A stretch of DNA of 64,000 nt from Methanolobus psychrotolerans. Lineage in GTDB: Archaea > Halobacteriota > Methanosarcinia > Methanosarcinales > Methanosarcinaceae. The stretch spans positions 62,001-126,000 of the forward strand of contig NZ_MBKP01000005.1 in the NCBI RefSeq assembly GCF_002243045.1, in the 5' to 3' direction. Below are positions 1 through 64,000 of the stretch, one piece after another. The position numbers and the translations under genes were made by a program. Under the pieces are notes generated by a model. That model had not been told where the DNA came from. It saw only the letters and a program-made list of their open reading frames with translations, and did not search any database. Each line of letters begins with the position of its first letter. Position 1 is the first letter of the stretch.

Positions 1-1182
1 GTAGATAGTAGTGATATTTCGAGTTCCCGGGATCACTGTGGTTTTTGGTTGCAGGGTGAGCATTAATGGGAGGCCTGCCAGTCTGCCACCGGTCATGCCG
101 TGGATGAATTCTATCGAAGACATGAGGTTTCTGATGGAATTCCACCCGGTGGTCCTGAACTTCCAGACTCCTCCTACCCGGGGAGCATCCTGCAGTACAA
201 CAGAGAGCACACCATTTGGTTTGCACAGTTTATGCAGTGCATAGTCGCACGTATCAGGATTGCATGGTATCTGTGTGCCGTCTGCTTTTACGGCGATCTC
301 GCCATTTCCACGGCACTGGCATTGTGCTGAATCATAGTGAGCCAGGGAGGTGAAAAAGTTGAGAGATGGTTCGTCGTATAGTAGTATCACCGGGATCTCT
401 GTGCAATTTGGTCCAAGTTTTGCCATTATGGCAGTATCTTCCACGAAATCATCATTTTCCTTCTGCATTGTCGTGATGACGAAATGATCCAGTTTCTGTG
501 GTGGCCGGAATTGTTTTCCTTTTCCTGACGTGGTCGTCTTTCCTTTGATGCCTATTTTGATGTGCCCGCATTCGCACAGCTGGGGTATTAGGCCTTTGAT
601 ACCTCTTATTGGCTGTAGAGGAATGGAGTATACTGCGACATGTTGGGGGATATCTGGTACCGGTTCATCGACAGGCTTATTATTTTCAGGGGCCTTATTC
701 TCCCTGGGAGATTCTTCAGGCTCCTGAACGTCGTCGGCAAACTTCTGTTCATCATCTGGGGTTTCTTCCAACTGCTTCTGCTTCTCATAGGCTTCCCATC
801 CGATGATCAGTACGGCAGGGGGAATTCCTCCGTGTGCATTTGCCTTGGTACAGCACGCTGCACAGAGTATTTGACCCCACATCTTGCGGGCAGATTCTGC
901 CAGACTGAATGACACAGTCGTATTGCAGATTTCACAGGCCGCACCCTTGCCTGCACCAACAGTACCATTCACACACATCTCCTTGAGTGTGTTCAGATAT
1001 GGGTCTTCAGTGTCCTCAAAAATCCTTTCTGTGCCTTCATATCTGAATATGACATGCTTACTAAAATCCACGCCATACGGAGTTCCTTCTTTGTCTATCA
1101 TCCATACTGTATGGTTTGTTTTCTTGAATCCGGCTGATTCCAGGATAGGCACAAGAGCCTCTTTGTTGAGTTGCATTGCCAT
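1..1182 (-). CDS. Gp3-like (recombination directionality factor-like) zinc-finger protein, C terminus outside window
   Basis: The frame is open from an ATG at 1182 down to base 1 (394 codons, no stop), so the 3' end is missing. C83, C86, C107 and C110 form a probable zinc knuckle, residues about 125-175 are an acidic, Pro/Glu-rich linker, and residues about 185-390 resemble the Gp3-like phage family (PF18897): segments such as HIKIGIKG, PPQKLDHFVIT, CTEIPVILLYDEP and GVWKFRTTGWNS follow the order expected there. The family is named for the phiC31 excision factor, but most members are untested and this one could have another DNA-related role. The start shares one base with the upstream stop (TGATG), so translation is probably coupled. 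The family assignment is by eye. Confidence 0.6.
   Translation of the reverse strand, partial: MAMQLNKEALVPILESAGFKKTNHTVWMIDKEGTPYGVDFSKHVIFRYEGTERIFEDTEDPYLNTLKEMCVNGTVGAGKGAACEICNTTVSFSLAESARKMWGQILCAACCTKANAHGGIPPAVLIIGWEAYEKQKQLEETPDDEQKFADDVQEPEESPRENKAPENNKPVDEPVPDIPQHVAVYSIPLQPIRGIKGLIPQLCECGHIKIGIKGKTTTSGKGKQFRPPQKLDHFVITTMQKENDDFVEDTAIMAKLGPNCTEIPVILLYDEPSLNFFTSLAHYDSAQCQCRGNGEIAVKADGTQIPCNPDTCDYALHKLCKPNGVLSVVLQDAPRVGGVWKFRTTGWNSIRNLMSSIEFIHGMTGGRLAGLPLMLTLQPKTTVIPGTRNITTIY
714..750. repeat. 37-bp repeat, copy 1 (inside the Gp3-like gene)
   Basis: These 37 bases match 3320-3356 at 36 of 37 positions. Both copies are read in the same frame on the minus strand and give the peptide EQKFADDVQEPE. 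Here it lies in the acidic linker between the zinc knuckle and the Gp3-like region. Confidence 0.9.
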
Positions 1183-1625
1183 CACTGACCACCTCTTTTG
1201 AGGACCTCTGCAATTGCACTTGAGATCTCTTCCAGCCCGCGCTTCATATCTGCATGGATCAGTTCGTAGACTTCTTCACCACTCTCCAGCTTTCGGGAGA
1301 TGGTGACCTGTGCAGATGGTTTGATGTTGCCTTTTGAGTCTACCTCTGCACCTACTTTTGTGGATATTTCATAGGTCTGAGTATGGGTGATGAACTGGGT
1401 GTTCACAGAGTATGGGAACTCCAGTTCTACCGGTTCGACGTGTTCGTCGTGTGCTTCCCGTAGGGATCCGCCGAGGATCTTGATCACAGCCCTGGCAGCT
1501 GCCACGATGTCTATATCACCGATATCCTCTCTGGTCTGGATTGTCCTGTCAAGGAACTCGGTGTATGTCAGGGTCTCTTCCAGGCCGGATTCGACGAACA
1601 ATACTTGGATTGCTTCGTTGGCCAT
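1182..1625 (-). CDS. hypothetical element protein, 147 aa
   Basis: I do not recognise this protein. It is soluble and acidic, with an N-terminal helix-rich half, a beta-like middle (about residues 75-115) and a charged C-terminal helix ending in LKRGGQ. The ATG at 1625 follows immediately after the TAA of the upstream gene, and its own TGA overlaps the ATG of the Gp3-like gene by one base. It sits in an unbroken leftward operon of small genes, which suggests a structural or accessory function of the integrated element. Confidence 0.7.
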   Translation of the reverse strand: MANEAIQVLFVESGLEETLTYTEFLDRTIQTREDIGDIDIVAAARAVIKILGGSLREAHDEHVEPVELEFPYSVNTQFITHTQTYEISTKVGAEVDSKGNIKPSAQVTISRKLESGEEVYELIHADMKRGLEEISSAIAEVLKRGGQ

Positions 1626-1883
1626 TTAGTTCTCCCCCTGCGCCATTACTTTGGCGATCCTTACTCTTTCATGGAAAGTATCTACAATGCAGCAGACCCT
1701 CTCAAGTTCTTCCTTATTCCGATTTGCGCGGATGTCGTCGTCTATGGTCATTATAGCCGCATGCCCAAGGATGGCTGGTACCTTACGTTCGTCAAGATGT
1801 CGAAGAATGCCTTCACGAACTGATCGTATATTCTCAGCTACAAGGAGCTCCATGAGATCCTCTTTTGTGTGTGTTTTTTCCAT
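1626..1883 (-). CDS. hypothetical element protein, 85 aa
   Basis: A short, helical, charged protein without membrane segment or recognisable motif. Two cysteines (CC) lie near residue 64. The start codon lies one base after the upstream stop, and the sequence around the junction (GGAGAAGTGATG) can serve as a ribosome binding site. Reality as a gene rests on its place in the tightly packed operon and on normal codon use. Function is unknown. Confidence 0.65.
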   Translation of the reverse strand: MEKTHTKEDLMELLVAENIRSVREGILRHLDERKVPAILGHAAIMTIDDDIRANRNKEELERVCCIVDTFHERVRIAKVMAQGEN

Positions 1884-1884
1884 T

Positions 1885-2193
1885 TCACATCACTTCTCCA
1901 CCAACAATGATCTCTTTCCTCCCGTGAAAGTCAAGGGAGTGTGTCACGTCATCGCTCATCGAATAGAGCAGTGCACCAACTCTCATGGCCACCGGGGTGG
2001 GTGCTTTTCCGTATACAATTACGTGTGCTCCTTCAGGTGCTTGAGATATTTTGAGGCTCACGTACTCCATAAAAGAGCGGATATCTTCTTCGTCGTAATC
2101 TTTCCATGGGTCGATGTGGTTGCGCATTACGCCTCTTGGGACCTTGTTCAGGTCTATTGCAATTTCTACTTCTGTGTCATTCATTTTATTCAC
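1885..2193 (-). CDS. hypothetical element protein, about 100 aa (weak Csx3-like pattern)
   Basis: The frame opens with GTG at 2193 directly after a TAG stop, but the ATG at 2184 is the likelier start because AGGTG lies six bases before it. The C-terminal half (VIVYGKAPTPVAM ... ALLYSM ... HSLDFHGRKEIIVGG) is a beta-rich pattern faintly like the Csx3 ring-nuclease fold, where a G+xP turn is followed by a helix and two strands. That likeness is weak and seen only by eye; an unrelated viral protein is as likely. If the TAG upstream were read as pyrrolysine the product would carry the preceding small ORF as an N-terminal extension. Confidence 0.65.
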   Translation of the reverse strand: MNKMNDTEVEIAIDLNKVPRGVMRNHIDPWKDYDEEDIRSFMEYVSLKISQAPEGAHVIVYGKAPTPVAMRVGALLYSMSDDVTHSLDFHGRKEIIVGGEVM

Positions 2194-2343
2194 CTATTTT
2201 CGAAGGAGTCCGCAACGGCTGTGTGAATATGGGGTTATTGGGTGGTACAGAACAGTACCGTTGCGGACAATGATGATTGCAGGAATCGGACGCTGCACCT
2301 GGACACCAGTATCATCAAAAACGGAGGTAATGGAGGAACTCAT
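2194..2343 (-). CDS. small hypothetical protein, 49 aa
   Basis: An ATG at 2343 overlaps the TGA of the upstream gene by four bases (ATGA) and the frame runs 49 codons to a TAG. The product has a hydrophobic core (IPAIIIVRNGTVLY) and a basic end. It fills the only gap in the operon and uses the same overlap style as its neighbours. The stop is TAG and the next gene continues in the same frame with no spacing. No function is assigned. Confidence 0.5.
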   Translation of the reverse strand: MSSSITSVFDDTGVQVQRPIPAIIIVRNGTVLYHPITPYSHSRCGLLRK

Positions 2344-2720
2344 GTGGAGTCGGGTTCCTCCGGGTCACAATTTTTAAGGGCTTTGAGGACTGCGTATTCG
2401 CTTTCATGCCCTATCATCGCAAGTGTCCGGGCACTGGCATGAGGATTCTCTCTCTTGAGCTGCCTGATCCGGGACAACCGGTCAGGAGAAACTCTTGTAT
2501 GAGCAGCTATACCAACTGCGTATCTATGGTCGACATGGCCATTCCTACGCCCAGGTCCGGTTGGAGGATCCTGCCTGAGCCCAACGGATATTAGCTGCAC
2601 CGCCGTACCCGTCCATCCGCAGTTTCCACACCTATATCCTCCCAGACGGATCCTGCGTATGATGGAGATAGAGTTGCATCGCGGACAGGATTTCCGTGTG
2701 ACCAGGGCAATGTCTATCAT
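2340..2720 (-). CDS. zinc-ribbon and HTH-like protein, 126 aa
   Basis: The ATG at 2720 overlaps the upstream TAA (TAATG). C12, C15, C31 and C34 form a zinc ribbon (CPRC and CGNC). After a basic, Gly/Pro-rich linker, residues about 85-120 look like a helix-turn-helix (RIRQLKRENPHASARTLAMI). A DNA-binding or transcription-related role for the element is likely. A longer form starting at 2765 would overlap the upstream gene and is less likely. Confidence 0.65.
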   Translation of the reverse strand: MIDIALVTRKSCPRCNSISIIRRIRLGGYRCGNCGWTGTAVQLISVGLRQDPPTGPGRRNGHVDHRYAVGIAAHTRVSPDRLSRIRQLKRENPHASARTLAMIGHESEYAVLKALKNCDPEEPDST

Positions 2721-2932
2721 TATTCGTCCCCGTCTTCGAAGATCTTGTCCTGGCATGCCTGGCAAAGGCCTGTCATCATGTATTCGTTCATGGCCCGGCC
2801 GTCACGAAACTCTTTGTCGGGGTCGATCGTGGCTTCACATTGAGGACATTTGCGGGCGTTGACCAGTTCCTGTATGCCCGGATACATGCTGCGGGTTAAT
2901 CCGCTCAGCTGAGGGATGGGAAGGGAGGTCAT
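2720..2932 (-). CDS. small zinc-ribbon protein, 70 aa
   Basis: C29, C32, C57 and C60 (CPQC and CQAC) are spaced as in a treble-clef or zinc-ribbon domain, and the C terminus is acidic. The ATG at 2932 overlaps the TGA of the upstream gene by four bases, which fixes the start against a longer in-frame form. Such small zinc-finger proteins are common in archaeal viruses; the partner is unknown. Confidence 0.65.
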   Translation of the reverse strand: MTSLPIPQLSGLTRSMYPGIQELVNARKCPQCEATIDPDKEFRDGRAMNEYMMTGLCQACQDKIFEDGDE

Positions 2933-3276
2933 GCGTTGGCCTCCTGTGCTTTTCTCGCGGTGAGCATCACGTGCAGATCTTCCTGGTAGTATTGTGCCAT
3001 CTTCTCGGGTGAGATGTTCCGGATGAATTGCTGGCCACATGCATCACATCTCCAGCTGGAGGTTGCACCGTTGCCGTCAGTGACCCTTGCATCGACACAG
3101 CGTGCCTGTTTGCTGCCGCATACTTTGCAGGTCGTACACTGGCCGAGGGCAGACTTGCAAAAGTCCTCTGCGTGATTCTGGCGACGTTCGTCCATGCCAT
3201 CAGAGAGCCAGTTCTTGTCTGTTCCACGGACCGTACCCGGAGTGACTCCACGCCCTCTGCTGCGTCGGGAGGCCAT
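2929..3276 (-). CDS. zinc-ribbon protein, 115 aa
   Basis: A basic N terminus (ASRRSRGRG) precedes a zinc ribbon formed by C50, C53, C77 and C80. The ATG at 3276 shares one base with the upstream TGA; an internal ATG at codon 28 is an alternative start. This is the third zinc-ribbon protein in a row, which suggests several nucleic-acid-binding accessory proteins in the element. Confidence 0.65.
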   Translation of the reverse strand: MASRRSRGRGVTPGTVRGTDKNWLSDGMDERRQNHAEDFCKSALGQCTTCKVCGSKQARCVDARVTDGNGATSSWRCDACGQQFIRNISPEKMAQYYQEDLHVMLTARKAQEANA

Positions 3277-3440
3277 CAGTCCACCTCTGCAAGTATTCGC
3301 TGTACGGTTGTAAGATAATCTTCAGGCTCCTGGACGTCGTCGGCAAACTTCTGTTCCTGGAAAAGTCCTATTTGATCATCATAGCGGAGGTCGTACTTCT
3401 CGATCTGTTCTTCGAGTTGGCCACTGTATGGTACGGGCAT
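3276..3440 (-). CDS. small hypothetical protein, 54 aa, carrying the repeated EQKFADDVQEPE peptide
   Basis: The ATG at 3440 follows directly after the TAG of the upstream gene, with GAGGAG just before it as a ribosome binding site. The product is acidic and helical. Codons 29-40 spell EQKFADDVQEPE, the same peptide found in the linker of the Gp3-like protein and encoded by an almost identical 37-bp stretch, so the two genes share a recent duplication or gene-conversion event. Function is unknown. Confidence 0.55.
   Translation of the reverse strand: MPVPYSGQLEEQIEKYDLRYDDQIGLFQEQKFADDVQEPEDYLTTVQRILAEVD
3320..3356. repeat. 37-bp repeat, copy 2
   Basis: The partner of 714-750 with a single mismatch, in direct orientation about 2.6 kb away and in the same reading frame of another gene. 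Confidence 0.9.
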
Positions 3441-3587
3441 CTACTCCTCTCCTGCGTATCTTCTCAGGTCAGCGATGATCTGGCGCTCTACTTCTGAACC
3501 ATTCTCCATGGCCAGTATAGTAGATGGTTTGGCACGGTCAAGTTCATATTTACACTTCTGGCGGATGTGTTCAGGTATGTCGCTCAT
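3441..3587 (-). CDS. small hypothetical protein, 48 aa
   Basis: The ATG at 3587 overlaps the TGA of the upstream gene by four bases, which is why this start is preferred over the longer open frame reaching 3716. The product is helical and charged (EHIRQKCKYELDRAKPS). The stop is TAG, followed with no gap by the next ATG in the same frame. No family is recognised. Confidence 0.55.
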   Translation of the reverse strand: MSDIPEHIRQKCKYELDRAKPSTILAMENGSEVERQIIADLRRYAGEE

Positions 3588-3832
3588 GCTGGTACCACCA
3601 TTGATATACCGGCAGAACCACCGAACCAGCCCTGAGGGATTGTGATCTCGTGCCCAGTTGTTTTCATGTTCGTCAGTATTCTTGCTTCTGCAGCCGCGTG
3701 TTTGATGAGGCCACATACAAGATCACTCTGCCCCAATTTGTTGCAGTAGTGCGAACCTATCAGATATTCCAAGTCATCGAGGGTCATTTTGTCCATCGAG
3801 AACGATTTAACTTCACATCTTCTCTTACTCAT
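3584..3832 (-). CDS. hypothetical element protein, 82 aa
   Basis: A soluble protein with four helix-like segments and a Gly-rich end (WFGGSAGISMVVPA). It starts with an ATG four bases after the stop of the RHH gene and overlaps the next gene by four bases, so it is the second gene of the leftward operon. No known motif is visible. Confidence 0.6.
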   Translation of the reverse strand: MSKRRCEVKSFSMDKMTLDDLEYLIGSHYCNKLGQSDLVCGLIKHAAAEARILTNMKTTGHEITIPQGWFGGSAGISMVVPA

Positions 3833-3836
3833 TTTT

Positions 3837-3998
3837 TCAATTCCTTTCTATTACATCCAGTCCGGCAACGATGGCAGCTCTCAGTACCTCGCTCTTCTTC
3901 ACGAACCTACCATTTTTCGACAAAGTTTCTACTCTATCAACCATCTCACGCGGGGCATAGAATCCTACATACCTGAGTTTGTCTGATTGTACTGTCAT
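3837..3998 (-). CDS. ribbon-helix-helix (CopG-like) regulator, 53 aa
   Basis: The protein begins with a short beta strand (RYVGFYAP) followed by two helices (REMVDRVETLSKNG and KKSEVLRAAIVAGLDVI), the minimal RHH fold. It is the first gene of the leftward operon and its ATG lies at the edge of the repeat-rich operator, so it most likely binds those repeats and represses its own operon or the divergent one. Too short to be found by length filters, but its spacing and fold pattern make it a convincing gene. Confidence 0.75.
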   Translation of the reverse strand: MTVQSDKLRYVGFYAPREMVDRVETLSKNGRFVKKSEVLRAAIVAGLDVIERN

Positions 3999-4113
3999 GT
4001 TACTAACCTGTTAGATAACCAGTTAGTTAAACAACGTATATAAAATTATTGTTAACATAGTTACTAACCAGTTTGTAACTTCTTTTATATTGGTTAACAA
4101 CTAACTACTGCAC
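3999..4113. promoter_or_regulatory. divergent operator/promoter between two RHH-type regulator genes
   Basis: The 115 bp contain GTTACTAACC at 3999-4008 and again at 4060-4069, and TAACCAGTT at 4016-4024 with a second copy at 4066-4074. The stretch 4059-4080 is an imperfect palindrome with AGTTAC and GTAACT arms, and 4092-4107 holds another GTTAACAACTAAC-type site. TATA-like elements lie at 4036-4043 (rightward) and 4082-4089 (leftward), so proteins on the repeats would cover both promoters. This is the layout of a genetic switch. Confidence 0.75.
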
Positions 4114-4497
4114 ATGGTACAGTCTGGGCGAAGGAAAGTAGCAAAATCATATGCAATGGATGAATATCTCATCGAGCGAGTTGCTACACTCGCAGAAACT
4201 GGAAAATATGGGAGTCAGTCAAATATCGTTTCTCTGGCGGTTGCAGAGTTCCTGGCACGCAACGAGTCTACCATCAGAGAACAACAGAGCTCAGCTGTTG
4301 CAGAACACATCTCCGATTACCTGAAAAGTCCCGATGGCAAGGCTCTGATTAAATCAATTATCAGTGAGTCACTATCAGTAACAAACACGAAGCAGAAAGA
4401 GACAGTTTCACCTAAAGAAACCACAAAAAAGAATCCTGTTGTAATCGCTACTGAAGAATACGTAACTGACGATATTCTTGGTAGAGAACTCAAATAA
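4114..4497 (+). CDS. RHH-like DNA-binding protein, 127 aa
   Basis: The N-terminal 50 residues (KVAKSYAMDEYLIERVATLAETGKY, then a helix with SNIVSLAVAEFLAR) look like a ribbon-helix-helix domain, followed by a helical middle and a Ser/Thr/Lys-rich low-complexity tail. It starts close to the divergent operator and is transcribed away from the element operon. A role as repressor or partition-like protein is inferred from fold and position. Confidence 0.65.
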   Translation: MVQSGRRKVAKSYAMDEYLIERVATLAETGKYGSQSNIVSLAVAEFLARNESTIREQQSSAVAEHISDYLKSPDGKALIKSIISESLSVTNTKQKETVSPKETTKKNPVVIATEEYVTDDILGRELK

Positions 4498-4578
4498 ATA
4501 TTACTTTCACTCTACTTGGCTTGCCCTTATATGGCATTGTCAACATGCACTCCGTATAAAATATACAGGTGTGATAAC

Positions 4579-4827
4579 ATGGCCATATTTTTTAATTTCC
4601 AGAGCAAATGTCCAAACTGCGAAGATATACATCCTTCTAAAGTTGAAATTACCGAAGCAGAGTTAATAGAGATGTTCAGGGATTGGGTCATCAATCACGA
4701 AGACAACCTGGAAGTTTATTGTTATGGAGAGGTCTTTGTGGCTACAACCAACCAGAAGGTAATCAGCGACTATACAAATTCAGTGGGCGGGGAAATATCA
4801 GTTGCTATAAGAGTTGACAGTGAGTAA
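4579..4827 (+). CDS. hypothetical protein, 82 aa
   Basis: The ATG at 4579 is preceded by AGGTGTGATAAC, a good ribosome binding site, so the longer frame starting at 4516 is not preferred. C11 and C14 (CPNC) hint at a half zinc knuckle; the rest is mixed alpha/beta. It is probably cotranscribed with the gene that starts two bases after its stop. No function is recognised. Confidence 0.55.
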   Translation: MAIFFNFQSKCPNCEDIHPSKVEITEAELIEMFRDWVINHEDNLEVYCYGEVFVATTNQKVISDYTNSVGGEISVAIRVDSE

Positions 4828-4828
4828 T

Positions 4829-5176
4829 ATGTTCATAAAAAGCAAGTGCCCATACGAAAATAGAACATGTTATCATGATGTTTGTTTCCGCATCAAAAAA
4901 GAAGTAATGGTTAATGGCGAAGAGCACACCGAGCGCCAAACGATCAAAGACATTGAGATCGCAGATACAGTGTCTGAGGAAGAACTGGCCAGTTGTATAA
5001 TATGCGAACTCAAAGGCCACATGTACGATGGCATGACCACCGGGGAGTTCTGCAAGCTACTCAAAAATTACTATGGTGTTGCTTCCAGGTACTGCTGTGA
5101 TCTGCTGCAGAGGATGAAAGTAGAATTGGATATGTACTGTCCTGACAGGCAGCATTTGTATTTTGTAAAGTGCTAG
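4829..5176 (+). CDS. Cys-rich hypothetical protein, 115 aa, with possible winged-helix C terminus
   Basis: The ATG at 4829 lies just after the upstream TAA; an in-frame TTG at 4814 is a weaker choice. Eleven cysteines are spread through the protein, including CIIC near residue 58, and residues about 70-115 could form a winged helix (TTGEFCKLLKNYYGVASRYCCDLLQRM). It ends with TAG and is the last gene before the tRNA-like sequence, thus the last gene on this side of the element. Confidence 0.55.
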   Translation: MFIKSKCPYENRTCYHDVCFRIKKEVMVNGEEHTERQTIKDIEIADTVSEEELASCIICELKGHMYDGMTTGEFCKLLKNYYGVASRYCCDLLQRMKVELDMYCPDRQHLYFVKC

Positions 5177-5231
5177 AAATATATTGAGTAAAGAGTTTTT
5201 CAGGATGGAGCATATAATCGAGTGAGTTTGG

Positions 5232-5251
5232 TTCGAATCATACCCTTCGCA
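5232..5251 (+). other. possible attachment site: tRNA 3'-end-like sequence
   Basis: The 20 bases read as a T-loop (TTCGAAT), the 3' strand of a T-stem (CATAC), the 3' strand of an acceptor stem (CCTTCGC) and a discriminator A. The bases before it do not complete a T-stem and no tRNA body precedes it. Archaeal integrases often use tRNA 3' ends, leaving such a partial copy at one end of the element. Its place right after the last element gene fits, but no intact tRNA is in the window to compare with. Confidence 0.45.
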
Positions 5252-5369
5252 TGTTTGTAAGGGGATATAGGTAACTATAATTTTTTGTACGCTTGTTCAA
5301 AAACAATGATATCATCTAACAATTAAAGTTTTCGGAGAGTGTGTTTGGCCGTATGTCATGGGCATAAAA

Positions 5370-6194
5370 TCAGCTAAAAATGAATGTCAATCTAGAAAAA
5401 ATGGTTTCAATAATACGAAGTAATAGAAATATTACTATAGCTACAATAATTTGATCTTTAATATTTTGAACTCTCGTTGTTGGAAACGCTATCCTTAAGT
5501 AATTATATACCTGATAGTTTTCTCTAAAAGAGTCTAGTAAACTATGGCGGTATTGAAAGGGTACAAAGGGTCCAAGATTGTAAGTTCCAATTTTTAAGTT
5601 ATCTCTTGCAGCAATACGAATCAGCTCTAACATAATAAACTCATTTCCCAAGGTGCCCATTTTAATTTTTTCTAACAACGATGGACCAACTAGAACACAA
5701 TCTAAACGGGGTTCCAGAAGAATAACGCCATATTTTTTTCGTAAAAAGGAAGATATTTTTGGGTTGAAAAAATCATATATAGTTTTTTTTCTGAGAAATG
5801 GGTCTTTTTCAGGCAATAGGAGAGAATGCCTACCTTCAATTCCAAATCTAATAAAATTCAAAAGATATCGCTTGTCATACCTTTCGATATTGTGTGAATA
5901 TTCTGGAATTAGTGCATATTCTGTTTTGACAGCATACATTCCTGATAAAAGAGTTTTAGTGTGTCCATAATTGTTGGAAATTTCTATAACTACTATGTTT
6001 TTATCTGCTTCTTTTGCTTTTTTTGTTGTATTGTCCGCTGAGCCGTCGTTTATTAGAATTATATTGTTTAAACCAAAGCTATGAATAGAGTTTATTATGC
6101 CTTTTATGTAAGTTTCTTCATTAAAACATGGAAGTATCACAGTAACATTTGATGATAAATCATAATCTGTTTCAAGAGTGCGTTCCATACCCAA
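5370..6194 (-). CDS. family 2-like glycosyltransferase with C-terminal membrane segment
   Basis: The N terminus has the GT2 signature: VILPCFNEE at residues 19-27 and NDGSADNT at 49-56, as in polyprenyl-phosphate sugar transferases, with a hydrophobic C-terminal segment (about residues 245-262). The usual DxD metal-binding site is absent: where it should be (about residues 97-105) the protein has PEYSHNIER. Sugar donor and acceptor cannot be told. The gene is clearly more AT-rich than the housekeeping genes further right and stands alone between an element border and gene relics, which suggests transfer. Confidence 0.75.
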   Translation of the reverse strand: MGMERTLETDYDLSSNVTVILPCFNEETYIKGIINSIHSFGLNNIILINDGSADNTTKKAKEADKNIVVIEISNNYGHTKTLLSGMYAVKTEYALIPEYSHNIERYDKRYLLNFIRFGIEGRHSLLLPEKDPFLRKKTIYDFFNPKISSFLRKKYGVILLEPRLDCVLVGPSLLEKIKMGTLGNEFIMLELIRIAARDNLKIGTYNLGPFVPFQYRHSLLDSFRENYQVYNYLRIAFPTTRVQNIKDQIIVAIVIFLLLRIIETIFSRLTFIFS

Positions 6195-6254
6195 TTAACC
6201 ACCTTTTATCAATGTTTGCTATCAATTTACTTGAATCTATCTAATTTATTCTCT

Positions 6255-6407
6255 TCAAACCTCTTCCCACATCTCCAACCTTTCCCTAACATGAGCATTA
6301 AGTGTGAATGGCTTATCAGCTTCAGTATTCTTCTTCATGTAATGGAGAGTACCTTTAGAAAGTCCTCGTATTATCCGATCAGATTGGGTACTTAAAAAAC
6401 AGAAGTG
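6255..6407 (-). pseudogene. relic of a C-terminal gene fragment with HTH-like segment
   Basis: Fifty codons are open to a TGA at 6255 without a proper start. The peptide RGLSKGTLHYMKKN followed by KPFTLNAHVRERLEMW has the look of the C-terminal tail of a larger archaeal protein; a Cas1-like tail came to mind but I cannot confirm it. A related-looking relic lies at 55179-55293. Confidence 0.4.
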
Positions 6408-6439
6408 TCAATATATCTCACCAGAGCCTTCTGATCTCA

Positions 6440-6601
6440 TCACTCCTGGTGACCTTCAACCTTGCCGCCATCATAATCGCAGTGGGTATTAATCACACCT
6501 CGGAGCATGGGTTTATAGTTGGCATCATCGTCATATTTTGGAACGACTATTGAATCTTTGTCTTCAGGTGCTCTTTTCTTTTCATTGGGCTTTGACTTCA
6601 T
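6440..6601 (-). CDS. possible small hydrophilic protein, 53 aa
   Basis: The ATG at 6601 is preceded by AGAGGTAAC, a plausible ribosome binding site, and the product is strongly charged (KSKPNEKKRAPEDKD). Nothing else supports it, and the surroundings contain relics, so it may be noise. Confidence 0.3.
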   Translation of the reverse strand: MKSKPNEKKRAPEDKDSIVVPKYDDDANYKPMLRGVINTHCDYDGGKVEGHQE

Positions 6602-6810
6602 GTTACCTCTTCCGAGTAATATTTTTTGAAATAATATATGCCCCACTAACAACACAACACAATGGAACGTGTTACTATATCTTTTTGTTGGATTGCACTT
6701 TATCTATCCTTGGTTGTACAAATCATACCAACATCTCCACTCAGTCTCATTTAAAAGAACTTAAATAAAAGAAAAATTATACTCTAGTATAAAAAAATAG
6801 TGGTTTTGTC

Positions 6811-8157
6811 ATGATAAATAGAATAATGTTATTGATAATGCTTATATTTAGCGTATTGCTTTGTTCAGGGTGTATTGAAGATACAAATGCCAATAATTCA
6901 TCAGAAACGGAGATTTCATCAAATTCAGAGGGTCTGCCAAATATAGTCATTATAGAAACTAATGAATCATCTGTCAACGATAATACTTTAGATGTAGATT
7001 CTACGATATATGCTGACACAGTTGAAGATTATGATATCGCAGCTGCGAACAATGCCTTTGGTTTTGATATTTATTCAATCATAAATAATAACGATGAAAA
7101 TGTCTGCTTTTCACCCTATAGTATATTCACTGCAATGGCAATATGCTATGATGGATCTGAAGGTTCTACAAAAGACCAGATATCAAATGTATTTTACTAT
7201 CCTCTCAGCAAACCGGTTCTTGAAGGAAGTTCAAAAGAGATGATAGATACAATCAATTCTAACAACGGTGCATATGATCTTAAAACTGCAAATGCCCTAT
7301 GGGTTCGTGAAGATTATCCATTGAATGAACAATATACCTCAACTGTGAAAAACTACTATGGTGGAATGATAACTCCGCTTGATTTTGCAGGGCAACCGGG
7401 AGAGTCTAGACTTATTATCAATAGTTGGGTTGAGAATAAAACCAATAATAAAATAAAAAATCTACTGGCTGAAGGATGCTTTGATGGACCTGCAAAGCTG
7501 ATAATTACCAATGCCGTCTATTTTAATGGTACGTGGCTACAAGAATTTAAAGAAGCTGATACACGAAAAAGAGTATTTCGTCTTTCCGACGGGCAGGAGA
7601 AGAAAGTTGATACAATGTATGCCATAGGGACATACAGTTATGGAAAAGATGAAAACGCACAGATATTAGAATTACCATATAGGGGTGATGATATTAGCAT
7701 GTACATTATTCTTCCATCTGAAAATAACATTGAAGATTTCGAAAATGAGTTTACGTCTAATTATTACAATGCTTTAAAAAATAAACTTAATTCCTATGAA
7801 GTTAAAATCCTGTTGCCAAAGTTCACATTCAAAGCAAGGGCTGAATTAAATGGACCATTACAGGATATGGGAATTGTTGACGCCTTTGATTCTTCGGATG
7901 TGGCTGATTTTTCGGGCATCAGTGACACTAGTGGTTTATCCATAACCGAAGTGGTTCATCAGGCATACATTAGTGTGGATGAAAAAGGAACTGAAGCTGC
8001 TGCAGCAACAGAAATCGCAAGTTATGACTCATTACCTTATTATAAATATGAGTTTACGGCAGATCATCCTTTCATGTTCTTCATAGAAGATAAGAGGACG
8101 GGCTGCATACTTTTCATGGGAAAAGTCGAAAGCCCAGAATATGAGGAAATGTCATAA
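6811..8157 (+). CDS. serpin (serine/cysteine protease inhibitor) lipoprotein
   Basis: The N terminus is a lipoprotein signal with lipobox LLCSGC (C21 would be lipidated), followed by an Asn/Ser-rich linker to about residue 75 and a full serpin domain of normal length. The breach and shutter signatures FSPYSI, ITNAVYFNGTW and ADHPFMFFI are present. The hinge KGTEAAAAT (G393 as P15, small residues at P12-P9) is that of an inhibitory serpin. By standard spacing P1-P1' would be Ser407-Leu408, which points to a chymotrypsin-, elastase- or cysteine-type target. It stands alone, is AT-rich, and probably guards the cell surface against foreign proteases. Confidence 0.93.
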   Translation: MINRIMLLIMLIFSVLLCSGCIEDTNANNSSETEISSNSEGLPNIVIIETNESSVNDNTLDVDSTIYADTVEDYDIAAANNAFGFDIYSIINNNDENVCFSPYSIFTAMAICYDGSEGSTKDQISNVFYYPLSKPVLEGSSKEMIDTINSNNGAYDLKTANALWVREDYPLNEQYTSTVKNYYGGMITPLDFAGQPGESRLIINSWVENKTNNKIKNLLAEGCFDGPAKLIITNAVYFNGTWLQEFKEADTRKRVFRLSDGQEKKVDTMYAIGTYSYGKDENAQILELPYRGDDISMYIILPSENNIEDFENEFTSNYYNALKNKLNSYEVKILLPKFTFKARAELNGPLQDMGIVDAFDSSDVADFSGISDTSGLSITEVVHQAYISVDEKGTEAAAATEIASYDSLPYYKYEFTADHPFMFFIEDKRTGCILFMGKVESPEYEEMS

Positions 8158-8647
8158 TGGCATTTTCTCAACCATTATTTTGTCTCTATACATTCAGTTG
8201 ATATTAAAAATAAAAATCAGTATCCTTTTTTTCTTGTTTACAATGGGATGCCCTCGCATGAATTGTGCAAGATCCTTAAGGATAAGTTTGGTGTCCTGGA
8301 ACTATATTGTTGTTACCTGGTACTACAACTGAAGATATGAACTGGATATGAACTGGATATGAACTGTCCGAATCATTAGTATTCGTACGTTGTGTAATGT
8401 TTCGGGCGAAAAGCCAATAGGTTCCGCATGGAATTCGACATTACCTTCTTATTATTCTGCTGCACGAAATAATCTAATAATGGCTCAAATGTCCAAAGCT
8501 ATTAAATAATAAACTTAGCATTCGTACGTACTAATAATTGACATAATTGGTGTGTAATAAGTACCCAAAAATATGGGACTATGGTTAAATAGGTAGTTCA
8601 ATATTTCAATCCATAGACATTAGTATGCATATTCTTATTTATTTAAG
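8158..8647. other. 490-bp intergenic region with short repeats
   Basis: No convincing gene is seen. It holds a triple 11-bp tandem repeat (8334-8366) and two 15-bp direct copies of TTAGYATTCGTACGT at 8376-8390 and 8515-8529 containing the palindrome CGTACG. Confidence 0.5.
8334..8366. repeat. three tandem copies of an 11-mer
   Basis: GATATGAACTG occurs three times without interruption. It is short and could be a slippage product. Confidence 0.85.
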
Positions 8648-9715
8648 GTGAATTTTTTGATTGGAAAACTTGTAGAAGATAGGGTAAAAGCCGGGAAACA
8701 GGCTATTAATGAGCTGTATAATACCGGGTATTACGGGCGTCCAAAGGGCGATGTTCTTGAACTTACACTTGTTGAGGCTGCATATCTGCTTTACAAGAAC
8801 AGGCTTGAGATCGAGGTGGATGAAAAGACCCTTACATTTCAGGAGTTTTTCACAGAAGCCTCTAAAAGACAACAGTTCTTTGAACTGAAATATATCGTTT
8901 ACAAGGACCTTCGTGAGAGGGGTTATTATGTCCAGCCCAGTGTTACGGACTTCAGGGTATATCCAAGGGGAGGTCATCCCGGCAAGACCCAGGCAAAGAT
9001 GTTTGTCTACGTAAGGTCCGAGCGTATCCCGATGCTTCTAAAGGATCTGGTTTCCCAATACAGTGCAGCTGCAAACGTTCGCAAGCAAATGGTACTTGCT
9101 ATTGTAGATGAGGAAAGTGATCTCACTTATTATGAGGTCAAAATAGCAGATATAAAAGGCAGCATGGATGCCCTTCCATCTCAGGATGAGCCTGTTCCTG
9201 CAACTATGCTTGAGGACCGTGTCCTTGTATGGGATAAAGATGCTTCGCATTTGCTTTATGAAAATGGATTTTACGGCAAGCCTCTTGATGACGACCGTCT
9301 CCAGTTATCCCTTGTAGAATCCGCATACCTGCTGGAGCAGGATATCATAACTATCATTGATGGCACAGAGGGTAGTATTCTCAGCCACGAGCGATTTTCA
9401 GGAATAGCATCTTCTATTGATCCAGATTTTATGCGTAAGTATATCACTTATGTAGATCTTCGCAGCAGGGGATTTGTTCCAAAGACCGGTTTTAAGTTCG
9501 GTACTCATTTCAGGGTGTACAACGAAGTCAAATCACTCATCAAACTTCCTCACTCAGAGTATCTTGTCCATGCAATCCCGCATGACTATGAATTCTTCCT
9601 TCCTCTCATGTCCAGGGCCGTAAGGCTTGCCAACAGTGTCCGCAAACAGATGCTATATGCCGTGGAGTATGCCAGCGGTATCGAGTATATTGACATCGGC
9701 AGGATCAAAATGTAA
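8648..9715 (+). CDS. endA: tRNA-splicing endonuclease, double-domain (homodimer) type
   Basis: EndA cuts introns from pre-tRNA at bulge-helix-bulge motifs. The 355 residues contain two related halves, the form found in many euryarchaea. The second half carries the catalytic triad: Y291 (HFRVY), H302 (LPHSEYLVHA) and K333 (NSVRKQMLYAV). The first half (DFRVYPRGGHPGK, RKQMVLAI) is the degenerate structural copy. The annotated start is GTG; a TTG at 8657 with AGGTGA placed seven bases upstream is a good alternative and gives MIGKLVEDRV. It lies upstream of the DUF2209 and hflX genes on the same strand. Confidence 0.93.
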   Translation: MNFLIGKLVEDRVKAGKQAINELYNTGYYGRPKGDVLELTLVEAAYLLYKNRLEIEVDEKTLTFQEFFTEASKRQQFFELKYIVYKDLRERGYYVQPSVTDFRVYPRGGHPGKTQAKMFVYVRSERIPMLLKDLVSQYSAAANVRKQMVLAIVDEESDLTYYEVKIADIKGSMDALPSQDEPVPATMLEDRVLVWDKDASHLLYENGFYGKPLDDDRLQLSLVESAYLLEQDIITIIDGTEGSILSHERFSGIASSIDPDFMRKYITYVDLRSRGFVPKTGFKFGTHFRVYNEVKSLIKLPHSEYLVHAIPHDYEFFLPLMSRAVRLANSVRKQMLYAVEYASGIEYIDIGRIKM

Positions 9716-9761
9716 AGATTCTGCTCAAACTTATATAATATACCTGTCTTTGCTTTAGCAG

Positions 9762-10154
9762 ATGTTTGATATAATCGCAGTGGATATTTCAGGACGTCAT
9801 AAGACAGGTGATGAATATCTAATGGTATGTGCGGCTGTTGCTGCTTCTGTTACAGCTGACCACATCGAAAAGATTAAACAGATAGCCATAAGATCATTCA
9901 GGAGCAAGTCCTCGCCGGATATTCCGGATGTTGTGACGATGGTTGAAGAGACTGTTTCAGAACTGAAGTTCGGTGGTACTATTGTCACAGAAGCAGGTGA
10001 TATGTACAATAAACCTCAATGGGTTATTGACAGTATGTTCTCCAGTGATTTCAAATACCAGGAATCTCTGAGTGAAAGACGATGTATCGAACTTGCTCAC
10101 CATGTCTCTCTTGGTGCAAGAAAACTTCTTCTGAAAGAGCTGGGTATTCAATGA
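9762..10154 (+). CDS. DUF2209 family protein, 130 aa
   Basis: A conserved euryarchaeal protein (MFDIIAVDISGRHK at the start) of unknown function; the DxxG start resembles an RNase-H-like or actin-like strand but no active site is evident. It begins 46 bases after endA and ends 16 bases before hflX, so the three probably share a transcript. Family assignment is from memory of the N-terminal pattern. Confidence 0.7.
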   Translation: MFDIIAVDISGRHKTGDEYLMVCAAVAASVTADHIEKIKQIAIRSFRSKSSPDIPDVVTMVEETVSELKFGGTIVTEAGDMYNKPQWVIDSMFSSDFKYQESLSERRCIELAHHVSLGARKLLLKELGIQ

Positions 10155-10170
10155 CAATCCAGGTATACTT

Positions 10171-11421
10171 ATGAAAAGTGCCATTATAGTGAAAAGAAAC
10201 GATCCAAGAACTGAAGATGAAGAGAATGAGCTTCAGATGAATGAACTCAGGGAACTGGCTGCAGCAGCAGATTATAAGATCATTGGTGAAATGGTACAGG
10301 CAAGGCATCCGGATCGGAAGTATCATATTGGCAGGGGTAAGGTTGATGAACTGGCACAGATGGTTGCGGAGCTTTGTCCCGATAAAATAATATTCCATAA
10401 TCCGCTCAGTACAATGCAGGTGTACAATCTCTCAGAGATATGCCGCTGCGAGACCATTGATAAGTTCCAGCTCATCCTCGAGATATTTGCAACCAGAGCC
10501 ACCACTCATCGTTCCAAGTTGCAGGTCGAACTTGCAAGGCTCCAATACGAGCTTCCACGAGCAAGAGCTATCATATCCATCCTTAAAAAAGAGGAAAGAC
10601 CGGGTTTTATGGGTCTAGGGGGCTATGAAGACTCCTATGCACAGGATATAAAGAACAGAATGATCCGAATTAGAAGTGAACTGGAGACAATTCTGAAGGA
10701 TAACGAATCCCTCCGGGCCCTCCGGCACTCCAGGGGTTTTTCACTGCTGGCACTTGCCGGATATACCAATGCAGGAAAAAGTACCCTTTTCAATGCTCTT
10801 GTGGATGAAGAGGTGCCAGCCCGGGACATGTTGTTCACTACGTTGCTCCCCACCACGCGTTCATTGAATGTGCATGGAAGGGAAGTCCTGTTAACCGACA
10901 CCGTTGGATTTATAGAAGATCTTCCTCACTGGATGATAGATGCATTCAGATCCACTCTTGATGAGATATTCCTCGCTGATGTTGTTCTCCTTGTTGTTGA
11001 TTCCTCAGAATCTCTGGAGATTATACGCAAAAAATTGCTTGTATGTCATGAAACGATGTGGGATCAATTGCAGGACGTGGCCATTGTGACCGTTTTCAAT
11101 AAAATGGACCTCATATCAGAAGATGAGCTGGCTCAACGCATGTTAAGTCTAGGGTATCTTGCCCCTAATCCTGTGATAGTGTCTGCAAAAACAGGATTTG
11201 GATTCAATGAGCTTAAGGTGCAGATAAGTGATCTGCTTCCAAAGTGGGAACGTATAAGTCTTTCTTTTCCGATGTCAGAAAAAGGGATGTCCATAGTTGC
11301 ATGGATTTTTGCGGAAGGCATTGTTCATAGTATTCATTATGATGAAAAAGTTTCAATAGATTTTGAAGCAAGGGACAAGATTATAAATAAAGCCATTTCT
11401 TTAGCAACAGAACTGTCTTGA
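10171..11421 (+). CDS. hflX: GTPase HflX
   Basis: HflX binds the ribosome and in bacteria splits stalled ribosomes. The N-terminal half (residues 1-185) has the HflX domain with the Gly-rich segment GFMGLGGYED; the G domain follows with G1 GYTNAGKST, G3 DTVGF (residues about 248-252), and G4 NKMD. Length (416 residues) is typical. A spliced-off long coiled linker is seen around residues 110-140. It is the last gene of the endA-DUF2209-hflX set and is followed by a candidate small RNA. Confidence 0.95.
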   Translation: MKSAIIVKRNDPRTEDEENELQMNELRELAAAADYKIIGEMVQARHPDRKYHIGRGKVDELAQMVAELCPDKIIFHNPLSTMQVYNLSEICRCETIDKFQLILEIFATRATTHRSKLQVELARLQYELPRARAIISILKKEERPGFMGLGGYEDSYAQDIKNRMIRIRSELETILKDNESLRALRHSRGFSLLALAGYTNAGKSTLFNALVDEEVPARDMLFTTLLPTTRSLNVHGREVLLTDTVGFIEDLPHWMIDAFRSTLDEIFLADVVLLVVDSSESLEIIRKKLLVCHETMWDQLQDVAIVTVFNKMDLISEDELAQRMLSLGYLAPNPVIVSAKTGFGFNELKVQISDLLPKWERISLSFPMSEKGMSIVAWIFAEGIVHSIHYDEKVSIDFEARDKIINKAISLATELS

Positions 11422-11490
11422 ATTGCATTATATTTGGCATTAATTTATTTTATTGTCAGCGATATATATATATGCGATAAGGTAGTTAGT

Positions 11491-11585
11491 ATATATGCGA
11501 ACGGGAAATCTTCTCTATTGTACCACCAATCCTATCCAACCACCCAACCACCAAAATTTTATTGCCCGTTCGCATAACTCCTGTT
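11491..11585 (+). ncRNA. candidate small RNA: 12-bp stem closing a 59-nt C-rich loop
   Basis: TATGCGAACGGG at 11494-11505 is the exact reverse complement of CCCGTTCGCATA at 11565-11576. The 59 bases between are pyrimidine- and A-rich, with no internal structure of note, and carry CCACCAATCC and CCACCCAACCACC (11523-11552), which could pair with GGTGG/GGTTGG-type ribosome binding sites. A TATA box (ATATATATATA, 11462-11472) lies about 25 bases before the stem, and a T run (11583-11587) follows. No open frame exists here. Promoter, stem and terminator together make a small RNA gene likely; no known family is recognised. Confidence 0.6.
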
Positions 11586-11626
11586 TTTAAAATATCTTTA
11601 TAAACTCTGAAGGCTATGGTATATCC

Positions 11627-12301
11627 ATGAAGTTTGACCTTCACGTCCATTCACATTATTCGAAAGATAGCAATGCCAGTCTAGACGATATTCTTGAATA
11701 TGCATCCAAAAACGGACTGGATGGTTTTGCCATATGTGATCATGATACTATAGAGGGCGGCATTGCATGTTCCAGAAGGGCAAAAGAACTGGGTTCAAGC
11801 CAGATAGTCATACCGGGTGTGGAGGTAAGTTCCTCTAAAGGTCATATACTTGTGCTCGGTGTCCGTGAACCTATTGATCCCGGATTAAGTCCGGAGGAAA
11901 CTATCAAAAGGGCACGCCAACAGGGTTCAGTTGTTATAATTCCTCACCCTTTTAAGATTACATCTCATGGTATTGGCTATTTGGAAGGACTTGATACAGA
12001 TGCTGTGGAGGTGCTAAACTCCCGCTGTATCACTGACGGTCCCAACAATAAAGCCAGAAAAGCTGCTCTGGAACTGGGACTTCCCATGGTTGGCGGAAGC
12101 GATTCCCATGAAGCACAGATGGTGGGCAGATCCTATACTGAAATTGAAACCGGATCCACGACTGTTGAAGGTGTGCTGGATGCTATACGCAAAGGTCATA
12201 CAAGTCCCGGGGGCAGAAAGACACCTGTATTATTTGTTGTCAAGCAAATGTTTGCCGGTCACATGAAAAAGATAGGTAAACGCCTTGGTAAAAGCAGGTA
12301 A
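11627..12301 (+). CDS. PHP-domain metal-dependent phosphoesterase, 224 aa
   Basis: The metal-binding motifs of the PHP superfamily are in order: DLHVHSHYSKDS (residues 4-15), CDHDT (38-42), the glutamate of GVEVSS, PHP near 107-109, and the final GGSDSH. The family cleaves phosphate esters such as histidinol phosphate or nucleotide intermediates; the substrate here is unknown. Length fits stand-alone archaeal PHP proteins. A possible start signal is weak, so a leaderless mRNA is conceivable. Confidence 0.88.
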   Translation: MKFDLHVHSHYSKDSNASLDDILEYASKNGLDGFAICDHDTIEGGIACSRRAKELGSSQIVIPGVEVSSSKGHILVLGVREPIDPGLSPEETIKRARQQGSVVIIPHPFKITSHGIGYLEGLDTDAVEVLNSRCITDGPNNKARKAALELGLPMVGGSDSHEAQMVGRSYTEIETGSTTVEGVLDAIRKGHTSPGGRKTPVLFVVKQMFAGHMKKIGKRLGKSR

Positions 12302-12326
12302 AAGAGTAATGTACTAATTAATCAGG

Positions 12327-13031
12327 CTATATGTCCTGCAGGATTCCCGGTATATCTTCGGGTTTTTCCAGTACTGTAATACCCTCAAGTTCCCTGATAA
12401 GATTTACATTTCTGGTATCAATATCCCTTACTTTCAGCTCAACTGGCCCGCCTTTGATCGCTTTGAAATTGCAAAGTTCCTTGCATATCCCACATCCGTT
12501 ACATTTTAGCAGGTCTACCTGGTCAGTTATGGCATTATTCGGACAGTTCTCTCTTGGGGGGCATGGATCACATTTCTGGCAGAGTTCCCTGGCAATTCCA
12601 AAGGGAAGCTCGGATATGATAACACCTGCTATGTCAACGGGAATAACATAGACCGGCACTCCTCCTTTTACAGCCTGTGCAACAGCATTGCTTACAAGTG
12701 AATCTGCTGTTCCGTATGCGATCTTGGATACAGTGTTCGATGTAGCAGGAGTTACAACAAGGGCATCATATTTATCCAGCAGGAAACGTCCTGTTTTTGG
12801 CCAGCTTTTACCTTGCTGTGTTTCAAGGAATATTTCCTCAAGGTATTCCCCGCAGGATATTGTTTTCAGTTCTTTTTCAAGTCCGTACATCCTCACCACT
12901 TCTTCAGCAGCGCTGGAAAGAAATGTATTCACCAGGATGTCGTATTCACTCTTTATCTTCCTGAAAACCGTAAAACTGGATGTAAGGAAATGGCCGGCTC
13001 CGGTAATTCCCCATGCTATCGTTTTTGTCAT
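12327..13031 (-). CDS. dmrX: dihydromethanopterin reductase (acceptor), flavoprotein with two Fe-S clusters
   Basis: The N-terminal 160 residues form a flavoprotein (Lot6/UbiX-like: GITGAGHFLTSSF, VVTPATSNTVSKIAYG), followed by two cysteine clusters (CQKCDPCPPRENC and CNGCGICKELC) for 4Fe-4S centres. This architecture is that of DmrX of Methanosarcina mazei, which makes tetrahydromethanopterin, the one-carbon carrier of methanogenesis, from the dihydro form. It is the last gene of the mmp9-CitG-like-DUF447 operon, which supports a cofactor role. The stop is TAG; reading through would add only two codons. Confidence 0.85.
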   Translation of the reverse strand: MTKTIAWGITGAGHFLTSSFTVFRKIKSEYDILVNTFLSSAAEEVVRMYGLEKELKTISCGEYLEEIFLETQQGKSWPKTGRFLLDKYDALVVTPATSNTVSKIAYGTADSLVSNAVAQAVKGGVPVYVIPVDIAGVIISELPFGIARELCQKCDPCPPRENCPNNAITDQVDLLKCNGCGICKELCNFKAIKGGPVELKVRDIDTRNVNLIRELEGITVLEKPEDIPGILQDI

Positions 13032-13078
13032 AGGGGGAAAATAGTCTTTTTGATATTAATTCTTTTCATTGGTGTGTG

Positions 13079-13666
13079 TTACAGAAAGCCATACAACAGT
13101 CTCATTGCTTCCTTTTCGTTATCTCCGCCACATTTGTCCACTATATCTCCGTATGCCTTGATAAGCTTGAGATATTTATCTTCGCCCGTAAGCTGGTATC
13201 TCGTTGCATGTATGCATGCTTCAATGACTCCAAAAAAAGCACGGTTAGGAGCTCTTATCAGACACTTGTTGACATGGCCCCTTATGGGTATCAGTTCTGC
13301 TACGAGTGCTTCAGATGTAAGTTTAGTGTTCGTACACTCAAAAGCAACCCAGCACTGGGCTTTTTTGAGGGTAACTAAACTCCTGCAATTAAAATTGATG
13401 GTTTGAAAATCCGAATCTTCAAGGTCTGTAAAAGTAGAATTGACAAAGACCAAAGGGTCCCAGGTAATATTTGCAACAAGGACTTTCTCCGAAAGTACAT
13501 TATCGTAGGTCGTTGAGTCTTTGAACAAGCGTATGAACAATTTGTCTTTCTTGCGGATAATGCCCATTGGTGCAGCGTTTGATGTCCATCCCCGGTTTGT
13601 TGTAACAATAGTTTCTGAGATCCCTTCGTAAATCCCAAAATCATCAAGGTTTAAATTTTTAAGCAT
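13079..13666 (-). CDS. DUF447 family protein, 195 aa
   Basis: A flavin-reductase-like split barrel protein of the archaeal DUF447 family (PF04289), with TTNRGWTSNAAPMGIIRKKDKL at the start of the barrel (an FMN-binding region in relatives). Function is not established. The ATG shares one base with the stop of the CitG-like gene, so both are translated together; the pairing of DUF447 with CitG-like genes recurs in methanogens and suggests a common cofactor pathway. Confidence 0.8.
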   Translation of the reverse strand: MLKNLNLDDFGIYEGISETIVTTNRGWTSNAAPMGIIRKKDKLFIRLFKDSTTYDNVLSEKVLVANITWDPLVFVNSTFTDLEDSDFQTINFNCRSLVTLKKAQCWVAFECTNTKLTSEALVAELIPIRGHVNKCLIRAPNRAFFGVIEACIHATRYQLTGEDKYLKLIKAYGDIVDKCGGDNEKEAMRLLYGFL

Positions 13667-14625
13667 CAGAACCTAACTCCTGCAAGCAATGAGATGAACA
13701 GACCTGCAATGACTATGTCTGCTGTGGATCCCGGATTAATCTTTTTTTCAAGAAGCTCTTTGTCCAGTTCATTTATTAATGGTACTATAATATTAAAGTT
13801 TTTATCGATATTATACATTTCTTCAATTATTACTTTAGCCTTTTCTGAGACATAAATAGCGGTTTGCGAATCGTATTTTGTGCTGATGAATGTATCTTCA
13901 TTCTCAGAAAGTATCTTCAGGAACGCATAGATGGTGACATCATTGATGTCAGCTTTTATTTTAGACGGATTTAGGTTGCCACTCATGCCATTAATTATTG
14001 TTTCTGCGCACAAGGCACATCTCTTAAAACCAGTAACCCATTCGTTGGCTATAATGTCATATCCTCTGGCAATGTCCATGAGTTTGTAAAGGCTCATATC
14101 CTTTTCGTTGAGTTCATCGATAACATTCTTATTCTGCAAATCAAATTCTTCCGCAGGGTTTACTTTAACTCCTGCTACTTCAAAACAGCTATAGAAGTCT
14201 ACAGAATCGGTTGTGTCTGTATTCCTCACGATCCTATATGCGCATTCTACCAGTTGTTGAATAGTAAAAGGCTCATCATCCTGCAGTATCTCGCCAGCAG
14301 CCATTGCAAGCGGTACCAGCAGTATGAATGCTCCGAAATGAGTATTTCCTCCTCTTTGCCATCTTACACTTTCTGTAACAGCATTCCTGATGAATCTGCC
14401 CACACCTTTTATCTTTGCTGAAGCTTCCTCAACTGCCGGATACATACTGATGGCTGACGCAAGGAAATGTTCGTAACGTGTATCCTCATAGTCATCGTGC
14501 CTGTCAACATTGCCTGGTTTTGGGGAAGCAGATACTTCAAGGCACATTGCAAGCTGTGCACAGCGGGCAATATAGGAAGGGATGGGATAATTCCCCCTGT
14601 CAATTGTGTAAAGTGAATCGTTCAT
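13666..14625 (-). CDS. CitG/MdcB-like triphosphoribosyl-dephospho-CoA synthase family protein
   Basis: The protein has the family hallmarks: SPKPGNVDRHDDYED (residues about 35-49), RGGNTHFGAFILLVPLA (about 95-111) and a late GSTADIVIAGLF. In bacteria the family joins ATP with dephospho-CoA to make a prosthetic group precursor; methanogens have no citrate lyase, so a phosphoribosyl-transfer step in methanopterin or a related cofactor is a reasonable guess. It is coupled to DUF447 and lies six bases after mmp9. Confidence 0.8.
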   Translation of the reverse strand: MNDSLYTIDRGNYPIPSYIARCAQLAMCLEVSASPKPGNVDRHDDYEDTRYEHFLASAISMYPAVEEASAKIKGVGRFIRNAVTESVRWQRGGNTHFGAFILLVPLAMAAGEILQDDEPFTIQQLVECAYRIVRNTDTTDSVDFYSCFEVAGVKVNPAEEFDLQNKNVIDELNEKDMSLYKLMDIARGYDIIANEWVTGFKRCALCAETIINGMSGNLNPSKIKADINDVTIYAFLKILSENEDTFISTKYDSQTAIYVSEKAKVIIEEMYNIDKNFNIIVPLINELDKELLEKKINPGSTADIVIAGLFISLLAGVRF

Positions 14626-14631
14626 GTCTGG

Positions 14632-15777
14632 TTAATTCTTTGGGCCGTTGATGGGTTTTTTAGCATTATCTATTATATAATCAGCAAGCTCTTTTTTCAG
14701 GCGCATATATTCTGCATCAGAAAGACCCAGTGTCTCTAGTACACCATCTCTCAGGAAGCATGGTTTTGATATCTTGCAGCACCAGACCAGACTTCCAAAA
14801 CATGTACTGTCCCCGAATTCAAGCATAGTCCCTTTGGCAAATTCCATCTTGATATCTGTAAATTCCTGTGCACTGTAGCCCAGTTTCATTATATTGTTGT
14901 GTACGGGGCATGGTTTTACAGGCAGGCAGCAAAAAGCAAGACCTCTCAGGTCCCCTTCTCCTCTGCAAATATGTTTTGGTGCATTGTACCAACCCATGTC
15001 TTCCTGCTGGGCCGATATGTCCCGGACAAGCTGGCTAATAAGATGTGTGTCTTCAAGAACTCCCCTTGCAACGGAAACCATATTTGCTCCCCTTGTGAAC
15101 ATCTCCTTTGCAGCATCTATGTCAGTGACAGAGTTATTGCATATAAGGAACATCCTTGTGGAATCACGTATGTTCTTTATAAGTTTAAGATCAGCTCCAA
15201 AGCCTTCTTTCATGGCATCCAGATGAAGTATGTCAGCACCTGCAGATTCTATTTTCCTTACCAGCTCAATGTCATCTATTACATTTGCGCGTACCTTGAC
15301 AGAAAGTACAACTCCTGTTTCCTTGATCATACCAATCCAATCACAAAGCCTAGGAAGCTCCGCAAGAAGTGCCTGTCCAGCACCGATGTCTGTCATTTCC
15401 TTCTGCCTGCAATGTGCATCCAGTTCAAGGATTGCACCTGCATCCTTTATGATCTTTGCAGCTTCAATAAGAGGTTCTATGGTTGCACTCCTGACATTGA
15501 CACCTATCATAGGTCCCTCATCTACGGCTTTAATCTCATTTTCAATTAGTTTTAAAGGCTCATCAGATGTGAATTCTTCTCTTCCTCTTGTAATTATCTC
15601 TGAGGCTGCTTTCTGTGTAGCAGCATCAAGGCTGTATCCGCCAATTATTACAAGTCCTGCATCTTTTGCCCTTTCATTTGCAAAACTACTGCTGGTTATT
15701 CCTCCCATTGGGGCAAGTGCAATGGGGTTTTTGAAACATAAATTTCCGACCTTAATATCAAAAAGATTATCAGACAC
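14632..15777 (-). CDS. methanogenesis marker protein 9 (DUS/DHOD-like TIM barrel with Cys-rich tail)
   Basis: Residues 1-260 are a TIM barrel of the FMN-dependent dihydroorotate dehydrogenase/dihydrouridine synthase type (IALAPMGGITSSSFA, GVNVRSATIEPLI). The C-terminal part is rich in cysteines (CRGEGDLRGLAFCCLPVKPC, CFGSLVWCCKISKPC), the mark of methanogenesis marker 9, a protein found in methanogens but of unknown reaction. It heads the operon that ends with dmrX, so a redox step in a methanogenic cofactor pathway is likely. Confidence 0.85.
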   Translation of the reverse strand: MSDNLFDIKVGNLCFKNPIALAPMGGITSSSFANERAKDAGLVIIGGYSLDAATQKAASEIITRGREEFTSDEPLKLIENEIKAVDEGPMIGVNVRSATIEPLIEAAKIIKDAGAILELDAHCRQKEMTDIGAGQALLAELPRLCDWIGMIKETGVVLSVKVRANVIDDIELVRKIESAGADILHLDAMKEGFGADLKLIKNIRDSTRMFLICNNSVTDIDAAKEMFTRGANMVSVARGVLEDTHLISQLVRDISAQQEDMGWYNAPKHICRGEGDLRGLAFCCLPVKPCPVHNNIMKLGYSAQEFTDIKMEFAKGTMLEFGDSTCFGSLVWCCKISKPCFLRDGVLETLGLSDAEYMRLKKELADYIIDNAKKPINGPKN

Positions 15778-15951
15778 GTTTTTACCTCTGGTAAATGCAA
15801 ATTATCATATATGTCGCTGAATAATGATAGATTCTATTATTAATATAACGCTGCATCTTTGAACAACTCAAAATCTAAATACTATCAGCGCAAACATTTC
15901 AAATAACCATAGATTGAATCCTGTGGTAGTATAAAGTGTGGAGGTAAATTC

Positions 15952-16158
15952 ATGAACTGTATTGTTTGTGGTATTGAAAGTAAAACAAAGTATTGTAATG
16001 AGTGCGGTAAGGTCATGGACGAACTGATAAGAACAATAGGTGAAAAACGCTGGAGTAATATCGATGATTGTTCTTTTATTTACCCGATGGTGCTAAGGGT
16101 TGCCAGGGGTGAACTTAACATCTACGATATAATTCAGGCACTGGAAGTTGAAGATTAA
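15952..16158 (+). CDS. small zinc-ribbon protein, 68 aa
   Basis: The N terminus CIVCGIESKTKYCNECG is a complete zinc ribbon (two CxxC pairs), followed by two amphipathic helices. GTGTGGAGGTAAATTC before the ATG is a strong ribosome binding site. A regulatory or RNA-binding role is possible; no family name is known to me. A hairpin terminator follows. Confidence 0.7.
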   Translation: MNCIVCGIESKTKYCNECGKVMDELIRTIGEKRWSNIDDCSFIYPMVLRVARGELNIYDIIQALEVED

Positions 16159-16219
16159 CCGACTTCCTCTTTTCTCAAAAAGAATAGCAAAAGAAGTATA
16201 ATGCAAAAAAATAAAAAAG

Positions 16220-16243
16220 AAAAGTAAGTATTACCTTACTTTT
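16220..16243. terminator. bidirectional hairpin terminator
   Basis: AAAAGTAAG (16220-16228) and CTTACTTTT (16235-16243) pair perfectly around a 6-base loop, flanked by A and T runs, between two convergent genes. Confidence 0.7.
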
Positions 16244-17835
16244 TATCCGTCAAGTATCTCTTCTGCGATGTCCCTGTAGGCATCCATCACATAAGCAATA
16301 CCGGATACCTTTGCTGCTTCTTCTGTAAGTGCCATGACATCTTTACGTGATATTGTTGGGAGGCTGAATCTCCTGGATCCGGCCATCAGCTGCTGCAGGC
16401 CAACCCTTGTCTTTTCAGAGTAAGAGTAGATACCGATAGCTCCCAGTGGGATCTCATTTATCTGACTTCCATAGCGCTCTTCCAGTTCCTCGTAGTGCAC
16501 GAAGATCTCTTCTTTCCTGTGACCAAACTCAGAAACTGTCTTTGGAAGGTCTCCTTCATCGAGCCACTTGCCGATGTTCTTTCCAACCATTCCGGGGATC
16601 ATAAGGCCACGACCCATGCATACTGCCTTAAAGTATGGGGCACCCATTGCCAGAACCTTGTAAATTCCATCTTCGCTTGAGAATCCGCCAGCCATTGCAA
16701 GGTCAGGTACTTTCTTACCCTTTGAAGTGAGTTTCTGTGCGAACTCGTATACAAGTGACTGCAGGTAGAAGGTTGGCGTTCCCCATTCTTCCATCATTGG
16801 CCATGGGCTCATACCGGTTCCGCCAGGAGCACCGTCATAGGTGAGCAGATCTATCTTTGCATCGGAACTGTATTTGATAGCCATTGCAGTTTCTGCCATA
16901 GAGTAAGCACCAGTCTTAAGTGTGATACGTTTGAATCCTAGATCTCTGAGCCTGTCACACTCTGCGTGGAATCCTTCTTCTGTAACAAAGCCAAGCCTTG
17001 AGTGTCTCTCGAATTCCCTTATGGCTCCCATCTTGTATGCTTCCTGAACAGATGCAAGCTCAGGGTCAGGAGTTACGATGTATCCTCTCTTCTTGAGTTC
17101 AATTGCGCGGTCAAGGTCCTTTACCTTTATTTCTCCACCAATGCATTTTGCACCCTGGCCCCATTTGAGTTCAATAGTGTCCATTTCGTGCTTGCTGGAA
17201 AGGTATTCTGCTACACCGAGGTTTGTGTCCTCTACGTTCATCTGGACAAGCATTTCACCGTAGCCGTCATAGAACTTTTTGTAGAGCTCAATCCTGCGGT
17301 CCATTTCAGGGGATTCTTTTACAAGGCCGTCACCGCCCCTCTTAAGTTCAGGGTCAACACCACAAACGTTCTCACCACAAACGATGGTAATACCAGAAAT
17401 AGCCGCACCGATGGCGAAGTGTTCCCAGTTCTTCCTTGCAATATCGGTGGAACCTAATGCTCCGGTGAAGATTGGTACCTTCATTTTAATTTTCTTAGTC
17501 CATCCGTATTCTGTTTCGGTATTTACATTCGGGAATCTTGCAGTTTCAGGGCCAGGAACCATGCCTTCCGGCATACCGATTGCACCTACTGCATATCCCT
17601 GTATGTTCAGGTGGGAGTAGTCAATAGGATAGTTCTTGTCTGCGCCGGCAGTGATCTCACCAAAAGGTCCGGGGTACAGGACTTCACGTCCTCTAAAAGT
17701 AGATTTGAATATTTCACAGTTTCCACGACATCCGTCCACACAACGTGTACAGATACCTGACATCGGTACTACACTCTTGGACCTGTTGAAGGTCTGAGTA
17801 GCTTCATTTGCATTTGGTTGCCTAAGATTACCCAT
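16243..17835 (-). CDS. archaeal glutamate synthase (FMN-binding, GltB central-domain type)
   Basis: The 530-residue protein carries the FMN and glutamate-forming TIM barrel of glutamate synthase (GALGSTDIARKNWEH, LKWGQGAKCIGGEI, LLTYDGAPGGTGMSPWPMMEEWG) after an N-terminal Cys cluster (CTRCVDGCRGNCEIF) that may bind an Fe-S centre. The glutaminase and the C-terminal GltB domains are absent, as is typical in archaea where they are separate genes; none lies nearby. It would make glutamate from 2-oxoglutarate using ammonia from a partner. Confidence 0.88.
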   Translation of the reverse strand: MGNLRQPNANEATQTFNRSKSVVPMSGICTRCVDGCRGNCEIFKSTFRGREVLYPGPFGEITAGADKNYPIDYSHLNIQGYAVGAIGMPEGMVPGPETARFPNVNTETEYGWTKKIKMKVPIFTGALGSTDIARKNWEHFAIGAAISGITIVCGENVCGVDPELKRGGDGLVKESPEMDRRIELYKKFYDGYGEMLVQMNVEDTNLGVAEYLSSKHEMDTIELKWGQGAKCIGGEIKVKDLDRAIELKKRGYIVTPDPELASVQEAYKMGAIREFERHSRLGFVTEEGFHAECDRLRDLGFKRITLKTGAYSMAETAMAIKYSSDAKIDLLTYDGAPGGTGMSPWPMMEEWGTPTFYLQSLVYEFAQKLTSKGKKVPDLAMAGGFSSEDGIYKVLAMGAPYFKAVCMGRGLMIPGMVGKNIGKWLDEGDLPKTVSEFGHRKEEIFVHYEELEERYGSQINEIPLGAIGIYSYSEKTRVGLQQLMAGSRRFSLPTISRKDVMALTEEAAKVSGIAYVMDAYRDIAEEILDG

Positions 17836-18212
17836 GCTTTGTCACTTCCTCTATTTTATACTACATGTTTTACAGGTCGGTCTTCCTACTTTCGACCTGT
17901 TCTTAACCATCTGGATGGCAATAGTAGGATTACGGTTGGCTTGTGCTCTTATATATAGTTTGCTATTTTTCAGGTTTAACCTGGTTTTAATATCGCTATT
18001 CAGCAACCGCTTGCCGTCTATTAGTATTTATTACTATTTCATTATTCGGACATTTGGATACTGCTTATGATCATATATTTTGCCCTGACCCCATTTCACT
18101 ATATATTGTCTTAAATTAAGATATTCGAATATAATAAAAACTTACAGGAATACCAGACCGGGCAAAGACTGGTTTAACATAGTTTAAATAATAAGTTGAT
18201 GATGTACGTCAC
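17836..18212. other. 377-bp intergenic region between divergent genes
   Basis: AT-rich, with promoter-like stretches for both neighbours, for example TTTAAATAATA near 18183-18193. I see no gene or strong repeat in it. Confidence 0.5.
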
Positions 18213-18764
18213 ATGATTCCGGATATTCTTATCCCTTTCCTACTTGTAGGCCTTGCTGAACTGGGTGATAAGACTCAGCTTGCGGTACTTGTCTTGTCTA
18301 CAAAAACAAGAAAATATACCTCACTGCTTGCCGGTGTGATGCTGGCATTCATATTAACAGATGGTCTTGCAATTCTATTGGGAAATTTCATTGCCAACAA
18401 GGTTCCAATGGACTATGTGCGCATAGGAGCAGGCATACTTTTCATTATTTTTGGCCTGACAACCCTGCTGAAGAAGGAAAATGACGATGACGATGGTTCA
18501 TACGAGTTGAAAAGTCCCTTCATATCCGGATTTGGCCTTATCCTCGTTTCGGAGCTGGGCGATAAAACACAACTTGCGGCTGCTCTTTTTGCTACGCAGT
18601 ACGATCCTCTTCTGGTATTTATAGGTGTGATTTTTGCATTGCTCCTGCTCTCTGCCATGGCTATTTACGTAGGGAAGATGCTTATGGAAAAGATCAACAA
18701 AAAGACCATCTCAACGGCAGCAGGTATTCTGTTCATTGTGATCGGTGTTTCGTTCTTCCTTTGA
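18213..18764 (+). CDS. GDT1/TMEM165 family (UPF0016) divalent cation/proton antiporter
   Basis: Six membrane segments in two homologous halves, each with the signature ELGDKTQL (residues 16-23 and about 111-118), separated by an acidic loop (KENDDDDGS). The acidic residue of the motif is needed for Mn2+/Ca2+ transport in characterised relatives. Length (183) is normal. It is monocistronic. Confidence 0.92.
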   Translation: MIPDILIPFLLVGLAELGDKTQLAVLVLSTKTRKYTSLLAGVMLAFILTDGLAILLGNFIANKVPMDYVRIGAGILFIIFGLTTLLKKENDDDDGSYELKSPFISGFGLILVSELGDKTQLAAALFATQYDPLLVFIGVIFALLLLSAMAIYVGKMLMEKINKKTISTAAGILFIVIGVSFFL

Positions 18765-18850
18765 GGTATGGGTGATAACACCCTTATTTTTAGCAGTTGA
18801 AACAAAAATTAATAAATCAGGAGTTTCTAGTTTAGTCAGGAGGTTTTATT

Positions 18851-19069
18851 ATAGTTCATATACTTAGATGCAGAGATCTTGGGTTCAATGATGATTTCAT
18901 TGTGGTAGACAACGATCCTAAAAAAGTTAAAGACAAAATGATAGAGCACGTAAAGGAGAAACATAAGGAAGAATTCGAAGAATTGTCTGATTTTCACCAG
19001 GAAGAGATCATTTCAAAAATAGATTTCCTGCTGAATCGTGGCTGTGGCTGTGGCGTACTTAAACTTTAA
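18851..19069 (+). CDS. DUF1059 family small protein without AUG start
   Basis: The peptide HILRCRDLGFNDDFIVVDNDPKKV matches the DUF1059 pattern (xLxCRDLGxxCxF), and the frame runs 72 codons, ending in RGCGCGVLKL. There is no ATG, GTG or TTG where the family begins; a perfect AGGAGG at 18838-18843 lies seven bases before ATA (18851) and four before ATT (18848), so initiation at a rare codon is implied, or the start codon has been lost by mutation. The function of the family is unknown. Confidence 0.6.
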   Translation: MVHILRCRDLGFNDDFIVVDNDPKKVKDKMIEHVKEKHKEEFEELSDFHQEEIISKIDFLLNRGCGCGVLKL

Positions 19070-19095
19070 TTAAATGTAACTATTATAAAACGTAA

Positions 19096-19440
19096 CTATT
19101 CAGCCTGAGTCACTTCTACCAAGCCGATGTCCTAATCCACAATCAATTCGACAAAACTGTAACTAATGAATTCCCATCTCTGGCACTCATCATTATTGAC
19201 GCAGGATGCACAGAAAAACAAAACGGCACAACAGAAATTTCCAATGATGCTGTCATCATTCATCTGACATAGGGAGCTTTCACTTTGCCTGATATAGCAG
19301 TGCAAAAGCTTGTCATAAGTTCCACGGTTGTTGGTCTGAGTTATTACAACTATGAGAATGAGTTGACAGACAGATACATTAAACTCATTGACGAGGAAAC
19401 ACGCAGTAACTTGCTTGATATTTTTATTTTTGCTGACTAA
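19096..19440 (+). pseudogene. degraded gene with an in-frame TAG
   Basis: One frame stays open from after a TAA at 19093 to a TAA at 19438, except for one TAG at 19270. Both sides of the TAG read like real protein (NEFPSLALIIIDAGCTEK before, QKLVISSTVVGLSYYNYENE after), but no start codon or ribosome binding site is seen. Most likely it is a decayed gene; readthrough of TAG as pyrrolysine is the alternative. Family not recognised. Confidence 0.4.
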
Positions 19441-19598
19441 TAAGATATCCGTTTCTTCCAGTCCATGTATGATCTTTTTTCCAGCCCCTATATCTTTTTT
19501 AGGATATGGGAAAACACAGATGCAAAATATTATATTTTATTAACTAAATACAAATGGGTTATATGTAATAATCTGCACTCAAACAGGAAGGAGGTATT

Positions 19599-19955
19599 AT
19601 GGCAAAATACGTAGCAATCATCTTTGCACTGGTCTTTATCGCAGCGGTATACTTACTTACAGGAGAGCCACTGGCTGTCCTGGGAGCTGCAATCGCTGTA
19701 TCCTTCGGGGTTGTATTATACCGGCAGAAACTCAACGACAGCTGGAGAGGCACCATCACCGAGCAGAAAGAGGAAAAATACATACAGAAGGATTATGATG
19801 AGAATGATAACGTTACAACTTACGAGGAGTACAGGACATATTCTTATGTCAGGCTGGACAACGGCAAGGTCAAAAAAATGGAACTTGGTCCCGAATGGTT
19901 AATCGGTGACGTGATCGAGAAAAGAAAAGGAGAATACGGGTTCAGAAAAAGATGA
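19599..19955 (+). CDS. small membrane-anchored protein, 118 aa
   Basis: Two N-terminal membrane segments (residues 4-20 and 24-42) are followed by a charged cytoplasmic domain of about 75 residues rich in Glu, Lys and Tyr. AGGAGGTATT precedes the ATG. No family is recognised; it is well expressed to judge from its ribosome binding site. Confidence 0.7.
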   Translation: MAKYVAIIFALVFIAAVYLLTGEPLAVLGAAIAVSFGVVLYRQKLNDSWRGTITEQKEEKYIQKDYDENDNVTTYEEYRTYSYVRLDNGKVKKMELGPEWLIGDVIEKRKGEYGFRKR

Positions 19956-20226
19956 GAAGTTTAGACTATGTAATAGGCTTTTATTAGGCCTGCAATGTCT
20001 ATTTTGCATCTGGATATCTAAGTTGTTCTCTAAGCATTGCCCACTTTAGCCTGTTCTAATATAGCAAAGATGGTGGATAATAGATACTTTTTAAAAAATC
20101 TATAAAAGCACATTATGAATCCTTTTTAATTCTTATTAAGGCAATGAACATGAAAAAAGGATTAATGTAAACGGAAAAGAAAAGGAGGGGACTAAAAAAC
20201 ATCCCCATTGGTATAAATAAAAACTT
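19956..20226. other. 271-bp intergenic region between convergent genes
   Basis: AT-rich, holding no gene that I can support. Possible weak terminator structures are present but not clear-cut. Confidence 0.4.
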
Positions 20227-21567
20227 TCATACACTAGTCTTCAATTTATCCAAAATATCTGCTTCTGTGATCACTCCTTTAAAGTTCCCTTGTTCATCCG
20301 TGATCAATACTTTATATGTATGCTTTCTTTTCATAAGGGTGATCACTTCCTTAAGAGGTACCTTTTCGCTCATTTTCAAAATCGGCTGTAATGTTACTGT
20401 TTTTAGTTTCTCACTCATCTCAATTCCATCAGCTAAGAAATTGATGATCATCTCTGATGTGATCATTCCGATCGGGCTTTCGTTCCTGTCCAAAACTGCA
20501 AGGGAATGTATGTGTTCTTCATCAAGCAATTTTATTGCATCATGAAGGATTGCTTCTTCAGAAAGTGCAAAAATACCCTGTTCCATGACATCTTTTGCCC
20601 GGTCCATTGTCTTTCCGAAGATGGCACTTGTGAACTTAACATACCATGCAGCAGACTGAACCTGAATAATATATGCCAGTGCAATGACCAGAGCTATATC
20701 AGAACCCTGTGGGCCAAAAACGGTCATGGCAAGAGCAAGAGCAATGGAAAGATTACGCATAACAGTTCCGTACACTAAAGCAATCCCATCTTCCCGATTG
20801 AATAACATTTTTGCTGCAAGAGTACTTATTATAAAATTGATTGCATAAAAAATGACCAGGGGGATCAACAAATTAAACAGCATCGTTGGCTGTGAAACAA
20901 TGGTATTTGATTTGAGTGCCATTGCAACAAAAACAATACCAAGAACTCCCAGTGTGGAAATCATCGGGAATTTGTTCTTTATATCCTTGTGATATTTTGC
21001 CTCACCATATTTCCAAATAATATATCTCTGGGTTGCATAACCAGCGATCATTGGTAAAAATACAATAATTGCTATTTGTTTAAAAACACTGACTAGGGGT
21101 ATTTCAATAACAGTTCCCATCAGCCATTTGGCGTATAAAGGAGTTGCTAAAGAGCCTGCTATCAATCCTATAACTGTCATTTTTATTGCAGCATTCAGAT
21201 TCCCTTTTGCAAACCCTGTCCATGAGATTGTCATGCCACTTGTAGGAAGTAAAGATGCAAGAAGCAAACCTAAAGCAATTAAAGGTTCATCCGGAAAGTA
21301 AATTTTTCCAATTCCAAAAGCTAAAAATGGGATTATCCCAAAATTAATTATCTGTGTTACGACCTGTAATTTCGTATCACCTTTTGAAAAAACCTTTTTA
21401 AATTGGAGATTTACCATCATCGGATAAACCATAAGGAACGTAAAAGGTATAATGAGAACTCCCAGGAAAGATGGATCATAAATAGAGCCATACGCAATTC
21501 CAAGTATCATAGATGCCGGAATGCTATAGATCAAGTTCTTTTGTAAAAAGGATATTCTTTTCCACAT
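20227..21567 (-). CDS. bile-acid:Na+/Acr3-type (SBF) transporter fused to two CBS domains
   Basis: Residues 1-320 contain about ten membrane segments with SBF/Acr3 features (FLMVYPMMVNLQFKKV, LLASLLPTSGMTISW, TVMRNLSIALA). From residue 325 on come two CBS domains (EQGIFALSEEAILHDAIKLL, and VPLKEVITLMKRKHTYKVLI), which usually sense adenosyl nucleotides. The fusion suggests that export or uptake is gated by energy state. Substrate (arsenite, bicarbonate-like anion or organic acid) cannot be told. It starts two bases after the end of the next gene upstream, so the two form an operon. Confidence 0.82.
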   Translation of the reverse strand: MWKRISFLQKNLIYSIPASMILGIAYGSIYDPSFLGVLIIPFTFLMVYPMMVNLQFKKVFSKGDTKLQVVTQIINFGIIPFLAFGIGKIYFPDEPLIALGLLLASLLPTSGMTISWTGFAKGNLNAAIKMTVIGLIAGSLATPLYAKWLMGTVIEIPLVSVFKQIAIIVFLPMIAGYATQRYIIWKYGEAKYHKDIKNKFPMISTLGVLGIVFVAMALKSNTIVSQPTMLFNLLIPLVIFYAINFIISTLAAKMLFNREDGIALVYGTVMRNLSIALALAMTVFGPQGSDIALVIALAYIIQVQSAAWYVKFTSAIFGKTMDRAKDVMEQGIFALSEEAILHDAIKLLDEEHIHSLAVLDRNESPIGMITSEMIINFLADGIEMSEKLKTVTLQPILKMSEKVPLKEVITLMKRKHTYKVLITDEQGNFKGVITEADILDKLKTSV

Positions 21568-21569
21568 AT

Positions 21570-22718
21570 TTAATCCTCACAACCAACTTTAGTATTTTCA
21601 GATACAAAACATCTGATATGCTTTACAAGTAATTCAAAATACAATACGATAGTAATTAGCATTGTCAATGCAAGAATTGCGTAGAATAATGCGTTTGTCA
21701 GGATGATATCATAGGCGAATGCACCAAGAACTACAAATGCAACAAATGGACAGATCAAACCCCATTGTGTTATATAGAACTCTTTGAAATGATTCTCCTT
21801 AAAATACTCCTTCAATAAAGATAGCCCAAAAAGTAAATACCATACTTCGAATGCAAATGATATCCCAATTACTAAATAAAAATATGCTCCTAAGTTGAAT
21901 CCATGGTGATGCTCAAGAAAATGACCAATTCGAAATGCACTTAGGGCAAAAAGGGTTATGTTAGGTATTACAATAAGGAAACTAGGAAGGAAATATTTAT
22001 CAGGAAGTCTGCTTGATTGAAAATGGCTTTTAAACAATACAACCATCTTTACAAATAATAAAAATATTCCCATCGAACCAGAGATCATACTCATAAAAGC
22101 GGCACTATTTGCAATTGAGGAGTTATCAGCCATCGCAGCAATACCAGTTCCAACAACTGAGAGCATCCCTAATAAGAACGGATGCAAAAGCCATCCAAAA
22201 TTGATTTTTGTGATATCAAACCCCTTTCTAAAAGAAATACCTAAAAGTTTGATCTCAGTAAACATCACAAGCAGGAATACCAAAGACCAGAATATCATTG
22301 CTGGAAACATCATACTCTGGAAATTAGATGCTAAACCTGGAATGAAATATCTGATAGGTCCTATAAAAACATTCATTGTCATTAATAAAGAGATCAATGG
22401 TGCAAGAATAGCTGTATTTGTTAAAGGGTTCTCTATTAATTCTTTATATTTGTCTGTTTTCATCCACTTGAATAATTTAATGGTAAACCAGATTGTTAAT
22501 ATGAAATGAAGGAAAGTAAATAGGATCATTGTAGTCTCAAGTGAATAATAATAAATATGAGAGATATTTGATAATTCCTGTGCCCACAGTTGAGGTCTTG
22601 TTATGAGATCGCTTCCATGTTCTATGGTGTACTGCATCAGTACAAAAGGCATTACTGCAACTCCTCCTGCCCCAAGTGATGCTAAGAATGCCAAAGGTGT
22701 AAAGTTCTTTAGTTTCAT
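21570..22718 (-). CDS. ten-helix integral membrane protein, possibly TDT/SLAC1- or TsoY-like
   Basis: About ten hydrophobic segments fill the 382 residues, with histidines in HFLEHHHGFNLGAYFYL and a conserved-looking GAGGVAVMPFVLM near the start. The profile recalls the tellurite/dicarboxylate (TDT) group or TsoY, but no diagnostic motif settles it. It is immediately upstream of the CBS-regulated transporter, so both probably handle one substrate class. Confidence 0.65.
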   Translation of the reverse strand: MKLKNFTPLAFLASLGAGGVAVMPFVLMQYTIEHGSDLITRPQLWAQELSNISHIYYYSLETTMILFTFLHFILTIWFTIKLFKWMKTDKYKELIENPLTNTAILAPLISLLMTMNVFIGPIRYFIPGLASNFQSMMFPAMIFWSLVFLLVMFTEIKLLGISFRKGFDITKINFGWLLHPFLLGMLSVVGTGIAAMADNSSIANSAAFMSMISGSMGIFLLFVKMVVLFKSHFQSSRLPDKYFLPSFLIVIPNITLFALSAFRIGHFLEHHHGFNLGAYFYLVIGISFAFEVWYLLFGLSLLKEYFKENHFKEFYITQWGLICPFVAFVVLGAFAYDIILTNALFYAILALTMLITIVLYFELLVKHIRCFVSENTKVGCED

Positions 22719-23296
22719 TGTACTTTTTCCTGCTTTAATAATTGTTAGTTAAAGCTCATATTTGAGCTACTGGCTAAATTGATGATATCTAATGAACAAG
22801 AGGCTATGAAACGGATATTAACTTCATCTAACATACTTAATCAAATAGTCACATATTCAAAGACTCTTTAACATATTTTTATTTAATACTAATACGAATT
22901 GTAAATATTATTTAAAGGCTTTTGAGTGCAGATAAAATATCATGAAAAAAAGAAGTACTCACCATATATGTTGTCTTTTTGGCAACTAAAATGACCGGAG
23001 AATAACGGATAATTAGTTGAGAATTACGACTCACTCTTTTACTAACAGAAAGAGGAGCTCAAGAAAGAATTCAAATAATAGGGATCAAAGGCTTTACAGA
23101 TCTGTATAAATACACATGCCATAAAAATGAAGGTTGTGGAGTTGGAGGTAGAATTGATGGCGTTGTGACCCGTTTTTTCTGTAAAGCCTATGAAATTTAT
23201 TGTGGAGTTAAGTTTGAATTGATAATTGGGATAAGTTTTCGTTTTTGAAAGTAAAAGAAAGAAGTTTTTCCTAAGAAAAACTTCTTAATACTACAT
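22719..23296. other. 578-bp intergenic region with a gene relic and an inverted repeat
   Basis: The 5' part is the AT-rich promoter of the leftward membrane operon. AGGCTTTACAG (23089-23099) recurs inverted as CTGTAAAGCCT (23179-23189). The stretch between reads as a short Cys-containing frame without start, perhaps a decayed gene. Confidence 0.45.
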
Positions 23297-24676
23297 TTAG
23301 AGAGCGTAGTTCTCTGGCTTGAATACTGGAACTTCTGCTTTGTACTTTGCCATGCAGTCGCTCATGAATGTCTCGGACTCTGCAGTGAGTGCCTCGAGTT
23401 CTGCGGTTGCCTTTGCAAGTGCACCGAGTTCGAACTTTGTCATTTCGAGACCGGTGGAGGTGTTCAGGATGTTGCAGCATTCTGTTGCAGCGTTCTTTGC
23501 ACGGAGGTAGATGTCGTTTCCGTCCTTTACGATTGCCTGTCCTACCTTGTATGCGTTGTCGTATGCAAGGATGTAGGACTGTGGGTCTCTGAACCTGTCG
23601 GAAGCCATGAGGAGGTCTCTGAGGATCTTCTCGTTACCGGACTTCAGTGCAGTGTTCATGAGTGCACAGTCGTAGTTGAGTGACTCTGACCAGCACTGTA
23701 CGGTTGTACCACCGAATTCACCGTGGTATTCGACAGACTCGTTTGACCAGAGGTCACAGCACTGCATGATAAGGTTACCCATGACATCTGAGTGTGCACA
23801 GGTTGAAGTCTTACCTTCAAAGGACATTGGCATACCAGAGATTGCTTTTACGATGATGTTCTCGTATCCACAGTCTTTTCCTGGGCCAATTGCGCCAGCC
23901 TCGTATGCTGCGAGTGATCTTGGTGCTGCAAGTGTTCTTGCGATGATTGCGAGTGTGTGTGCAAGGTTCTTGTCAAGGAGACCACCAGCAATGAACATTG
24001 CAGTGTTTGCCTGTGCACAGTCTGTATCACCAGCAGCGGTTACGCCCTTCTGCTGAGCAACCTTTGCGATCTCCTGCCAGAGGTAGTCCATGTCCATGGT
24101 ACCAAGGCAGCCAATTGCGTAGAGCATACCTGGAACGTCGTTCCTGAGTACTGCATAGTCGAAGACTTCTTTTCCACCCATTGATTCAATGGACAGGAGG
24201 TCTGCGCCGCTCTCTGCGACCTGTTCGAAGGACTCCATGACAACAGCCATCTTGTCGCCTCTGAGTGCGAGGAATTCCTTTGTTTCTCTAACGTCACCAG
24301 GGGTGTGTCTGAGTGCACATTTTATACCATATTCTTCATGGTACTCTTCCATGATGGTCTTCTGTGCGTGTGCAACAGCTGCTCCCCATTCTGGGTGGTT
24401 TGTCATCTGCTGGACGTGTTCTGTCTCAAGTACTACGGATGGGAAACCGACCTGGACCATTCTTGCCATAATGTCTTTTGTGATCCTCTGGTACTCGTTT
24501 ACGAGTTTCTCTTTGGTTTCTCCTGCTTCTGGTCTTGGTGCGTAGTTAACTTCTGCAGTTGTGTAGCCTGCACCGATCTCAAGGTCAAGTCCTGCTTTTA
24601 CAGGTTTCTTTGCTCTACCGAATACCATTTCGTCAGCTTCGGAGTAAGCCATTGTTGTGAATCTGTTAATTGCCAT
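23297..24676 (-). CDS. mtaB: methanol:corrinoid methyltransferase MtaB
   Basis: MtaB moves the methyl group of methanol to the cobalt of MtaC, the first step of methanogenesis from methanol. The sequence is full length (459 residues) and typical (ADEMVFGRAKKPVKAG, YAPRPEAGETKEK). Cys-containing stretches AGDTDCAQANTAMF and GKTSTCAHSDVMGN carry the zinc ligands known from the Methanosarcina barkeri enzyme. The ATG at 24676 with GAGGTGA six bases upstream is preferred over the GTG at 24685. No in-frame TAG occurs. It follows mtaC with hardly any spacing, and codon bias looks like that of a highly expressed gene. Confidence 0.97.
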   Translation of the reverse strand: MAINRFTTMAYSEADEMVFGRAKKPVKAGLDLEIGAGYTTAEVNYAPRPEAGETKEKLVNEYQRITKDIMARMVQVGFPSVVLETEHVQQMTNHPEWGAAVAHAQKTIMEEYHEEYGIKCALRHTPGDVRETKEFLALRGDKMAVVMESFEQVAESGADLLSIESMGGKEVFDYAVLRNDVPGMLYAIGCLGTMDMDYLWQEIAKVAQQKGVTAAGDTDCAQANTAMFIAGGLLDKNLAHTLAIIARTLAAPRSLAAYEAGAIGPGKDCGYENIIVKAISGMPMSFEGKTSTCAHSDVMGNLIMQCCDLWSNESVEYHGEFGGTTVQCWSESLNYDCALMNTALKSGNEKILRDLLMASDRFRDPQSYILAYDNAYKVGQAIVKDGNDIYLRAKNAATECCNILNTSTGLEMTKFELGALAKATAELEALTAESETFMSDCMAKYKAEVPVFKPENYAL

Positions 24677-24686
24677 TTTTGTCACC

Positions 24687-25451
24687 TCAGTGGTTGTGGA
24701 ATTTAGCTCTCAGGTCTGCAATAGTTGCGCCCTTAAGGATAGCATCTGCCATCTTTGGTGCATCTGCTGCTTCTTCACCATATACTCCAAGTGAGTAGGT
24801 TGAAACGAAGTCCTGGTTTACAGCTCCGCCACCACATGCGAATGGAAGGCTGAGTCCACCCTCAACAAGACGGTCGTTGACTTCCTTGAATGCATACATG
24901 GTGGTTGTCATGAGTGCTGTTCCGGTGAGCATCATTGGCTTTTCTTTCTTTACAGCTTCGATAACTTCATCGACTGGGCAGTCACGGCCAAGGTCGACTA
25001 CTTCATAACCAGCTGCTCTAAGAAGGGCTGCAACGATTGATTTTCCGATGTCGTGTACGTCACCCTCAGCAACGTGGACAACGATCTTGCCTTTTGTTTC
25101 TGGGCTTGCGCCGGATTCAGCTTTACAGAACTCGATACCTTCAAGCATTGCATCTGCTGACATCATAACGTTTGGCAGGAAAATAATACCCTGGTCGTAA
25201 AGGTCAGTTACTACCTTCATACCTACCATAAGTGCATCATCGATGAGTGCAATTGGCTCTTTACCTGCTGCTATAGCTGCTTCAAGACCTTCAATTACAT
25301 CATCTTCTTCACCCTCAAAGATCGCTTCTGCGATTGCACGGTATAACTCATCTTTTGGATAGAGTTCTGCTGCCGCCTCTTCAGGGGTCATTGATTTTTC
25401 CATTTTAACATTGTATCTTATCAGGATACCTTCTTTGTCTACTATTAACAT
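24687..25451 (-). CDS. mtaC: methanol corrinoid protein MtaC
   Basis: The protein has an N-terminal helical cap (about 1-115) and a B12-binding domain with DVHDIG (131-136), H133 being the lower cobalt ligand, plus GTALMTTTM for the nucleotide tail. It accepts the methyl group from MtaB and passes it to MtaA for coenzyme M. It is first in the mtaCB operon and is preceded by a long AT-rich leader with two hairpins. Confidence 0.97.
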   Translation of the reverse strand: MLIVDKEGILIRYNVKMEKSMTPEEAAAELYPKDELYRAIAEAIFEGEEDDVIEGLEAAIAAGKEPIALIDDALMVGMKVVTDLYDQGIIFLPNVMMSADAMLEGIEFCKAESGASPETKGKIVVHVAEGDVHDIGKSIVAALLRAAGYEVVDLGRDCPVDEVIEAVKKEKPMMLTGTALMTTTMYAFKEVNDRLVEGGLSLPFACGGGAVNQDFVSTYSLGVYGEEAADAPKMADAILKGATIADLRAKFHNH

Positions 25452-26088
25452 TCTATACCTCCTTCAATTCATTAGTCTAGCTAACTGAGCTTGGATCAAG
25501 CTCAATCCAATCTACACAAAAAAGGTTCTTTTGAACCTCAAATATGCACTTTTATTATCATATATAAATGTTACTTAGGAGCTATACATATATATAAACA
25601 TAATCATTTGATTCAAATTATAATGAATCGAATCTATACAATATATATGGCATTTGATGCTTATTTTGAATGCATACTTTTGTAGTGTACTTTTGTATCT
25701 AATATTTGTAGGCTAATCTTTTTATATATCTCTTCAAAAGATACGAATATATACTATTATATAAAGAAATGTACTATACAACATATGTAATACATAATAA
25801 TGTCCGAATATTTGTAAGTATGACTCTGATAGATGCTTGTTTTTATATGAAGTGAATATTCATAAAAAAGTTACGATTAAATCTAAAGTAAAATTTAAAT
25901 ATGACTTATTGTGCACTTTTATTTGTATATGCACAAAAATTAAAACAGTAGCCCTGAAAATTAGCAACCAAAAAACTATATACAAAGAAAAATGTAAATG
26001 TAGCTAAATATATTTGTATTTTTTATTGTGATAGCTATAATAACAATTCATAGGAAAAGCAGATTTACACCACTTAAAGCAAAAAAAA
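25452..26088. promoter_or_regulatory. long leader/promoter region of mtaCB
   Basis: The 637 bp have no gene. Near the mtaC start are two perfect hairpins, GAGCTTG-GAT-CAAGCTC (25487-25503) and AGGTTC-TTTT-GAACCT (25523-25538). Between them lies an 18-bp element (25502-25519) found again at 29443-29460 upstream of the PAS gene. The distal part is extremely AT-rich with many TATA-like stretches. Methanosarcina mta operons are known for long leaders and tight control, which fits. Confidence 0.7.
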
Positions 26089-29000
26089 TCAGAGATATTC
26101 TCTGGAGACGCATATCGTTACAGGATTTTCATTAAGTTGCCCCAACGAGCAGCGCATCTCAACAGATATAATCTCTTTCGAAGAAGATTCAAAAGGTATT
26201 GTGCAAACATGTGCCTTACCGCTGAGAATGTCCTTCAGCACAGATGCTGCTTCAAGGAATCTCTTTTGTGGGTAAAGATTAAGAAAACTCATACTCACAA
26301 CTTCATTTTCAGAATAACCAAGTCTCTTACATGAATACGGATTTGCATAAAGTATGCAACCATCATTATCCAGCATGAAAACCAGATCTGTCATCGACTC
26401 AAAGATCACCTGCAGATTCCGGATATCTCTCTGCACGTCGGCCTGCTCACGCATTCGACCTATAACAGGCCCTATCTGAGAAGCAATAGCTTCCAGAGAT
26501 TCACGGACATCAAACGGAACCTCATAAGCACTATGTGAAGCAAGCATCAATATAGCTACCGGCTCCATACCATACCTGACAGGTATCAGGGCAGTGGCTT
26601 CAAGACCTTCATAACTTAACTTATCCCCGGGAGTCATGGACATAAGTTCATAATATCTTGTATACAGAGGATATTCGGTTTTAAGAAGCCGTGAATGAAT
26701 GGATTTACCACCGTAGTGCCTTGTGCTTTTAATAAAATCAGAGGACAAACCGGAATGAGCCACTATATTCATATCACCGGTCATCTCATCGACCAGATAA
26801 AGAGCACCGCAATCCAGATTATCCATCTGGGAGGTGAACTCTACAAGTTGGGAGAACATATCACCTACATCACCCAGCGGACTGAAAAGTATACCCATAT
26901 CTGAGCCTATCTGCATGAAGTTCTTCACATTTTTACGCTCTGTGATATCAACAATAATACCTTGTATATACTGCAGATTTCCTTCAGCATCACGTTTTAG
27001 AACCGATCTCTCATCTACCCACCTGACCTCTCCGGATTTAGTGAGTATGCGATACTCAAACGACAGATTATCCTCGCCAGAGAAGATATCATATTCCAGT
27101 GTGAGTCTCTCCATATCAGATGGATGAATTATATCACCGTAAAGTACCTTGCCGGACATAAGTTCATCAGCCTCATAGCCAAACTGGGAAATGTTCTCTG
27201 AAACAAACTCAACTCTCCATTCCTCATCAGGCTTCCAGAAAAATACAACTGCAGGACTGCTCTTGATTACGGTCTCCAGGACTTTCTGAACTTCAATAAG
27301 CTCAAGGAGTTCCTTTTCTTTTTGTTTCTGGTCAGTAATATCCCTGATAATAGCCATAATAGCAGGCCTGCCTTCATGGTCTATGATGGAGGAGTTTATT
27401 TCTGCAGGTGTATTCTTTCCTTCTTTTGAGACAAACTCTATCTCATACTTAAGGGAAGCCTTGCGGTTCTTTTCAAGGCTCCTCTTGAATTTATTCATAA
27501 CAAGACGCTTGTATTCAAGTGACAGGAAATCTTCAAATGACCGGTGAAGTATTTCAGCCCTGGAAAAACCGGTAATTTCACAGAATTTCATATTGGCAAA
27601 TACAAGAACTTCATCCTGTACCACTATGATACCATCATTCCCTTCTTCAACAAGTGTGGAATATTTTTTCTCGGAAGCCTTGATCTCTGCTTCAGCAAGC
27701 TTTCTTTCCGATATATCTCTTACAGCCATCATTACAGAAGGTTTTTCCTCGTGGACAATGAAAGACAAACTTATTTCTGCAGGGAAAGCATCACCATTTT
27801 TTTTAATAAATTCTATTTCGTTATTCCGACGAATACTATGCCTGTCTTTCAGGACTTTCTTAATGCGTTTGCTTATCATGCGCTGATAATCGATAGGCAC
27901 ATGATCCATGAACTCATTTTCTTGCAATTCTTCCCGGGAATAGCCTGTTAATTCCGAGAATTTGGAATTGGCAAATTTGAAAATCTCATCCTGAATAATA
28001 ATTATACCGTCATTTCCCTTTTCCACAAGTGTAGAATACTTCTCCTCTGATGCTTTAAGCTCCGCTTCAGTTTTCTTTCTTTCCGAGATGTCCCTTACAG
28101 CCATCATCACAGAAGGCCGGTATTCATGTAATATATAAGAAATACTTATCTCAGCAGGGAAGGCAGTTCCATCCATTTTAAGAAACTCGATCTCATCATT
28201 TCTCCTGATACCACGTTTATCTTTGAGGACTTTCTTTAAACGTTTTGAGATCATGCGGTGATATTCCAGAGGAACGAGGGACAGAAGATTTCTTCCATTG
28301 ATGTCATTTTTATTGAAATCCGTCATCTGGGAAAACTTGGAGTTTACAAAGCTCAGCGTTTCATCATAAATGATAATAATTCCGTCATTTCCTTTCTCAA
28401 CAAGTGTGGAATACTTTTCCTCAAATGCCTTTAGCTCCATTTCAGCTTTTCTCTGGACTGTAATATCCTCTATTGAAAGAAGAATATGTCTGTTGGAATC
28501 CATTCCAATATCAAGAATTCTTCCAGCAAAGCGCATTGTCCTGCTGCCAAGATCTTCAACATTACAGTCGATTTCAAGATTATCAAAGAAAATATTATCA
28601 ACCAGCAATCTTTCCAGGAACAGTTTCAGTTGTGGACGATCCCAGTTTCTTCCATAAATATCAAAAAACAGCCTGCCTTCAATTTTCTCCGGAAAAGTTT
28701 TGAAAATCTCATAAAAGTACCTGTTGGCAGAAAGAACATGTAATGTATTGTCAAGTATCAAAAGAGAATTCTGTATGCTATCAACTATATGTTTACAATA
28801 GTTATTTTCCTGCTCAATTATGGCGTATTTAGAACCAGGATTTCTTGTTACGAATACAAGTCCGTGAAGAAGACCACTTCCGTCCTGTAAAATCTTGAAG
28901 GTCTTTTCAATGACCTCACATATCCTGCCATCGTTGGCCTGTATTCTGTAACCAGTTGAAAAATATGATTTCTTGTGGTCTTTTTGGAATTGACCTAAAT

Positions 29001-29214
29001 CTTCGTTCAGCTTTTCCAGATCTTGTGAATAGACAATGTCGGAATAATTTATTTTCCCACATATCAGGTCCGCGGGTGAATAACCTAAATGAGAGATGTT
29101 ATCTGAAATGGATAATACTGATCTCGTATCCTTATTATCCCAGATTATAGAAAAAACAGGACCAACACTTATCAGCTCTGCGTCCCTTAGGCAGGATGGA
29201 TTTATATTTCCCAT
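26089..29214 (-). CDS. multi-PAS/GAF sensor protein without kinase domain, 1041 aa
   Basis: Seven PAS domains and one GAF domain can be counted: PAS about 1-125, 135-260, 265-385, 388-508, 510-632, 640-770, GAF about 775-920, PAS about 925-1041. Domains 3-5 are close copies of one another (each starts EKYSTLVE.GNDGIII), showing recent internal duplication. No membrane segment, histidine kinase, ATPase, cyclase or DNA-binding domain is present, so output must pass through a partner. It lies between mtaCB and a second mtaC and shares a leader element with mtaC, which suggests a role in methanol-dependent sensing. Confidence 0.85.
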   Translation of the reverse strand: MGNINPSCLRDAELISVGPVFSIIWDNKDTRSVLSISDNISHLGYSPADLICGKINYSDIVYSQDLEKLNEDLGQFQKDHKKSYFSTGYRIQANDGRICEVIEKTFKILQDGSGLLHGLVFVTRNPGSKYAIIEQENNYCKHIVDSIQNSLLILDNTLHVLSANRYFYEIFKTFPEKIEGRLFFDIYGRNWDRPQLKLFLERLLVDNIFFDNLEIDCNVEDLGSRTMRFAGRILDIGMDSNRHILLSIEDITVQRKAEMELKAFEEKYSTLVEKGNDGIIIIYDETLSFVNSKFSQMTDFNKNDINGRNLLSLVPLEYHRMISKRLKKVLKDKRGIRRNDEIEFLKMDGTAFPAEISISYILHEYRPSVMMAVRDISERKKTEAELKASEEKYSTLVEKGNDGIIIIQDEIFKFANSKFSELTGYSREELQENEFMDHVPIDYQRMISKRIKKVLKDRHSIRRNNEIEFIKKNGDAFPAEISLSFIVHEEKPSVMMAVRDISERKLAEAEIKASEKKYSTLVEEGNDGIIVVQDEVLVFANMKFCEITGFSRAEILHRSFEDFLSLEYKRLVMNKFKRSLEKNRKASLKYEIEFVSKEGKNTPAEINSSIIDHEGRPAIMAIIRDITDQKQKEKELLELIEVQKVLETVIKSSPAVVFFWKPDEEWRVEFVSENISQFGYEADELMSGKVLYGDIIHPSDMERLTLEYDIFSGEDNLSFEYRILTKSGEVRWVDERSVLKRDAEGNLQYIQGIIVDITERKNVKNFMQIGSDMGILFSPLGDVGDMFSQLVEFTSQMDNLDCGALYLVDEMTGDMNIVAHSGLSSDFIKSTRHYGGKSIHSRLLKTEYPLYTRYYELMSMTPGDKLSYEGLEATALIPVRYGMEPVAILMLASHSAYEVPFDVRESLEAIASQIGPVIGRMREQADVQRDIRNLQVIFESMTDLVFMLDNDGCILYANPYSCKRLGYSENEVVSMSFLNLYPQKRFLEAASVLKDILSGKAHVCTIPFESSSKEIISVEMRCSLGQLNENPVTICVSREYL

Positions 29215-29415
29215 GAGATTATCAGAACTGATGATATGACCTCCATTTTCATTATTATATATTCTTACGACATTACAGATATGTTTTCTTTAGTTACAGG
29301 CATTAGATAAAGCACACTTATGTACAAGCATCTAATTAAAAACTAATTTCCAGCATCTTTATTCTTCCCTAAAAAAAGGAGATATTAAATACATGGAAGT
29401 TGCAGATTAATATTT

Positions 29416-29486
29416 GGCTCTCATCTGAATTATGTACTTCCTTCAATCCAATCTACACAAGAGGGATATATCTTTGGATGTGAGCC
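29416..29486. promoter_or_regulatory. hairpin region holding the 18-bp element shared with the mtaC leader
   Basis: GGCTCTCATC (29416-29425) pairs with GATGTGAGCC (29477-29486) with one mismatch. The 18-bp element at 29443-29460, identical to 25502-25519, lies in the loop. It is downstream of the second mtaC and about 230 bases upstream of the PAS gene, in the same relative orientation as in the mtaC leader. Confidence 0.6.
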
Positions 29487-29521
29487 ACCTGTCCTTTTCT
29501 GTTTTTTGTGCATTAACACTT

Positions 29522-30286
29522 TTAGTGTACATGAAATTGTTCCCTTAGTTCTTCGATACTTTTGTTCTTGAGTATCAGATCTGCAATTTTAGGGACTATT
29601 GCAGCATCTTCACAATATATTCCAAGTTCATAATTCATTACAAAATCCTGGGTTACAGCTCCTCCGCCACAAACAAACGGTATCCTTATATCGTTCTCAA
29701 GCAAACGGGCATTAACTTCCATAAATGAATACATTGTCGTAGTCATAAGAGAAGTGCCAGTGAGCATAATAGGTTTGTGTTTCAGGACAGCACTTATAAC
29801 TTGATCTGTAGGCACATCGCTTCCAAGATCTATAACCTCATATCCGTTGGATTTCAAAAGCACAGTCAATATCTTTTTACCGATATCATGGATATCCCCT
29901 TCGACAACATAGGATACAACTGTTCCCTTGCATTCATGGTTTTTTCCGGATATCTGTTTACAATGTTCGATCCCATCACTCATGGCATGGGATGCAATTA
30001 TCACATCAGGAAGGAAAAGAAGCCCCTCATCATATAATTGAGATACAATACCCATTCCTACCATCAGGGCATCGTCTATCAGGGATATAGGGTCTTTACC
30101 GGCTTTTATTGCGTCTTTGAGAGCAACAATGACCTCATCTTCATCACCCTCAAAGACTGCTTCAACAATATTACGTAGCATTATGTCAGTAGGGAAAAGT
30201 TCTCTTGCAACCTCATCAGAGGATAGTTCACTCTCGAGTTTGACATTGTATCTGACAAGGATACCTGTAGGATCTATATCCAGCAT
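29522..30286 (-). CDS. mtaC: orphan methanol corrinoid protein (MtaC paralogue)
   Basis: It has the same length (254) and layout as the MtaC of the mtaCB operon, with the corrinoid motif DIHDIG and the ligand at the same position (H133), and GTSLMTTTM. No mtaB follows; instead the large PAS gene lies downstream on the same strand. It has extra cysteines in the middle (EHCKQISGKNHECKG). It may serve another MtaB, or act as a methyl-state sensor for the PAS protein. The start is supported by AGGAGGC just upstream. Confidence 0.93.
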   Translation of the reverse strand: MLDIDPTGILVRYNVKLESELSSDEVARELFPTDIMLRNIVEAVFEGDEDEVIVALKDAIKAGKDPISLIDDALMVGMGIVSQLYDEGLLFLPDVIIASHAMSDGIEHCKQISGKNHECKGTVVSYVVEGDIHDIGKKILTVLLKSNGYEVIDLGSDVPTDQVISAVLKHKPIMLTGTSLMTTTMYSFMEVNARLLENDIRIPFVCGGGAVTQDFVMNYELGIYCEDAAIVPKIADLILKNKSIEELREQFHVH

Positions 30287-30617
30287 TAAGCCTCCTTTAA
30301 TAGATTTCGTGTTTTCTATACGGCCTATGTCTGCTTACAGGCGAGTAAACGACCGTAATAAATAATTTTTGTATATACACGTTACTAACGGATAGTTTAA
30401 GTGTGAGTCTGATATGTAAAGGTAACGTCTAAAAACAGATAATTTAATTTATTATGTTTGCTCGTGAACGATAAAACAATAAAATAAAAAACGAGTGTAA
30501 CAATTAATCTGTTCCTCTGCCAGCAAAATTGTCACATATCAGGAACAATGAGGGATATAATAATGAGAGGATATGTTGCAAAGCCTGATGTTGCATATTT
30601 TCATTCAGCACCTGTCC
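30287..30617. other. 331-bp intergenic region upstream of the second mtaC
   Basis: AT-rich and presumably the promoter and leader of the orphan mtaC. The 18-bp element of the mtaCB leader is not present here. No gene is seen. Confidence 0.45.
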
Positions 30618-30986
30618 TTATTTTGCATTTTTATTCTCTTCCCACAGACCAAATAGGTTTCCTTCAGTATCAGGGCATATTGCAAGATATCCCCATCCAG
30701 GCACAGGCATTTGATTCAGTACCTTACCTCCTGCCTTTTCTATGTTTTCTGCGTATTCCTTTATAGAGGAGACTCCTATGTAACCGGCTATTCGCTGGTC
30801 AGGCTCGCCACGGAGACCCATTCCACCCCCTATGGCCTCTTTTCCATCCAGTCCAGTTGTCTGGAAAAGGTAATAATCCATTTCTGGAAATGGTTTTTCA
30901 AATTCCCATTCAAAAAGATCGGAATAGAACTTCTTTGCACGCTCAAGCTTATCTGTCGGTATGTCAATATGAACAAATGTTGGCAT
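30618..30986 (-). CDS. VOC (glyoxalase/bleomycin-resistance fold) family protein
   Basis: The 122 residues hold the paired beta-alpha-beta-beta-beta units: FVHIDIPTDKLERAKKFYSDLFEW at the start and FGLWEENK at the end, with H7 and E117 as likely metal ligands. Members act on small electrophiles or as binding proteins; the substrate is unknown. It is monocistronic and preceded by GGGGGTCAGG. Confidence 0.85.
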   Translation of the reverse strand: MPTFVHIDIPTDKLERAKKFYSDLFEWEFEKPFPEMDYYLFQTTGLDGKEAIGGGMGLRGEPDQRIAGYIGVSSIKEYAENIEKAGGKVLNQMPVPGWGYLAICPDTEGNLFGLWEENKNAK

Positions 30987-31150
30987 TTCCTGACCCCCGG
31001 TAAAATTTGGATATAAAAGAATTAATACTTTTGCATTAAAAGCAGCTCATTTAATGTGCATTCAGCTAGATTAGCATGTTTTTTTATCACTGTTTTAAGG
31101 CACCTTACACCACCAAATCCTATATAACCCATATCACCATTTCCCATCTG

Positions 31151-32062
31151 ATGAGCCCGTCAACTAAAAAACCATATGTTGAACTTGTTACTGGCTCTGT
31201 TCTGTTTGGCCTGATGGGCGTTTTTGTTGATTACCTGGAAGCTATCCCGACAGGACCGTTGATCTTCTACAAGCAACTCTTTGGTGTGCTTTCACTACTG
31301 ATATTCATAATAATCACTGGAAAATTGTCCCAGATCGTACCTAGGAAGAAAAAAAGATGCCTATTATTGCTCGGGTTTATTAATACTACTACTATTTTCA
31401 CATATTTTGTCTGCATAAAATATACAAGTTTCTCAGTGGCAATACTAATGCTTTACACGGCACCTATGTATGTTACCCTGCTCTCGCCGCTCATACTCAA
31501 GGAGAAGATTACCCTCAAAGGGATAGTAGCATTGATACTATCACTTATCGGACTTTTATTCATTGTTGATCTGAGTAATGTTACTGCAGGTTTAACAACT
31601 GGCAACGGGTACATAATAGGCATTGCTTCGGGAGTACTCTCTGGTTTTTCTTTTGGTAGTGAAATTGTTACTATCCGCTATATTAAAGATGATTACTCGA
31701 GCGTTGCCCAGTTATTCTGGTATACCTTTATAGGCGTGATACTGCTTCTGCCATTTGCTGGCAAAGTCTCAGAACCAGTGTTTATAGATAATCTGAATAT
31801 GCTAATAATCTTCGGTGTTGTTAACACTGCCTTGGCAGCATTGCTTTATGTAAGTGGTATCGCACAAATTGAAGCGCAAAAAGGCAGCATCCTGGCGTTG
31901 ATTGAACCTGTAAGTGGCATCTTTTTTGATTACACAATCCTGCATACACCCTTAATTGCAAACACTATTATTGGTTGTGTCTTCATCCTGCTCGGTGCAT
32001 ATGTTGCTGTAATGGAGAAAAGTCCCAGAGTATTTGGCAAATACTTCAGGATACAGGTATGA
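31151..32062 (+). CDS. EamA/DMT-family transporter
   Basis: Ten membrane segments in two EamA repeats (first GSVLFGLMGVFVDYLEAIPTGP, second ASGVLSGFSFGSEIV). The ATG at 31151 gives a normal N terminus (SPSTKKPYVELVTGS); a longer frame from 31076 adds a peptide without sense. Such proteins export amino acids or related metabolites. No neighbour indicates the substrate. Confidence 0.85.
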   Translation: MSPSTKKPYVELVTGSVLFGLMGVFVDYLEAIPTGPLIFYKQLFGVLSLLIFIIITGKLSQIVPRKKKRCLLLLGFINTTTIFTYFVCIKYTSFSVAILMLYTAPMYVTLLSPLILKEKITLKGIVALILSLIGLLFIVDLSNVTAGLTTGNGYIIGIASGVLSGFSFGSEIVTIRYIKDDYSSVAQLFWYTFIGVILLLPFAGKVSEPVFIDNLNMLIIFGVVNTALAALLYVSGIAQIEAQKGSILALIEPVSGIFFDYTILHTPLIANTIIGCVFILLGAYVAVMEKSPRVFGKYFRIQV

Positions 32063-32215
32063 AGCCATTATACCAGGCATATTTTCTGGCAGGAAGAAAA
32101 TGAATAATTAGATTTAAATATGTATTTCAACATATTTTGAATTAATTGGCATTTAGTTCATAGAACATATGCCGGATTTACAGTGTTAACTATATAAAAC
32201 TGCGGAGATTATAAA

Positions 32216-32548
32216 ATGAGAATGCTTGAAGAGTTCTTCCCCGAATTTACCAGTAAACTTGATGAAATAGACAAACTCTATGCCGAGAAAAGGCCAATTG
32301 ATGAAAAAACATACCAGTTCCTATGCTTTGCACTTTCCATCAAAGCCAGGTCAAAACCATGTGTTTTGAAACATTTCAAAGGTGCTCTGGAAGCAGGAGC
32401 CACAGTAAAAGATCTCTCATACATTTTTGCGCTTACTATGAGAGAGGCAGCAGGTGCAGATGATTGCTGGACACATGATGTGATCGGGGACTGGAAAGAG
32501 ATCTTGAAAGGAAATATCTGTTGCAGTTGTTCTGGTGACGAAGAATAG
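32216..32548 (+). CDS. carboxymuconolactone decarboxylase (AhpD-like) family protein
   Basis: The 110-residue helical protein has the family core (SIKARSKPCVLKHFKGALEAGATVKDLSYIFALT). The usual CxxC peroxidase pair is reduced to one cysteine (KPC) there, but the tail ends in ICCSCSG. A role in peroxide defence or thiol chemistry is possible. Confidence 0.8.
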   Translation: MRMLEEFFPEFTSKLDEIDKLYAEKRPIDEKTYQFLCFALSIKARSKPCVLKHFKGALEAGATVKDLSYIFALTMREAAGADDCWTHDVIGDWKEILKGNICCSCSGDEE

Positions 32549-32738
32549 CTTTTATAATGTGGCATCAGTCACATTACTTTATTTTGATAGCAAAAAAACG
32601 GAACTGCTGAAAAACAGGTGTTTTTTGATTTTAACAAAAACTTTTAAACCTATCTTAATCCCACATACTATACTTAGTTTTGGAGTCATATCACATAAAA
32701 AGAATGTAATCCAACAACATTAGTTCAGGAGATAAAAC

Positions 32739-33059
32739 ATGCCATCGAGTGTAAAAGTAAATTCAACAATATGCGGTTTTAAACATAAGATCAGTGGCCA
32801 GCTTGAAGGAAAAACGGTAATAACTGATATCGAAACGGATTGTGCCAAGGTAGCCAAGATGTCACATATGGAAATACCCAAAAAGCAAACACTCAACATT
32901 AAGGAAAATTATGCCATGGAACAGGCAAAAGACACTTGTTGTTCTATCTGCATTGTTCCTGCTGCAGTTATGTATGTGTGTAAAATGGAACTGGGCATGC
33001 TTTCAAAAAATCTGGCAAAAAAGGTAGGTGCGGTAGATATTGATTTCAGTGAAACTTAA
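32739..33059 (+). CDS. DUF6951-like small Cys protein, paralogue 1
   Basis: A 106-residue protein with CGF at 12-14, DIETDCAKV, and CCSICIVPAAVMYVCKME, a pattern shared with three further genes at 34941, 36744 and 37117. Shared positions are the Cys of the early strand, the Cys after D.(E/D)T, and CxxC followed by hydrophobic-P. Metal, Fe-S or corrinoid binding is plausible but not shown. A good ribosome binding site (CAGGAGATAAAAC) precedes the ATG. Confidence 0.75.
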   Translation: MPSSVKVNSTICGFKHKISGQLEGKTVITDIETDCAKVAKMSHMEIPKKQTLNIKENYAMEQAKDTCCSICIVPAAVMYVCKMELGMLSKNLAKKVGAVDIDFSET

Positions 33060-33116
33060 TACATTTGGCTTTGGTAATCATAGATAGATATGTATTAAGA
33101 GGGACTATATTTCAGC

Positions 33117-33251
33117 ATGAACTATCCCAGGTGTGAGAGTTCCAACCACAAAAAGAACGGTAAAATAAGTGAATGCCAACATTACAAATACCATGATTGC
33201 GGATATAAATATACAGCAGAGATAAAATCAACTGCTAGTATTAGCTCCTAA
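33117..33251 (+). pseudogene. IS1-type transposase N-terminal zinc-ribbon remnant, 44 codons
   Basis: The peptide MNYPRCESSNHKKNGK, then QHYKYHDCGYKYT, matches the zinc-binding start of IS1-family InsA proteins (CPxCxSxxxxKNG ... QxYxCxxCxxxF) with several key cysteines already lost. The rest of the element is gone. Confidence 0.6.
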
Positions 33252-33271
33252 ATCTCAAACAATAGAAGGTT

Positions 33272-34591
33272 TTATTTAACAGATGTGTTTGAATTAGTAT
33301 TATTATCCTTTCGTTCCGTAATATCCTGGATAACACCCATATAATGTGTCACAACCCCATCATCATTACGCTGAATGAATGTTTGCTCTTCCACCCATCT
33401 CTCATCTCCGGACTTAGTTCTTATCCTGTATTCCTTGACAAAGACATTTCCACCTTCTTTGACAACATCTGAAAGTTCTATTTGGATATAAGGGAGATCC
33501 AAAGGGTTGATTATGTCACCATAAAGGATTTCTCCAGAGAGGAAATCATCAACTGAGTATCCAAACTGATCTATGTTATCTGAAACAAATTCAACCGGCC
33601 AAAGCTCATTTTCGTCGTCCGGATCTGCGTTCCACAGAAAAGCTATTACAGGACTATGGTTAACAATAGTTTCAAGGGCTTTCTTTCTTTCCAGCAGTTC
33701 AGCCTGCTTTTCAAGTGCCAGTCTGAGGGCTATTTCATTTTCTTTCTCCTTTGTGATATCCTGAACAATTCCCTGAAAATGAGTTACATTTCCATTTCTA
33801 TCCCTCAGGATAAAAGTTTTCTCACTCACCCACAATGTCTTATTGTCTCTTGTTATTATGCGGTATTCCTGATTATAAGTATCACTGCCACTATCACACT
33901 GCTCTGCAAGTGTTTTTTTAACCATTTCATAGTCATCTGGATGTATCAGGTCACTATAAACGATACGGCCTTCTACAAAATCCTCAACTGGATAACCAAG
34001 TTTTGAAACATTATCGGAAGCATAATCTGCAGGCCAGAACTGCTCGTTTCTCCACAGGAATAACATGATAGAACTATTATTGATAATTTCTTCCAGATGC
34101 TGCTTTTTTTTCAATACTTCTTGAAGAGTTTGTTCTTGTTCTTTTTGCTCAGTTATATCGAAGATCGTACCCTGGTAATGTGCCACATTACCAGATTTAT
34201 CGCGCAGTACATAAGTCCTCTCATTAACCCAGCGTACTTCACCGGACTTTAAGATTATCCTGTATTTGTGGTCGAAGAAATCAACTCCTTCCTGACATTG
34301 TTTTGTGAGAGATTCCCGCAAAATATTCAGATCATCCGGATGAACTATGTCAGCATAAAGAATGTCACCGGAAAGAAAGTCATCTGCTGTGTAGCCTAAA
34401 AGGTTCACGTTACCTGAAACATATTCCACAGGCCAAAGCTCCTTTTCATTATCCGGACCCGCCTTCCAGAGAAAAGAAATAACAGGACTGCTATCTCTTA
34501 TCATTTCAAGTTCCTCTTTTCTTTCAAGAACCTTACTCAATGCACTTTCAGAATCTTTCTTATCATCTTGAGCTGATTTATTAGACTTCAT
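33272..34591 (-). CDS. triple-PAS protein without output domain, 439 aa
   Basis: Three PAS-PAC units in tandem (about residues 30-155, 165-290, 300-430), each with SSP(V)I.FLW, ELWPVEYVS and GEVRWVNERT-like segments, joined by short coiled coils. No kinase, membrane segment or DNA-binding domain follows. The units most resemble PAS 6 of the 1041-residue protein at 26089, so both come from one expanding family. It is flanked on both sides by DUF6951-like genes. Confidence 0.85.
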   Translation of the reverse strand: MKSNKSAQDDKKDSESALSKVLERKEELEMIRDSSPVISFLWKAGPDNEKELWPVEYVSGNVNLLGYTADDFLSGDILYADIVHPDDLNILRESLTKQCQEGVDFFDHKYRIILKSGEVRWVNERTYVLRDKSGNVAHYQGTIFDITEQKEQEQTLQEVLKKKQHLEEIINNSSIMLFLWRNEQFWPADYASDNVSKLGYPVEDFVEGRIVYSDLIHPDDYEMVKKTLAEQCDSGSDTYNQEYRIITRDNKTLWVSEKTFILRDRNGNVTHFQGIVQDITKEKENEIALRLALEKQAELLERKKALETIVNHSPVIAFLWNADPDDENELWPVEFVSDNIDQFGYSVDDFLSGEILYGDIINPLDLPYIQIELSDVVKEGGNVFVKEYRIRTKSGDERWVEEQTFIQRNDDGVVTHYMGVIQDITERKDNNTNSNTSVK

Positions 34592-34940
34592 ATAACTCCC
34601 ATTTTATCATTTGCTTGATTAGTTAATAAGACTATCCAACATAGCTTCGGTAGAAAAAGTTTGAAATTTCTAGCTATCTTATTTAGAGAGACGACTGTAA
34701 AGATTCAAGAAACAGAGCTTAGAATAGCAATCTCTGCTGGCTTACAAAAATGACAGCCAATAATAATGAACTTTATTATTAATGTGGTGCTGTAAAAGAG
34801 AAGAAGCTGCAGTCTTACTATGTATCCTATAACAGTTACACTGCGTGTATCTAATATAATATTTTATGCAAGAGGAAAATATGGAGAACAAGGAACAAAA
34901 AGTTATCAAAAAGCAGCTTAATTATTCATAATCAGGAATA
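34592..34940. other. 349-bp intergenic region
   Basis: The AT-rich promoter of the triple-PAS gene lies at the left; no gene is seen in the rest. Confidence 0.4.
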
Positions 34941-35264
34941 TCAGCCCTCTTTGAACTCAATTGTCATTGTTTCCACCTGCTTTGCAAGGCTCTTTGCGAT
35001 CATCCCTGACTCCAGCCTGCAGACGTGTAAAACACCTGTAGGTAAGATACATCCGGGACAGCAACGAGCTTTCTGAGCTCTGTCCATCACATAATTGTCC
35101 TTGATGTCCAGGGTTTCCATCATAGGAACTTCCATGTGCGACATTTCTTTTACCTTTGAACAAGGTGTTTCAATATCTATGATGATGTTCTTCCCATCAA
35201 GCTTTCCTTTTACTATATGTATGAAGCCACAGATGCTTGAGTTTACGTGTACGACCGATTGCAT
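34941..35264 (-). CDS. DUF6951-like small Cys protein, paralogue 2
   Basis: A start at 35264 (MQSVVHVNSSICGF) gives 107 residues, matching paralogue 1; a start at 35285 would add seven. It shares SSICGF, DIETPCSKVKEMSHMEVP and CCPGCILPTGVLHVC with paralogue 1, about half of all positions. Both carry the phrase KEMSHMEVP or AKMSHMEIP, so they form a close pair distinct from paralogues 3 and 4. Confidence 0.75.
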   Translation of the reverse strand: MQSVVHVNSSICGFIHIVKGKLDGKNIIIDIETPCSKVKEMSHMEVPMMETLDIKDNYVMDRAQKARCCPGCILPTGVLHVCRLESGMIAKSLAKQVETMTIEFKEG

Positions 35265-35285
35265 GTAAAATCCCCTGTTTTCCAA

Positions 35286-35582
35286 TTCCTAGTATGCTTT
35301 TTGCAGTGAAAAGTAATCAGTGTGTATTTAGTTTTAATTGGATTGATAAAATGCAAGAAAAACTTTAGTATATATAATGTAATTCACAACGTGAATATAT
35401 GTTTTTCTCTCAAAACAGGTCTGGTTTCAAACAAAATAGATGAGGTTTTAGTTTTTCCTACATTTCTTGGAAAAAAGAAACGAATTGAACCTGGAATTTA
35501 CAAGATCAGAAAACAAATAGAACTATAAATAGAAATAGAAATATAACTATAAATATATGAGGAAACTATAAGCAGTAAGTTA
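35286..35582. other. 297-bp intergenic region
   Basis: AT-rich sequence with short AAATAGAAATAG-type repetition near 35527-35545. An open frame at 35322-35528 lacks a ribosome binding site and protein-like composition and was not accepted. Confidence 0.4.
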
Positions 35583-36392
35583 TTAAAGTTCCCTTAGAAG
35601 ACGGAATCCTGTAAATCCCATACGATCGGAGGCAATGTTGGCGCTGCGAAGTGCTGACCGACAGTATCTGGACAGGCTGCTCCAGCAACCTCCACGATCA
35701 ACACGGAGGGAAGTGGTGCTATACTTCCAGGCACTACCATCTACAGGAGAACCTTCGAAACTTGAATGCCATTTATCCTCACACCATTCCCAAACATTGC
35801 CATTCATGTCATACAAACCCCATGGATTTGGCTTCTTCTGACCTACCGGATGAGTCGTTTTTCCTGAACACCATCCGTACTCATCCAGATCGGATTCATT
35901 GTCTCCAAAAGAATACTTGGTTGTTGTACCTGCTCTGCAGGCAAACTCCCACTCGGCTTCAGATGGCAAACGGTATTTATCAGTACCCTCTTTTGCGTTC
36001 AGTTTATTAACAAACTCCTGTGCATCATTCCATGAAACCTGCTCTACTGGGTGGTTATAATGTCCTTTAAAGAAAGATGGATTACTACCCATTATCGACA
36101 TCCATTCTCTCTGTGTTACCGGATATTTTCCAAGATAAAATGCTTTTGAAATTGTAACTTCATGAACCGGTCTTGCAGTAACATCCTGTTTTGAACCCAT
36201 CATGAACTTACCTGCAGGAATGAGTACAAATTCCATTCCTATGGAGTTTGTATAAATTTTGAATAGATTCTCATTCTCAGATGCTTTAACATATCCTTTA
36301 GTAATTTTTTCAGTTCCATTTTGTTCACTATTATACCTGTTATTGCGTTTATCAATCCGATTTACTGTTTCACAATGAACCATATTCAACAC
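35583..36392 (-). CDS. formylglycine-generating-enzyme-like (SUMF1/FGE-sulfatase) protein
   Basis: From residue 48 on the sequence is a complete FGE-sulfatase domain: FVLIPAGKFMMGS, YPVTQREW, HPVEQVSWNDAQEFVNKL, RLPSEAEWEFACRAG, LYDMNGNVWEWCEDKW, RGGCWSS and GFRLL. True FGE converts a sulfatase cysteine to formylglycine using two active cysteines; those in CRSALRS and WCSG cannot be assigned with certainty, and no sulfatase gene is near. Many archaeal members are of unknown role. The first 45 residues are polar and probably unstructured. Confidence 0.88.
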   Translation of the reverse strand: MLNMVHCETVNRIDKRNNRYNSEQNGTEKITKGYVKASENENLFKIYTNSIGMEFVLIPAGKFMMGSKQDVTARPVHEVTISKAFYLGKYPVTQREWMSIMGSNPSFFKGHYNHPVEQVSWNDAQEFVNKLNAKEGTDKYRLPSEAEWEFACRAGTTTKYSFGDNESDLDEYGWCSGKTTHPVGQKKPNPWGLYDMNGNVWEWCEDKWHSSFEGSPVDGSAWKYSTTSLRVDRGGCWSSLSRYCRSALRSANIASDRMGFTGFRLLREL

Positions 36393-36743
36393 CTATGACA
36401 TTGTATCGGGTAATATTGCTCTGGTCATTTCTTGCTTCAGGAATCAAATGAATTTCGGGCACATACAGAAAATATTATACCAATAACTACAATTGAAACA
36501 GAATAAACTTAGATTACTTTCTAAAATTCCACTGCAAAAGAATCCCACATAATGACACTCTCCCAAATTGCCATTATTGTCCTTTTAAGAATATATATCT
36601 TAATTATTGTTAGTTTTTGCGCCTCAGCTTCAATAACAATTTATCCTTTATACCCTGAGACTTTTTGTTTATAATAAAGATATTTAATTCTGAAAGTTTG
36701 AAATGCAGTCACACCAAAAATATTCATATTTATCTGAAAATAT
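36393..36743. other. 351-bp intergenic region
   Basis: Only AT-rich, promoter-like sequence for the FGE-like gene on the left side; no gene or clear repeat is seen. Confidence 0.4.
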
Positions 36744-37076
36744 TCATTCAATCTTCTCAATGAAAATCTCCACTTTATGTATTTTTTTTACGAGGGTCTT
36801 GGATACTTTTTCATTTTCCACCCAGTATGCATTCATTACTGTTGCAGGAACATAACAATTCTCACATATACTGTTCTTCATGCTCTTCATAATAAGTTCA
36901 TAGTAAGGAATATTCTGATTTGACATTTCAGTGTTGGGAAGATCAAAATCACAGCCCCATTTTTTCAATTTATCACAATCTGTTTCGATATGTATATGCG
37001 TCTTCCTGCCTTCAGTGACTGCTGTTACGTAGGTCTTATATCCGCAAAGGGACTCTACTGACATTGTTACAACCAT
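36744..37076 (-). CDS. DUF6951-like small Cys protein, paralogue 3
   Basis: 110 residues with SLCGYKTYV, HIETDCDKLKKWGCDFDLP and ICENCYVPATVMNAYWVENEKVSKTLVKKI. It is closest to paralogue 4 (shared KKWG..F.LP, I..NCYVP.TVM.AYW.EN.K.SK..VKK). The two lie head to tail 40 bases apart and probably share a transcript. Confidence 0.75.
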   Translation of the reverse strand: MVVTMSVESLCGYKTYVTAVTEGRKTHIHIETDCDKLKKWGCDFDLPNTEMSNQNIPYYELIMKSMKNSICENCYVPATVMNAYWVENEKVSKTLVKKIHKVEIFIEKIE

Positions 37077-37116
37077 ATGTATCTTCCATTGAAAAACGTT
37101 GTTCAGGGAGTGCTCC

Positions 37117-37458
37117 TCACTTTATCTCTTCAAACGTTATATTCACACTCTTGTATTTCTTTACGATATCTTTGGAGATCTTCCCATTCTCTATCCAGTA
37201 AGCACTCATCACCGTTGGCGGAACATAGCAATTACTGCAAATTGAGTACATTTCCATTTTTTTGTTAAGCAGATCAAAAGCTACATCTCTATCCATAAGA
37301 TCCATTTTTGGGAGATTGAACTCATTCCCCCATTTTTTAATCTTTGCACAGGTAGTATCAACATTTATACGTGTGTTTTTACCTTCGTGCTGGGCAAGTA
37401 TCGTTGTTTTGTTCCTGCAAATATTTTCCAATGAAATAATAACTGTCATGATATGCAA
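37117..37458 (-). CDS. DUF6951-like small Cys protein, paralogue 4
   Basis: 113 residues with the same order of motifs: NVDTTCAKIKKWGNEFNLP and CSNCYVPPTVMSAYWIENGKISKDIVKKY. The first family cysteine (CG) is here ICRNK. A start at codon 4 is equally possible. It is the upstream member of the paralogue 3-4 pair. Confidence 0.75.
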   Translation of the reverse strand: MHIMTVIISLENICRNKTTILAQHEGKNTRINVDTTCAKIKKWGNEFNLPKMDLMDRDVAFDLLNKKMEMYSICSNCYVPPTVMSAYWIENGKISKDIVKKYKSVNITFEEIK

Positions 37459-37606
37459 CTCTGAAAATGCATGGTAATTGGCTTTGAAGACTGGGCTTTA
37501 CATTATATTAAATATTTTTATGTTCACAACATGCTTTAACCTTTCGTTAAACACCTGAGAGCAAATAGTAACCAAAAATAATATTAATGAATTTTCTTAA
37601 TAAAAT

Positions 37607-37765
37607 ATGGAAACGGAAATCTTTACCCTTGGTTTTTCGAAACCGGTCTTCTTATTGGGGAGATACAGTTCGTTTTTAGTAAAGATTGAATTGACGGCAT
37701 ATAAGGGTAACGTATCAACCGGCTTCACATTGAAAGCAGGGATATTGCGTCTTTTTCCAGCATGA
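37607..37765 (+). CDS. possible small or truncated protein, 52 aa
   Basis: An ATG-started frame whose product reads like real protein (FLLGRYSSFLVKIELTAYKG, VSTGFTLKAGILRL) but ends abruptly. No ribosome binding site is evident. It may be the N-terminal stump of a lost gene. The rest of the 500-bp stretch 37459-37959 holds nothing that I can name. Confidence 0.35.
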   Translation: METEIFTLGFSKPVFLLGRYSSFLVKIELTAYKGNVSTGFTLKAGILRLFPA

Positions 37766-37959
37766 TGAAAGCTGGTGGCTTAGTCTGCTCATCATACACC
37801 TTCTGAAATGGTTCAGGTTTATTGCCCTGTATCTCAGTTTTGTTGCTATATCTATATTTTCACTTTTTCACTCTAATCGGCAGTTAATATCTTACTCTGT
37901 AATATTTAAATTTATGTATCATGGGTTTCAAGCATATATTGACAAACATAAAGCAGAAC

Positions 37960-38691
37960 TTATAAACCAATCCCCAATCCCCACTTGGTAATTATGCCTA
38001 TAAAAACAGCAATGGTAAAACTCAACAGGGTGCCTATCAGTATATACTCACTCACTTTCCGATCCGTTGTGAACCTGAATATGGACTTGGCAGTTACAAG
38101 CAAACCAATTGCCTGATACTGGTCAAGCAGGACAAACGTAAGGAGTAAAAAACGCTCCAGCCGACCTATCCATAGTCCGGCATTCAGCAAACCTTCACCA
38201 TCGTTTCCCTCTTTGTCATGCTGCCAGGGCTCAGTAAATTTCCCAATTACTATTCCACTTGGCCAGATCACAACTATGTAGGCAACAAGCAGTACCCACA
38301 TTTCAGTTCCGGCAAATGGAATAAATGACAGTTCCCCTACAACACTCAGTGGTCCCGTGATCAGGGTCCAAACAACAAGTATTGTAATAATATGTGCCAT
38401 CTGGTCAAGAATGAACCATCTCAGATCATCTTTCCTTGTGGACTTGAAACCATCTATAAGTATGTGGGAAACTGTGTAAGCAACAAACAACCAGATATAA
38501 GTGAAAGCTCCTGACAGGACATATGCAAGTGAACCTGCGATCAATCCATGCATGTAAAGCCATCGGGAACGCCATTTATTCTCAAAACGGTCATCGACCA
38601 TAGACCTGCTCTGGAATACAAAATCAGCAAGCAAATGTGAAAGAATTAGTTTTGCAAGCAGTGAAACATTCAGAAGGTCGGTGTCCATCAT
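37960..38691 (-). CDS. DUF3307 family membrane protein
   Basis: About seven membrane segments with the DUF3307 start (AKLILSHLLADFVFQ) and HGLIAGSLAY / SHILIDGFKS, whose histidines and aspartates recall metal-dependent membrane hydrolases. Function is unknown. Its ATG overlaps the stop of the SatD gene by four bases, so the two proteins are made together. Confidence 0.82.
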   Translation of the reverse strand: MMDTDLLNVSLLAKLILSHLLADFVFQSRSMVDDRFENKWRSRWLYMHGLIAGSLAYVLSGAFTYIWLFVAYTVSHILIDGFKSTRKDDLRWFILDQMAHIITILVVWTLITGPLSVVGELSFIPFAGTEMWVLLVAYIVVIWPSGIVIGKFTEPWQHDKEGNDGEGLLNAGLWIGRLERFLLLTFVLLDQYQAIGLLVTAKSIFRFTTDRKVSEYILIGTLLSFTIAVFIGIITKWGLGIGL

Positions 38692-39395
38692 TTATCACTC
38701 TTTACAAATGCATCCGGATATTCAAATAAGTTTTCATAGTTCGTGAGGAACTTTTTGACAGCATCAAAACCTGCGGCTTTCAGGCTCTGGGATATAGTAG
38801 ACTGAGACTTTCCATGCCTTGAAGCTATCTCTTCCTGTGTTGAACCTGAAAGTCTCTCCAAAAGTATCTCCTTCTGGACATTTGTCCACCTCCCGGCAAT
38901 GAGATCCAAAAAAACACATTGCACTTCAAGCATCAGATTCAGTGCCTGGTTTGAAGTAACGATCATCAGATTCTGATCTTTTTGCTTCATGCCATCAAGA
39001 GTCTTGCCAGAAAGCCTGAAAGCCACACCATCCGCTTCTCCCACATTACCGGACTCAGGAATATAGTCAATTGTCCCAATACCGATGGAAATGCGTGCAG
39101 CTAAGTCCTTTGCATCCTTATTAAACAAACGGAGTCTCAGGGACAGGAGGACAGAAGCAAGCAAAGCACACTCCGGCCGGGTAAGAACTACCTGAAAACT
39201 ATCGCCTCTGAATATCCCGAAAGGCAGGAGAATAGCATCCTGAAGCTGTAACTGTTCTTTTATAAATGTGAAAGACTCACGCAAATAGGACAGAAACAAC
39301 TTCCGGTCTTCGTATTCAAGTTCTGAAGATCTTACCAGATCCCCTGTTATAACAGCACATAAGTCATCTTTGTAGATTATAGCCTTCAGCCCCAT
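38688..39395 (-). CDS. SatD family protein, 235 aa, with HTH
   Basis: The first 165 residues match the SatD pattern (CAVITGDLVRSSELEYEDR, GIFRGDSFQVVLT, ARISIGIGTIDYI), which resembles a nucleotide-cyclase-like fold with conserved GD and FRGDSFQ. The C-terminal part is a helix-turn-helix (SGSTQEEIASRHGKSQSTIS). SatD was first named in a Streptococcus signal-recognition-particle locus, but its job is unknown. The SatD-DUF3307 pair recurs in bacteria and archaea, which suggests a horizontally shared regulatory unit. Confidence 0.82.
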   Translation of the reverse strand: MGLKAIIYKDDLCAVITGDLVRSSELEYEDRKLFLSYLRESFTFIKEQLQLQDAILLPFGIFRGDSFQVVLTRPECALLASVLLSLRLRLFNKDAKDLAARISIGIGTIDYIPESGNVGEADGVAFRLSGKTLDGMKQKDQNLMIVTSNQALNLMLEVQCVFLDLIAGRWTNVQKEILLERLSGSTQEEIASRHGKSQSTISQSLKAAGFDAVKKFLTNYENLFEYPDAFVKSDK

Positions 39396-39636
39396 TTCGT
39401 GGAAAATATTTCTTGGAAAACATTGCTTATATTATTGTAAATAATAGCAGTTTTAGGACTTATTATTAAGTATAATAAGTAATTAAACTTATATTTAAGT
39501 ATTACAGGCCATAATACTTATATTTTATTGTTGCAAAATGATGACGAGTTATTAGCCTTATGTAACTGCAAACCAAACTGAATCTAAATAAATGCGTATA
39601 TAGTTGAAAATCAATTATTAGGAAATAAACGAGGAG

Positions 39637-40362
39637 ATGAGATGCTTGAATCATAAATACATTAAGATCGTTGCCGTCATTGCAATGCTTTCAATTACAA
39701 TCGTAAGTCTTGGATGTGTGGCCACGGATAATAATACCACACAGGAAGAATTACCGGTTGCTGGGGAAAATAATGCAGTTGATGAAATGACTGAGGAAGT
39801 ACAGCCCATTATGATTTCCTATTCAGAAAATGACAGCCAGAGTACTGCATATGCCCTTAAGGGAGATACCATCATTGTTATACTTGAAGAGAATCCCACA
39901 ACAGGATACTCATGGAACATGACCGCCAGTGAGGGGCTTGAGCTTAAAGGTGACAGTTATGAACAAACGACAGGAACTGAGGGATTGACAGGTGCAGGTG
40001 GCTCACACCAGTGGACATTTGAAGTTACCGATACTGACGACCAAAGCTTATCCGCAGTTTACATGCGCCCATGGGAAGAAAAGACCGGAACTGAAGACAC
40101 CTTCAGTCTGGACATCATGGTCCTTGCAGAAGACGAATTGATAAAAGGCAGCGGGACAGTTACATACCAGAACCTTGAAGGCGGATTCTATGGCATAATA
40201 ACTGAAGATGATATGCACTATGATCCCATTAATCTGGCTGAACAATTCAAGAATGATGGAACTAAAGTTGAATTCGTTGCATACTCAAGAGATGACATGA
40301 TGAGTTTCCACATGTGGGGGCAACTCGTACAAATAAGGACTATCAATGAGATCAGTGAGTAA
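39637..40362 (+). CDS. chagasin-like (I42) cysteine protease inhibitor lipoprotein
   Basis: The N terminus is a lipoprotein signal (IAMLSITIVSLGC). The chagasin domain has all three inhibitory loops: NPTTGYSW, GAGGSHQW and YMRPWEE. The family blocks papain-like cysteine proteases. An additional C-terminal domain of about 75 residues (GSGTVTYQNLEGGFYGI...) is of the kind found after I42 domains in archaea. A TTG at 39646 with GAGGAG at good distance is a likely real start. A strong terminator follows. Confidence 0.92.
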   Translation: MRCLNHKYIKIVAVIAMLSITIVSLGCVATDNNTTQEELPVAGENNAVDEMTEEVQPIMISYSENDSQSTAYALKGDTIIVILEENPTTGYSWNMTASEGLELKGDSYEQTTGTEGLTGAGGSHQWTFEVTDTDDQSLSAVYMRPWEEKTGTEDTFSLDIMVLAEDELIKGSGTVTYQNLEGGFYGIITEDDMHYDPINLAEQFKNDGTKVEFVAYSRDDMMSFHMWGQLVQIRTINEISE

Positions 40363-40371
40363 AAACATATG

Positions 40372-40402
40372 ATCTGTTACCGTGGTAACAGATTCTTTTT
40401 TT
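40372..40402 (+). terminator. hairpin terminator after the chagasin-like gene
   Basis: ATCTGTTACC (40372-40381) pairs perfectly with GGTAACAGAT (40384-40393) and is followed by TCTTTTTTT. It lies between convergent genes. Confidence 0.85.
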
Positions 40403-40409
40403 GTATTTA

Positions 40410-41108
40410 TTATTCCAGATTATGCATCATCGGGAGGAAGGAAATGTTGATAGGCTCACCAAATGCCCTGTCACCCGCATCCCCAAGACCCGGCAGGATG
40501 TAACCATTATCATTTAGTCCTCTGTCTATTTTGGTCACATATATTTCAACATCATGCAGCTCTTTTTTGATTGCGCTGATCCCTTCGGGAGCTGCAAGTA
40601 CACCGATTATGACCACCCTTTTCGGATTGCCGCATTCATTTATCGCTTTGATTGTCTTCAGAAGGGTTGAACCGGTTGCTATCATTGGGTCCGCTACTAT
40701 CAGGGTGTCTTCTTCCTTTATATGCGGGACCTTGATGTACTTCATCTCAATCTCAAAGTCAGGTGCCTTTCCCCTTGAAGCTGATACAATTCCCACCCTT
40801 GCATGTTCAAGAGTCTTGATAAGACCTTCCATAAGAGGAATGGCAACCCTAAGCACTGTGATAATGAACACATTGTTCCTGTCACCCGAAACAACACCAT
40901 CGGCTTTCTCAAGAGGGGTTTCTATCCTGACACGTTTAAAATCCATGGTCTTGGTAAACTCATAACCCATATACCTCCCTAATTTAACAAGACCCTTCCT
41001 GAACTTGATGTTCTCTGTTTCTTTTGACCGCAGTTCGGTCAGGACCTCCATCAGGTACGGAGAGTCCTCAAATGAATAAACACCTTCCCATCTTACATCT
41101 TTTATCAT
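40410..41108 (-). CDS. upp: uracil phosphoribosyltransferase
   Basis: The enzyme makes UMP from uracil and PRPP. The PRPP-binding loop [20 protein letters not shown] and the C-terminal uracil site [14 protein letters not shown] are complete, and the length (232) is that of archaeal Upp. It lies 33 bases after the permease gene on the same strand, forming a uracil salvage operon. Confidence 0.95.
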
Positions 41109-41141
41109 ATTTCCACCTTATTTGAATAATTAATTTTATAA

Positions 41142-42392
41142 TTATTTGAGCAGTTGATCCATTATTATTGCTGATATGGCACCTACTGCCATTCCTGATT
41201 CAAGGATACTTGCAATTATCTGCGGGAAATTTGCCAGGAACTCTGCAGGAAGTTGCGGAGCACCAAGACCAAGCACCAGTGAGCTTGCAAGAATGAGCGT
41301 GTTCCTGTCATTCAGCTCCACTCTATCCTTTATCAGTTTAAGTCCTGTAACACCTATCATTCCATAGAGTGCGGTTGTCAGGCCACCAAGTACAGGCGCA
41401 GGGATAGATGCCAGCAGGCCGGAGAATTTTGGAATAAGTGAGAACAGTATGAGAATGCCTGCACCTATCTGAACTACCTGTACACTGGATACTTTTGTCA
41501 GAGCCACAAGGCCAATGTTCTCAGAATAACTGGTAGTACCACATGCACCGAATACACCGGCAATAGAGCATGCAAGACCTTCCGAACCAATACCACGGTT
41601 TATTTTCCCGTTGTCTATTGGCAGGTCTGCAATGGTGGATATGGCATGATAGTCGCCCACACTTTCTATAATGCTTACCATGAATGCGAAAAGAAGTATT
41701 ACTATGGCACTTATATCAAATATCGGAGTGCCCCATGGAAGCAATTTTGGGAGACTGAAAAATGGCAGGCTTTTCACAAGACTGAAATCAACCAGTCCGA
41801 ATGCTATGCTCAGAATGTAGCCTGCCAATACGCCTGCAATCACAGGCATGGTCCTGAAGGTGCCTTTTGCTTTCAATGCAACAAGTATTGTGGTGATGAA
41901 AGTCGCAAGGGCAATGACAGAAGAAGGCAGGATTGTAGTACCGGCAGCATCAGCAAAATAGTTAAAAGAATACTGGACAGCCACATTGGCAAGGGAGAAA
42001 CCCACAAGCATGATGGTTATGCCTGTTACAAGGGGTGAGAAAAGCTTTTTAAGTTTACCGATGAGCCCTAAAGCCCCGGTCAGCCCTTCGACAATACCAC
42101 CTACGATCAGGGCGCCTTCCACCGCGGTAAGACCTATTCCCGAACCAATGGCAATAAGACCCGGGATGAAGGCAAAACTTGAACCCTGGACAATGGGAAA
42201 CCTGGAACCTATAAATGTCTGTAACAGGGTTGCAATTCCCATCGCCAGAAGAACAGCCTGTATCATCACTGCAATATCCGACAATGGAAGTCCTATAGCA
42301 GAACCAACAACCAGAGGAACAGTCACAGTCGCACCGAACATCGCCAGCACGTGCTGGAATCCTAAAACGATCCGTTTCATACCAATCTCCAT
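41142..42392 (-). CDS. uraA: uracil/xanthine permease (NCS2 family)
   Basis: About 14 membrane segments with NCS2 signatures: FQHVLAMFGATVTVPLVVG at the start, QGSSFAFIPG, and SIIESVGDYHAIS with the conserved E/D in the substrate site, then GIGSEGLACSIAGVFGACGTTSYSENIG. Coupling to upp makes uracil the likely substrate. Codon 5 (MKRIVLG) is an alternative start. Confidence 0.93.
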   Translation of the reverse strand: MEIGMKRIVLGFQHVLAMFGATVTVPLVVGSAIGLPLSDIAVMIQAVLLAMGIATLLQTFIGSRFPIVQGSSFAFIPGLIAIGSGIGLTAVEGALIVGGIVEGLTGALGLIGKLKKLFSPLVTGITIMLVGFSLANVAVQYSFNYFADAAGTTILPSSVIALATFITTILVALKAKGTFRTMPVIAGVLAGYILSIAFGLVDFSLVKSLPFFSLPKLLPWGTPIFDISAIVILLFAFMVSIIESVGDYHAISTIADLPIDNGKINRGIGSEGLACSIAGVFGACGTTSYSENIGLVALTKVSSVQVVQIGAGILILFSLIPKFSGLLASIPAPVLGGLTTALYGMIGVTGLKLIKDRVELNDRNTLILASSLVLGLGAPQLPAEFLANFPQIIASILESGMAVGAISAIIMDQLLK

Positions 42393-42605
42393 AAAATGAT
42401 TAAAACGACCTGTATTTCAACTTTGGTGGCCAGACTTCTTCATGGCAAATATATTTACTAATTATTTCAATTATAATTATATTTTTCCGGATAGCATTCT
42501 TATTCTGTGATCGATAAACATCAAACTGGGGCACATATCTTAAGTAAATGAACAAGTGAAAACATTTTTAACCGGCAGAGATGATATATTTTTAGGAGGG
42601 ACACG

Positions 42606-42800
42606 ATGGATAAAATCAAAGAAAAAAAGGAAAAAGAGATAGAGGACATTGAAATTCCGAGTCTTGAGGAACAAATAGATAACTGGTGTACCATACCGGA
42701 ACAAAATGACGATACAAAAAGTGCAGCAGACCTTGAAATCGATGCCTGGTGCGACAACACCACTGTGGAACATGAAGAGAAGAAAAAGCATAAAAAGTAA
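42606..42800 (+). CDS. small charged protein, 64 aa, with duplicated E-x-D-x-W-C motif
   Basis: A strong ribosome binding site (AGGAGGGACACG) precedes the ATG. The product begins and ends with Lys/Glu clusters and contains two similar units, LEEQIDNWC and LEIDAWC. No family is known to me. It lies upstream of the metallopeptidase/radical SAM operon on the same strand, 144 bases before the 27-codon ORF; whether it belongs to it is open. Confidence 0.6.
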   Translation: MDKIKEKKEKEIEDIEIPSLEEQIDNWCTIPEQNDDTKSAADLEIDAWCDNTTVEHEEKKKHKK

Positions 42801-42944
42801 ATATCCTTTACATTTCTATTTTTTCGATTGGGTATTAAGATAGTTTAAATGTTTTTTGAGAGTAAACTTTATAATTTATAAGCTCTCAAATATAAATGAG
42901 AGAGAGAGTCAAAGCCAGAGCTTAGCGGGGGCGCTCTAAGTCTT

Positions 42945-43028
42945 ATGGCTAAGACCATATCCTCAATAAACGAAAAATCAGCAATCCAATTAGTGGAGGC
43001 TGTACTCAGGGGAGAGAACTATGTATGA
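42945..43028 (+). CDS. 27-aa ORF overlapping the metallopeptidase start
   Basis: The ATG at 42945 opens a frame (MAKTISSINEKSAIQLVEAV..., ending GENYV) whose TGA at 43026-43028 overlaps the start of the M4 gene by eight bases in another frame. The product is a typical amphipathic helix. It could be a small peptide of the modification system, a leader peptide controlling translation, or the original N terminus separated by a frameshift. The bases before it form a possible hairpin with CTTAG/CTAAG arms (42921-42940). Confidence 0.4.
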   Translation: MAKTISSINEKSAIQLVEAVLRGENYV

Positions 43029-45132
43029 GCCTGTTAAGAAACAGAAAGATGTATTAGAGAATCTTAGGAAAACAGACCCTAATATTGAGATCAAATGGGA
43101 TGAAAAAACGGGTAGTCCACTGCGGGTAAAGGGAATACTTGCCCGATCAGGGCAGAAAGATCCCGGAAATGCTGCCATGGAATTCATGGATGCGAACAAA
43201 GAGCTCTTTTTATTGAATTCTGTGCAAAAGGAGATGCTGCTCAAAAAGGTATATACTGACAGGATTGGTATTCGACATGTCCGCATGCAGCAGATATACA
43301 AAGAACTGCCTGTATTTGGCAGCGAAATAATCGTTCACATTGACTCTAATGACAATATAAAAGGAACAACAGGAAAGCTGGCACCAAATCTGGACCTGCC
43401 GGATAAACCCAAAATTACAGATGAGCAGGCTATCAAAGCGGTGCTGAGTGATGACAGGAACAATTCCAGGCCACGTTTACATGCAGAACCTACTCTGATA
43501 GTACTTTCACAGTTTGTGGAGGAGCCACATCTTGTGTGGCATGTGACCGTTAACGGTACAGACAAAGATCTCGGCGGGGATGAAACACCTGCAAAATGGG
43601 AATACTTCGTTGATGCATTAACCGGGAAAATTGTCTGGAAATACAATAATGAGCAGACACATACCAGAACCACTGGTTCCGGAATAGGAAGATATGCGGG
43701 TGCGATGACGATTAACACATTACATGACCATGGCACTGCCAAATATCTGCTTGAGGACCAATGGGTGCCCAGCACTGCAAGGATAATAACCCACGATGCC
43801 GACGGTGGCTATCCCCCTGCAGCCATTTCTGAAGACGATAACAATAACTGGTCTGCAGCTACTCAAGGACCTGATGTTGATTGTCACCTATATACGAGAA
43901 TGGTCTATGACTATTTCTTTACTGTACACGGACGTGACAGCTACGATGATGCCGGCGCTGACATGCATATCTATGCCAACTGCGGAGTAAACTGGAACAA
44001 CGCATCATGGAACGGCAGTTATGTCAAGATAGGCAATGGTGACGGAATACGCTATGATCCACTTTGTGCGCTGGATATAATCGCACATGAATGGACACAT
44101 GCGGTGACAGGATACACTGCAGATCTTGTATATAGTAACGAATCCGGTGCCCTGAATGAATCCATGTCAGATGTCTTTGCCGCGCTTATAACTGGTAACT
44201 GGCTCTTTGGAGAAGATGCCTGGCTGCTTGCGTCTGCACCTGCATCACGCAATATGGAAGACCCTACCAATGGAGGCCTGTACGACCCGGCAAACCCTAT
44301 AGACAGTGTTCTTGCGGGCCATCAGCCGGACCATATGACAGACAAGTATGTCGGTTTCTCTGACAATGGCGGTGTACATATAAACAGCGGTATCATGAAT
44401 AAAGCCGCCTACCTGATAGCAACCGGCGGTACTCATCGTGGTATCAGGATATGCGAGGGACTTGGACGTGATGTACTAGGTATTCTTTACTACCAGGCAC
44501 TTACAACACACCTTGTCTTAAGCTCTGATTTCAGCGATATGCGGGATGCTGTACTTGATTCACTTGATGATCTCTATGCAGCCAATCCACATTACTCACG
44601 CTGGAGAGCAAGTATAATCAATGCGTTTGCTGCTGTCGGTATTGGTACAGCGGTCATCTGCCCGCTGATATGCTGGATAGCGCCATTCATCTGCCCACCA
44701 TCACCACACATCATCTGTCCGCCTGCACCGGGTTTTGTATGTCCGCCTTCTCCATACATCTGCCCGCCCGCACCGGACCTGCTATGCCCGCCCTCACCGA
44801 TGATAGTATGCCCGCCTTCGCCTTATATCTCATGTCCTCCGTCACCAGGACTTTCATGTCTGCCAGGACCTGACCCACTACCATACATCCCGGATATACG
44901 AGTCAGGCTACCGGAAATTACACTGAAAACAGACCTGATAGAAATTTCGGGAATTGGTCATGAAACTGCGGTCCTGTTCAAGGGAAGATCGATCTTGACA
45001 TTGGGAGATTTCCTGAAGGCTACGGAGAATCCGAAGAAGATCACTGAACTTTCACATGCTCTTGGAATATCAGAAGCAAAGATACACGACTGGAGAAAGA
45101 AGACCCTTGTTATGATTGGGGAAATAAAGTGA
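43021..45132 (+). CDS. M4 (thermolysin-like) metallopeptidase with Cys-Pro-Pro repeat tail and helix-hairpin-helix
   Basis: The order is: FTP propeptide (about 10-60), PepSY-like propeptide (about 115-205), M4 catalytic domain (about 210-540) with H356, E357, H360 of HEWTH and E380 of GALNES, and the late His of GGVHINSG (about 452). Residues about 546-620 hold ten cysteines, with seven C-P-P-[SA]-P units spaced 7-8 residues apart. A helix-hairpin-helix end follows (IEISGIGHETAVLFKGRSIL). No signal peptide is present, unlike secreted thermolysins. GTGA links its stop to the radical SAM gene. The repeat region is a likely substrate for that enzyme; this is inference. Confidence 0.9.
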   Translation: MYEPVKKQKDVLENLRKTDPNIEIKWDEKTGSPLRVKGILARSGQKDPGNAAMEFMDANKELFLLNSVQKEMLLKKVYTDRIGIRHVRMQQIYKELPVFGSEIIVHIDSNDNIKGTTGKLAPNLDLPDKPKITDEQAIKAVLSDDRNNSRPRLHAEPTLIVLSQFVEEPHLVWHVTVNGTDKDLGGDETPAKWEYFVDALTGKIVWKYNNEQTHTRTTGSGIGRYAGAMTINTLHDHGTAKYLLEDQWVPSTARIITHDADGGYPPAAISEDDNNNWSAATQGPDVDCHLYTRMVYDYFFTVHGRDSYDDAGADMHIYANCGVNWNNASWNGSYVKIGNGDGIRYDPLCALDIIAHEWTHAVTGYTADLVYSNESGALNESMSDVFAALITGNWLFGEDAWLLASAPASRNMEDPTNGGLYDPANPIDSVLAGHQPDHMTDKYVGFSDNGGVHINSGIMNKAAYLIATGGTHRGIRICEGLGRDVLGILYYQALTTHLVLSSDFSDMRDAVLDSLDDLYAANPHYSRWRASIINAFAAVGIGTAVICPLICWIAPFICPPSPHIICPPAPGFVCPPSPYICPPAPDLLCPPSPMIVCPPSPYISCPPSPGLSCLPGPDPLPYIPDIRVRLPEITLKTDLIEISGIGHETAVLFKGRSILTLGDFLKATENPKKITELSHALGISEAKIHDWRKKTLVMIGEIK

Positions 45133-46481
45133 GTTTTGGGCAAAACGCACCGGGAGCTGCTCCCGGACCTTTTTCTATTTTGGAGAGAAATGAGCTTGTG
45201 CCATATTTCCCCTTCAAGATAAACAGGGACGACAAAATATGGGTTATAACAGACCCTTTTACAGGATATGAACGTGAACTGAATGAGGCTGCCTTCTGGC
45301 TTTTGAAACTTTGTGACGGGTACAGGACACTTGATGAGATCATCACGGAAATTTCAGGAGCTTATAATGCTGATCGGAAAAATGTCTTTGACATGAGTGC
45401 TCCCCTGCTTAAAAAGCTTACAGATGACGGGGTTCTCTGGTGGCGCAGGGAAAGACTGAGCTACTGGAAACTTCCGGCTCCTGCCGGGGTTCTCTGGGAC
45501 CTTACATCAAGATGCAATCTCAGGTGCAGGCATTGTGTTGTCAGCGCAGGAGAGGCAGGCCGGGATGAGTTAAGCTTTGGTGATTGCTGCAAACTGATAG
45601 ATGATTTTGCAACCTTCAGCATCCCGCAGTTGATACTAAGCGGAGGGGAGCCAATGATAAGAAATGACTTTTTCGACATTGCAGGATATGCAGCCGAAAA
45701 AGGCATACTGATCCAGGTTGCTACTAACGGGACATTGATAGATGAGACTGCTGCACAGCGACTTGCCAGTATAGGTGCCTGTGTGCAGGTGAGTCTTGAT
45801 TCTTCTGAACCTGCTGTGCATGACAATTTTCGTCAGTGCCCCGGTTCATGGCAGAAAACCATGAAAGGTATTGAACTTCTTATCAAGGCAGATGTCCCTG
45901 TTACCCTTGCAGCTACGGTGACCACAATGAACATTGATAATATCCCCCGTCTTTATGAGCTTGCAAATGAAATGGGGATAACGACATTCCGCATTCTCCC
46001 CTTTGTTCCTTTTGGACGAGGCAAGTATGCCGATGAACTGGAAGTGGCTCCTGCAAGAATGAGAGAGCTGACCATGTTTCTACATTCTGAAAAAGAGAAG
46101 GATGGTATCAATATAGCTCCAATGGAATTCGAGTGCACTTTCAGCCCGCCCCATGGACATGGGATCGATGCCGGCACAAGAATAGGGTGTGATGGTGCGA
46201 TTTCCTACTGCACTGTCACATCCAGTGGTGAAGTGCTCCCATGCAACTACTTTTCGGGAGCGCAGACGGAGAATGTCAAAGAGAAGGATTTCCGGTGGAT
46301 ATGGGATAATTCACGTTTCCTCAATTATTTCAGAAGCCTGAAAGCCTCGGATGTAAAAGGTTTTTGCCAGGATTGCAACTGGCTTCCCGTTTGCAGGGGA
46401 AGCTGTATTGCAGCGAATTTTGCCCACGGAGATATATTCCAGTCGAACTGCCATTGCTGGCTGGTACATCCGGAGAAATGA
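45129..46481 (+). CDS. PqqD-radical SAM-SPASM protein (RiPP-maturase-like)
   Basis: Residues about 20-105 look like a PqqD-type peptide-recognition domain (INRDDKIWVITDPFTGYERELN, LLKLCDGYRTLDEIITEIS). The radical SAM cluster is C129, C133, C136 (CNLRCRHC), and the barrel has LILSGGEPMIRNDFF. The C-terminal SPASM part has many cysteines (GCDGAISYC, LPCNYF, CQDCNWLPVCRGSC, CHC) for auxiliary Fe-S clusters. It starts at a GTG overlapping the stop of the metallopeptidase by four bases, so both are co-translated. The architecture is that of PqqE-like enzymes that install cross-links in peptides. Confidence 0.92.
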   Translation: MSFGQNAPGAAPGPFSILERNELVPYFPFKINRDDKIWVITDPFTGYERELNEAAFWLLKLCDGYRTLDEIITEISGAYNADRKNVFDMSAPLLKKLTDDGVLWWRRERLSYWKLPAPAGVLWDLTSRCNLRCRHCVVSAGEAGRDELSFGDCCKLIDDFATFSIPQLILSGGEPMIRNDFFDIAGYAAEKGILIQVATNGTLIDETAAQRLASIGACVQVSLDSSEPAVHDNFRQCPGSWQKTMKGIELLIKADVPVTLAATVTTMNIDNIPRLYELANEMGITTFRILPFVPFGRGKYADELEVAPARMRELTMFLHSEKEKDGINIAPMEFECTFSPPHGHGIDAGTRIGCDGAISYCTVTSSGEVLPCNYFSGAQTENVKEKDFRWIWDNSRFLNYFRSLKASDVKGFCQDCNWLPVCRGSCIAANFAHGDIFQSNCHCWLVHPEK

Positions 46482-46584
46482 CGTATGTCTTGTTTTAACA
46501 ACTGATCAAGGACTTTTTTATTACTTTCAACCGTCAAAGTTGAGTAGGAATGAGTATCAATTCTAATTGGGATAGGGGTACTAG

Positions 46585-48666
46585 ATGGAAAATATAAGGA
46601 AAAGGGATGGCAGGATAGTAGCTTTTGAACCTGGAAAGATCAGTTTGGCAATACAAAAAGCCTTTCTGGCGGTGGGGGAAAAGAACGGCGACCTGACAGG
46701 GAAAATATCCGGCCAGGTGGTTGAGGCCATTGAAGATACGTTCAAAAACAGTATACCTGATGTGGAAGATGTGCAGGACATAGTTGAGGAAAAACTGATC
46801 AGGAATGGATATGCCAGGGTGGCCAAATCTTACATTCTGTATCGCCAGAAAAGAGCAGATGTTAGGGATGCAAAGAAGCTTCTGAGGGTGCATAAAGATG
46901 AGCTCAAGCTTAGTGTCAATGCCGTCAGGGTACTGGAAAGAAGATATCTCCTGAAAGATACAGAAAGCAACATCATAGAGACCCCTGCCGGGATGTTCCG
47001 GAGGGTGGCAAAGACTGTAGCCTCAGTTGACCGGAGATATGGAGAGGATGCAAAAAAAACAGAAGAAGATTTTTACAGGATGATGGCAAACCTGGAATTC
47101 CTGCCCAACACTCCGACCCTTATGAACGCCGGGACGGACATGGGGCAGTTGAGTGCGTGTTTCGTATTGCCTGTGGAGGATTCCCTGAGGGGTATCTTTG
47201 GAGCTTTGACCAACATGGCCCTGATACACCAGTCAGGCGGAGGAACTGGCTTTTCATTCTCGGGATTAAGGCCGTCAGGGGACGTGGTAAGGTCTACCAG
47301 GGGGGTGGCCTCGGGACCTGTATCTTTTATGAGGATATTTGACCAGGCTACCGAAGTAATAAAACAGGGTGGGAAAAGAAGGGGAGCCAACATGGGCATT
47401 CTGAGAGTTGACCATCCGGATATAATCAAATTCATAACATCTAAGGAAAAGGAAGGATTCCTTGATAATTTTAACATATCTGTGGGAGTTACCGACAAGT
47501 TCATGAAAGCGGTGGAAAATGACAGGGAATACGACCTTATAAACCCCAGGACTGGAGAAAGCACGAATAAACTCCGGGCAAAGGAAGTTTTCGACCTGAT
47601 AGTGACCATGGCCTGGCGTACAGGGGATCCTGGTCTGGTCTTTCTGGATGAGATGAACCGTAAACATCCTGTCTCTCATGTTGGTATAATTGAAAGTACC
47701 AATCCATGTGGTGAGATACCTCTTCTTCCTTATGAATCTTGCAACCTGGGATCTGTCAATGTCTCCAGAATGGTAAGTGATGGTAAGATCGACTGGGAAA
47801 AACTTAGTGAGACCACAAGGCTTGGTGTGCATTTTCTGGACAATGTGATCGATGCCAATAAATATCCTCTGGAAGATATCGAAAGGATCTCAAAGAACAA
47901 CCGTAAGATCGGTCTGGGTGTGATGGGATTTGCTGAGATGTTAGCCATACTTGCAATACCTTACGATTCGGAGGAAGCCATAAAGACCGCCGAAAAGATC
48001 ATGAAATTCATAAGGGATGAATCTGTGAAGAGATCAGTTGAGCTTGGGAATAGCAGGGGTTCTTTTCCTAACTTCAGGGGTAGTATGTGGGAAAATAATT
48101 ATCGATCCATGAGAAATGCCACTGTCAATACAGTAGCGCCTACCGGGACCATAAGCATAATTGCCAATACGAGTTCCGGTATAGAACCAATCTTTGCTTT
48201 ATCCTTTGTTAGAAATGTCATGGGGACGCAGTTGCTGGAATTAAACCCGATATTTGAGAAAATCGCAAAGGACAGAGGATTCTTCAGTGGAGATATCATG
48301 ATAGAGATAGCCAGAACAGGCTCTCTTAAGAGCATCCCGGATATACCCGGGGATATTAAGCGTGTATTTGTCACATCACTGGATATTGCACCGCAATGGC
48401 ATGTCAGGATGCAGGCGGCTTTCCAGATGTACGTCGACAATGCTGTTGCCAAGACTGTAAATCTGCCAGCCAGTGCTACTATGGAAGAAATAAGAAAGAT
48501 ATATGTGATGGCCTATGAGCTGAAGTGCAAGGGAATCACAGTCTATCGGTACGGGAGCAAGGCCAGGCAGGTGTTAGTGATAGATGGTTTGAGAAAAGAG
48601 GAGGAGGGAATTGTGGCGGACCTGGAATTTTCAGGAGATACTATTATGGGGGAGTGTACTTTCTAA
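46585..48666 (+). CDS. nrdJ: class II (adenosylcobalamin-dependent) ribonucleoside-diphosphate reductase
   Basis: The enzyme makes deoxyribonucleotides using B12, which suits a strict anaerobe rich in corrinoids. An ATP cone covers residues 1-95 (IRKRDGRIVAFEPGKI), and the core has LPNTPTLMNAG, QLSACFVLPVEDS, NPCGEIPL (with NxCxE), and NTVAPTGTISIIA. The C terminus is short (ends GECTF) and lacks the CxxC-type zinc tail of many class II enzymes, so reduction of the active-site disulfide may need the short Cys near the end. It is about 100 bases after the radical SAM gene and may be separately transcribed. Confidence 0.94.
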   Translation: MENIRKRDGRIVAFEPGKISLAIQKAFLAVGEKNGDLTGKISGQVVEAIEDTFKNSIPDVEDVQDIVEEKLIRNGYARVAKSYILYRQKRADVRDAKKLLRVHKDELKLSVNAVRVLERRYLLKDTESNIIETPAGMFRRVAKTVASVDRRYGEDAKKTEEDFYRMMANLEFLPNTPTLMNAGTDMGQLSACFVLPVEDSLRGIFGALTNMALIHQSGGGTGFSFSGLRPSGDVVRSTRGVASGPVSFMRIFDQATEVIKQGGKRRGANMGILRVDHPDIIKFITSKEKEGFLDNFNISVGVTDKFMKAVENDREYDLINPRTGESTNKLRAKEVFDLIVTMAWRTGDPGLVFLDEMNRKHPVSHVGIIESTNPCGEIPLLPYESCNLGSVNVSRMVSDGKIDWEKLSETTRLGVHFLDNVIDANKYPLEDIERISKNNRKIGLGVMGFAEMLAILAIPYDSEEAIKTAEKIMKFIRDESVKRSVELGNSRGSFPNFRGSMWENNYRSMRNATVNTVAPTGTISIIANTSSGIEPIFALSFVRNVMGTQLLELNPIFEKIAKDRGFFSGDIMIEIARTGSLKSIPDIPGDIKRVFVTSLDIAPQWHVRMQAAFQMYVDNAVAKTVNLPASATMEEIRKIYVMAYELKCKGITVYRYGSKARQVLVIDGLRKEEEGIVADLEFSGDTIMGECTF

Positions 48667-48758
48667 AGTAGATCTTCAGTTCCTTCAATTGAATTTATCA
48701 ATTTGGAGTAAGAAGACCACCGTTTTCAAACTCACATTAAATAGTAGATTTAATGGGA

Positions 48759-48781
48759 GTTCCAGTTCTCTGAACTGGAAC
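48759..48781. other. perfect 10-bp stem hairpin
   Basis: GTTCCAGTTC and GAACTGGAAC flank a 3-base TCT loop in the 265-bp gap after nrdJ. No T run follows directly. It could be a processing site, operator or terminator; a partial copy (TTGGAACTACAGTTC) lies 25 bases on. Confidence 0.6.
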
Positions 48782-48931
48782 AGGTGGATGAATTACGTCC
48801 CCTATTGGAACTACAGTTCAAGCTTGTGGAATTAAATCAATAGATTTGATGATGAAGCAAGAATCCACTCTATTTATAGGGTGGTAGTTCACTATATTCT
48901 TAACAAGAAGTTATGAGGTTAGACATCTTCC

Positions 48932-49564
48932 ATGCCAAGGATCGGACCCTTTGAAAAGTATACATCCAGATATGATTACTGGTTTGAAGAGAATAGACCT
49001 GTCTATGAATCAGAGCTTGAAGCACTGCGTGCTAATATGCCACCATATGCAAAAGGAATTGAAATCGGTGTTGGGTCCGGCAGGTTTGCTGTTCCGTTGG
49101 GGATCAGTTTTGGTGTGGACCCATCACCTATGATGATGAATGTTGCCCGCAGAAGAGGAGTGCAGGCAGTCTATGGTGTGGCTGAAAAACTTCCATTTGC
49201 AGATTCCAGTTTCGACCTTGCACTGATGGTCACAACCATCTGTTTCCTGGATGACGCTCGATCTGCATTCATGGAAGTGAACAGGATACTAAAAAACAGT
49301 GGTTACTTTGTCATAGGTTTCATAGATAAGAACTCACTTGTTGGCAGGGTATATCAGGAAAAAAGGACGCAAAGTGTATTCTATAAGCTTGCTACTTTCT
49401 ATTCTGTGGAAGAGATCGTGTCCTTGCTCGAATATTCTGGTTTTGATAACGTTTCTTTCACCCAGACTATCTTCAAAAGCATGAAGGATATTGAGAAGCC
49501 GGAGCCTGTAATACCAGGTCATGGGAAAGGGTCTTTTGTGGTTGTCAGAGCTCTAAAACGATAG
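48932..49564 (+). CDS. class I SAM-dependent methyltransferase, 210 aa
   Basis: Motif I GIEIGVGSGRF (residues 47-57), acidic VDPSPMMM, and motif VYGVAEKLPFADSSFDLALMVTTICFLDD define a UbiE/Methyltransf_11 type enzyme. The substrate is unknown; proteins of this form often methylate small molecules or arsenic. The gene stops with TAG. It stands alone. Confidence 0.85.
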   Translation: MPRIGPFEKYTSRYDYWFEENRPVYESELEALRANMPPYAKGIEIGVGSGRFAVPLGISFGVDPSPMMMNVARRRGVQAVYGVAEKLPFADSSFDLALMVTTICFLDDARSAFMEVNRILKNSGYFVIGFIDKNSLVGRVYQEKRTQSVFYKLATFYSVEEIVSLLEYSGFDNVSFTQTIFKSMKDIEKPEPVIPGHGKGSFVVVRALKR

Positions 49565-49812
49565 GCTCTTTTCTACTGTCTATTATAAAGGATGCTTGAA
49601 TTCATGCATATAAAATCGATATCTCAAAAATACTCAATTATTGATTGATACATGTGGATTTTCATTCATAGAATATCCGCAGTCATAAGTGCTTGATTAT
49701 AGAATATCCCCACAGAATAAGATCCGGCATTAAGAATTAGATAACTATTTATCCAATGATCCCAGAGTCTGTTTGCAGTATTTTTGCAAAAGAGATATCA
49801 GGAAGTATAATT

Positions 49813-49989
49813 ATGGCAGCTAGAATTAATAGAGATCTGTGTACAGGATGCGGTCAATGTGTTGATACATGTCCGGTGGAAGCCATTTCACTGGATGACG
49901 AAGGAGTTGCGGTTGTTGACGCAGAATTATGTGTGGACTGTGATAAATGTGTAGATGTTTGTCCGGTTGAAGCGATCTCACTTGACTGA
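49813..49989 (+). CDS. 2[4Fe-4S] ferredoxin, 58 aa
   Basis: Two classical clusters, [12 protein letters not shown] and [12 protein letters not shown], each followed by VEAISLD, show a recent-looking internal duplication. It would carry low-potential electrons in methanogenesis. The ATG at 49813 is preferred to an earlier in-frame start at 49756 since the clostridial-type ferredoxin begins there. Confidence 0.93.
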
Positions 49990-50002
49990 AAACTTCACAA
50001 GA

Positions 50003-50749
50003 TTATTCGATGATCTCTGGCTTTTTAAAACAAAGAGGGATCTCTGACAGATAATAAATATTATTATCCTTGAAGGTGAACTGCAACGGAAAGATCATTA
50101 CTCCTTTTTCTGATGCTCTGAGCATTGTTTCTGAAAATTCCGGGTCGATCTTCCAGTTAGGAGTGAAACACTTAGCCTCCGGCCGCAATACCAGCATGAT
50201 GACCGCTGCCTCGTTTCCCTCGTCAACAACATTGATCAGTTCTTCAAGATGCCGCTTTCCACGCGTGGTCGGAGCATCAGGAAACAAGGCGACCCTGCCT
50301 TCTGCCAGTGTACAGCCCTTAACCTCCACCCATATACTCTTACCCTCTTTGAGAATAAGATAATCAAGCCTGCTGTCACCGTACTTCTGCTCAGGCAGGA
50401 TACTGTCTGCGTTGCTCAGAAAATCAACGATATCGTTCTCCAGCACCCACCCGGATATCTGCCTGTGAAAAGCAGAGTTAATGAGTATCCAGTTACCAGA
50501 TATCCTGCCTGCTATCATATCCCATGCGGTCTTTCTTTTCGGATTTTCGGCCTTTCGCAAAAGTACCCTGTTGCCGGGATAAAGTACATCAATGAGCCTG
50601 CCGGGGTCATGCACATGGACCTTCTCCTGCTTTTTGATGCCGTTGTCATCTATTTCAACTATGGCAAGGAAGCGGTTCGGGCGCTCTATGAGTGTGCCTT
50701 CGGTGTCGGTGTGGATTTCGAGGACTTGGGGGTGGGTGTTTGGTGTCAT
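50003..50749 (-). CDS. sfsA: SfsA family nuclease-like protein
   Basis: The sequence has the SfsA order: an OB-like N-terminal part with HDPGRLIDVLYPGNRVLL, and a restriction-endonuclease-like core with DSRLDYLIL, IWVEVKGCTLAEG and FPDAPTTRGKRHLEELI. The D, E-V-K triad is intact. The name comes from an E. coli sugar-fermentation effect; the biochemical role is unclear. It converges on the ferredoxin gene. Confidence 0.92.
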   Translation of the reverse strand: MTPNTHPQVLEIHTDTEGTLIERPNRFLAIVEIDDNGIKKQEKVHVHDPGRLIDVLYPGNRVLLRKAENPKRKTAWDMIAGRISGNWILINSAFHRQISGWVLENDIVDFLSNADSILPEQKYGDSRLDYLILKEGKSIWVEVKGCTLAEGRVALFPDAPTTRGKRHLEELINVVDEGNEAAVIMLVLRPEAKCFTPNWKIDPEFSETMLRASEKGVMIFPLQFTFKDNNIYYLSEIPLCFKKPEIIE

Positions 50750-50886
50750 GAGAACTGGTTATGCATTATATGGAAATCTAAATGATACACATGTAAAGAA
50801 AAAGTGAATAGGAAATATTTAGAATCTCTGCCTGATGGTATTATGTTGATTTATTTGACTCTGGATGCAGACTACCATCAACGAAT

Positions 50887-51020
50887 TATGAACCGCAGAT
50901 AAACGCTGATGCACGCAGATATGATACAGTTGTATCATCTATCAAACAAATGCTTAGCAGACATTTAGCTCAAGAGGGAAGTGCTTCCGTGTTTATCCGC
51001 ATTTATCTGCTGTTTATTAG
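50887..51020. repeat. facing GCAGATAAACGC-type interspersed repeats
   Basis: Tandem variants of AACCGCAGATAAACGCTGAT (50891-50920) are answered by inverted variants (GTTTATCCGCATTTATCTGC, about 50991-51010). Between them ATGATACA/TGTATCAT forms another palindrome (50921-50938). Such CGCAGAT/ATAAACGC units occur in intergenic regions of many archaea and bacteria. The rest of the 510-bp gap 50750-51259 holds no gene. Confidence 0.6.
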
Positions 51021-51259
51021 AAAGTAGAGGATTTCCACAGAGCCGAATTAATATACTATTTTCGACACTGAAGTTATTGAATGTAGCAAAAAATTTTAGC
51101 AAACGCTTTATAATAACATCTACATTTCATTTCATCAGATTGTTTCTCAAATTAATACAGTTTTTCAATTAAGGTCGTACTGTAGTCGAGGTAAAATTGG
51201 AAGTCAAATTCAGTAATATTACAGGTTTATCAGGCTGATTACAAAAAAACAAATATCAC

Positions 51260-51937
51260 TTAAGCAAAAGCCTTCAATGCTGCAAGTGCCGCCTTCTTCA
51301 AGAAACCTTTACATTCAATATCAAGATCGCCATTGTTAAGTGAATAGGACAACTGTCCAGTGGGGTCATCGCTGGAAAGTATCGATCTTATTGTTGTCTC
51401 ATCGGCTGAAACGGATACGGAGGGGTCGATTCCGCTGGTTGAGGAAACTTCACGGAACTCTGTGATTAAACCATCTTTTGTAACGGCTTTTATCTTCAGG
51501 TTGGTGTTATCGTTCTTTGTAATCTCAAGCACTATCACATCATTTCCTGCGACTTTTTTAACCACATCGGGAACCTCGTCGATGCCGTTATTGTAATACA
51601 CGGTGTATCTTTTCATCTGGCTGTATAGGTCGGTCTTTGCAGGTTCGTTGTAGCTTCCGGTTGTACCGGAATTAGAGCTTGGACCTGTATTTGAACCGGA
51701 ACCGGTGTTTGAACTAGAAATGCTGTAGGATCTATAGCTTGAAGGTGGTATTGAAGATTTACTGCTATCTGTAACTATGTTTCCGAGTGAACCTAAAACA
51801 TCGCGTTCACCGATCTCGTCCTTTATGGCACCTGCAACCTCTGCAAGTGACATGTTTGAAAGCAGCAAAAGTATCAGAATTGCTGAACCAACTGTGATAA
51901 TTCCTTTGACGTTCAACCATTTAGTATCCACTCTCAT
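51260..51937 (-). CDS. secreted or anchored protein with Ser/Gly linker and SCP2-like C terminus
   Basis: A hydrophobic N-terminal segment (residues 12-32) serves as signal or anchor. A Ser/Gly/Asn-rich linker (about 58-98) follows, then a globular part of about 120 residues whose end (VSADETTIRSILSSDDPTGQLSYSLNNGDLDIECKGF) recalls SCP2 sterol-carrier domains. Function is unknown. It lies in a pair of exported proteins with the next gene. Confidence 0.7.
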   Translation of the reverse strand: MRVDTKWLNVKGIITVGSAILILLLLSNMSLAEVAGAIKDEIGERDVLGSLGNIVTDSSKSSIPPSSYRSYSISSSNTGSGSNTGPSSNSGTTGSYNEPAKTDLYSQMKRYTVYYNNGIDEVPDVVKKVAGNDVIVLEITKNDNTNLKIKAVTKDGLITEFREVSSTSGIDPSVSVSADETTIRSILSSDDPTGQLSYSLNNGDLDIECKGFLKKAALAALKAFA

Positions 51938-52097
51938 AATTAAGTAGCATTTATGTCAGGTTTAAAAGGACTATGTCCATGAAAAATGTTGGAATGAACA
52001 ATTTGTGTTCATTTGAAACTTAACCTGTTGCCATAACCCATGAAACATTTCACATTGTGAACTCTGATTTTATAAAAAAGCTCTGCTGAGATAAAAT

Positions 52098-52712
52098 TCA
52101 ACGCCTGGCCTTTAGCTGGGAATCCAGCCCGGAAGCAACAGATTTTGCAATCTCTTCAGCAAGGTGGTTCTGGTAAGACCTGTATGTGAAAATACCTTTT
52201 GTCACATCGGATAAACCGATGTTACCCTGTGCAAGCAACTGATAGTCATCCGTATCATTTGACGAGAACACCACTGTTTTCACCTTATCTGAGCCTTCAA
52301 TGTCCAGAGACTGAGTCCTGCCGGTTGAAGAGAATCCAAACAGGATATCTGCATTGCATTTAGAGTATGTCGGAGTATAGAACATCGTCAGATCAACAAC
52401 GTTCACAAAAGCGAACTGTGAGCCATAATCCTCTTTTATCTCATACGTAAGGGTCACCGAATAGCCGGTTTCTTCAAGAGCGGTTACTATTCTTTTTTCC
52501 AGTATCCTGTCAAAACCATTTTCCTGATGGACATAGAGGATTATATTGCTGGACAGAAGACTTTCAGGCTCTCCGCTGGAATAGGCACTGGTTGTTGAAT
52601 CTGCATTTGTGTTGCTTGATTTTAGTCCGATGTCCAGAAATGTGAATGAAAGCAGGAGCACGATGATTACTGATACTGCTATGATCTGTGTTCTATTGAA
52701 ATTCAACTGCAA
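52098..52712 (-). CDS. hypothetical exported or membrane-anchored protein, 204 aa
   Basis: One N-terminal membrane segment (residues 9-27) is followed by a Ser/Thr-rich linker and a mixed alpha/beta domain outside the cell. No motif is recognised. It is probably cotranscribed with the neighbouring exported protein gene 160 bases downstream. Confidence 0.65.
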   Translation of the reverse strand: MQLNFNRTQIIAVSVIIVLLLSFTFLDIGLKSSNTNADSTTSAYSSGEPESLLSSNIILYVHQENGFDRILEKRIVTALEETGYSVTLTYEIKEDYGSQFAFVNVVDLTMFYTPTYSKCNADILFGFSSTGRTQSLDIEGSDKVKTVVFSSNDTDDYQLLAQGNIGLSDVTKGIFTYRSYQNHLAEEIAKSVASGLDSQLKARR

Positions 52713-52768
52713 TCCTCGCCATGAATTATAATGAAATAGATATGAACTTATTTAAATTCTTTGTTTGA

Positions 52769-53155
52769 TCATACTATGAGACAATCAACGACCTGCTTGA
52801 CAGGATCGAGGTGGAAGGCGAAACCGACGATCTTGTTGCCAAAGTCACAGACCTCTCACTTGAATTTGAATTTGAATTTGTGACCCCATACACCTCACTC
52901 TTTGTAGAAATACCCGAAGCCGAGAAACCCGCCGAAACTGACAGTGTCCATCCCTCTGATATGTATGCATACGAGACAATAGTGATAGGTGATGAACACT
53001 ATGCACTGACTGCAGGAAAGAAAACGGTTGAAGAAATGATGGAGGAAATTCCCATTGAAGAAGCTGAAGAACCAGCACCCGGATTTGAGGCTTTGTATGC
53101 TGTTTCGGGAATTGTGGCAGGGGTTTGGCTGGTGTTGAAGAGGAGGCAGGAGTGA
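52769..53155 (+). pseudogene. 3' relic of a VIT/VWA surface protein with PGF-CTERM anchor
   Basis: The frame is open after a TGA at 52766 and begins in the middle of a known pattern: YETINDLLDRIEVEGE, LVAKVTDLSLEF, FVTPYTSLFVE, which is the end of inter-alpha-trypsin-inhibitor-like VIT/VWA proteins. It finishes with PGFEALYAVSGIVAGVWLVLKRR, an archaeal PGF-CTERM sorting signal. VIT and VWA domains and the start are missing, so this is a fragment. Confidence 0.7.
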
Positions 53156-53608
53156 GAAGAAGAGGCTGACTAATTCGTGGATTGAAAATTCGTGATAGAT
53201 AGGGATGTTCTAACTTGAGCTCCCTATAGTCTTTAGGGGATATATACAATCCGACTTTCCGCAGATGTCTAGAGAAAAACGGATATTTTCCTTTAGCGTA
53301 CATTTACACATACTTATGTCAACTTGAAGTGATAATAAATGTTACTTCTCAATTGAATTATGTTACTATTAATTGATAAATAATTGCAATCCAGATAATT
53401 GGCAAAATTCGAGGACATCTACGGAATATAAGTACAATGCCTGAAAATGTACTTTTTTGCGTGGAACATGCATAATCAAATTTCAAGATTCTATGAGGAA
53501 TACACTTTTTTAGGAAGTCAGTTCACGTTTAAATTATTCTATAACATTATCACAACGTGTAAACTAATTTATATATTGATTAAACCAAAAATCATTAAAA
53601 ACTTAAAA
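53156..53608. other. intergenic region of about 450 bp
   Basis: AT-rich, without a gene that I can support. Confidence 0.4.
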
Positions 53609-53631
53609 TTGTTCCCTTATATCGGGAACAA
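53609..53631 (-). terminator. hairpin terminator of the FIST gene
   Basis: TTGTTCCC and GGGAACAA pair around a 7-base loop just beyond the stop of the leftward FIST gene, followed in that direction by an AATTTTAAG stretch. Confidence 0.6.
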
Positions 53632-53642
53632 AACTTTTCGGA

Positions 53643-54749
53643 TTATTTAAAAACTATCATAGTAGCAGTCTGGTTTATATGTCCCAGGTATTGTTCTCCA
53701 TAGGTACTGAAACCAGCCGTGGGTATATCATTGAACACTTCAGCATACTCCTTGCTCTGACCAGTGCTCTCAAGGTCTAAAGTCCGTAGTATACAATTGA
53801 AATTGACAAGACCACTGATCTTTCCAAATTCTTCAACTTTCTGCTGGAGAGCATTTGCAGTCTCTTCAACAATATTTGCAGATTCCAGAATGGATAATTC
53901 CATACCCTCCAGAATCGAACAATAGAATTTCACATTTGATCCGTCTACTGCCTGAGGACTTCTAACATAAGGTTCATCGTCTATCATTAATCCAAGAGGA
54001 TTGCTCATGAAATGACTTGAAAGTTCATCCACAGGTACGCCCAGTGCATTTGCATAGGCAACTGCTGCCGGCTCATTGTTGAACTCTATGATCTCCCTTG
54101 CAGATTCATTGACCTTTGTTGCTACCAGTACCTTATCCAGCACCTTGAAACTCTGGGTCTTGATTATATCAAAACCGGATTTTACATCCATCAATGCAAG
54201 CACAGCTGCTTTATTATAGCTTTTCCCATTCACAAAAACATGTGTCGCTTCAAACTTCAGATCGTCCCCTGCAGAACCACCTACAAAGAAAACATTGGTT
54301 TTATTCCCGATGTTCTCCATCAGACTTTCTTCAGCGCAGGTTAGACCGTCAACAAGCACCATACCAAGATACTGCCTGAAATCCATTTCATCCATCTTTT
54401 TACCATAGAATGATTCAAAGGAACGAAATGCATCGGAAACATCTACAGCTTCAGAAATACCTTCTATGACCTCTATCTTAACGTTGTTCAGGACTGCAGA
54501 ATTAAAAGCCATTGCAACAACTGAACCTTTCAGCATTTCACCGCTAATAATCTCTCCAGCTGTTGAACATCCTATTACATCACACCCAGGGAAAGCAGCT
54601 TTCATTGCAGCACTTATATCCTCCGGTTCATAATTAGATGATGCAAAGAAAAGAACCATTCTTGGTTCAAACTCACCAAAGATACCTTTTATCTCTTCTA
54701 CAGACCCTTTTGCTGTTTTATTATTTGATTTTGCTTTTATTATGTTCAT
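53643..54749 (-). CDS. FIST-domain sensory protein, 368 aa
   Basis: FIST_N (about residues 15-200: VLFFASSNYEPEDISAAMKAAFPGCDVIGCSTAGEI, GLTCAEESLM, VFFVGGSAGDD) and FIST_C (about 205-355: ESAREIIEFNNEPAAVAYANALGV, SILESANIVEET) are complete. FIST domains are thought to bind small ligands such as amino acids. The ATG at 54749, four bases after the stop of the small upstream gene, is preferred. Codon overlap with that gene suggests a two-protein unit. Confidence 0.88.
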   Translation of the reverse strand: MNIIKAKSNNKTAKGSVEEIKGIFGEFEPRMVLFFASSNYEPEDISAAMKAAFPGCDVIGCSTAGEIISGEMLKGSVVAMAFNSAVLNNVKIEVIEGISEAVDVSDAFRSFESFYGKKMDEMDFRQYLGMVLVDGLTCAEESLMENIGNKTNVFFVGGSAGDDLKFEATHVFVNGKSYNKAAVLALMDVKSGFDIIKTQSFKVLDKVLVATKVNESAREIIEFNNEPAAVAYANALGVPVDELSSHFMSNPLGLMIDDEPYVRSPQAVDGSNVKFYCSILEGMELSILESANIVEETANALQQKVEEFGKISGLVNFNCILRTLDLESTGQSKEYAEVFNDIPTAGFSTYGEQYLGHINQTATMIVFK

Positions 54750-54753
54750 TTGC

Positions 54754-54963
54754 TCACACTCCTGCCAGGCTGACGCCCCATTCTGCTGCAATATTTTGTA
54801 ATTTATCTATAATGACCGGATCATCTGGAGATGAAGCATCATATTTTTTAGGAATAACACCTTTCAAACACATCTTAGCATTTAACGAAGAGGTTAATCT
54901 AGAATCATTGTTGCTTTTTTTTGCTATGATATGATCAATCATTTTCTTTATTTTACCTGCCAT
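54754..54963 (-). CDS. small partner of the FIST protein, 69 aa
   Basis: A basic N-terminal helix (AGKIKKMIDHIIAKKS) and a C-terminal helix (DDPVIIDKLQNIAAEWG) flank a short middle. It ends four bases before the FIST start, so it is in the same operon. The family is unknown to me; a partner or output role for the sensor is inferred from position. Confidence 0.6.
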   Translation of the reverse strand: MAGKIKKMIDHIIAKKSNNDSRLTSSLNAKMCLKGVIPKKYDASSPDDPVIIDKLQNIAAEWGVSLAGV

Positions 54964-55178
54964 GGATCAACACCTTTCTCCAAAGAAATTTGTCCATTAT
55001 TCATAATCGGATATCACAAAAAGACCGATTTCTTGATTTAGCCAATAAAATAACGGATGTAATATATATTTTCTACTAATATATAAATATTGCACATAAT
55101 TTAATTTATAGCCCAATAACAAATATCTTACTCCTCTCCTTCTTATCCAGGTAAAACTCCTCTCACCCTATCTTTTAA

Positions 55179-55293
55179 TTACTTCAACGTACTCCTATGT
55201 AAAACCCCAATTTTCCTGGCTTCGGCAAGAGTTAAATTCATAATAAATTCTCTGACCTTTTCAATATCATGATACATCTCAACATGATCTCCT
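55179..55293 (-). pseudogene. relic of a C-terminal gene fragment with HTH-like segment
   Basis: In this frame the peptide EKVREFIMNLTLAEARKIGVLHRSTLK ends at a TAA, and a TAG lies just upstream. It has the look of the region directly before the relic at 6255-6407 (SKGTLHYMKKN), so both may derive from one protein family. The rest of 54964-55355 contains no gene. Confidence 0.35.
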
Positions 55294-55355
55294 TTCTAAA
55301 ACTCCAACCTGCACCAACAACAATCATTAAATATTCAAACCATCAAAGAAAGAGA

Positions 55356-55781
55356 ATGATACACATGGATTGTCTATTCTGTAAGATCGTTGCCGGGGAG
55401 ATTCCTTCGCATAAAGTCTATGAAGATGAGTTCGTTTACGCTTTCCTTGACATATTCCCGTGTTCTGAGGGACATACTATTGTTTTACCCAAGAAGCACA
55501 CTGGAAAGTTCACGGATATGAAGAAGAAGGATGCAGCATCGTTGTTCTTTGCGGTGAACAAGATTGCGAAGAAGCTGGAAAAGACACTTGGACTGGAAGG
55601 GATGAACATTGGTATCAACAATGGGGAAATTGCAGGGCAGACTGTGCCGCATGTGCACGTTCATATCATACCCAGACGTGCCGGGGATGGCGAGGGGAAC
55701 ATGCACACTATCGTAGAATTGCATCCGCCAACAGATAATCTTGCAGAGCTTGCGGAAACAATAAGAAAATCATTCGATTGA
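55356..55781 (+). CDS. HIT family nucleotide hydrolase/transferase
   Basis: The zinc-type start DCLFCKI and the active-site histidine triad HVHVHIIP (VPHVHVHIIPRR) define a HIT protein of the Hint/Fhit branch, which splits nucleoside phosphoramidates or dinucleotides. Length is about 138-141 residues depending on whether codon 55356 or 55365 is used. A small winged-helix gene follows 54 bases on. Confidence 0.93.
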   Translation: MIHMDCLFCKIVAGEIPSHKVYEDEFVYAFLDIFPCSEGHTIVLPKKHTGKFTDMKKKDAASLFFAVNKIAKKLEKTLGLEGMNIGINNGEIAGQTVPHVHVHIIPRRAGDGEGNMHTIVELHPPTDNLAELAETIRKSFD

Positions 55782-55834
55782 TCACACTAACTGCACAATC
55801 ACGATGATCACAATCAAACACAGGAGAATAATAT

Positions 55835-56017
55835 ATGGTTGACAATGAACAAAAAGTACTTAAAGCACTAAAGGATGCAGGAAAACCACTCAGACCAGGA
55901 GACATTGCAGAGGCAACCGGCCTTGAAAGCAAAGAGGTCAGCAAAGTTATCAAAACCCTCAAAGACACAGGAGCAGTCTGCTCTCCTAAAAGATGCTACT
56001 ACGCCCCATCCGAATAA
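55835..56017 (+). CDS. small winged-helix DNA-binding protein, 60 aa
   Basis: The whole protein is one wHTH domain: EQKVLKALKDAGKPLRPGDIAEATGLESKEVSKVIKTLKDTGAVCSP, then a short wing. Two cysteines (CSPKRC) could sense redox state. ACAGGAGAATAATAT is its ribosome binding site. Target unknown. Confidence 0.8.
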   Translation: MVDNEQKVLKALKDAGKPLRPGDIAEATGLESKEVSKVIKTLKDTGAVCSPKRCYYAPSE

Positions 56018-56114
56018 AACCGGGGCAATTGTTTTTTTAAGTTTTTTAGGAGAGTCTTTCCTTTTACTTTCTTCTCATCTGTTACTGCTTTTCGTTTTGT
56101 CTTTCGCTAATAGT

Positions 56115-56507
56115 TCAGTTACTGCTTATAACTGTCACATTTACCTCTCTTGTCCTGGGACCGTCGAACTCCACAAGGAAGATGCTCTGCCATGTGCCAA
56201 GCATGGGCTTGCCACTGATGACTGGAATAGCTTCACTGTTGCCAAGCAGTACAGCCTTCAGGTGTGAATCAGCATTGTTGTCTATGCGGTCATGAGCATA
56301 ACCTGCATGTGCGGGTGCGAGCTTTTCCAGCAGTTTAAGGATGTCAGAGACAAGACCTGACTCATTCTCATTTACAATGATGGAAGCAGTTGTATGCTTC
56401 GTACTTATCACGCAGATGCCATCCACAACCCCGCTATCCGTCACATACTTCCGCACCCTGTCCGTGATATCTATAAGTTCGATTCTCTTTCCGGTTTGTA
56501 TTTGCAT
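56115..56507 (-). CDS. yjbQ: YjbQ/UPF0047 family protein (secondary thiamine-phosphate synthase type)
   Basis: The family signature KHTTASIIVNENE, HLKAVLLGNSEAIPVISG and GTWQSIFLVEFDGPR is complete in 130 residues. The E. coli relative has weak thiamine-phosphate synthase activity; the true role is open. The ATG at 56507 is preferred to a TTG at 56519. Confidence 0.9.
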   Translation of the reverse strand: MQIQTGKRIELIDITDRVRKYVTDSGVVDGICVISTKHTTASIIVNENESGLVSDILKLLEKLAPAHAGYAHDRIDNNADSHLKAVLLGNSEAIPVISGKPMLGTWQSIFLVEFDGPRTREVNVTVISSN

Positions 56508-56638
56508 GGCTATCCCCAATAAAAGATATGACTTTTCAGTATTAATCGTGCCGGATTTAGTTTTCAGTTTTTACGCACAGGATAATAGTCACACCGACCC
56601 GATGCACCATCTCAAAAAATAAAAGAATATCAGGATAT

Positions 56639-57901
56639 TCATTTAAAGTCAGAAAGTCCGGACATGTCCAGTGTTGCGAAATAGTCATCCACTGTTTCAG
56701 CCCTTCTTATCTGCACAAAACTTCCATCAGGTCTCAGGAGTATTTCTGCAGACCTCAGCTTTCCATTATAGTTAAAACCCATTGCATGCCCATGAGCTCC
56801 TGCATCATGGATAACAAGTATGTCACCCCTGACAACCTCAGGTAAGAGCCTGTCAATGGCAAACTTATCATTGTTCTCGCAAAGAGAGCCTGTGACATCA
56901 TAAAGCTGTGTAGCTTCCTCATTTTCCTTTCCAAGCACAGTGATATGGTGATACGCACCGTATAGAGCCGGACGCATGAGATTTGCCATGCATGCATCGG
57001 TACCCACATAATCCTTGTATATATGTTTCAGGTGGCGAACAGTAGTTACAAGATAACCATATGGTCCGGTAATGACCCTTCCGCATTCCAGGAATATCTT
57101 CAGGGGATGCAGGCCATTGCCTCTGATAGTCTCATCGTATGCCTTCCTGACACCCTTTGCAATGACATCATAAGGCACTGGCTCCTGTTCGGGCTTGTAC
57201 GGGATCCCTATTCCACCGCCAAGGTTCACGAACTCGAATTTGATATCCAGTTCATTTGATAGCTCAGCTATCAATTCGAAGAGTATTTTTGCAGTCTCAA
57301 TGAAATACTGAGGGTCCCTTTCATTAGAAGCCACCATTGTGTGCATACCAAATCTCTTGACACCCTTGTCCTTCATCATCCGGTAGCCTGTGAAAAGCTG
57401 TTCCCTTGTAAAACCATACTTTGCTTCCTCGGGATTGCCGATGATAGCATTTCCCTCCTTAAGCGGACCGGGATTATAGCGGCAACAGATAATTTCAGGC
57501 AGTTCGGCAGTCGCTTCCAGGTATTCAATATGACTTATGTCGTCCAGGTTTATGATGGCGCCCAGTTCCTTTGCCTTGATGAACTCCTCTGCAGGAGTGT
57601 CGTTGGAGCTGAACATGATATTCTCGCCAACTATGCCTGTCTTTTCCGCAAGCAAAAGCTCTGGCAGGGAACTACAGTCAGCACCAAAACCCTCCGCCTG
57701 GAGCAATTTCATGATATAAGGATTTGGAAGGGCCTTCACAGCGAAATATTCCTTGAAACCGTTTACTTCACTGAATGCTTCCTTGAGTTTCCTTGCATTC
57801 TCAATGATACCCTTCTCATCGTAAAGGTGAAAAGGAGTGGGGTACTTTTCCATAATCTTTTTTATCTTTTCCTTTGTGAACGGAAGTTGCTTTGGCACCA
57901 T
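56639..57901 (-). CDS. lysA: diaminopimelate decarboxylase-like PLP enzyme
   Basis: A fold-type III PLP decarboxylase: YAVKALPNPYIMKLL (K of FAVKA binds PLP, near residue 53), GADCSSLPELLLA, FEFVNLGGGIGIPY, and ECGRVITGPYG; a late CENNDKFAID pairs with the second active site. The last step of lysine synthesis is the likely reaction. At 420 residues it matches LysA. No other lysine genes are near. Confidence 0.88.
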   Translation of the reverse strand: MVPKQLPFTKEKIKKIMEKYPTPFHLYDEKGIIENARKLKEAFSEVNGFKEYFAVKALPNPYIMKLLQAEGFGADCSSLPELLLAEKTGIVGENIMFSSNDTPAEEFIKAKELGAIINLDDISHIEYLEATAELPEIICCRYNPGPLKEGNAIIGNPEEAKYGFTREQLFTGYRMMKDKGVKRFGMHTMVASNERDPQYFIETAKILFELIAELSNELDIKFEFVNLGGGIGIPYKPEQEPVPYDVIAKGVRKAYDETIRGNGLHPLKIFLECGRVITGPYGYLVTTVRHLKHIYKDYVGTDACMANLMRPALYGAYHHITVLGKENEEATQLYDVTGSLCENNDKFAIDRLLPEVVRGDILVIHDAGAHGHAMGFNYNGKLRSAEILLRPDGSFVQIRRAETVDDYFATLDMSGLSDFK

Positions 57902-57918
57902 TTGTCTCCCTCTTTTAC

Positions 57919-57950
57919 TTCAGTATTTATTCAGTATTTATTCAGTATTA
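57919..57950. repeat. short tandem repeat upstream of lysA
   Basis: TTCAGTATTTA occurs twice and nearly a third time in a row in the presumed lysA leader. Confidence 0.7.
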
Positions 57951-58162
57951 TTTTGTTCCTTAAAACTCGGTCTACGGATAAATAGTTGATTGGAAAATAC
58001 CGGACCGCATCAGGCTGACATTACATCCTTGTCTTTTTTAGAACGCAGAGTATTTATAGAGCTTGTTCGCATATAATAAAACAATCGGGGATTATCTGGT
58101 AACGTACAGTTTACAAATGAACAGTTTACGAATACCTGAGTTTACAATAAGAGGATAAAGGA

Positions 58163-58675
58163 ATGAATGACAAAGATCATTACTCCGGTGATGAAGACTC
58201 GCATGACAAGATAACAAGCATCGACGAACTGATAGAGCACATTATGAAACTGTTCTCTGCCAGCATAGCTCAAAGCAGCAGCAAACCGGTAATACATGGT
58301 TTTACAATAATCAGCCAGTCCGGTAAAAAACCAGCTGTTTTCAGCTTTAAGAACAATAGGGAAATGGAACCGTTGGACTATGAGGATGATGAAGACGAAA
58401 GTGAGGGAGAACTCTATATATTTAAACAGGAGCCTTTCATTGATGTCTTTGAAGCAGATGATAAAGTATTCCTGCTGGCAGATCTCGGGGTTGAAGAAGA
58501 TCAGATAGAATATCACCCTGATAAGTCCCATGTGGAAATAACTGTAATTACCAGTGGCACAGGTTACTCCAGGGTCATAGACCTTCCATGCAATGTTGAT
58601 CCTGCAAGCATGATATCATGCTACAGGAACGGCGTACTTGAACTTGTGTTCGAACATGCCGCCAACACAGAATAA
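58163..58675 (+). CDS. GvpH-like/Hsp20-type protein, 170 aa
   Basis: An acidic, mostly helical N terminus (residues 1-90) with HGFTIISQSGKKPAVFSF precedes an alpha-crystallin-type beta sandwich (PFIDVFEADDKVFLLADLGVEEDQIEY, YRNGVLELVFE). This matches the GvpH group of Hsp20 relatives. No gas vesicle structural genes are present in the window, so a general chaperone role is more likely than flotation. Confidence 0.8.
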   Translation: MNDKDHYSGDEDSHDKITSIDELIEHIMKLFSASIAQSSSKPVIHGFTIISQSGKKPAVFSFKNNREMEPLDYEDDEDESEGELYIFKQEPFIDVFEADDKVFLLADLGVEEDQIEYHPDKSHVEITVITSGTGYSRVIDLPCNVDPASMISCYRNGVLELVFEHAANTE

Positions 58676-58871
58676 GCGGCACCTTTTATATTTTATACTT
58701 TAAATCTGTTTTGATTATCCTGGTGATTTTTGGATTACATGTATCTGTTTTACAATTATCTGTTCCAGATAAAGCCAGTTGGCATAACCATTAAGACATC
58801 CTGGGACATGGCTGACAGTCAAATACTTAAACACCTATGTCAGATTAACCAGAAAACCAAGGAAAATTATT

Positions 58872-59576
58872 ATGATCAGGATAGTTAAATCAGAAGAAAG
58901 ATATTTTGTGGATAACGAATCAGTAAACAGTTACTGGCTCTTTTCTTATTCAGGTTATATGGACATGAAAAATACTCATTTTGGGGACATTAAGGTCTTT
59001 AACGATGAAGCATTAAAAGCAGGAAAGGTGTTCAAACCGGAAACTGTTTCCGATAAGGAAATACTAACCATTGTTCTTGAAGGGGAACTTATCCACGAAG
59101 ACAGCACAGGATGCAAAGAAGTCCTGAAAGCCGGTGACGTGCAGGTCCTGTCAGCCGGTGAGGGGGTGACTTTTACAGGAACAAACATTTCAGAAAAGGA
59201 CACACACTTTTGCAGGATGTGGATACAGCCTTTGAGGCTGAACATGGAGCCAACATGCAGACACAAGAACTTTGATGCAGCTTCCTGTAAAAATAGCCTC
59301 CTTCCTATAGCTTCCGGGCAGGGTTTTTCAGATGCCCTTAAAATACGAGCTAATGCAACTGCCTACATGGCAAAACTTGATCAGGGAGAAATGGTCGATC
59401 TTCTCACAGACCTTTCAAGACATGTTTTCATCTATGTTCTTGAGGGAGAGGTCACCGTATGCGGACAAAAACTAGAGGAATTTGATCAGGTCCGTATAAA
59501 CCAGAACGATACGGTAGTTGTGCAGGCAGAGACTGATGCCTTTTTCATACTAGTGGATGCTGCAGGAAACTCCTGA
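58872..59576 (+). CDS. pirin family bicupin
   Basis: Two cupin barrels: the first with HFGDIKVFNDEALKAGKVF, TIVLEGELIHEDSTG and CRMWIQP (about residues 35-125), the second with VFIYVLEGEVTVCGQKL (about 190-206). In the first, the metal ligands of active pirins (HPH.GFE) are partly replaced, so it may not bind metal as quercetinases do. Function is unknown. Transcription is monocistronic. Confidence 0.85.
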   Translation: MIRIVKSEERYFVDNESVNSYWLFSYSGYMDMKNTHFGDIKVFNDEALKAGKVFKPETVSDKEILTIVLEGELIHEDSTGCKEVLKAGDVQVLSAGEGVTFTGTNISEKDTHFCRMWIQPLRLNMEPTCRHKNFDAASCKNSLLPIASGQGFSDALKIRANATAYMAKLDQGEMVDLLTDLSRHVFIYVLEGEVTVCGQKLEEFDQVRINQNDTVVVQAETDAFFILVDAAGNS

Positions 59577-59609
59577 AGAGGTCCCCCAGCTCCTATAATT
59601 TAAGTGCAT

Positions 59610-59975
59610 ATGAGATCTACACTTCGTATCAAGAATATAAACGGAATTGAATATTGGTATGAAGACATTCCATACTATGACGCTGAAAAGAAACAGATCT
59701 GTCACTGATCCAAATACCTTGAGAGGAATGTTGCCGGGAAACCTGTCAGAGTTCGGGATGCTATGGACTCAAAAGAGGATCTGTTTCTGCTTTCCAGTAA
59801 ACCGATGAGAACTTACAACTATGGTGAAAATCATGGTATGAGAATTCAGCTCTTTTCCTTAAGTATCCTGACTTGCCATTGGAAAGTCAACATCAGCAAC
59901 TTACTTGCTAAAGTTGGGGTAGTGGCATCCATCTACATTTATAGGCTAAATGCTCCGAAATCTGCTATGTGGTGA
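59610..59975 (+). pseudogene. degraded transposase N terminus (IS1634/IS4-like)
   Basis: The reading RSTLRIKNINGIEYWYED, PYYDAEKKQ, stop, SKYLERNVAGKPVRVRDAM and LLSSKPMRTYNYGE is the start of archaeal transposases of this type, interrupted by TGA in the first part and losing similarity after about 59830. Stretch 59976-60091 holds no gene. Confidence 0.65.
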
Positions 59976-60091
59976 TAGCAGCAGTTATGTTCAACAAATA
60001 AACAAAGGAGATTATTATATTATTTTTTATATTTAATGTTGATAGAGGGATTGTTTCATAGCTTTTGGGCACTAATAGAAAAAGTTGCTTT

Positions 60092-60691
60092 TCAGGTACT
60101 ATTAATCACTTTTCCCTTAATAACAACCAGCTTTTCAAAAGAGCACTTTTTACTGGCTATGACCTGTGAGTTAAAGCCGTGAAGTTCCATTTCCTTCCTA
60201 ACTTCTTTAATACCAGTAAGTGAGGACACAAGCAGCAAGACAATTCCTTTAGGTTTAAGGTAGGCAGATACGTGTTCCATGAAAGGCCTGATGTCCTTGC
60301 GACCATCAAAACCTCCGTCAAATGCATAATTCAGCCACCCTGGTATTTTTTCATCCTCTGATGTCGGAAGATAGGGGGGGTTGAATATTATAATATCAAA
60401 CTGATGATTGGATTTAAGCCCAGTGAACATGTCAGTTCTGATTACATCTATACTATTGGACTTTGCGCAGCTAGCCGCACAGGGGTTTATTTCCGTTGCA
60501 ACAAGCCCGATGTTCCGGTTGGCTTTCAAGACGGCAGATACAAAACCAGTTCCTGTCCCGATTTCCAGGACATTCATATCGTCTTTGACTAACTCAAGGG
60601 CTGCATCTGCAAGTAAATATGAATCTTCGGCAGGTTCGTATACTTGTTCTGCAAGGTTTACTTTTGCGTTGCGATAACTGATGGTAATCAT
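60092..60691 (-). CDS. HemK/Mtq2-type protein-glutamine methyltransferase
   Basis: The SAM site VLEIGTGTGFVSAV and the signature FNPPYLP (NPPY) mark enzymes that methylate glutamine in the GGQ motif of release factors; in archaea the target is aRF1. Its short length (199) is that of Mtq2, which works with Trm112. It is the last gene of the information-processing operon, 13 bases after rsmA, as seen in many euryarchaea. Confidence 0.9.
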   Translation of the reverse strand: MITISYRNAKVNLAEQVYEPAEDSYLLADAALELVKDDMNVLEIGTGTGFVSAVLKANRNIGLVATEINPCAASCAKSNSIDVIRTDMFTGLKSNHQFDIIIFNPPYLPTSEDEKIPGWLNYAFDGGFDGRKDIRPFMEHVSAYLKPKGIVLLLVSSLTGIKEVRKEMELHGFNSQVIASKKCSFEKLVVIKGKVINST

Positions 60692-60704
60692 AAGTACAAA
60701 ATAA

Positions 60705-61514
60705 CTATTTCTGCTTGTGCGTGAACATCATGTTCGCAAGTTCTGCAAATTGTTCCGGCCCAAGGTTCTCAGGCCTTTTATCAAGCATTTTCTGTGGCAG
60801 TTCGTGTATGAATTCCTTCATATCTTCAATGCCAAGGAGTTGTTTGTTCCTGATGATCGAGTTTCTCATTTTTTTACGTCTCTGTCCGAAAACAGCGGTA
60901 ACGAAATCAAGGAAGTACTTTTCATCAAGTACTTCAAAGTCGGCAGGTCTTGGTTTGATCTCAACGACCGCAGACAGGACTTCAGGTGGCGGGGAGAAAG
61001 CTCCTCGGGGGATCTTCATTATTATTGAGGTGTCTGCAAAATAGTTTGCATTCACAGAAAGACGGCTGTAATCCTCTGAATTTGCATGCGCCACAAGTCT
61101 CTGTGCGAACTCATACTGGTACATTAGTATTCCCAGTTTAAAATCATATTTGAACAACTTAAAAGTTATCTCGGAAGAAATGGAATATGGAAGGTTTGAA
61201 ACTACCTTGTCAAAAGGCGGGAAATCAACGTCAAGTACATCTGCGTGGATTATTGTGAGTTTCTCTGAATGTCCCAAACGGTCCTTCAGGACATCAACAA
61301 GTTCTGTGTCTCTTTCAATGGCAATCACATGAGCTGCTTTTTCGATGAGTCTTTCTGTCAGGTTGCCAATTCCTGCTCCTATTTCTAGTATGGTTTCATC
61401 GGGTTTGATATTGGCAGCTTCAACGATCCTGTCCAGGACACGTTCATCAATTAAAAAATGCTGGTCATGGTATCCTCCTCGGATACCATATTTCCTTAAT
61501 ATGTCATGAACCAA
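60705..61514 (-). CDS. rsmA: 16S rRNA (adenine-N6,N6)-dimethyltransferase
   Basis: RsmA/KsgA/Dim1 dimethylates two adjacent adenosines near the 3' end of 16S rRNA. Motifs seen are QHFLIDERVLDRIV, ILEIGAGIGNLTERLI, AIERD, and the catalytic NLPYSIS, with the C-terminal FGQRRKKMRNSI. Length (269) is normal. It is between DUF655 and mtq2 in the operon. Confidence 0.96.
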   Translation of the reverse strand: MVHDILRKYGIRGGYHDQHFLIDERVLDRIVEAANIKPDETILEIGAGIGNLTERLIEKAAHVIAIERDTELVDVLKDRLGHSEKLTIIHADVLDVDFPPFDKVVSNLPYSISSEITFKLFKYDFKLGILMYQYEFAQRLVAHANSEDYSRLSVNANYFADTSIIMKIPRGAFSPPPEVLSAVVEIKPRPADFEVLDEKYFLDFVTAVFGQRRKKMRNSIIRNKQLLGIEDMKEFIHELPQKMLDKRPENLGPEQFAELANMMFTHKQK

Positions 61515-61528
61515 GAAATGAACACCTT

Positions 61529-62125
61529 TTATTGGCTGCGTGGACGACGTGGAGGTATTGTGAAGAGCCTGTATTTGATATTGTCATCTTTCAGTTCATC
61601 GATTATCCGGTTGACAATGACTTTTTCGGGAGAATGTACTCCTCCAACCCTTTCGTGCAATTCCTGCAGGGTCTTGAAAGGTCCTTTCTTCCTTTCATCT
61701 ATTATGGCCCACATGAGTTTCTTCCCTATTCCCGGTAGTAACTCCAGCATATGCAGTCTGTTTGTGATGGGGTGTGCATCATTGAAGAATTTGATAAACC
61801 TTTCTTCATGGTGTTGTACACTCTTTTCAAGAATGTAAGGCAATTCTAACTGAGCACCATGGCTGAGGTCCTTATATGGTATGCGGTGTTTCACATGGTC
61901 AATAAGATCCCTGTCGCCATCACCAATGTAAACACGGGATTGAATGTCCGGAACTTTCCCATCTTTAGGTACAAGTTCCATCAGGACAAAGTGAATTTCT
62001 CCGACTGCTTGTACAAGAGGTTTCTTTTGATATGAAGGTCTTTTATCGTCAGAACTTCCGTACGGAAGATAATCTAAGATCCATGCATACTCTTCTTTTT
62101 CAGGTGGTTTTCCCCTCGCTATCAT
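61529..62125 (-). CDS. DUF655 RNA-binding-like protein
   Basis: The archaeal DUF655 family combines an OB-like N-terminal part (EEYAWILDYLPYG, RVYIGDGDRDLIDHVKHRI) with a helix-hairpin-helix (MLELLPGIGKKLMWAIIDERKKGPFKTLQELHERVGG). The start and order are typical. It is always found beside rpoF and rsmA in euryarchaea, so an RNA-related function is expected. Confidence 0.92.
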   Translation of the reverse strand: MIARGKPPEKEEYAWILDYLPYGSSDDKRPSYQKKPLVQAVGEIHFVLMELVPKDGKVPDIQSRVYIGDGDRDLIDHVKHRIPYKDLSHGAQLELPYILEKSVQHHEERFIKFFNDAHPITNRLHMLELLPGIGKKLMWAIIDERKKGPFKTLQELHERVGGVHSPEKVIVNRIIDELKDDNIKYRLFTIPPRRPRSQ

Positions 62126-62203
62126 ATATTCCCTCCGGTGGCATACACACTGCTATACATGCAATTTCTCTCGAAATAAAAAAGGGATGTATCAAATATA
62201 AAT

Positions 62204-62557
62204 CTAATCCATTGCTTCTTCTACAAGGTTTAGCATTTCGTCAAGCTCTTCTTCGGTAAGTGTGAATCTTTCTTTTGCATAAAGTGACCTGAGCTCATCT
62301 CTTGTTTGCGGCATTATGTCCGCTAATCTAATCGCTATCTCAGGTTTCATTTTTTCAAGCTTGAGAAGTTTGTTAACAAGTTCCCTTGCTTTTTCAGGGG
62401 TTGTCTTTGAGAACATTTCTGCATGGTTGATAGCTTTGCGCAGTTCATATCCAAGTTCTTCTTCATCTTTGAGACGCTCTTCCATAATCTCGTGCAGCAT
62501 ACCCTTTACTTCGGACAGGGTTAACAATTCTTCACTCAGAACTTCTTTGACTATCAT
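62204..62557 (-). CDS. rpoF: DNA-directed RNA polymerase subunit F (Rpb4-like)
   Basis: A 117-residue helical protein (EELLTLSEVKGMLHEIMEERL, TPEKARELVNKLLKLEKM, RDELRSLYAKERFTLTEEELDEMLNLVEE) that pairs with RpoE in the polymerase stalk. Its position after rpl21e is conserved in archaea. Confidence 0.95.
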   Translation of the reverse strand: MIVKEVLSEELLTLSEVKGMLHEIMEERLKDEEELGYELRKAINHAEMFSKTTPEKARELVNKLLKLEKMKPEIAIRLADIMPQTRDELRSLYAKERFTLTEEELDEMLNLVEEAMD

Positions 62558-62701
62558 TGGTATACACTCTATGCATTATTTGGATTTTAGGTCATCCGGA
62601 GATAACAATACAATTTACTAATCTCGTTAAATGCACCCAATAAAGATATATCTAACGATAAATAATGGTACTTCAGGCATAAGCCTGAAATCTCTATATT
62701 C

Positions 62702-62995
62702 TTAGTATTTCTGTGGTTTAAGGTGCTGTGGAAGGGATATGAGTTCTTTTGTAGCATTTCCGTCCCTTATCTGCAGAAGATAAGCGCGGCCACGCTGACC
62801 AATTACCTTTCCGGTCTTTCCCTGAAACCTTGCGTTTGGCATTCCTTTCTGTACGCTTGGGTCGATATCTATGTGAACCATCTGCCCGTTGTCGAACTCC
62901 TGGATTGCTTTGCTAACAGGTGAAAGTCCTCTTTCTCTTGTGGTCTTCTGTAATTTGTACCTTGTACAGTGTTTTTCGCCATGTGATGTTGCCAT
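62702..62995 (-). CDS. rpl21e: 50S ribosomal protein L21e
   Basis: The 97-residue basic protein has the L21e signature ([56 protein letters not shown]). It follows pus10 by 66 bases and precedes rpoF. Confidence 0.97.
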
Positions 62996-63061
62996 GATTA
63001 TTTATCTCCATTGATCAAATGATTAATTTTATTATGACTGCTCAAATGTAATATTTATGAT

Positions 63062-64000
63062 TCATATATCTACATTGACTACGTTAAGTTCAGCTACTGT
63101 AGCCTGTATCCCTAACAATTCTGTAAGGCTTGGTACAGTTCTTCCCTCGTCTCCGGACGTAAGTTCCTTGACATACAGGCCGCCATCACAGTGTACTTCT
63201 ATAATGGCATACTCGTCTGTATTCTCTTTGAGCTGCACGTCATGTACATATCGTTTCCGGACAAGATCTGCTCTTCTGTGGGCCACCCTTTGTGGAGTTC
63301 TTTGGTGTATTTGTACTCCTATAAGGGAATTTATAGCATCTGCAAGTTTATCTGTGGAAACAGGCTCTTTGAATGTAACTTTAAGGTTATATACTTTATC
63401 CGCCTTTGAAGACTTCAAAACCTCAATTACATCTTTCTCTACTATTTTTAGCCCCTCTACTTCCACTTTACCGATGGCGAACTCATTTATCTTCTTTTCC
63501 AGTTCCCACGCATCAACACTGCGAATTACAGGGTTCAATGCCTCTACTACAAACGGTCTTCCTGTCCCAAGCATAAGTGCATCAATATCTTCACGTCCGG
63601 CACCATGGAACTTTGTATCATTTCCTTTTGTTGCTTTGATGACCTCTGCAGCAATTAACTCATCAACAGACTCTGGATATTGTTTTCCTGTGTTGCTGCA
63701 TTTCTCACATCCTCTGCCGCCACAGTTTCTGCATGGCCATCTTGTCTGTGGTATTCCCCTTACAAGTTTCCGGTATCTTCCCTGAATATATACTGATCTT
63801 ACACGGATACTGGTGGATTCCTCGGCAAGGTCCAGAGTTACAACAACATCCGGCCTATCGAACTCAACCTCTTTTTCTGTGCGTGCTGCTATAAGTTTTC
63901 CAACTTCACGGTTCATTTCAGTCTTGAACTGTTCAGCCTGAGTAATCCTGCATTCGCTCCACAGTATCTCTTCATTCTCTCCTATCAGACCGCTTACCTT
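63062..64000 (-). CDS. pus10: tRNA pseudouridine synthase Pus10, N terminus outside window
   Basis: The frame is open up to base 64000, so the 5' end, including most of the THUMP-like N-terminal domain, is missing; 312 residues are visible. The catalytic region GREDIDALMLGTGRPFVVE contains the active aspartate, and CRNCGGRGCEKC is a zinc knuckle. Pus10 makes pseudouridine 54/55 in archaeal tRNA. An internal ATG at 63916 must not be taken as the start. It is upstream of rpl21e in the operon. Confidence 0.95.
   Translation of the reverse strand, partial: KVSGLIGENEEILWSECRITQAEQFKTEMNREVGKLIAARTEKEVEFDRPDVVVTLDLAEESTSIRVRSVYIQGRYRKLVRGIPQTRWPCRNCGGRGCEKCSNTGKQYPESVDELIAAEVIKATKGNDTKFHGAGREDIDALMLGTGRPFVVEALNPVIRSVDAWELEKKINEFAIGKVEVEGLKIVEKDVIEVLKSSKADKVYNLKVTFKEPVSTDKLADAINSLIGVQIHQRTPQRVAHRRADLVRKRYVHDVQLKENTDEYAIIEVHCDGGLYVKELTSGDEGRTVPSLTELLGIQATVAELNVVNVDI

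What the first reader, a model, noticed from the sequence alone, without database searches (positions are those of the whole stretch)
11462..11587. Compact small-RNA gene with single-stranded anti-ribosome-binding-site loop
TATA box, 25-base spacing, 12-bp perfect stem, 59-nt unstructured loop with CCACCC/ACCACC tracts, and T run form a complete unit with no coding potential. The loop could block GGTGG-type ribosome binding sites, and the window shows that AGGTG sites are common here.
Basis: partly seen in the sequence, partly recalled or inferred. Interest (0 to 1): 0.65.

Follow-up and report, generated by a model that had tools for sequence, protein, structure and literature searches.

The report
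New archaeal stem-and-open-loop RNA family
A short stretch between two genes of a methane-making archaeon looks like a gene for a small non-coding RNA, a short stem holding an open, almost G-free loop, and it belongs to a widespread family that the RNA-family library lacks and whose job is still unknown.

Summary
The unit has a TATA box (11462-11473), a 12-bp perfect stem (11494-11505 / 11565-11576), a 59-nt unstructured loop and a T run. It is conserved in 27 of 27 genomes of the genus, which is Methanolobus. A covariance model finds relatives in 110 of 185 genomes of the order, often 2 to 7 copies each. Among 74 distinct members the 9-bp core stem shows compensatory changes, and G-U pairs outnumber A-C on this strand 12 to 2. 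A TATA-like hexamer lies at a fixed distance upstream in 71 of 74, against 15 of 74 on the other strand. No Rfam family matches.

The ribosome-binding-site idea fails its tests: loops are no better against Shine-Dalgarno or start regions than shuffled loops, and two specific candidates failed. All GCGAAC-stem members (25 of 41) except 15 Methanolobus hflX-linked copies and one other carry the published MsvR box upstream, which suggests redox control. The window's copy lacks it. Best reading: a trans-acting small RNA of a new family; target or partner unknown.

The parts
11462..11473 (+). TATA box of the sRNA promoter
   Evidence: Sequence; a TATA-like hexamer starts 24-38 nt upstream of the stem in 71 of 74 members, 15 of 74 on the antisense side
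11486..11501 (+). Degenerate MsvR-like box TTNGTA-N4-TGCGAA over the presumed start site and the 5' arm
   Evidence: Sequence; pattern in 30 of 41 members with the GCGAAC stem; resemblance to TTCGTAN4TACGAA (PMC3729527); binding untested
11494..11505 (+). 5' arm of the stem (conserved core 11497-11505, GCGAACGGG)
11506..11564 (+). 59-nt unpaired loop, G-poor, C/A-rich
11520..11547 (+). Most conserved loop block GTACCACCAATCCTATCCAACCACCCAA, identical in 11 Methanolobus copies and one copy of genus g11 among 74 distinct members
11565..11576 (+). 3' arm of the stem (conserved core 11565-11573, CCCGTTCGC)
11584..11588 (+). T run, probable terminator
   Evidence: Sequence; TTTT within 30 nt after the 3' arm in 47 of 74 members, 5 of 74 on the antisense side
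10171..11421 (+). hflX-type GTPase gene upstream; conserved neighbour
   Evidence: ORF; relatives in 107 of 111 family genomes; the name hflX is my reading of the sequence
11627..12301 (+). PHP-domain gene downstream, with its own TATA-like site at 11597-11604
   Evidence: ORF and sequence; the name is my reading of the sequence

Best explanation
The unit is a stand-alone small non-coding RNA gene, the hflX-linked member of a multi-copy family in Methanosarcinaceae and ANME-2 archaea. It is transcribed from its own TATA promoter into an RNA of about 95 nt whose two ends pair in a conserved 9-bp stem and present a long, unstructured loop with almost no G. The stem is the shared scaffold (supported by covariation). 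The loop is the variable, specific part: very different between paralogs and genera, nearly frozen within a genus. I infer that it acts in trans through the single-stranded loop, by base-pairing with a few specific RNAs (more likely) or by presenting U-rich and C-rich runs to an RNA-binding protein. Many members appear to be under redox control through an MsvR-type operator; the window's copy keeps only a degenerate element at its start site. Shown: gene architecture, conservation, stem, promoter strand, operator enrichment. Inferred: transcription, trans action, redox induction.
For: 27 of 27 Methanolobus genomes keep it; the own genome has two family members, A here and B at C106; model R1 matches in 110 of 185 order genomes, 17 of 27 genera; the pattern GCGARCGGG-N36-66-CCCGYTCGC occurs in 47 of 111 family genomes with 0 hits for the reversed control. 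Covariation over 74 distinct sense members: stem pair 3 is C-G 56 / U-A 18, pair 6 is A-U 46 / G-C 28, pair 2 has A-U in 2, pair 7 U-A in 1; G-U 12 against A-C 2. TATA 71 of 74 sense against 15 of 74 antisense; T run 47 of 74 against 5 of 74. Loops 5% G (224 of 4499 bases), mostly unstructured. MsvR box TTCG-N7-9-CGAA in 28 of 74 upstream regions; background 9 in 400 kb of own genome.
Against: No transcript evidence could be reached: the Methanolobus psychrophilus start-site tables are in supplements I could not open (one search gives main-text passages only). No conserved target was found: the 19-nt loop complement with up to 3 mismatches in 6 genomes shows 67 scattered matches besides the locus itself, against 44 for the reversed control; start-region tests do not exceed shuffles. 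Sense orientation in the 74-member set was defined by C>G in the loop, and members were found with a stem-based model, so pair counts lean towards the stem. MsvR-like proteins (my reading of V4R hits) were seen in 6 of 9 genomes tested but not in the window's genome, G006 or G138.
Confidence: 0.62

Rival explanations
1. Protein-sequestering (sponge) RNA: the C-run and U-run loop titrates a single-strand RNA-binding protein, as CsrB does with GGA loops in bacteria (recalled); paralogs differ in dose and affinity.
For: Loops are G-poor, mostly unstructured, with repeated runs (ACCCC in 15 of 20 clusters, CCCAA 13, TCTTT 10); tandem and multiple copies; no sequence-specific start-region pairing.
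Against: The 28-nt block of the A loop is identical across two genera, more than a simple run-binding protein would need; no partner protein is known to me.
Confidence: 0.25
2. Ribosome-binding-site-masking sRNA like M. mazei sRNA41: the loop blocks start regions of several genes in an operon.
For: C-rich loop; AGGTG and GGAGG start sites are common; the Methanosarcina hflX-linked loop is better than shuffles against the SD consensus (z_di -2.33); loop B ranked mtrC first of the called start regions.
Against: Loop A equals shuffled loops; mean z over 20 clusters +0.20; B-mtrC pairing is at shuffle level in 10 genomes (9 to 88 of 100 shuffles as good); three Methanosarcina loops against start regions of the ACDS stretch rank 13 to 203 of 233.
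Confidence: 0.2
3. Small-protein gene: the loop codes for a peptide MYHQSYPTTQP... in Methanolobus.
For: 23 of 27 Methanolobus copies have an in-frame ATG.
Against: The window copy and three others lack it; loop lengths vary without respect to three (14/5/8), C-termini differ; B and other-genus loops have unrelated sequence.
Confidence: 0.04
4. Mobile element or DNA element: the arms are terminal inverted repeats or a DNA operator pair, not an RNA stem.
For: Nearly invariant arms around unrelated middles; multi-copy; the 5' arm overlaps a box-like motif.
Against: Fixed outside promoter spacing, hflX linkage across genera, G-U against A-C asymmetry 12 to 2, T run on one side.
Confidence: 0.04

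Closest known systems
Methanosarcina mazei sRNA41 (Buddeweg et al. 2018; known here only from passages of the review PMC5867862 and a table in PMC9170634)
   Same: Intergenic sRNA of the same family of archaea; proposed masking of ribosome binding sites
M. mazei sRNA162 / sRNA171 (PMC3510493, passages)
   Same: Methanosarcinaceae intergenic sRNA
   Different: 191 nt, three stem-loops and a 39-nt linker, against one stem with a 29-86 nt loop here
MsvR regulon of methanoarchaea (PMC3729527, passages)
   Same: Operator TTCGTAN4TACGAA, exact in 7 and relaxed in 28 of 74 members, upstream of TATA
   Different: The published candidate targets in the passages are protein genes; the window copy lacks the upstream box; no MsvR-like protein was found in this genome
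Nine cold-box sRNAs of Methanolobus psychrophilus (PMC5378194, passages)
   Same: Conserved sRNA set with a shared motif upstream of the promoters, same genus name
   Different: Nine there; as a rule two family members per Methanolobus genome here; sequences not available
CsrB/RsmZ sponge RNAs (recalled)
   Same: Repeated short motifs in unpaired loops
   Different: C/U runs in one large loop rather than GGA in many small loops; partner unknown

Membership tests
Rfam 15 families | Score above a family's gathering threshold | tested here: not met
   0 in whole window; one local hit, E 0.075, opposite strand and other place, 23 bits against a gathering score of 45; 12 relatives, three hits, best E 0.3, all below gathering
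This sRNA family (model R1) | 9-bp terminal stem, G-poor loop, own TATA at fixed distance | tested here: met
   Window copy E 1.2e-18 (it was in the seed)
RBS-masking sRNA (sRNA41 type) | Loop complementary to start regions beyond composition | tested here: not met
sRNA162 | 191 nt, three stem-loops | tested here: not met
   Single stem against the description
MsvR regulon | TTCG-N7-9-CGAA box upstream of the promoter | tested here: not met
   Window copy: no upstream box, only a degenerate box at 11486-11501. Family-wide 28 of 74 have it
MsvR regulon | Binding by MsvR and redox-dependent expression | not testable with these tools
   Needs EMSA and RNA-seq
Small-protein gene | Reading frame kept by selection | tested here: not met
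Cold-box sRNAs of M. psychrophilus | Cold box upstream, cold induction | not testable with these tools
   The motif is in a supplement not open to me

The most novel reading that the evidence does not exclude
An order-wide RNA system of methanogens and ANME-2 methane oxidisers: one stem scaffold with interchangeable, almost G-free loops, amplified into paralogs and tandem arrays, one branch wired to the redox regulator MsvR and anchored beside the GTPase gene hflX, giving oxygen-shocked anaerobes a fast post-transcriptional brake.
Probability: 0.3. Interest if true: 0.82.

Novelty: new variant of a known kind. Interest (0 to 1): 0.64.

Why it matters
Few archaeal small RNAs have a family, a structure and a candidate regulator. 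This one offers all three as testable claims, also in genetically tractable Methanosarcina: a covarying scaffold shared by 17 genera, loops that look like exchangeable modules, and a published redox operator in front of one branch. If right, it is a handle on post-transcriptional control of the oxygen response in methanogens, with relatives in ANME-2, organisms that matter for the methane budget.

Tried and rejected
Generic anti-RBS role of loop A: start-region mean -12.17, CDS control -11.29, but ten shuffled loops gave -12.61 and -11.46 on average. The start caller favoured SD-like starts, which helps the hypothesis, and it still failed.

Loop B on the mtr operon: mtrC was the best of the called start regions (-37.1), but in 10 genomes cognate energies sit within shuffles (9 to 88 of 100 as good; 10 of the 27 Methanolobus genomes were used, those with both loci at hand). 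Rejected.

Identity with sRNA41 by ACDS pairing: not supported in one Methanosarcina genome, three loops tested. A 21-nt complement of the Methanosarcina-type hflX-linked loop gave one match in each of 4 genomes, at the RNA locus itself.

Peptide and mobile element: see rivals.

Papers on sRNA41, the 2009 M. mazei transcriptome, sRNA154 and a nitrogen-sRNA review were not held. None of the ten library searches listed a paper that I could recognise as describing this family; I saw listings and, for six papers, passages.

Rows dropped: one search gave 109 matches; I kept 74 distinct ones with more C than G in the loop, dropping antisense duplicates and identical copies. The 41 rows of A1 were picked from the 66 for diversity. 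One search was given 64 of the loci then held.

Full report
What is there. Between an hflX-type GTPase gene (10171-11421) and a PHP-domain gene (11627-12301), both on the + strand, lies a compact unit: TATA tract 11462-11473, stem arms 11494-11505 and 11565-11576 pairing 12 of 12, a 59-nt loop, and T5 at 11584-11588. The + strand folds to exactly that stem with an open loop (MFE -17.98, z -4.02, 0 of 200 shuffles as stable). The PHP gene has its own TATA-like site at 11597-11604. No Rfam match above threshold and no tRNA is in the window.

Conservation. The window is from a Methanolobus-type genome (relatives by name). The 211-bp region matches in 27 of 27 genomes of the genus. HflX relatives were found in 107 of 111 family genomes. 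In 33 stretches downstream of hflX in other genera (33 of the 40 fetched, the other 7 being Methanolobus) I count 21 with an intact GCGAACGGG-type stem (up to one substitution per arm), one degenerate copy (L085) and 11 without, two of these cut by contig ends. One of the 11 (L101, genome G078) has a copy just outside the fetched stretch. ANME-2-type loci L068 and L069 also have copies, with stem GCGAGCGGG/CCCGCTCGC.

A family of paralogs. Most Methanolobus genomes have a second locus, B, with the same stem and an unrelated loop; in the window's own genome it is at C106:28611-28718. In 8 of 10 B loci looked at, a gene starting M(K/R)(I/V)(V/L)IET(P/S)KYSF lies just downstream. Model R1, built from 41 members, matches in 110 of 185 genomes of the order, 17 of 27 genera, at E <= 0.001. 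Methanosarcina has mostly 3-4 copies, genus g7 one or two (the two in tandem), and ANME-2-like genomes up to 7. Genera g3, g6 and g8 gave none, and g10 one of eight genomes. Ten genomes searched again with fuller scoring showed further stem types such as GTGAGCGGG/CCCGCTCAC, a type not in the seed.

Stem. Over 74 distinct sense members, pair 3 is C-G in 56 and U-A in 18 with no broken case, pair 6 is A-U in 46 and G-C in 28 with no broken case; pair 2 has A-U in two, pair 7 U-A in one. In the nine core pairs there are 12 G-U and 2 A-C cells; on the opposite strand these would be A-C and G-U, so the pairing speaks for RNA of this strand. In the narrower seed set the core hardly varies, only one core pair has double changes (2 of 41), and the shuffle control is weak. 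Cells are not independent events, and members were found through the stem, so counts lean towards it; but the double changes lie at four different pairs.

Promoter. A TATA-like hexamer starts 24-38 nt before the stem in 71 of 74 members against 15 of 74 on the antisense side. TTTT follows within 30 nt of the 3' arm in 47 of 74 against 5 of 74. Upstream of TATA, 28 of 74 members have TTCG-N7-9-CGAA, 7 of them the exact TTCGTA-N4-TACGAA, the published MsvR motif (PMC3729527); background is 9 in 400 kb of the window's genome. Of 41 GCGAAC-stem members 25 have it; the 16 without are the 15 Methanolobus hflX-linked copies and one g11 copy. The GTGAGC and ANME types do not have it. A second degenerate form, TTNGTA-N4-TGCGAA, sits over the presumed start in 30 of 41 GCGAAC members, the window's among them. 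Proteins that I read as MsvR (HTH plus V4R) were found in 6 of 9 genomes, 5 of the 6 with the box near their start; none in the window's genome, G006 or G138. Who would bind the box in Methanolobus is open.

Loop. Loops are 29-86 nt, 36% C, 31% A, 28% U, 5% G (orientation was chosen by C>G, which inflates the C-G contrast somewhat, though the promoter side agrees). The first tenth is 51% U and the middle 50% C. They are mostly unstructured, B and the Methanosarcina hflX-linked loop having some predicted pairing. A 28-nt block is identical in 12 of 74 members from two genera. A peptide is unlikely.

Function tests. In 424 called genes (464 kb of the own genome), loop A does not prefer start regions beyond its shuffles. 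Over 20 loop clusters, complementarity to an SD consensus is at shuffle level (mean z +0.20), one cluster, Methanosarcina hflX-linked, being better (z -2.33). Loop B and mtrC looked striking in one genome but not in ten. Three Methanosarcina loops do not favour the ACDS operon. So the RBS-masking proposal is unsupported; specific targets elsewhere in the genome, about 85% of which I did not examine for start-region pairing, remain possible.

Reading. I commit to a trans-acting sRNA family with a shared stem and loop-encoded specificity, partly redox-controlled. I put the existence of the RNA gene family at about 0.93 and the trans action by base-pairing at about half; the stated confidence combines these. 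Shown: gene anatomy, spread, stem, promoter strand, operator enrichment. Not shown: transcription, target or partner, redox response. In M. psychrophilus 195 intergenic sRNA starts were mapped, nine conserved ones cold-induced (PMC5378194, passages); whether this locus is among them I could not see.

Noticed in passing
L150:1568-1680 (G000:C106:28611-28718): Second family member (B) of the same genome, with the exact MsvR motif TTCGTATACATACGAA upstream and a pyrophosphatase-like gene (my reading) just downstream.
   Followed up: partly
L068:3927-5018; L185:1501-2074; L094: Tandem copies of the RNA: three in a row in an ANME-2 MAG and in G138, two in genus g7.
   Followed up: partly
L189, L194-L199, L202, L204-L208: Methanosarcina-type paralogs with stem GTGAGCGGG/CCCGCTCAC and CCCC-rich loops, without the MsvR box; another promoter motif, GATAGCTATTTATA, recurs upstream of several.
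   Followed up: no
G000, G006, G138: No HTH-V4R (MsvR-like) protein among the V4R hits, although Methanolobus B copies keep the MsvR-type box; another regulator may read it.
   Followed up: no
G057-G064 (genus g10): The genus keeps hflX but seven of eight genomes lack any family member; G061 still has an MsvR-like protein with a box.
   Followed up: no
window 2208-2218 / 2258-2268: Another perfect 11-nt inverted repeat (GTCCGCAACGG) with a 39-nt spacer.
   Followed up: no

Follow-up and report, generated by a model that had tools for sequence, protein, structure and literature searches.

The tailed peptidase and its cysteine repeat

At positions 43021..45132 of the window, the whole 64-kb stretch of Methanolobus psychrotolerans DNA that was analysed, lies a gene on the plus strand for an M4 (thermolysin-type) metallopeptidase of 703 amino acids (aa), which is the carrier of a C-terminal Cys-repeat tail (Pfam and hydropathy analyses). 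It is followed on the same strand, as are all features described below, by the gene for a 450 aa enzyme (45129..46481) with RRE, radical SAM and SPASM domains, which is predicted from Pfam, profile, alignment and fold comparisons to be the maturase of the tail. The two genes share the sequence GTGA (45129..45132), which provides the GTG start of the second and the TGA stop of the first, and they are likely to be translationally coupled through this overlap. No Rfam element was found upstream of the pair.

The peptidase contains an inhibitory propeptide region (43240..43632) with FTP (residues 74–119) and PepSY (residues 131–204) domains recognized by Pfam, followed by the M4 catalytic and alpha-helical domains (M4, residues 218–363, and M4_C, residues 367–541; 43672..44643). 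The zinc-binding and catalytic motif HEWTH (residues 356–360; 44086..44100; motif inspection and alignment), together with the motifs NES (residues 379–381) and GGVHIN (residues 450–455), is unchanged across 9 Methanolobus M4 copies, and the window peptidase thus has the HExxH and the downstream Glu and His by which the M4 family is defined. A secretion signal is usual in this family, though not obligatory. No signal peptide was found in the M4 carrier, in agreement with a preliminary description of this DNA that had also regarded its catalytic residues as complete: the highest hydropathy of any 15-residue stretch within the first 60 aa is 0.01 and the frame upstream of the start is open for 9 codons only. 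Because its N-terminus is devoid of a hydrophobic stretch and the frame is too short to encode one, the M4 carrier as made is probably cytosolic.

The Cys-repeat tail occupies residues 547–613 (44659..44859) and contains ten Cys, 9 of which fit the motif C-x-x-[SAG]-P, at successive spacings of 4, 7, 8, 8, 7, 8, 8, 8, and 8 residues. Within it, motif analysis delimits the seven CPP[SA]P units (residues 558–609; 44692..44847) that had been counted in the preliminary description. The M4 tail is succeeded by a conserved domain about 85 aa long, and residues 638–691 (44932..45093) are helix-hairpin-helix-like; the helix-hairpin-helix proposed earlier does find a match here (HHH_5), at an E value of 0.0028 that is weak and under the cut-off.

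The CPP repeat exceeds chance, as the tandem pattern has a single match outside the tails in the 186 genomes of the order, a low-complexity sequence (in genome G495) that was dropped as unrelated, and the reversed pattern, used as a control, has 0 matches in the same genomes. Among the units of the M4 tail in the window, the mean number of differences is 3.1 for the 5 third codon positions vs. 0.5 for the 10 first and second ones, and a comparison of the unit cores across Methanolobus species shows differences at 1–2 of 40 residues and at 18–24 of 40 third codon positions. These few residue changes against many third-position changes argue for selection on the protein sequence of the tail, which is evidently kept by purifying selection.

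The radical SAM enzyme

All three domains attributed earlier to the product of the second gene are recognized by Pfam, viz. PqqD/RRE (residues 39–102; 45243..45434; PF05402, E 2.2e-6, 28.3 bits vs. a cut-off of 23.4), Radical_SAM (residues 125–278), and SPASM (residues 354–417). The PqqD/RRE-like character of the N-terminal domain is also borne out by its predicted fold, which consists of beta-strands followed by three helices (model pLDDT 77.6). The cysteines of the CxxxCxxC motif (C129, C133, and C136; 45513..45536) and the seven Cys of the SPASM motif (C354, C372, C413, C416, C422, C426, and C443; 46188..46457) are invariant in 15 homologues, and two auxiliary clusters are expected from this pattern.

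The folds closest to the model of the enzyme, as found by Foldseek, are those of SuiB, SkfB, PqqE, and CteB (probability 1.0), and the closest solved relatives by sequence profile and fold combined are the same RiPP-type maturases. The enzyme is assigned by profile to no named NCBIfam maturase family, all of its scores being far under the cut-offs: the top match is AhbD (E 7e-68, 229 bits vs. 500), and the scores for other families are 172 vs. 265 (MftC), 128 vs. 625 (StsB), and 88 vs. 340 (PapB). A profile search of the 186 genomes separates the RRE-type enzymes, which score at least 463 bits, from paralogues about 350 aa long that are AhbD-like, score at most 314 bits, and have profile matches beginning past the RRE region.

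Linkage of the enzyme and the tail

Our genome searches covered all 186 genomes of one archaeal order and a sample of the phylum, and bacteria were sampled through collections of plasmids, phage families and viral contigs. Among 27 Methanolobus genomes searched by profile and pattern, the tail and the enzyme are both present in 14 (including M. vulcani, M. bombayensis, and M. profundi) and both absent from the other 13, and the number of units in the M4 tails varies from 7 to 9. The chance of such perfect co-presence is about 1 in 20 million, a figure to be read in the light of the shared ancestry that makes these genomes non-independent. The conserved pairing with a variable repeat number anticipated in the preliminary description is hence seen in this genus.

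The order as a whole contains 23 RRE-type enzymes (14 from Methanolobus and 9 others), every one of which adjoins a carrier or the 3′ end of a carrier gene; the tail region is visible at 22 of these 23 loci and, wherever present, it is always a Cys repeat. Conversely, no RRE-type enzyme is found alongside the tail-less M4 relatives, and the caspase-like relatives (see below) that are without the enzyme are also without the tail. Repeats lacking a radical SAM partner, which the preliminary description had named as evidence against its proposal, were not found in the 186 genomes or in a scan of 8,031 ORFs. The pair in the window is thus an example of a more widespread pattern.

A related RRE-radical SAM gene in a genome outside the order (G166) adjoins an M43 peptidase that is tail-less, for which reason this locus was left out of our counts; its enzyme had also been included in the A3 profile, and no further such enzymes were found in 4 genomes of its class. 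A plasmid or phage origin of the pair was considered and rejected, as neither plasmids nor viral contigs yielded close relatives and matches to PHROG were not meaningful; membership of a defence system was likewise set aside, as the only matches were to generic viperin and subtilase domains. The idea that the M4 pair is tied to contractile injection systems was also discarded, since no sheath gene occurs in the genome of the window or in two further genomes (G033 and G049).

Carriers of four unrelated types

The tail is found on four unrelated types of carrier, viz. the M4 peptidase, an S8 subtilase, a putative caspase-fold peptidase, and a contractile-injection-system (CIS) protein. The S8 subtilase carriers occur in two genomes of one genus (G131 and G500, genus g6) and have the repeats CPPAPKICPPGPIR or CLRGPIQ; an assembly break falls within the repeat of the former, and we infer that its two halves belong together. 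The caspase-like carriers (in G001, G013, and G143) are proteins of 317–349 aa with the repeats C[RK][TS]GLP and C[ANSG]AGP, in which the motifs HYDHG and STVSC are invariant. These motifs, which would supply the His-Gly and Cys of a catalytic dyad, are consistent with a caspase/C25-type (clan CD) peptidase; no Pfam match or solved relative was found for this carrier, and its AlphaFold model is poor (pLDDT 41). Two further caspase-like genes (in G473 and G474) run off the ends of their contigs before the position of the tail and are uninformative in this regard.

The CIS carriers are found in four genomes of another family (G092, G088, G056, and G052; f5/g16), are 1,171–1,395 aa long, have C[PLT]AG[KQ]P repeats, and contain no peptidase domain. 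The N-terminus of the CIS carrier, as tested in G056, matches CIS13 (E 1.2e-25, a partial match under the curated cut-off), and a neighbouring gene product with a phage-tail domain matches CIS12 (E 1.3e-68). The CIS loci also hold eCIS_core and other cargo-like proteins, a sheath gene is located 18 kb away in G056, and an M36-type peptidase is encoded near the carrier in G092 and G088. The tail in G088 is short and irregular, and in G052 the contig includes only the final 80 carrier residues. The C-terminal modules that lie past the tail differ from carrier to carrier.

The motif common to the four types of tail is C-x-x-[Ser/Ala/Gly]-(x)-Pro. A Ser, Ala, or Gly is present at Cys+3 for 90% (M4), 85% (S8), 71% (caspase-like), and 97% (CIS) of the tail Cys, vs. 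21, 18, 27, and 29%, respectively, in shuffles in which the non-Cys residues of the tails were permuted, and 75–90% of the tail Cys are followed by a Pro at +4 or +5. The scan of 8,031 ORFs from 220 loci (1.47 Mb, many of the loci overlapping), which required at least 4 C-x-x-[SAG]-(x)-P motifs per 90 residues, found motif clusters only in the carriers and in one further sequence (in G134), which was dropped because it arises when a short tandem repeat is read in antisense. No motif clusters occur beside other radical SAM genes at any of 76 true control loci; the original control set comprised 78 loci, two of which were flagged (L053 and L060) and proved to be the carrier loci of G013 and G001. 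Neither acidic residues (Asp or Glu) nor Asn or aromatic residues are conserved as potential acceptors at a fixed spacing in the tails. These sequence comparisons indicate a tail that has passed between unrelated carriers with one motif kept.

The PqqD domain is also found by Pfam in the partners of the S8 and CIS carriers; in the caspase-type partner in G001 it is missed by Pfam and is visible by alignment only. When a tree is built from the radical SAM and SPASM domains, the partner enzymes from loci with M4, S8, or CIS carriers group together (support 97/94), and the caspase-type partners fall outside this group on long branches. Membership of the latter in one clade with all the others is not firm, and two separate origins of the arrangement are possible. 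The association of enzyme and tail would then be either old with strong divergence or of multiple origins, and either reading would strengthen the link between the two.

Proposed function of the pair and its alternatives

We propose, with a probability of roughly 0.6, that the two genes constitute a post-translational modification unit in which the RRE enzyme cross-links a tail that stays attached to its protein. The radical SAM/SPASM enzyme would recruit the adjoining peptidase through its RRE domain and would add several cross-links in the tail, with a single link for each C-x-x-[Ser/Ala/Gly]-(x)-Pro motif. The likeliest product would be a ladder of small unnested thioether rings, in which the Cys sulfur may be bonded to the small Cys+3 residue at its alpha carbon, as in the reaction of GggB. 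The outcome would be a compact or rigid, reduction-proof tail, which is retained on the mature protein and could serve its folding, localization, export, or attachment. Several observations tell against this proposal: a leader peptide separate from the carriers was not found, the modules past the tail vary with the carrier, the caspase-type partners are loosely placed in the tree and the one in G001 escapes the PqqD model of Pfam, and the G088 tail is irregular. The individual parts of this proposal differ in strength. The tail is very probably the substrate of the enzyme, as the preliminary description had suggested, and it is probable that thioethers are made in it. The identification of the acceptor as the Cys+3 residue, which is proposed because of the spacing precedent in streptosactin, is tentative and has slightly less than an even chance. 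It is somewhat more probable that the tail is retained than that it is released, because a non-peptidase CIS protein bears it and because a conserved domain follows the M4 tail.

The latter two observations bear directly on the further suggestion in the preliminary description that precursor and maturation protease are one polypeptide, with the enzyme modifying the tail and the peptidase releasing it as one or more free peptides with an antimicrobial or signal function. This reading is a serious rival because three of the four carrier types resemble peptidases, of unrelated kinds (M4, S8, and, by motif, caspase-like); the variable number of units (7 to 9) and the M36-type peptidase encoded near two of the CIS carriers would also accord with it. 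It is nevertheless unlikely, and fusion of precursor and protease is not established, given that the CIS carrier has no peptidase domain, that a conserved stretch of about 85 aa lies beyond the M4 tail, that no conserved cleavage site is seen between the units of the M4 tails, and that no exporter gene adjoins the pair at the Methanolobus loci examined. A different modification of the tail has a somewhat better chance, although we also consider it less likely than not. RRE-bearing SPASM enzymes as a superfamily form ranthipeptide-type links to beta or gamma carbons and carbon–carbon links and carry out epimerization and Cys oxidation, and the window enzyme is placed in no single NCBIfam maturase family that would restrict this choice. 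The small residue at Cys+3, however, reproduces the spacing in streptosactin (PMC8172795), and acceptors of other kinds (Asp, Glu, Asn, or aromatic residues) are not conserved at a fixed spacing in the tails.

The tail could instead bind a metal or cluster or form disulfides, with the enzyme acting elsewhere, e.g., as an AhbD-like haem enzyme. AhbD is indeed its top NCBIfam match, yet at less than half of the cut-off score, and the same genomes separately encode an AhbD-like paralogue (about 350 aa), with profile matches in such paralogues beginning past the RRE region; together with the strict pairing of the enzyme with four unrelated carriers, this makes such a role improbable. That the two genes adjoin by coincidence is extremely improbable: well-sampled genomes come from one archaeal order and the Methanolobus copies share ancestry, but the co-presence is perfect (14 vs. 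13 genomes) and at least 4 lineages have independent carriers.

Relationship to known systems

The nearest chemical precedent for the proposed cross-linking is streptosactin, in which GggB, a SPASM radical SAM enzyme of the StsB family, joins Cys25 to Ser28 and Cys31 to Gly34 to form two unnested four-residue rings with the spacing Cys-x-x-Ser/Gly (PMC8172795). The substrate of GggB, in contrast, is a short precursor peptide that is cleaved to a 14-mer, whereas the putative substrate here is a tail of 7–20 Cys on a protein of 300–1,400 aa, and the StsB score of the window enzyme is far under the cut-off. The gene for a short precursor peptide by which sactipeptide loci are recognized is absent, its place being taken by that for a 703 aa peptidase or another large protein. 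The SPASM radical SAM enzyme QhpD, which introduces several thioethers into QhpC, a protein subunit of quinohemoprotein amine dehydrogenase and no short RiPP (PMC8172795), resembles the present case in having a protein substrate and a subtilisin-like protease, QhpE, in its system. It differs in that its links are to the methylene carbons of Asp and Glu and involve no repeats, whereas here the peptidase itself bears the putative substrate and Asp and Glu are not conserved.

The freyrasin system also involves a SPASM enzyme (PapB) that acts on repeated Cys motifs (Cys-X3-Asp in PapA) (PMC8172795), and CteB of the SCIFF system has an RRE and is a close solved fold to the window enzyme; these ranthipeptides differ in being derived from small precursor peptides and in having Asp or Thr as the acceptor instead of a small residue before Pro. 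Repeated action of a radical SAM enzyme on a tandem motif is likewise known for TvgA/TvgB in the formation of poly-cyclopropylglycine, although the repeat in that case is TVGG, the bond is carbon–carbon, and the precursor is small and free (PMC9062424). Peptidases of unrelated families in loci without a visible precursor have been described for branches 7 and 8 of a graspetide survey, the authors of which suggest that they supply peptides from other proteins; the enzymes concerned are ATP-grasp ligases and not radical SAM enzymes, and no Cys tail is reported (PMC8939145). The pairing of such an enzyme with a tailed carrier is not described in the literature searched, which left subscription papers mostly outside, and the view that no system of this layout had been described agrees with this result.

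Significance

Our analyses tie the RRE-SPASM architecture to the repeat tails of large archaeal proteins. To our knowledge, RRE-bearing radical SAM maturases are mainly known from short peptide precursors, with QhpD, which acts on a protein subunit, as one exception, and if large proteins are modified on their Cys-repeat tails, such enzymes would have a novel type of target. The concrete motif C-x-x-[SAG]-(x)-P makes the proposed chemistry testable, and the question that it raises is why peptidases so often bear the tail. There is about an even chance that these loci represent a general archaeal system in which RRE-SPASM enzymes decorate exchangeable C-terminal Cys-x-x-small-Pro tails of unrelated large proteins, viz. 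cytosolic peptidases and injection-system proteins, with multi-ring thioethers, so that a RiPP chemistry would serve as a modular protein tag. Such a system could be developed into a multi-thioether tag for proteins that is genetically portable.

Genes associated with the different carrier loci

In the loci of the caspase-like putative peptidase, a gene located upstream encodes a transthyretin-like domain (a weak Pfam match) and/or a conserved GRMVxxTLDKGRLEL region (extracted loci L147:9065-9769, L181:4549-5163, L180:8253-8531, and L206:4969-5673). This gene is a conserved putative accessory of the caspase-like loci.

The two S8 subtilase loci contain, directly after the radical SAM gene, a 106 aa prodomain-like protein (L070:1861-2178 in genome G131 and L179:6509-6832 in G500), which is homologous, at 33% across 76 aa with an E value of 2e-9, to the N-terminal prodomain of the adjoining S8 peptidase. 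As a separate protein, it probably inhibits a protease or assists folding. In the injection-system loci of the f5/g16 genomes (L071, L072, L073, and L074), the partners of the radical SAM gene are a protein of the CIS13 type and candidate cargo proteins of the eCIS_core (DUF4157) kind; our literature searches found no paper combining radical SAM with contractile injection systems or DUF4157.

Related proteins and a tail-like repeat

One more case of a peptidase adjoining an RRE-radical SAM gene is found outside the order, in G166, where a related gene of this kind and an M43 metallopeptidase lacking a Cys tail are divergently oriented (L146:4053-8311). A CTPSPTTW tail mimic in G134 is the antisense frame of a tandem TGGTGTACC-type repeat (L069:6356-6706), and no sign of its translation was found. 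Short caspase-like proteins with neither a tail nor an adjoining radical SAM gene are present in G030 and G072 (L208:2472-3185 and L209:3641-4390); they have no Pfam peptidase match and may be archaeal members of clan CD that have yet to be described as peptidases in these lineages.
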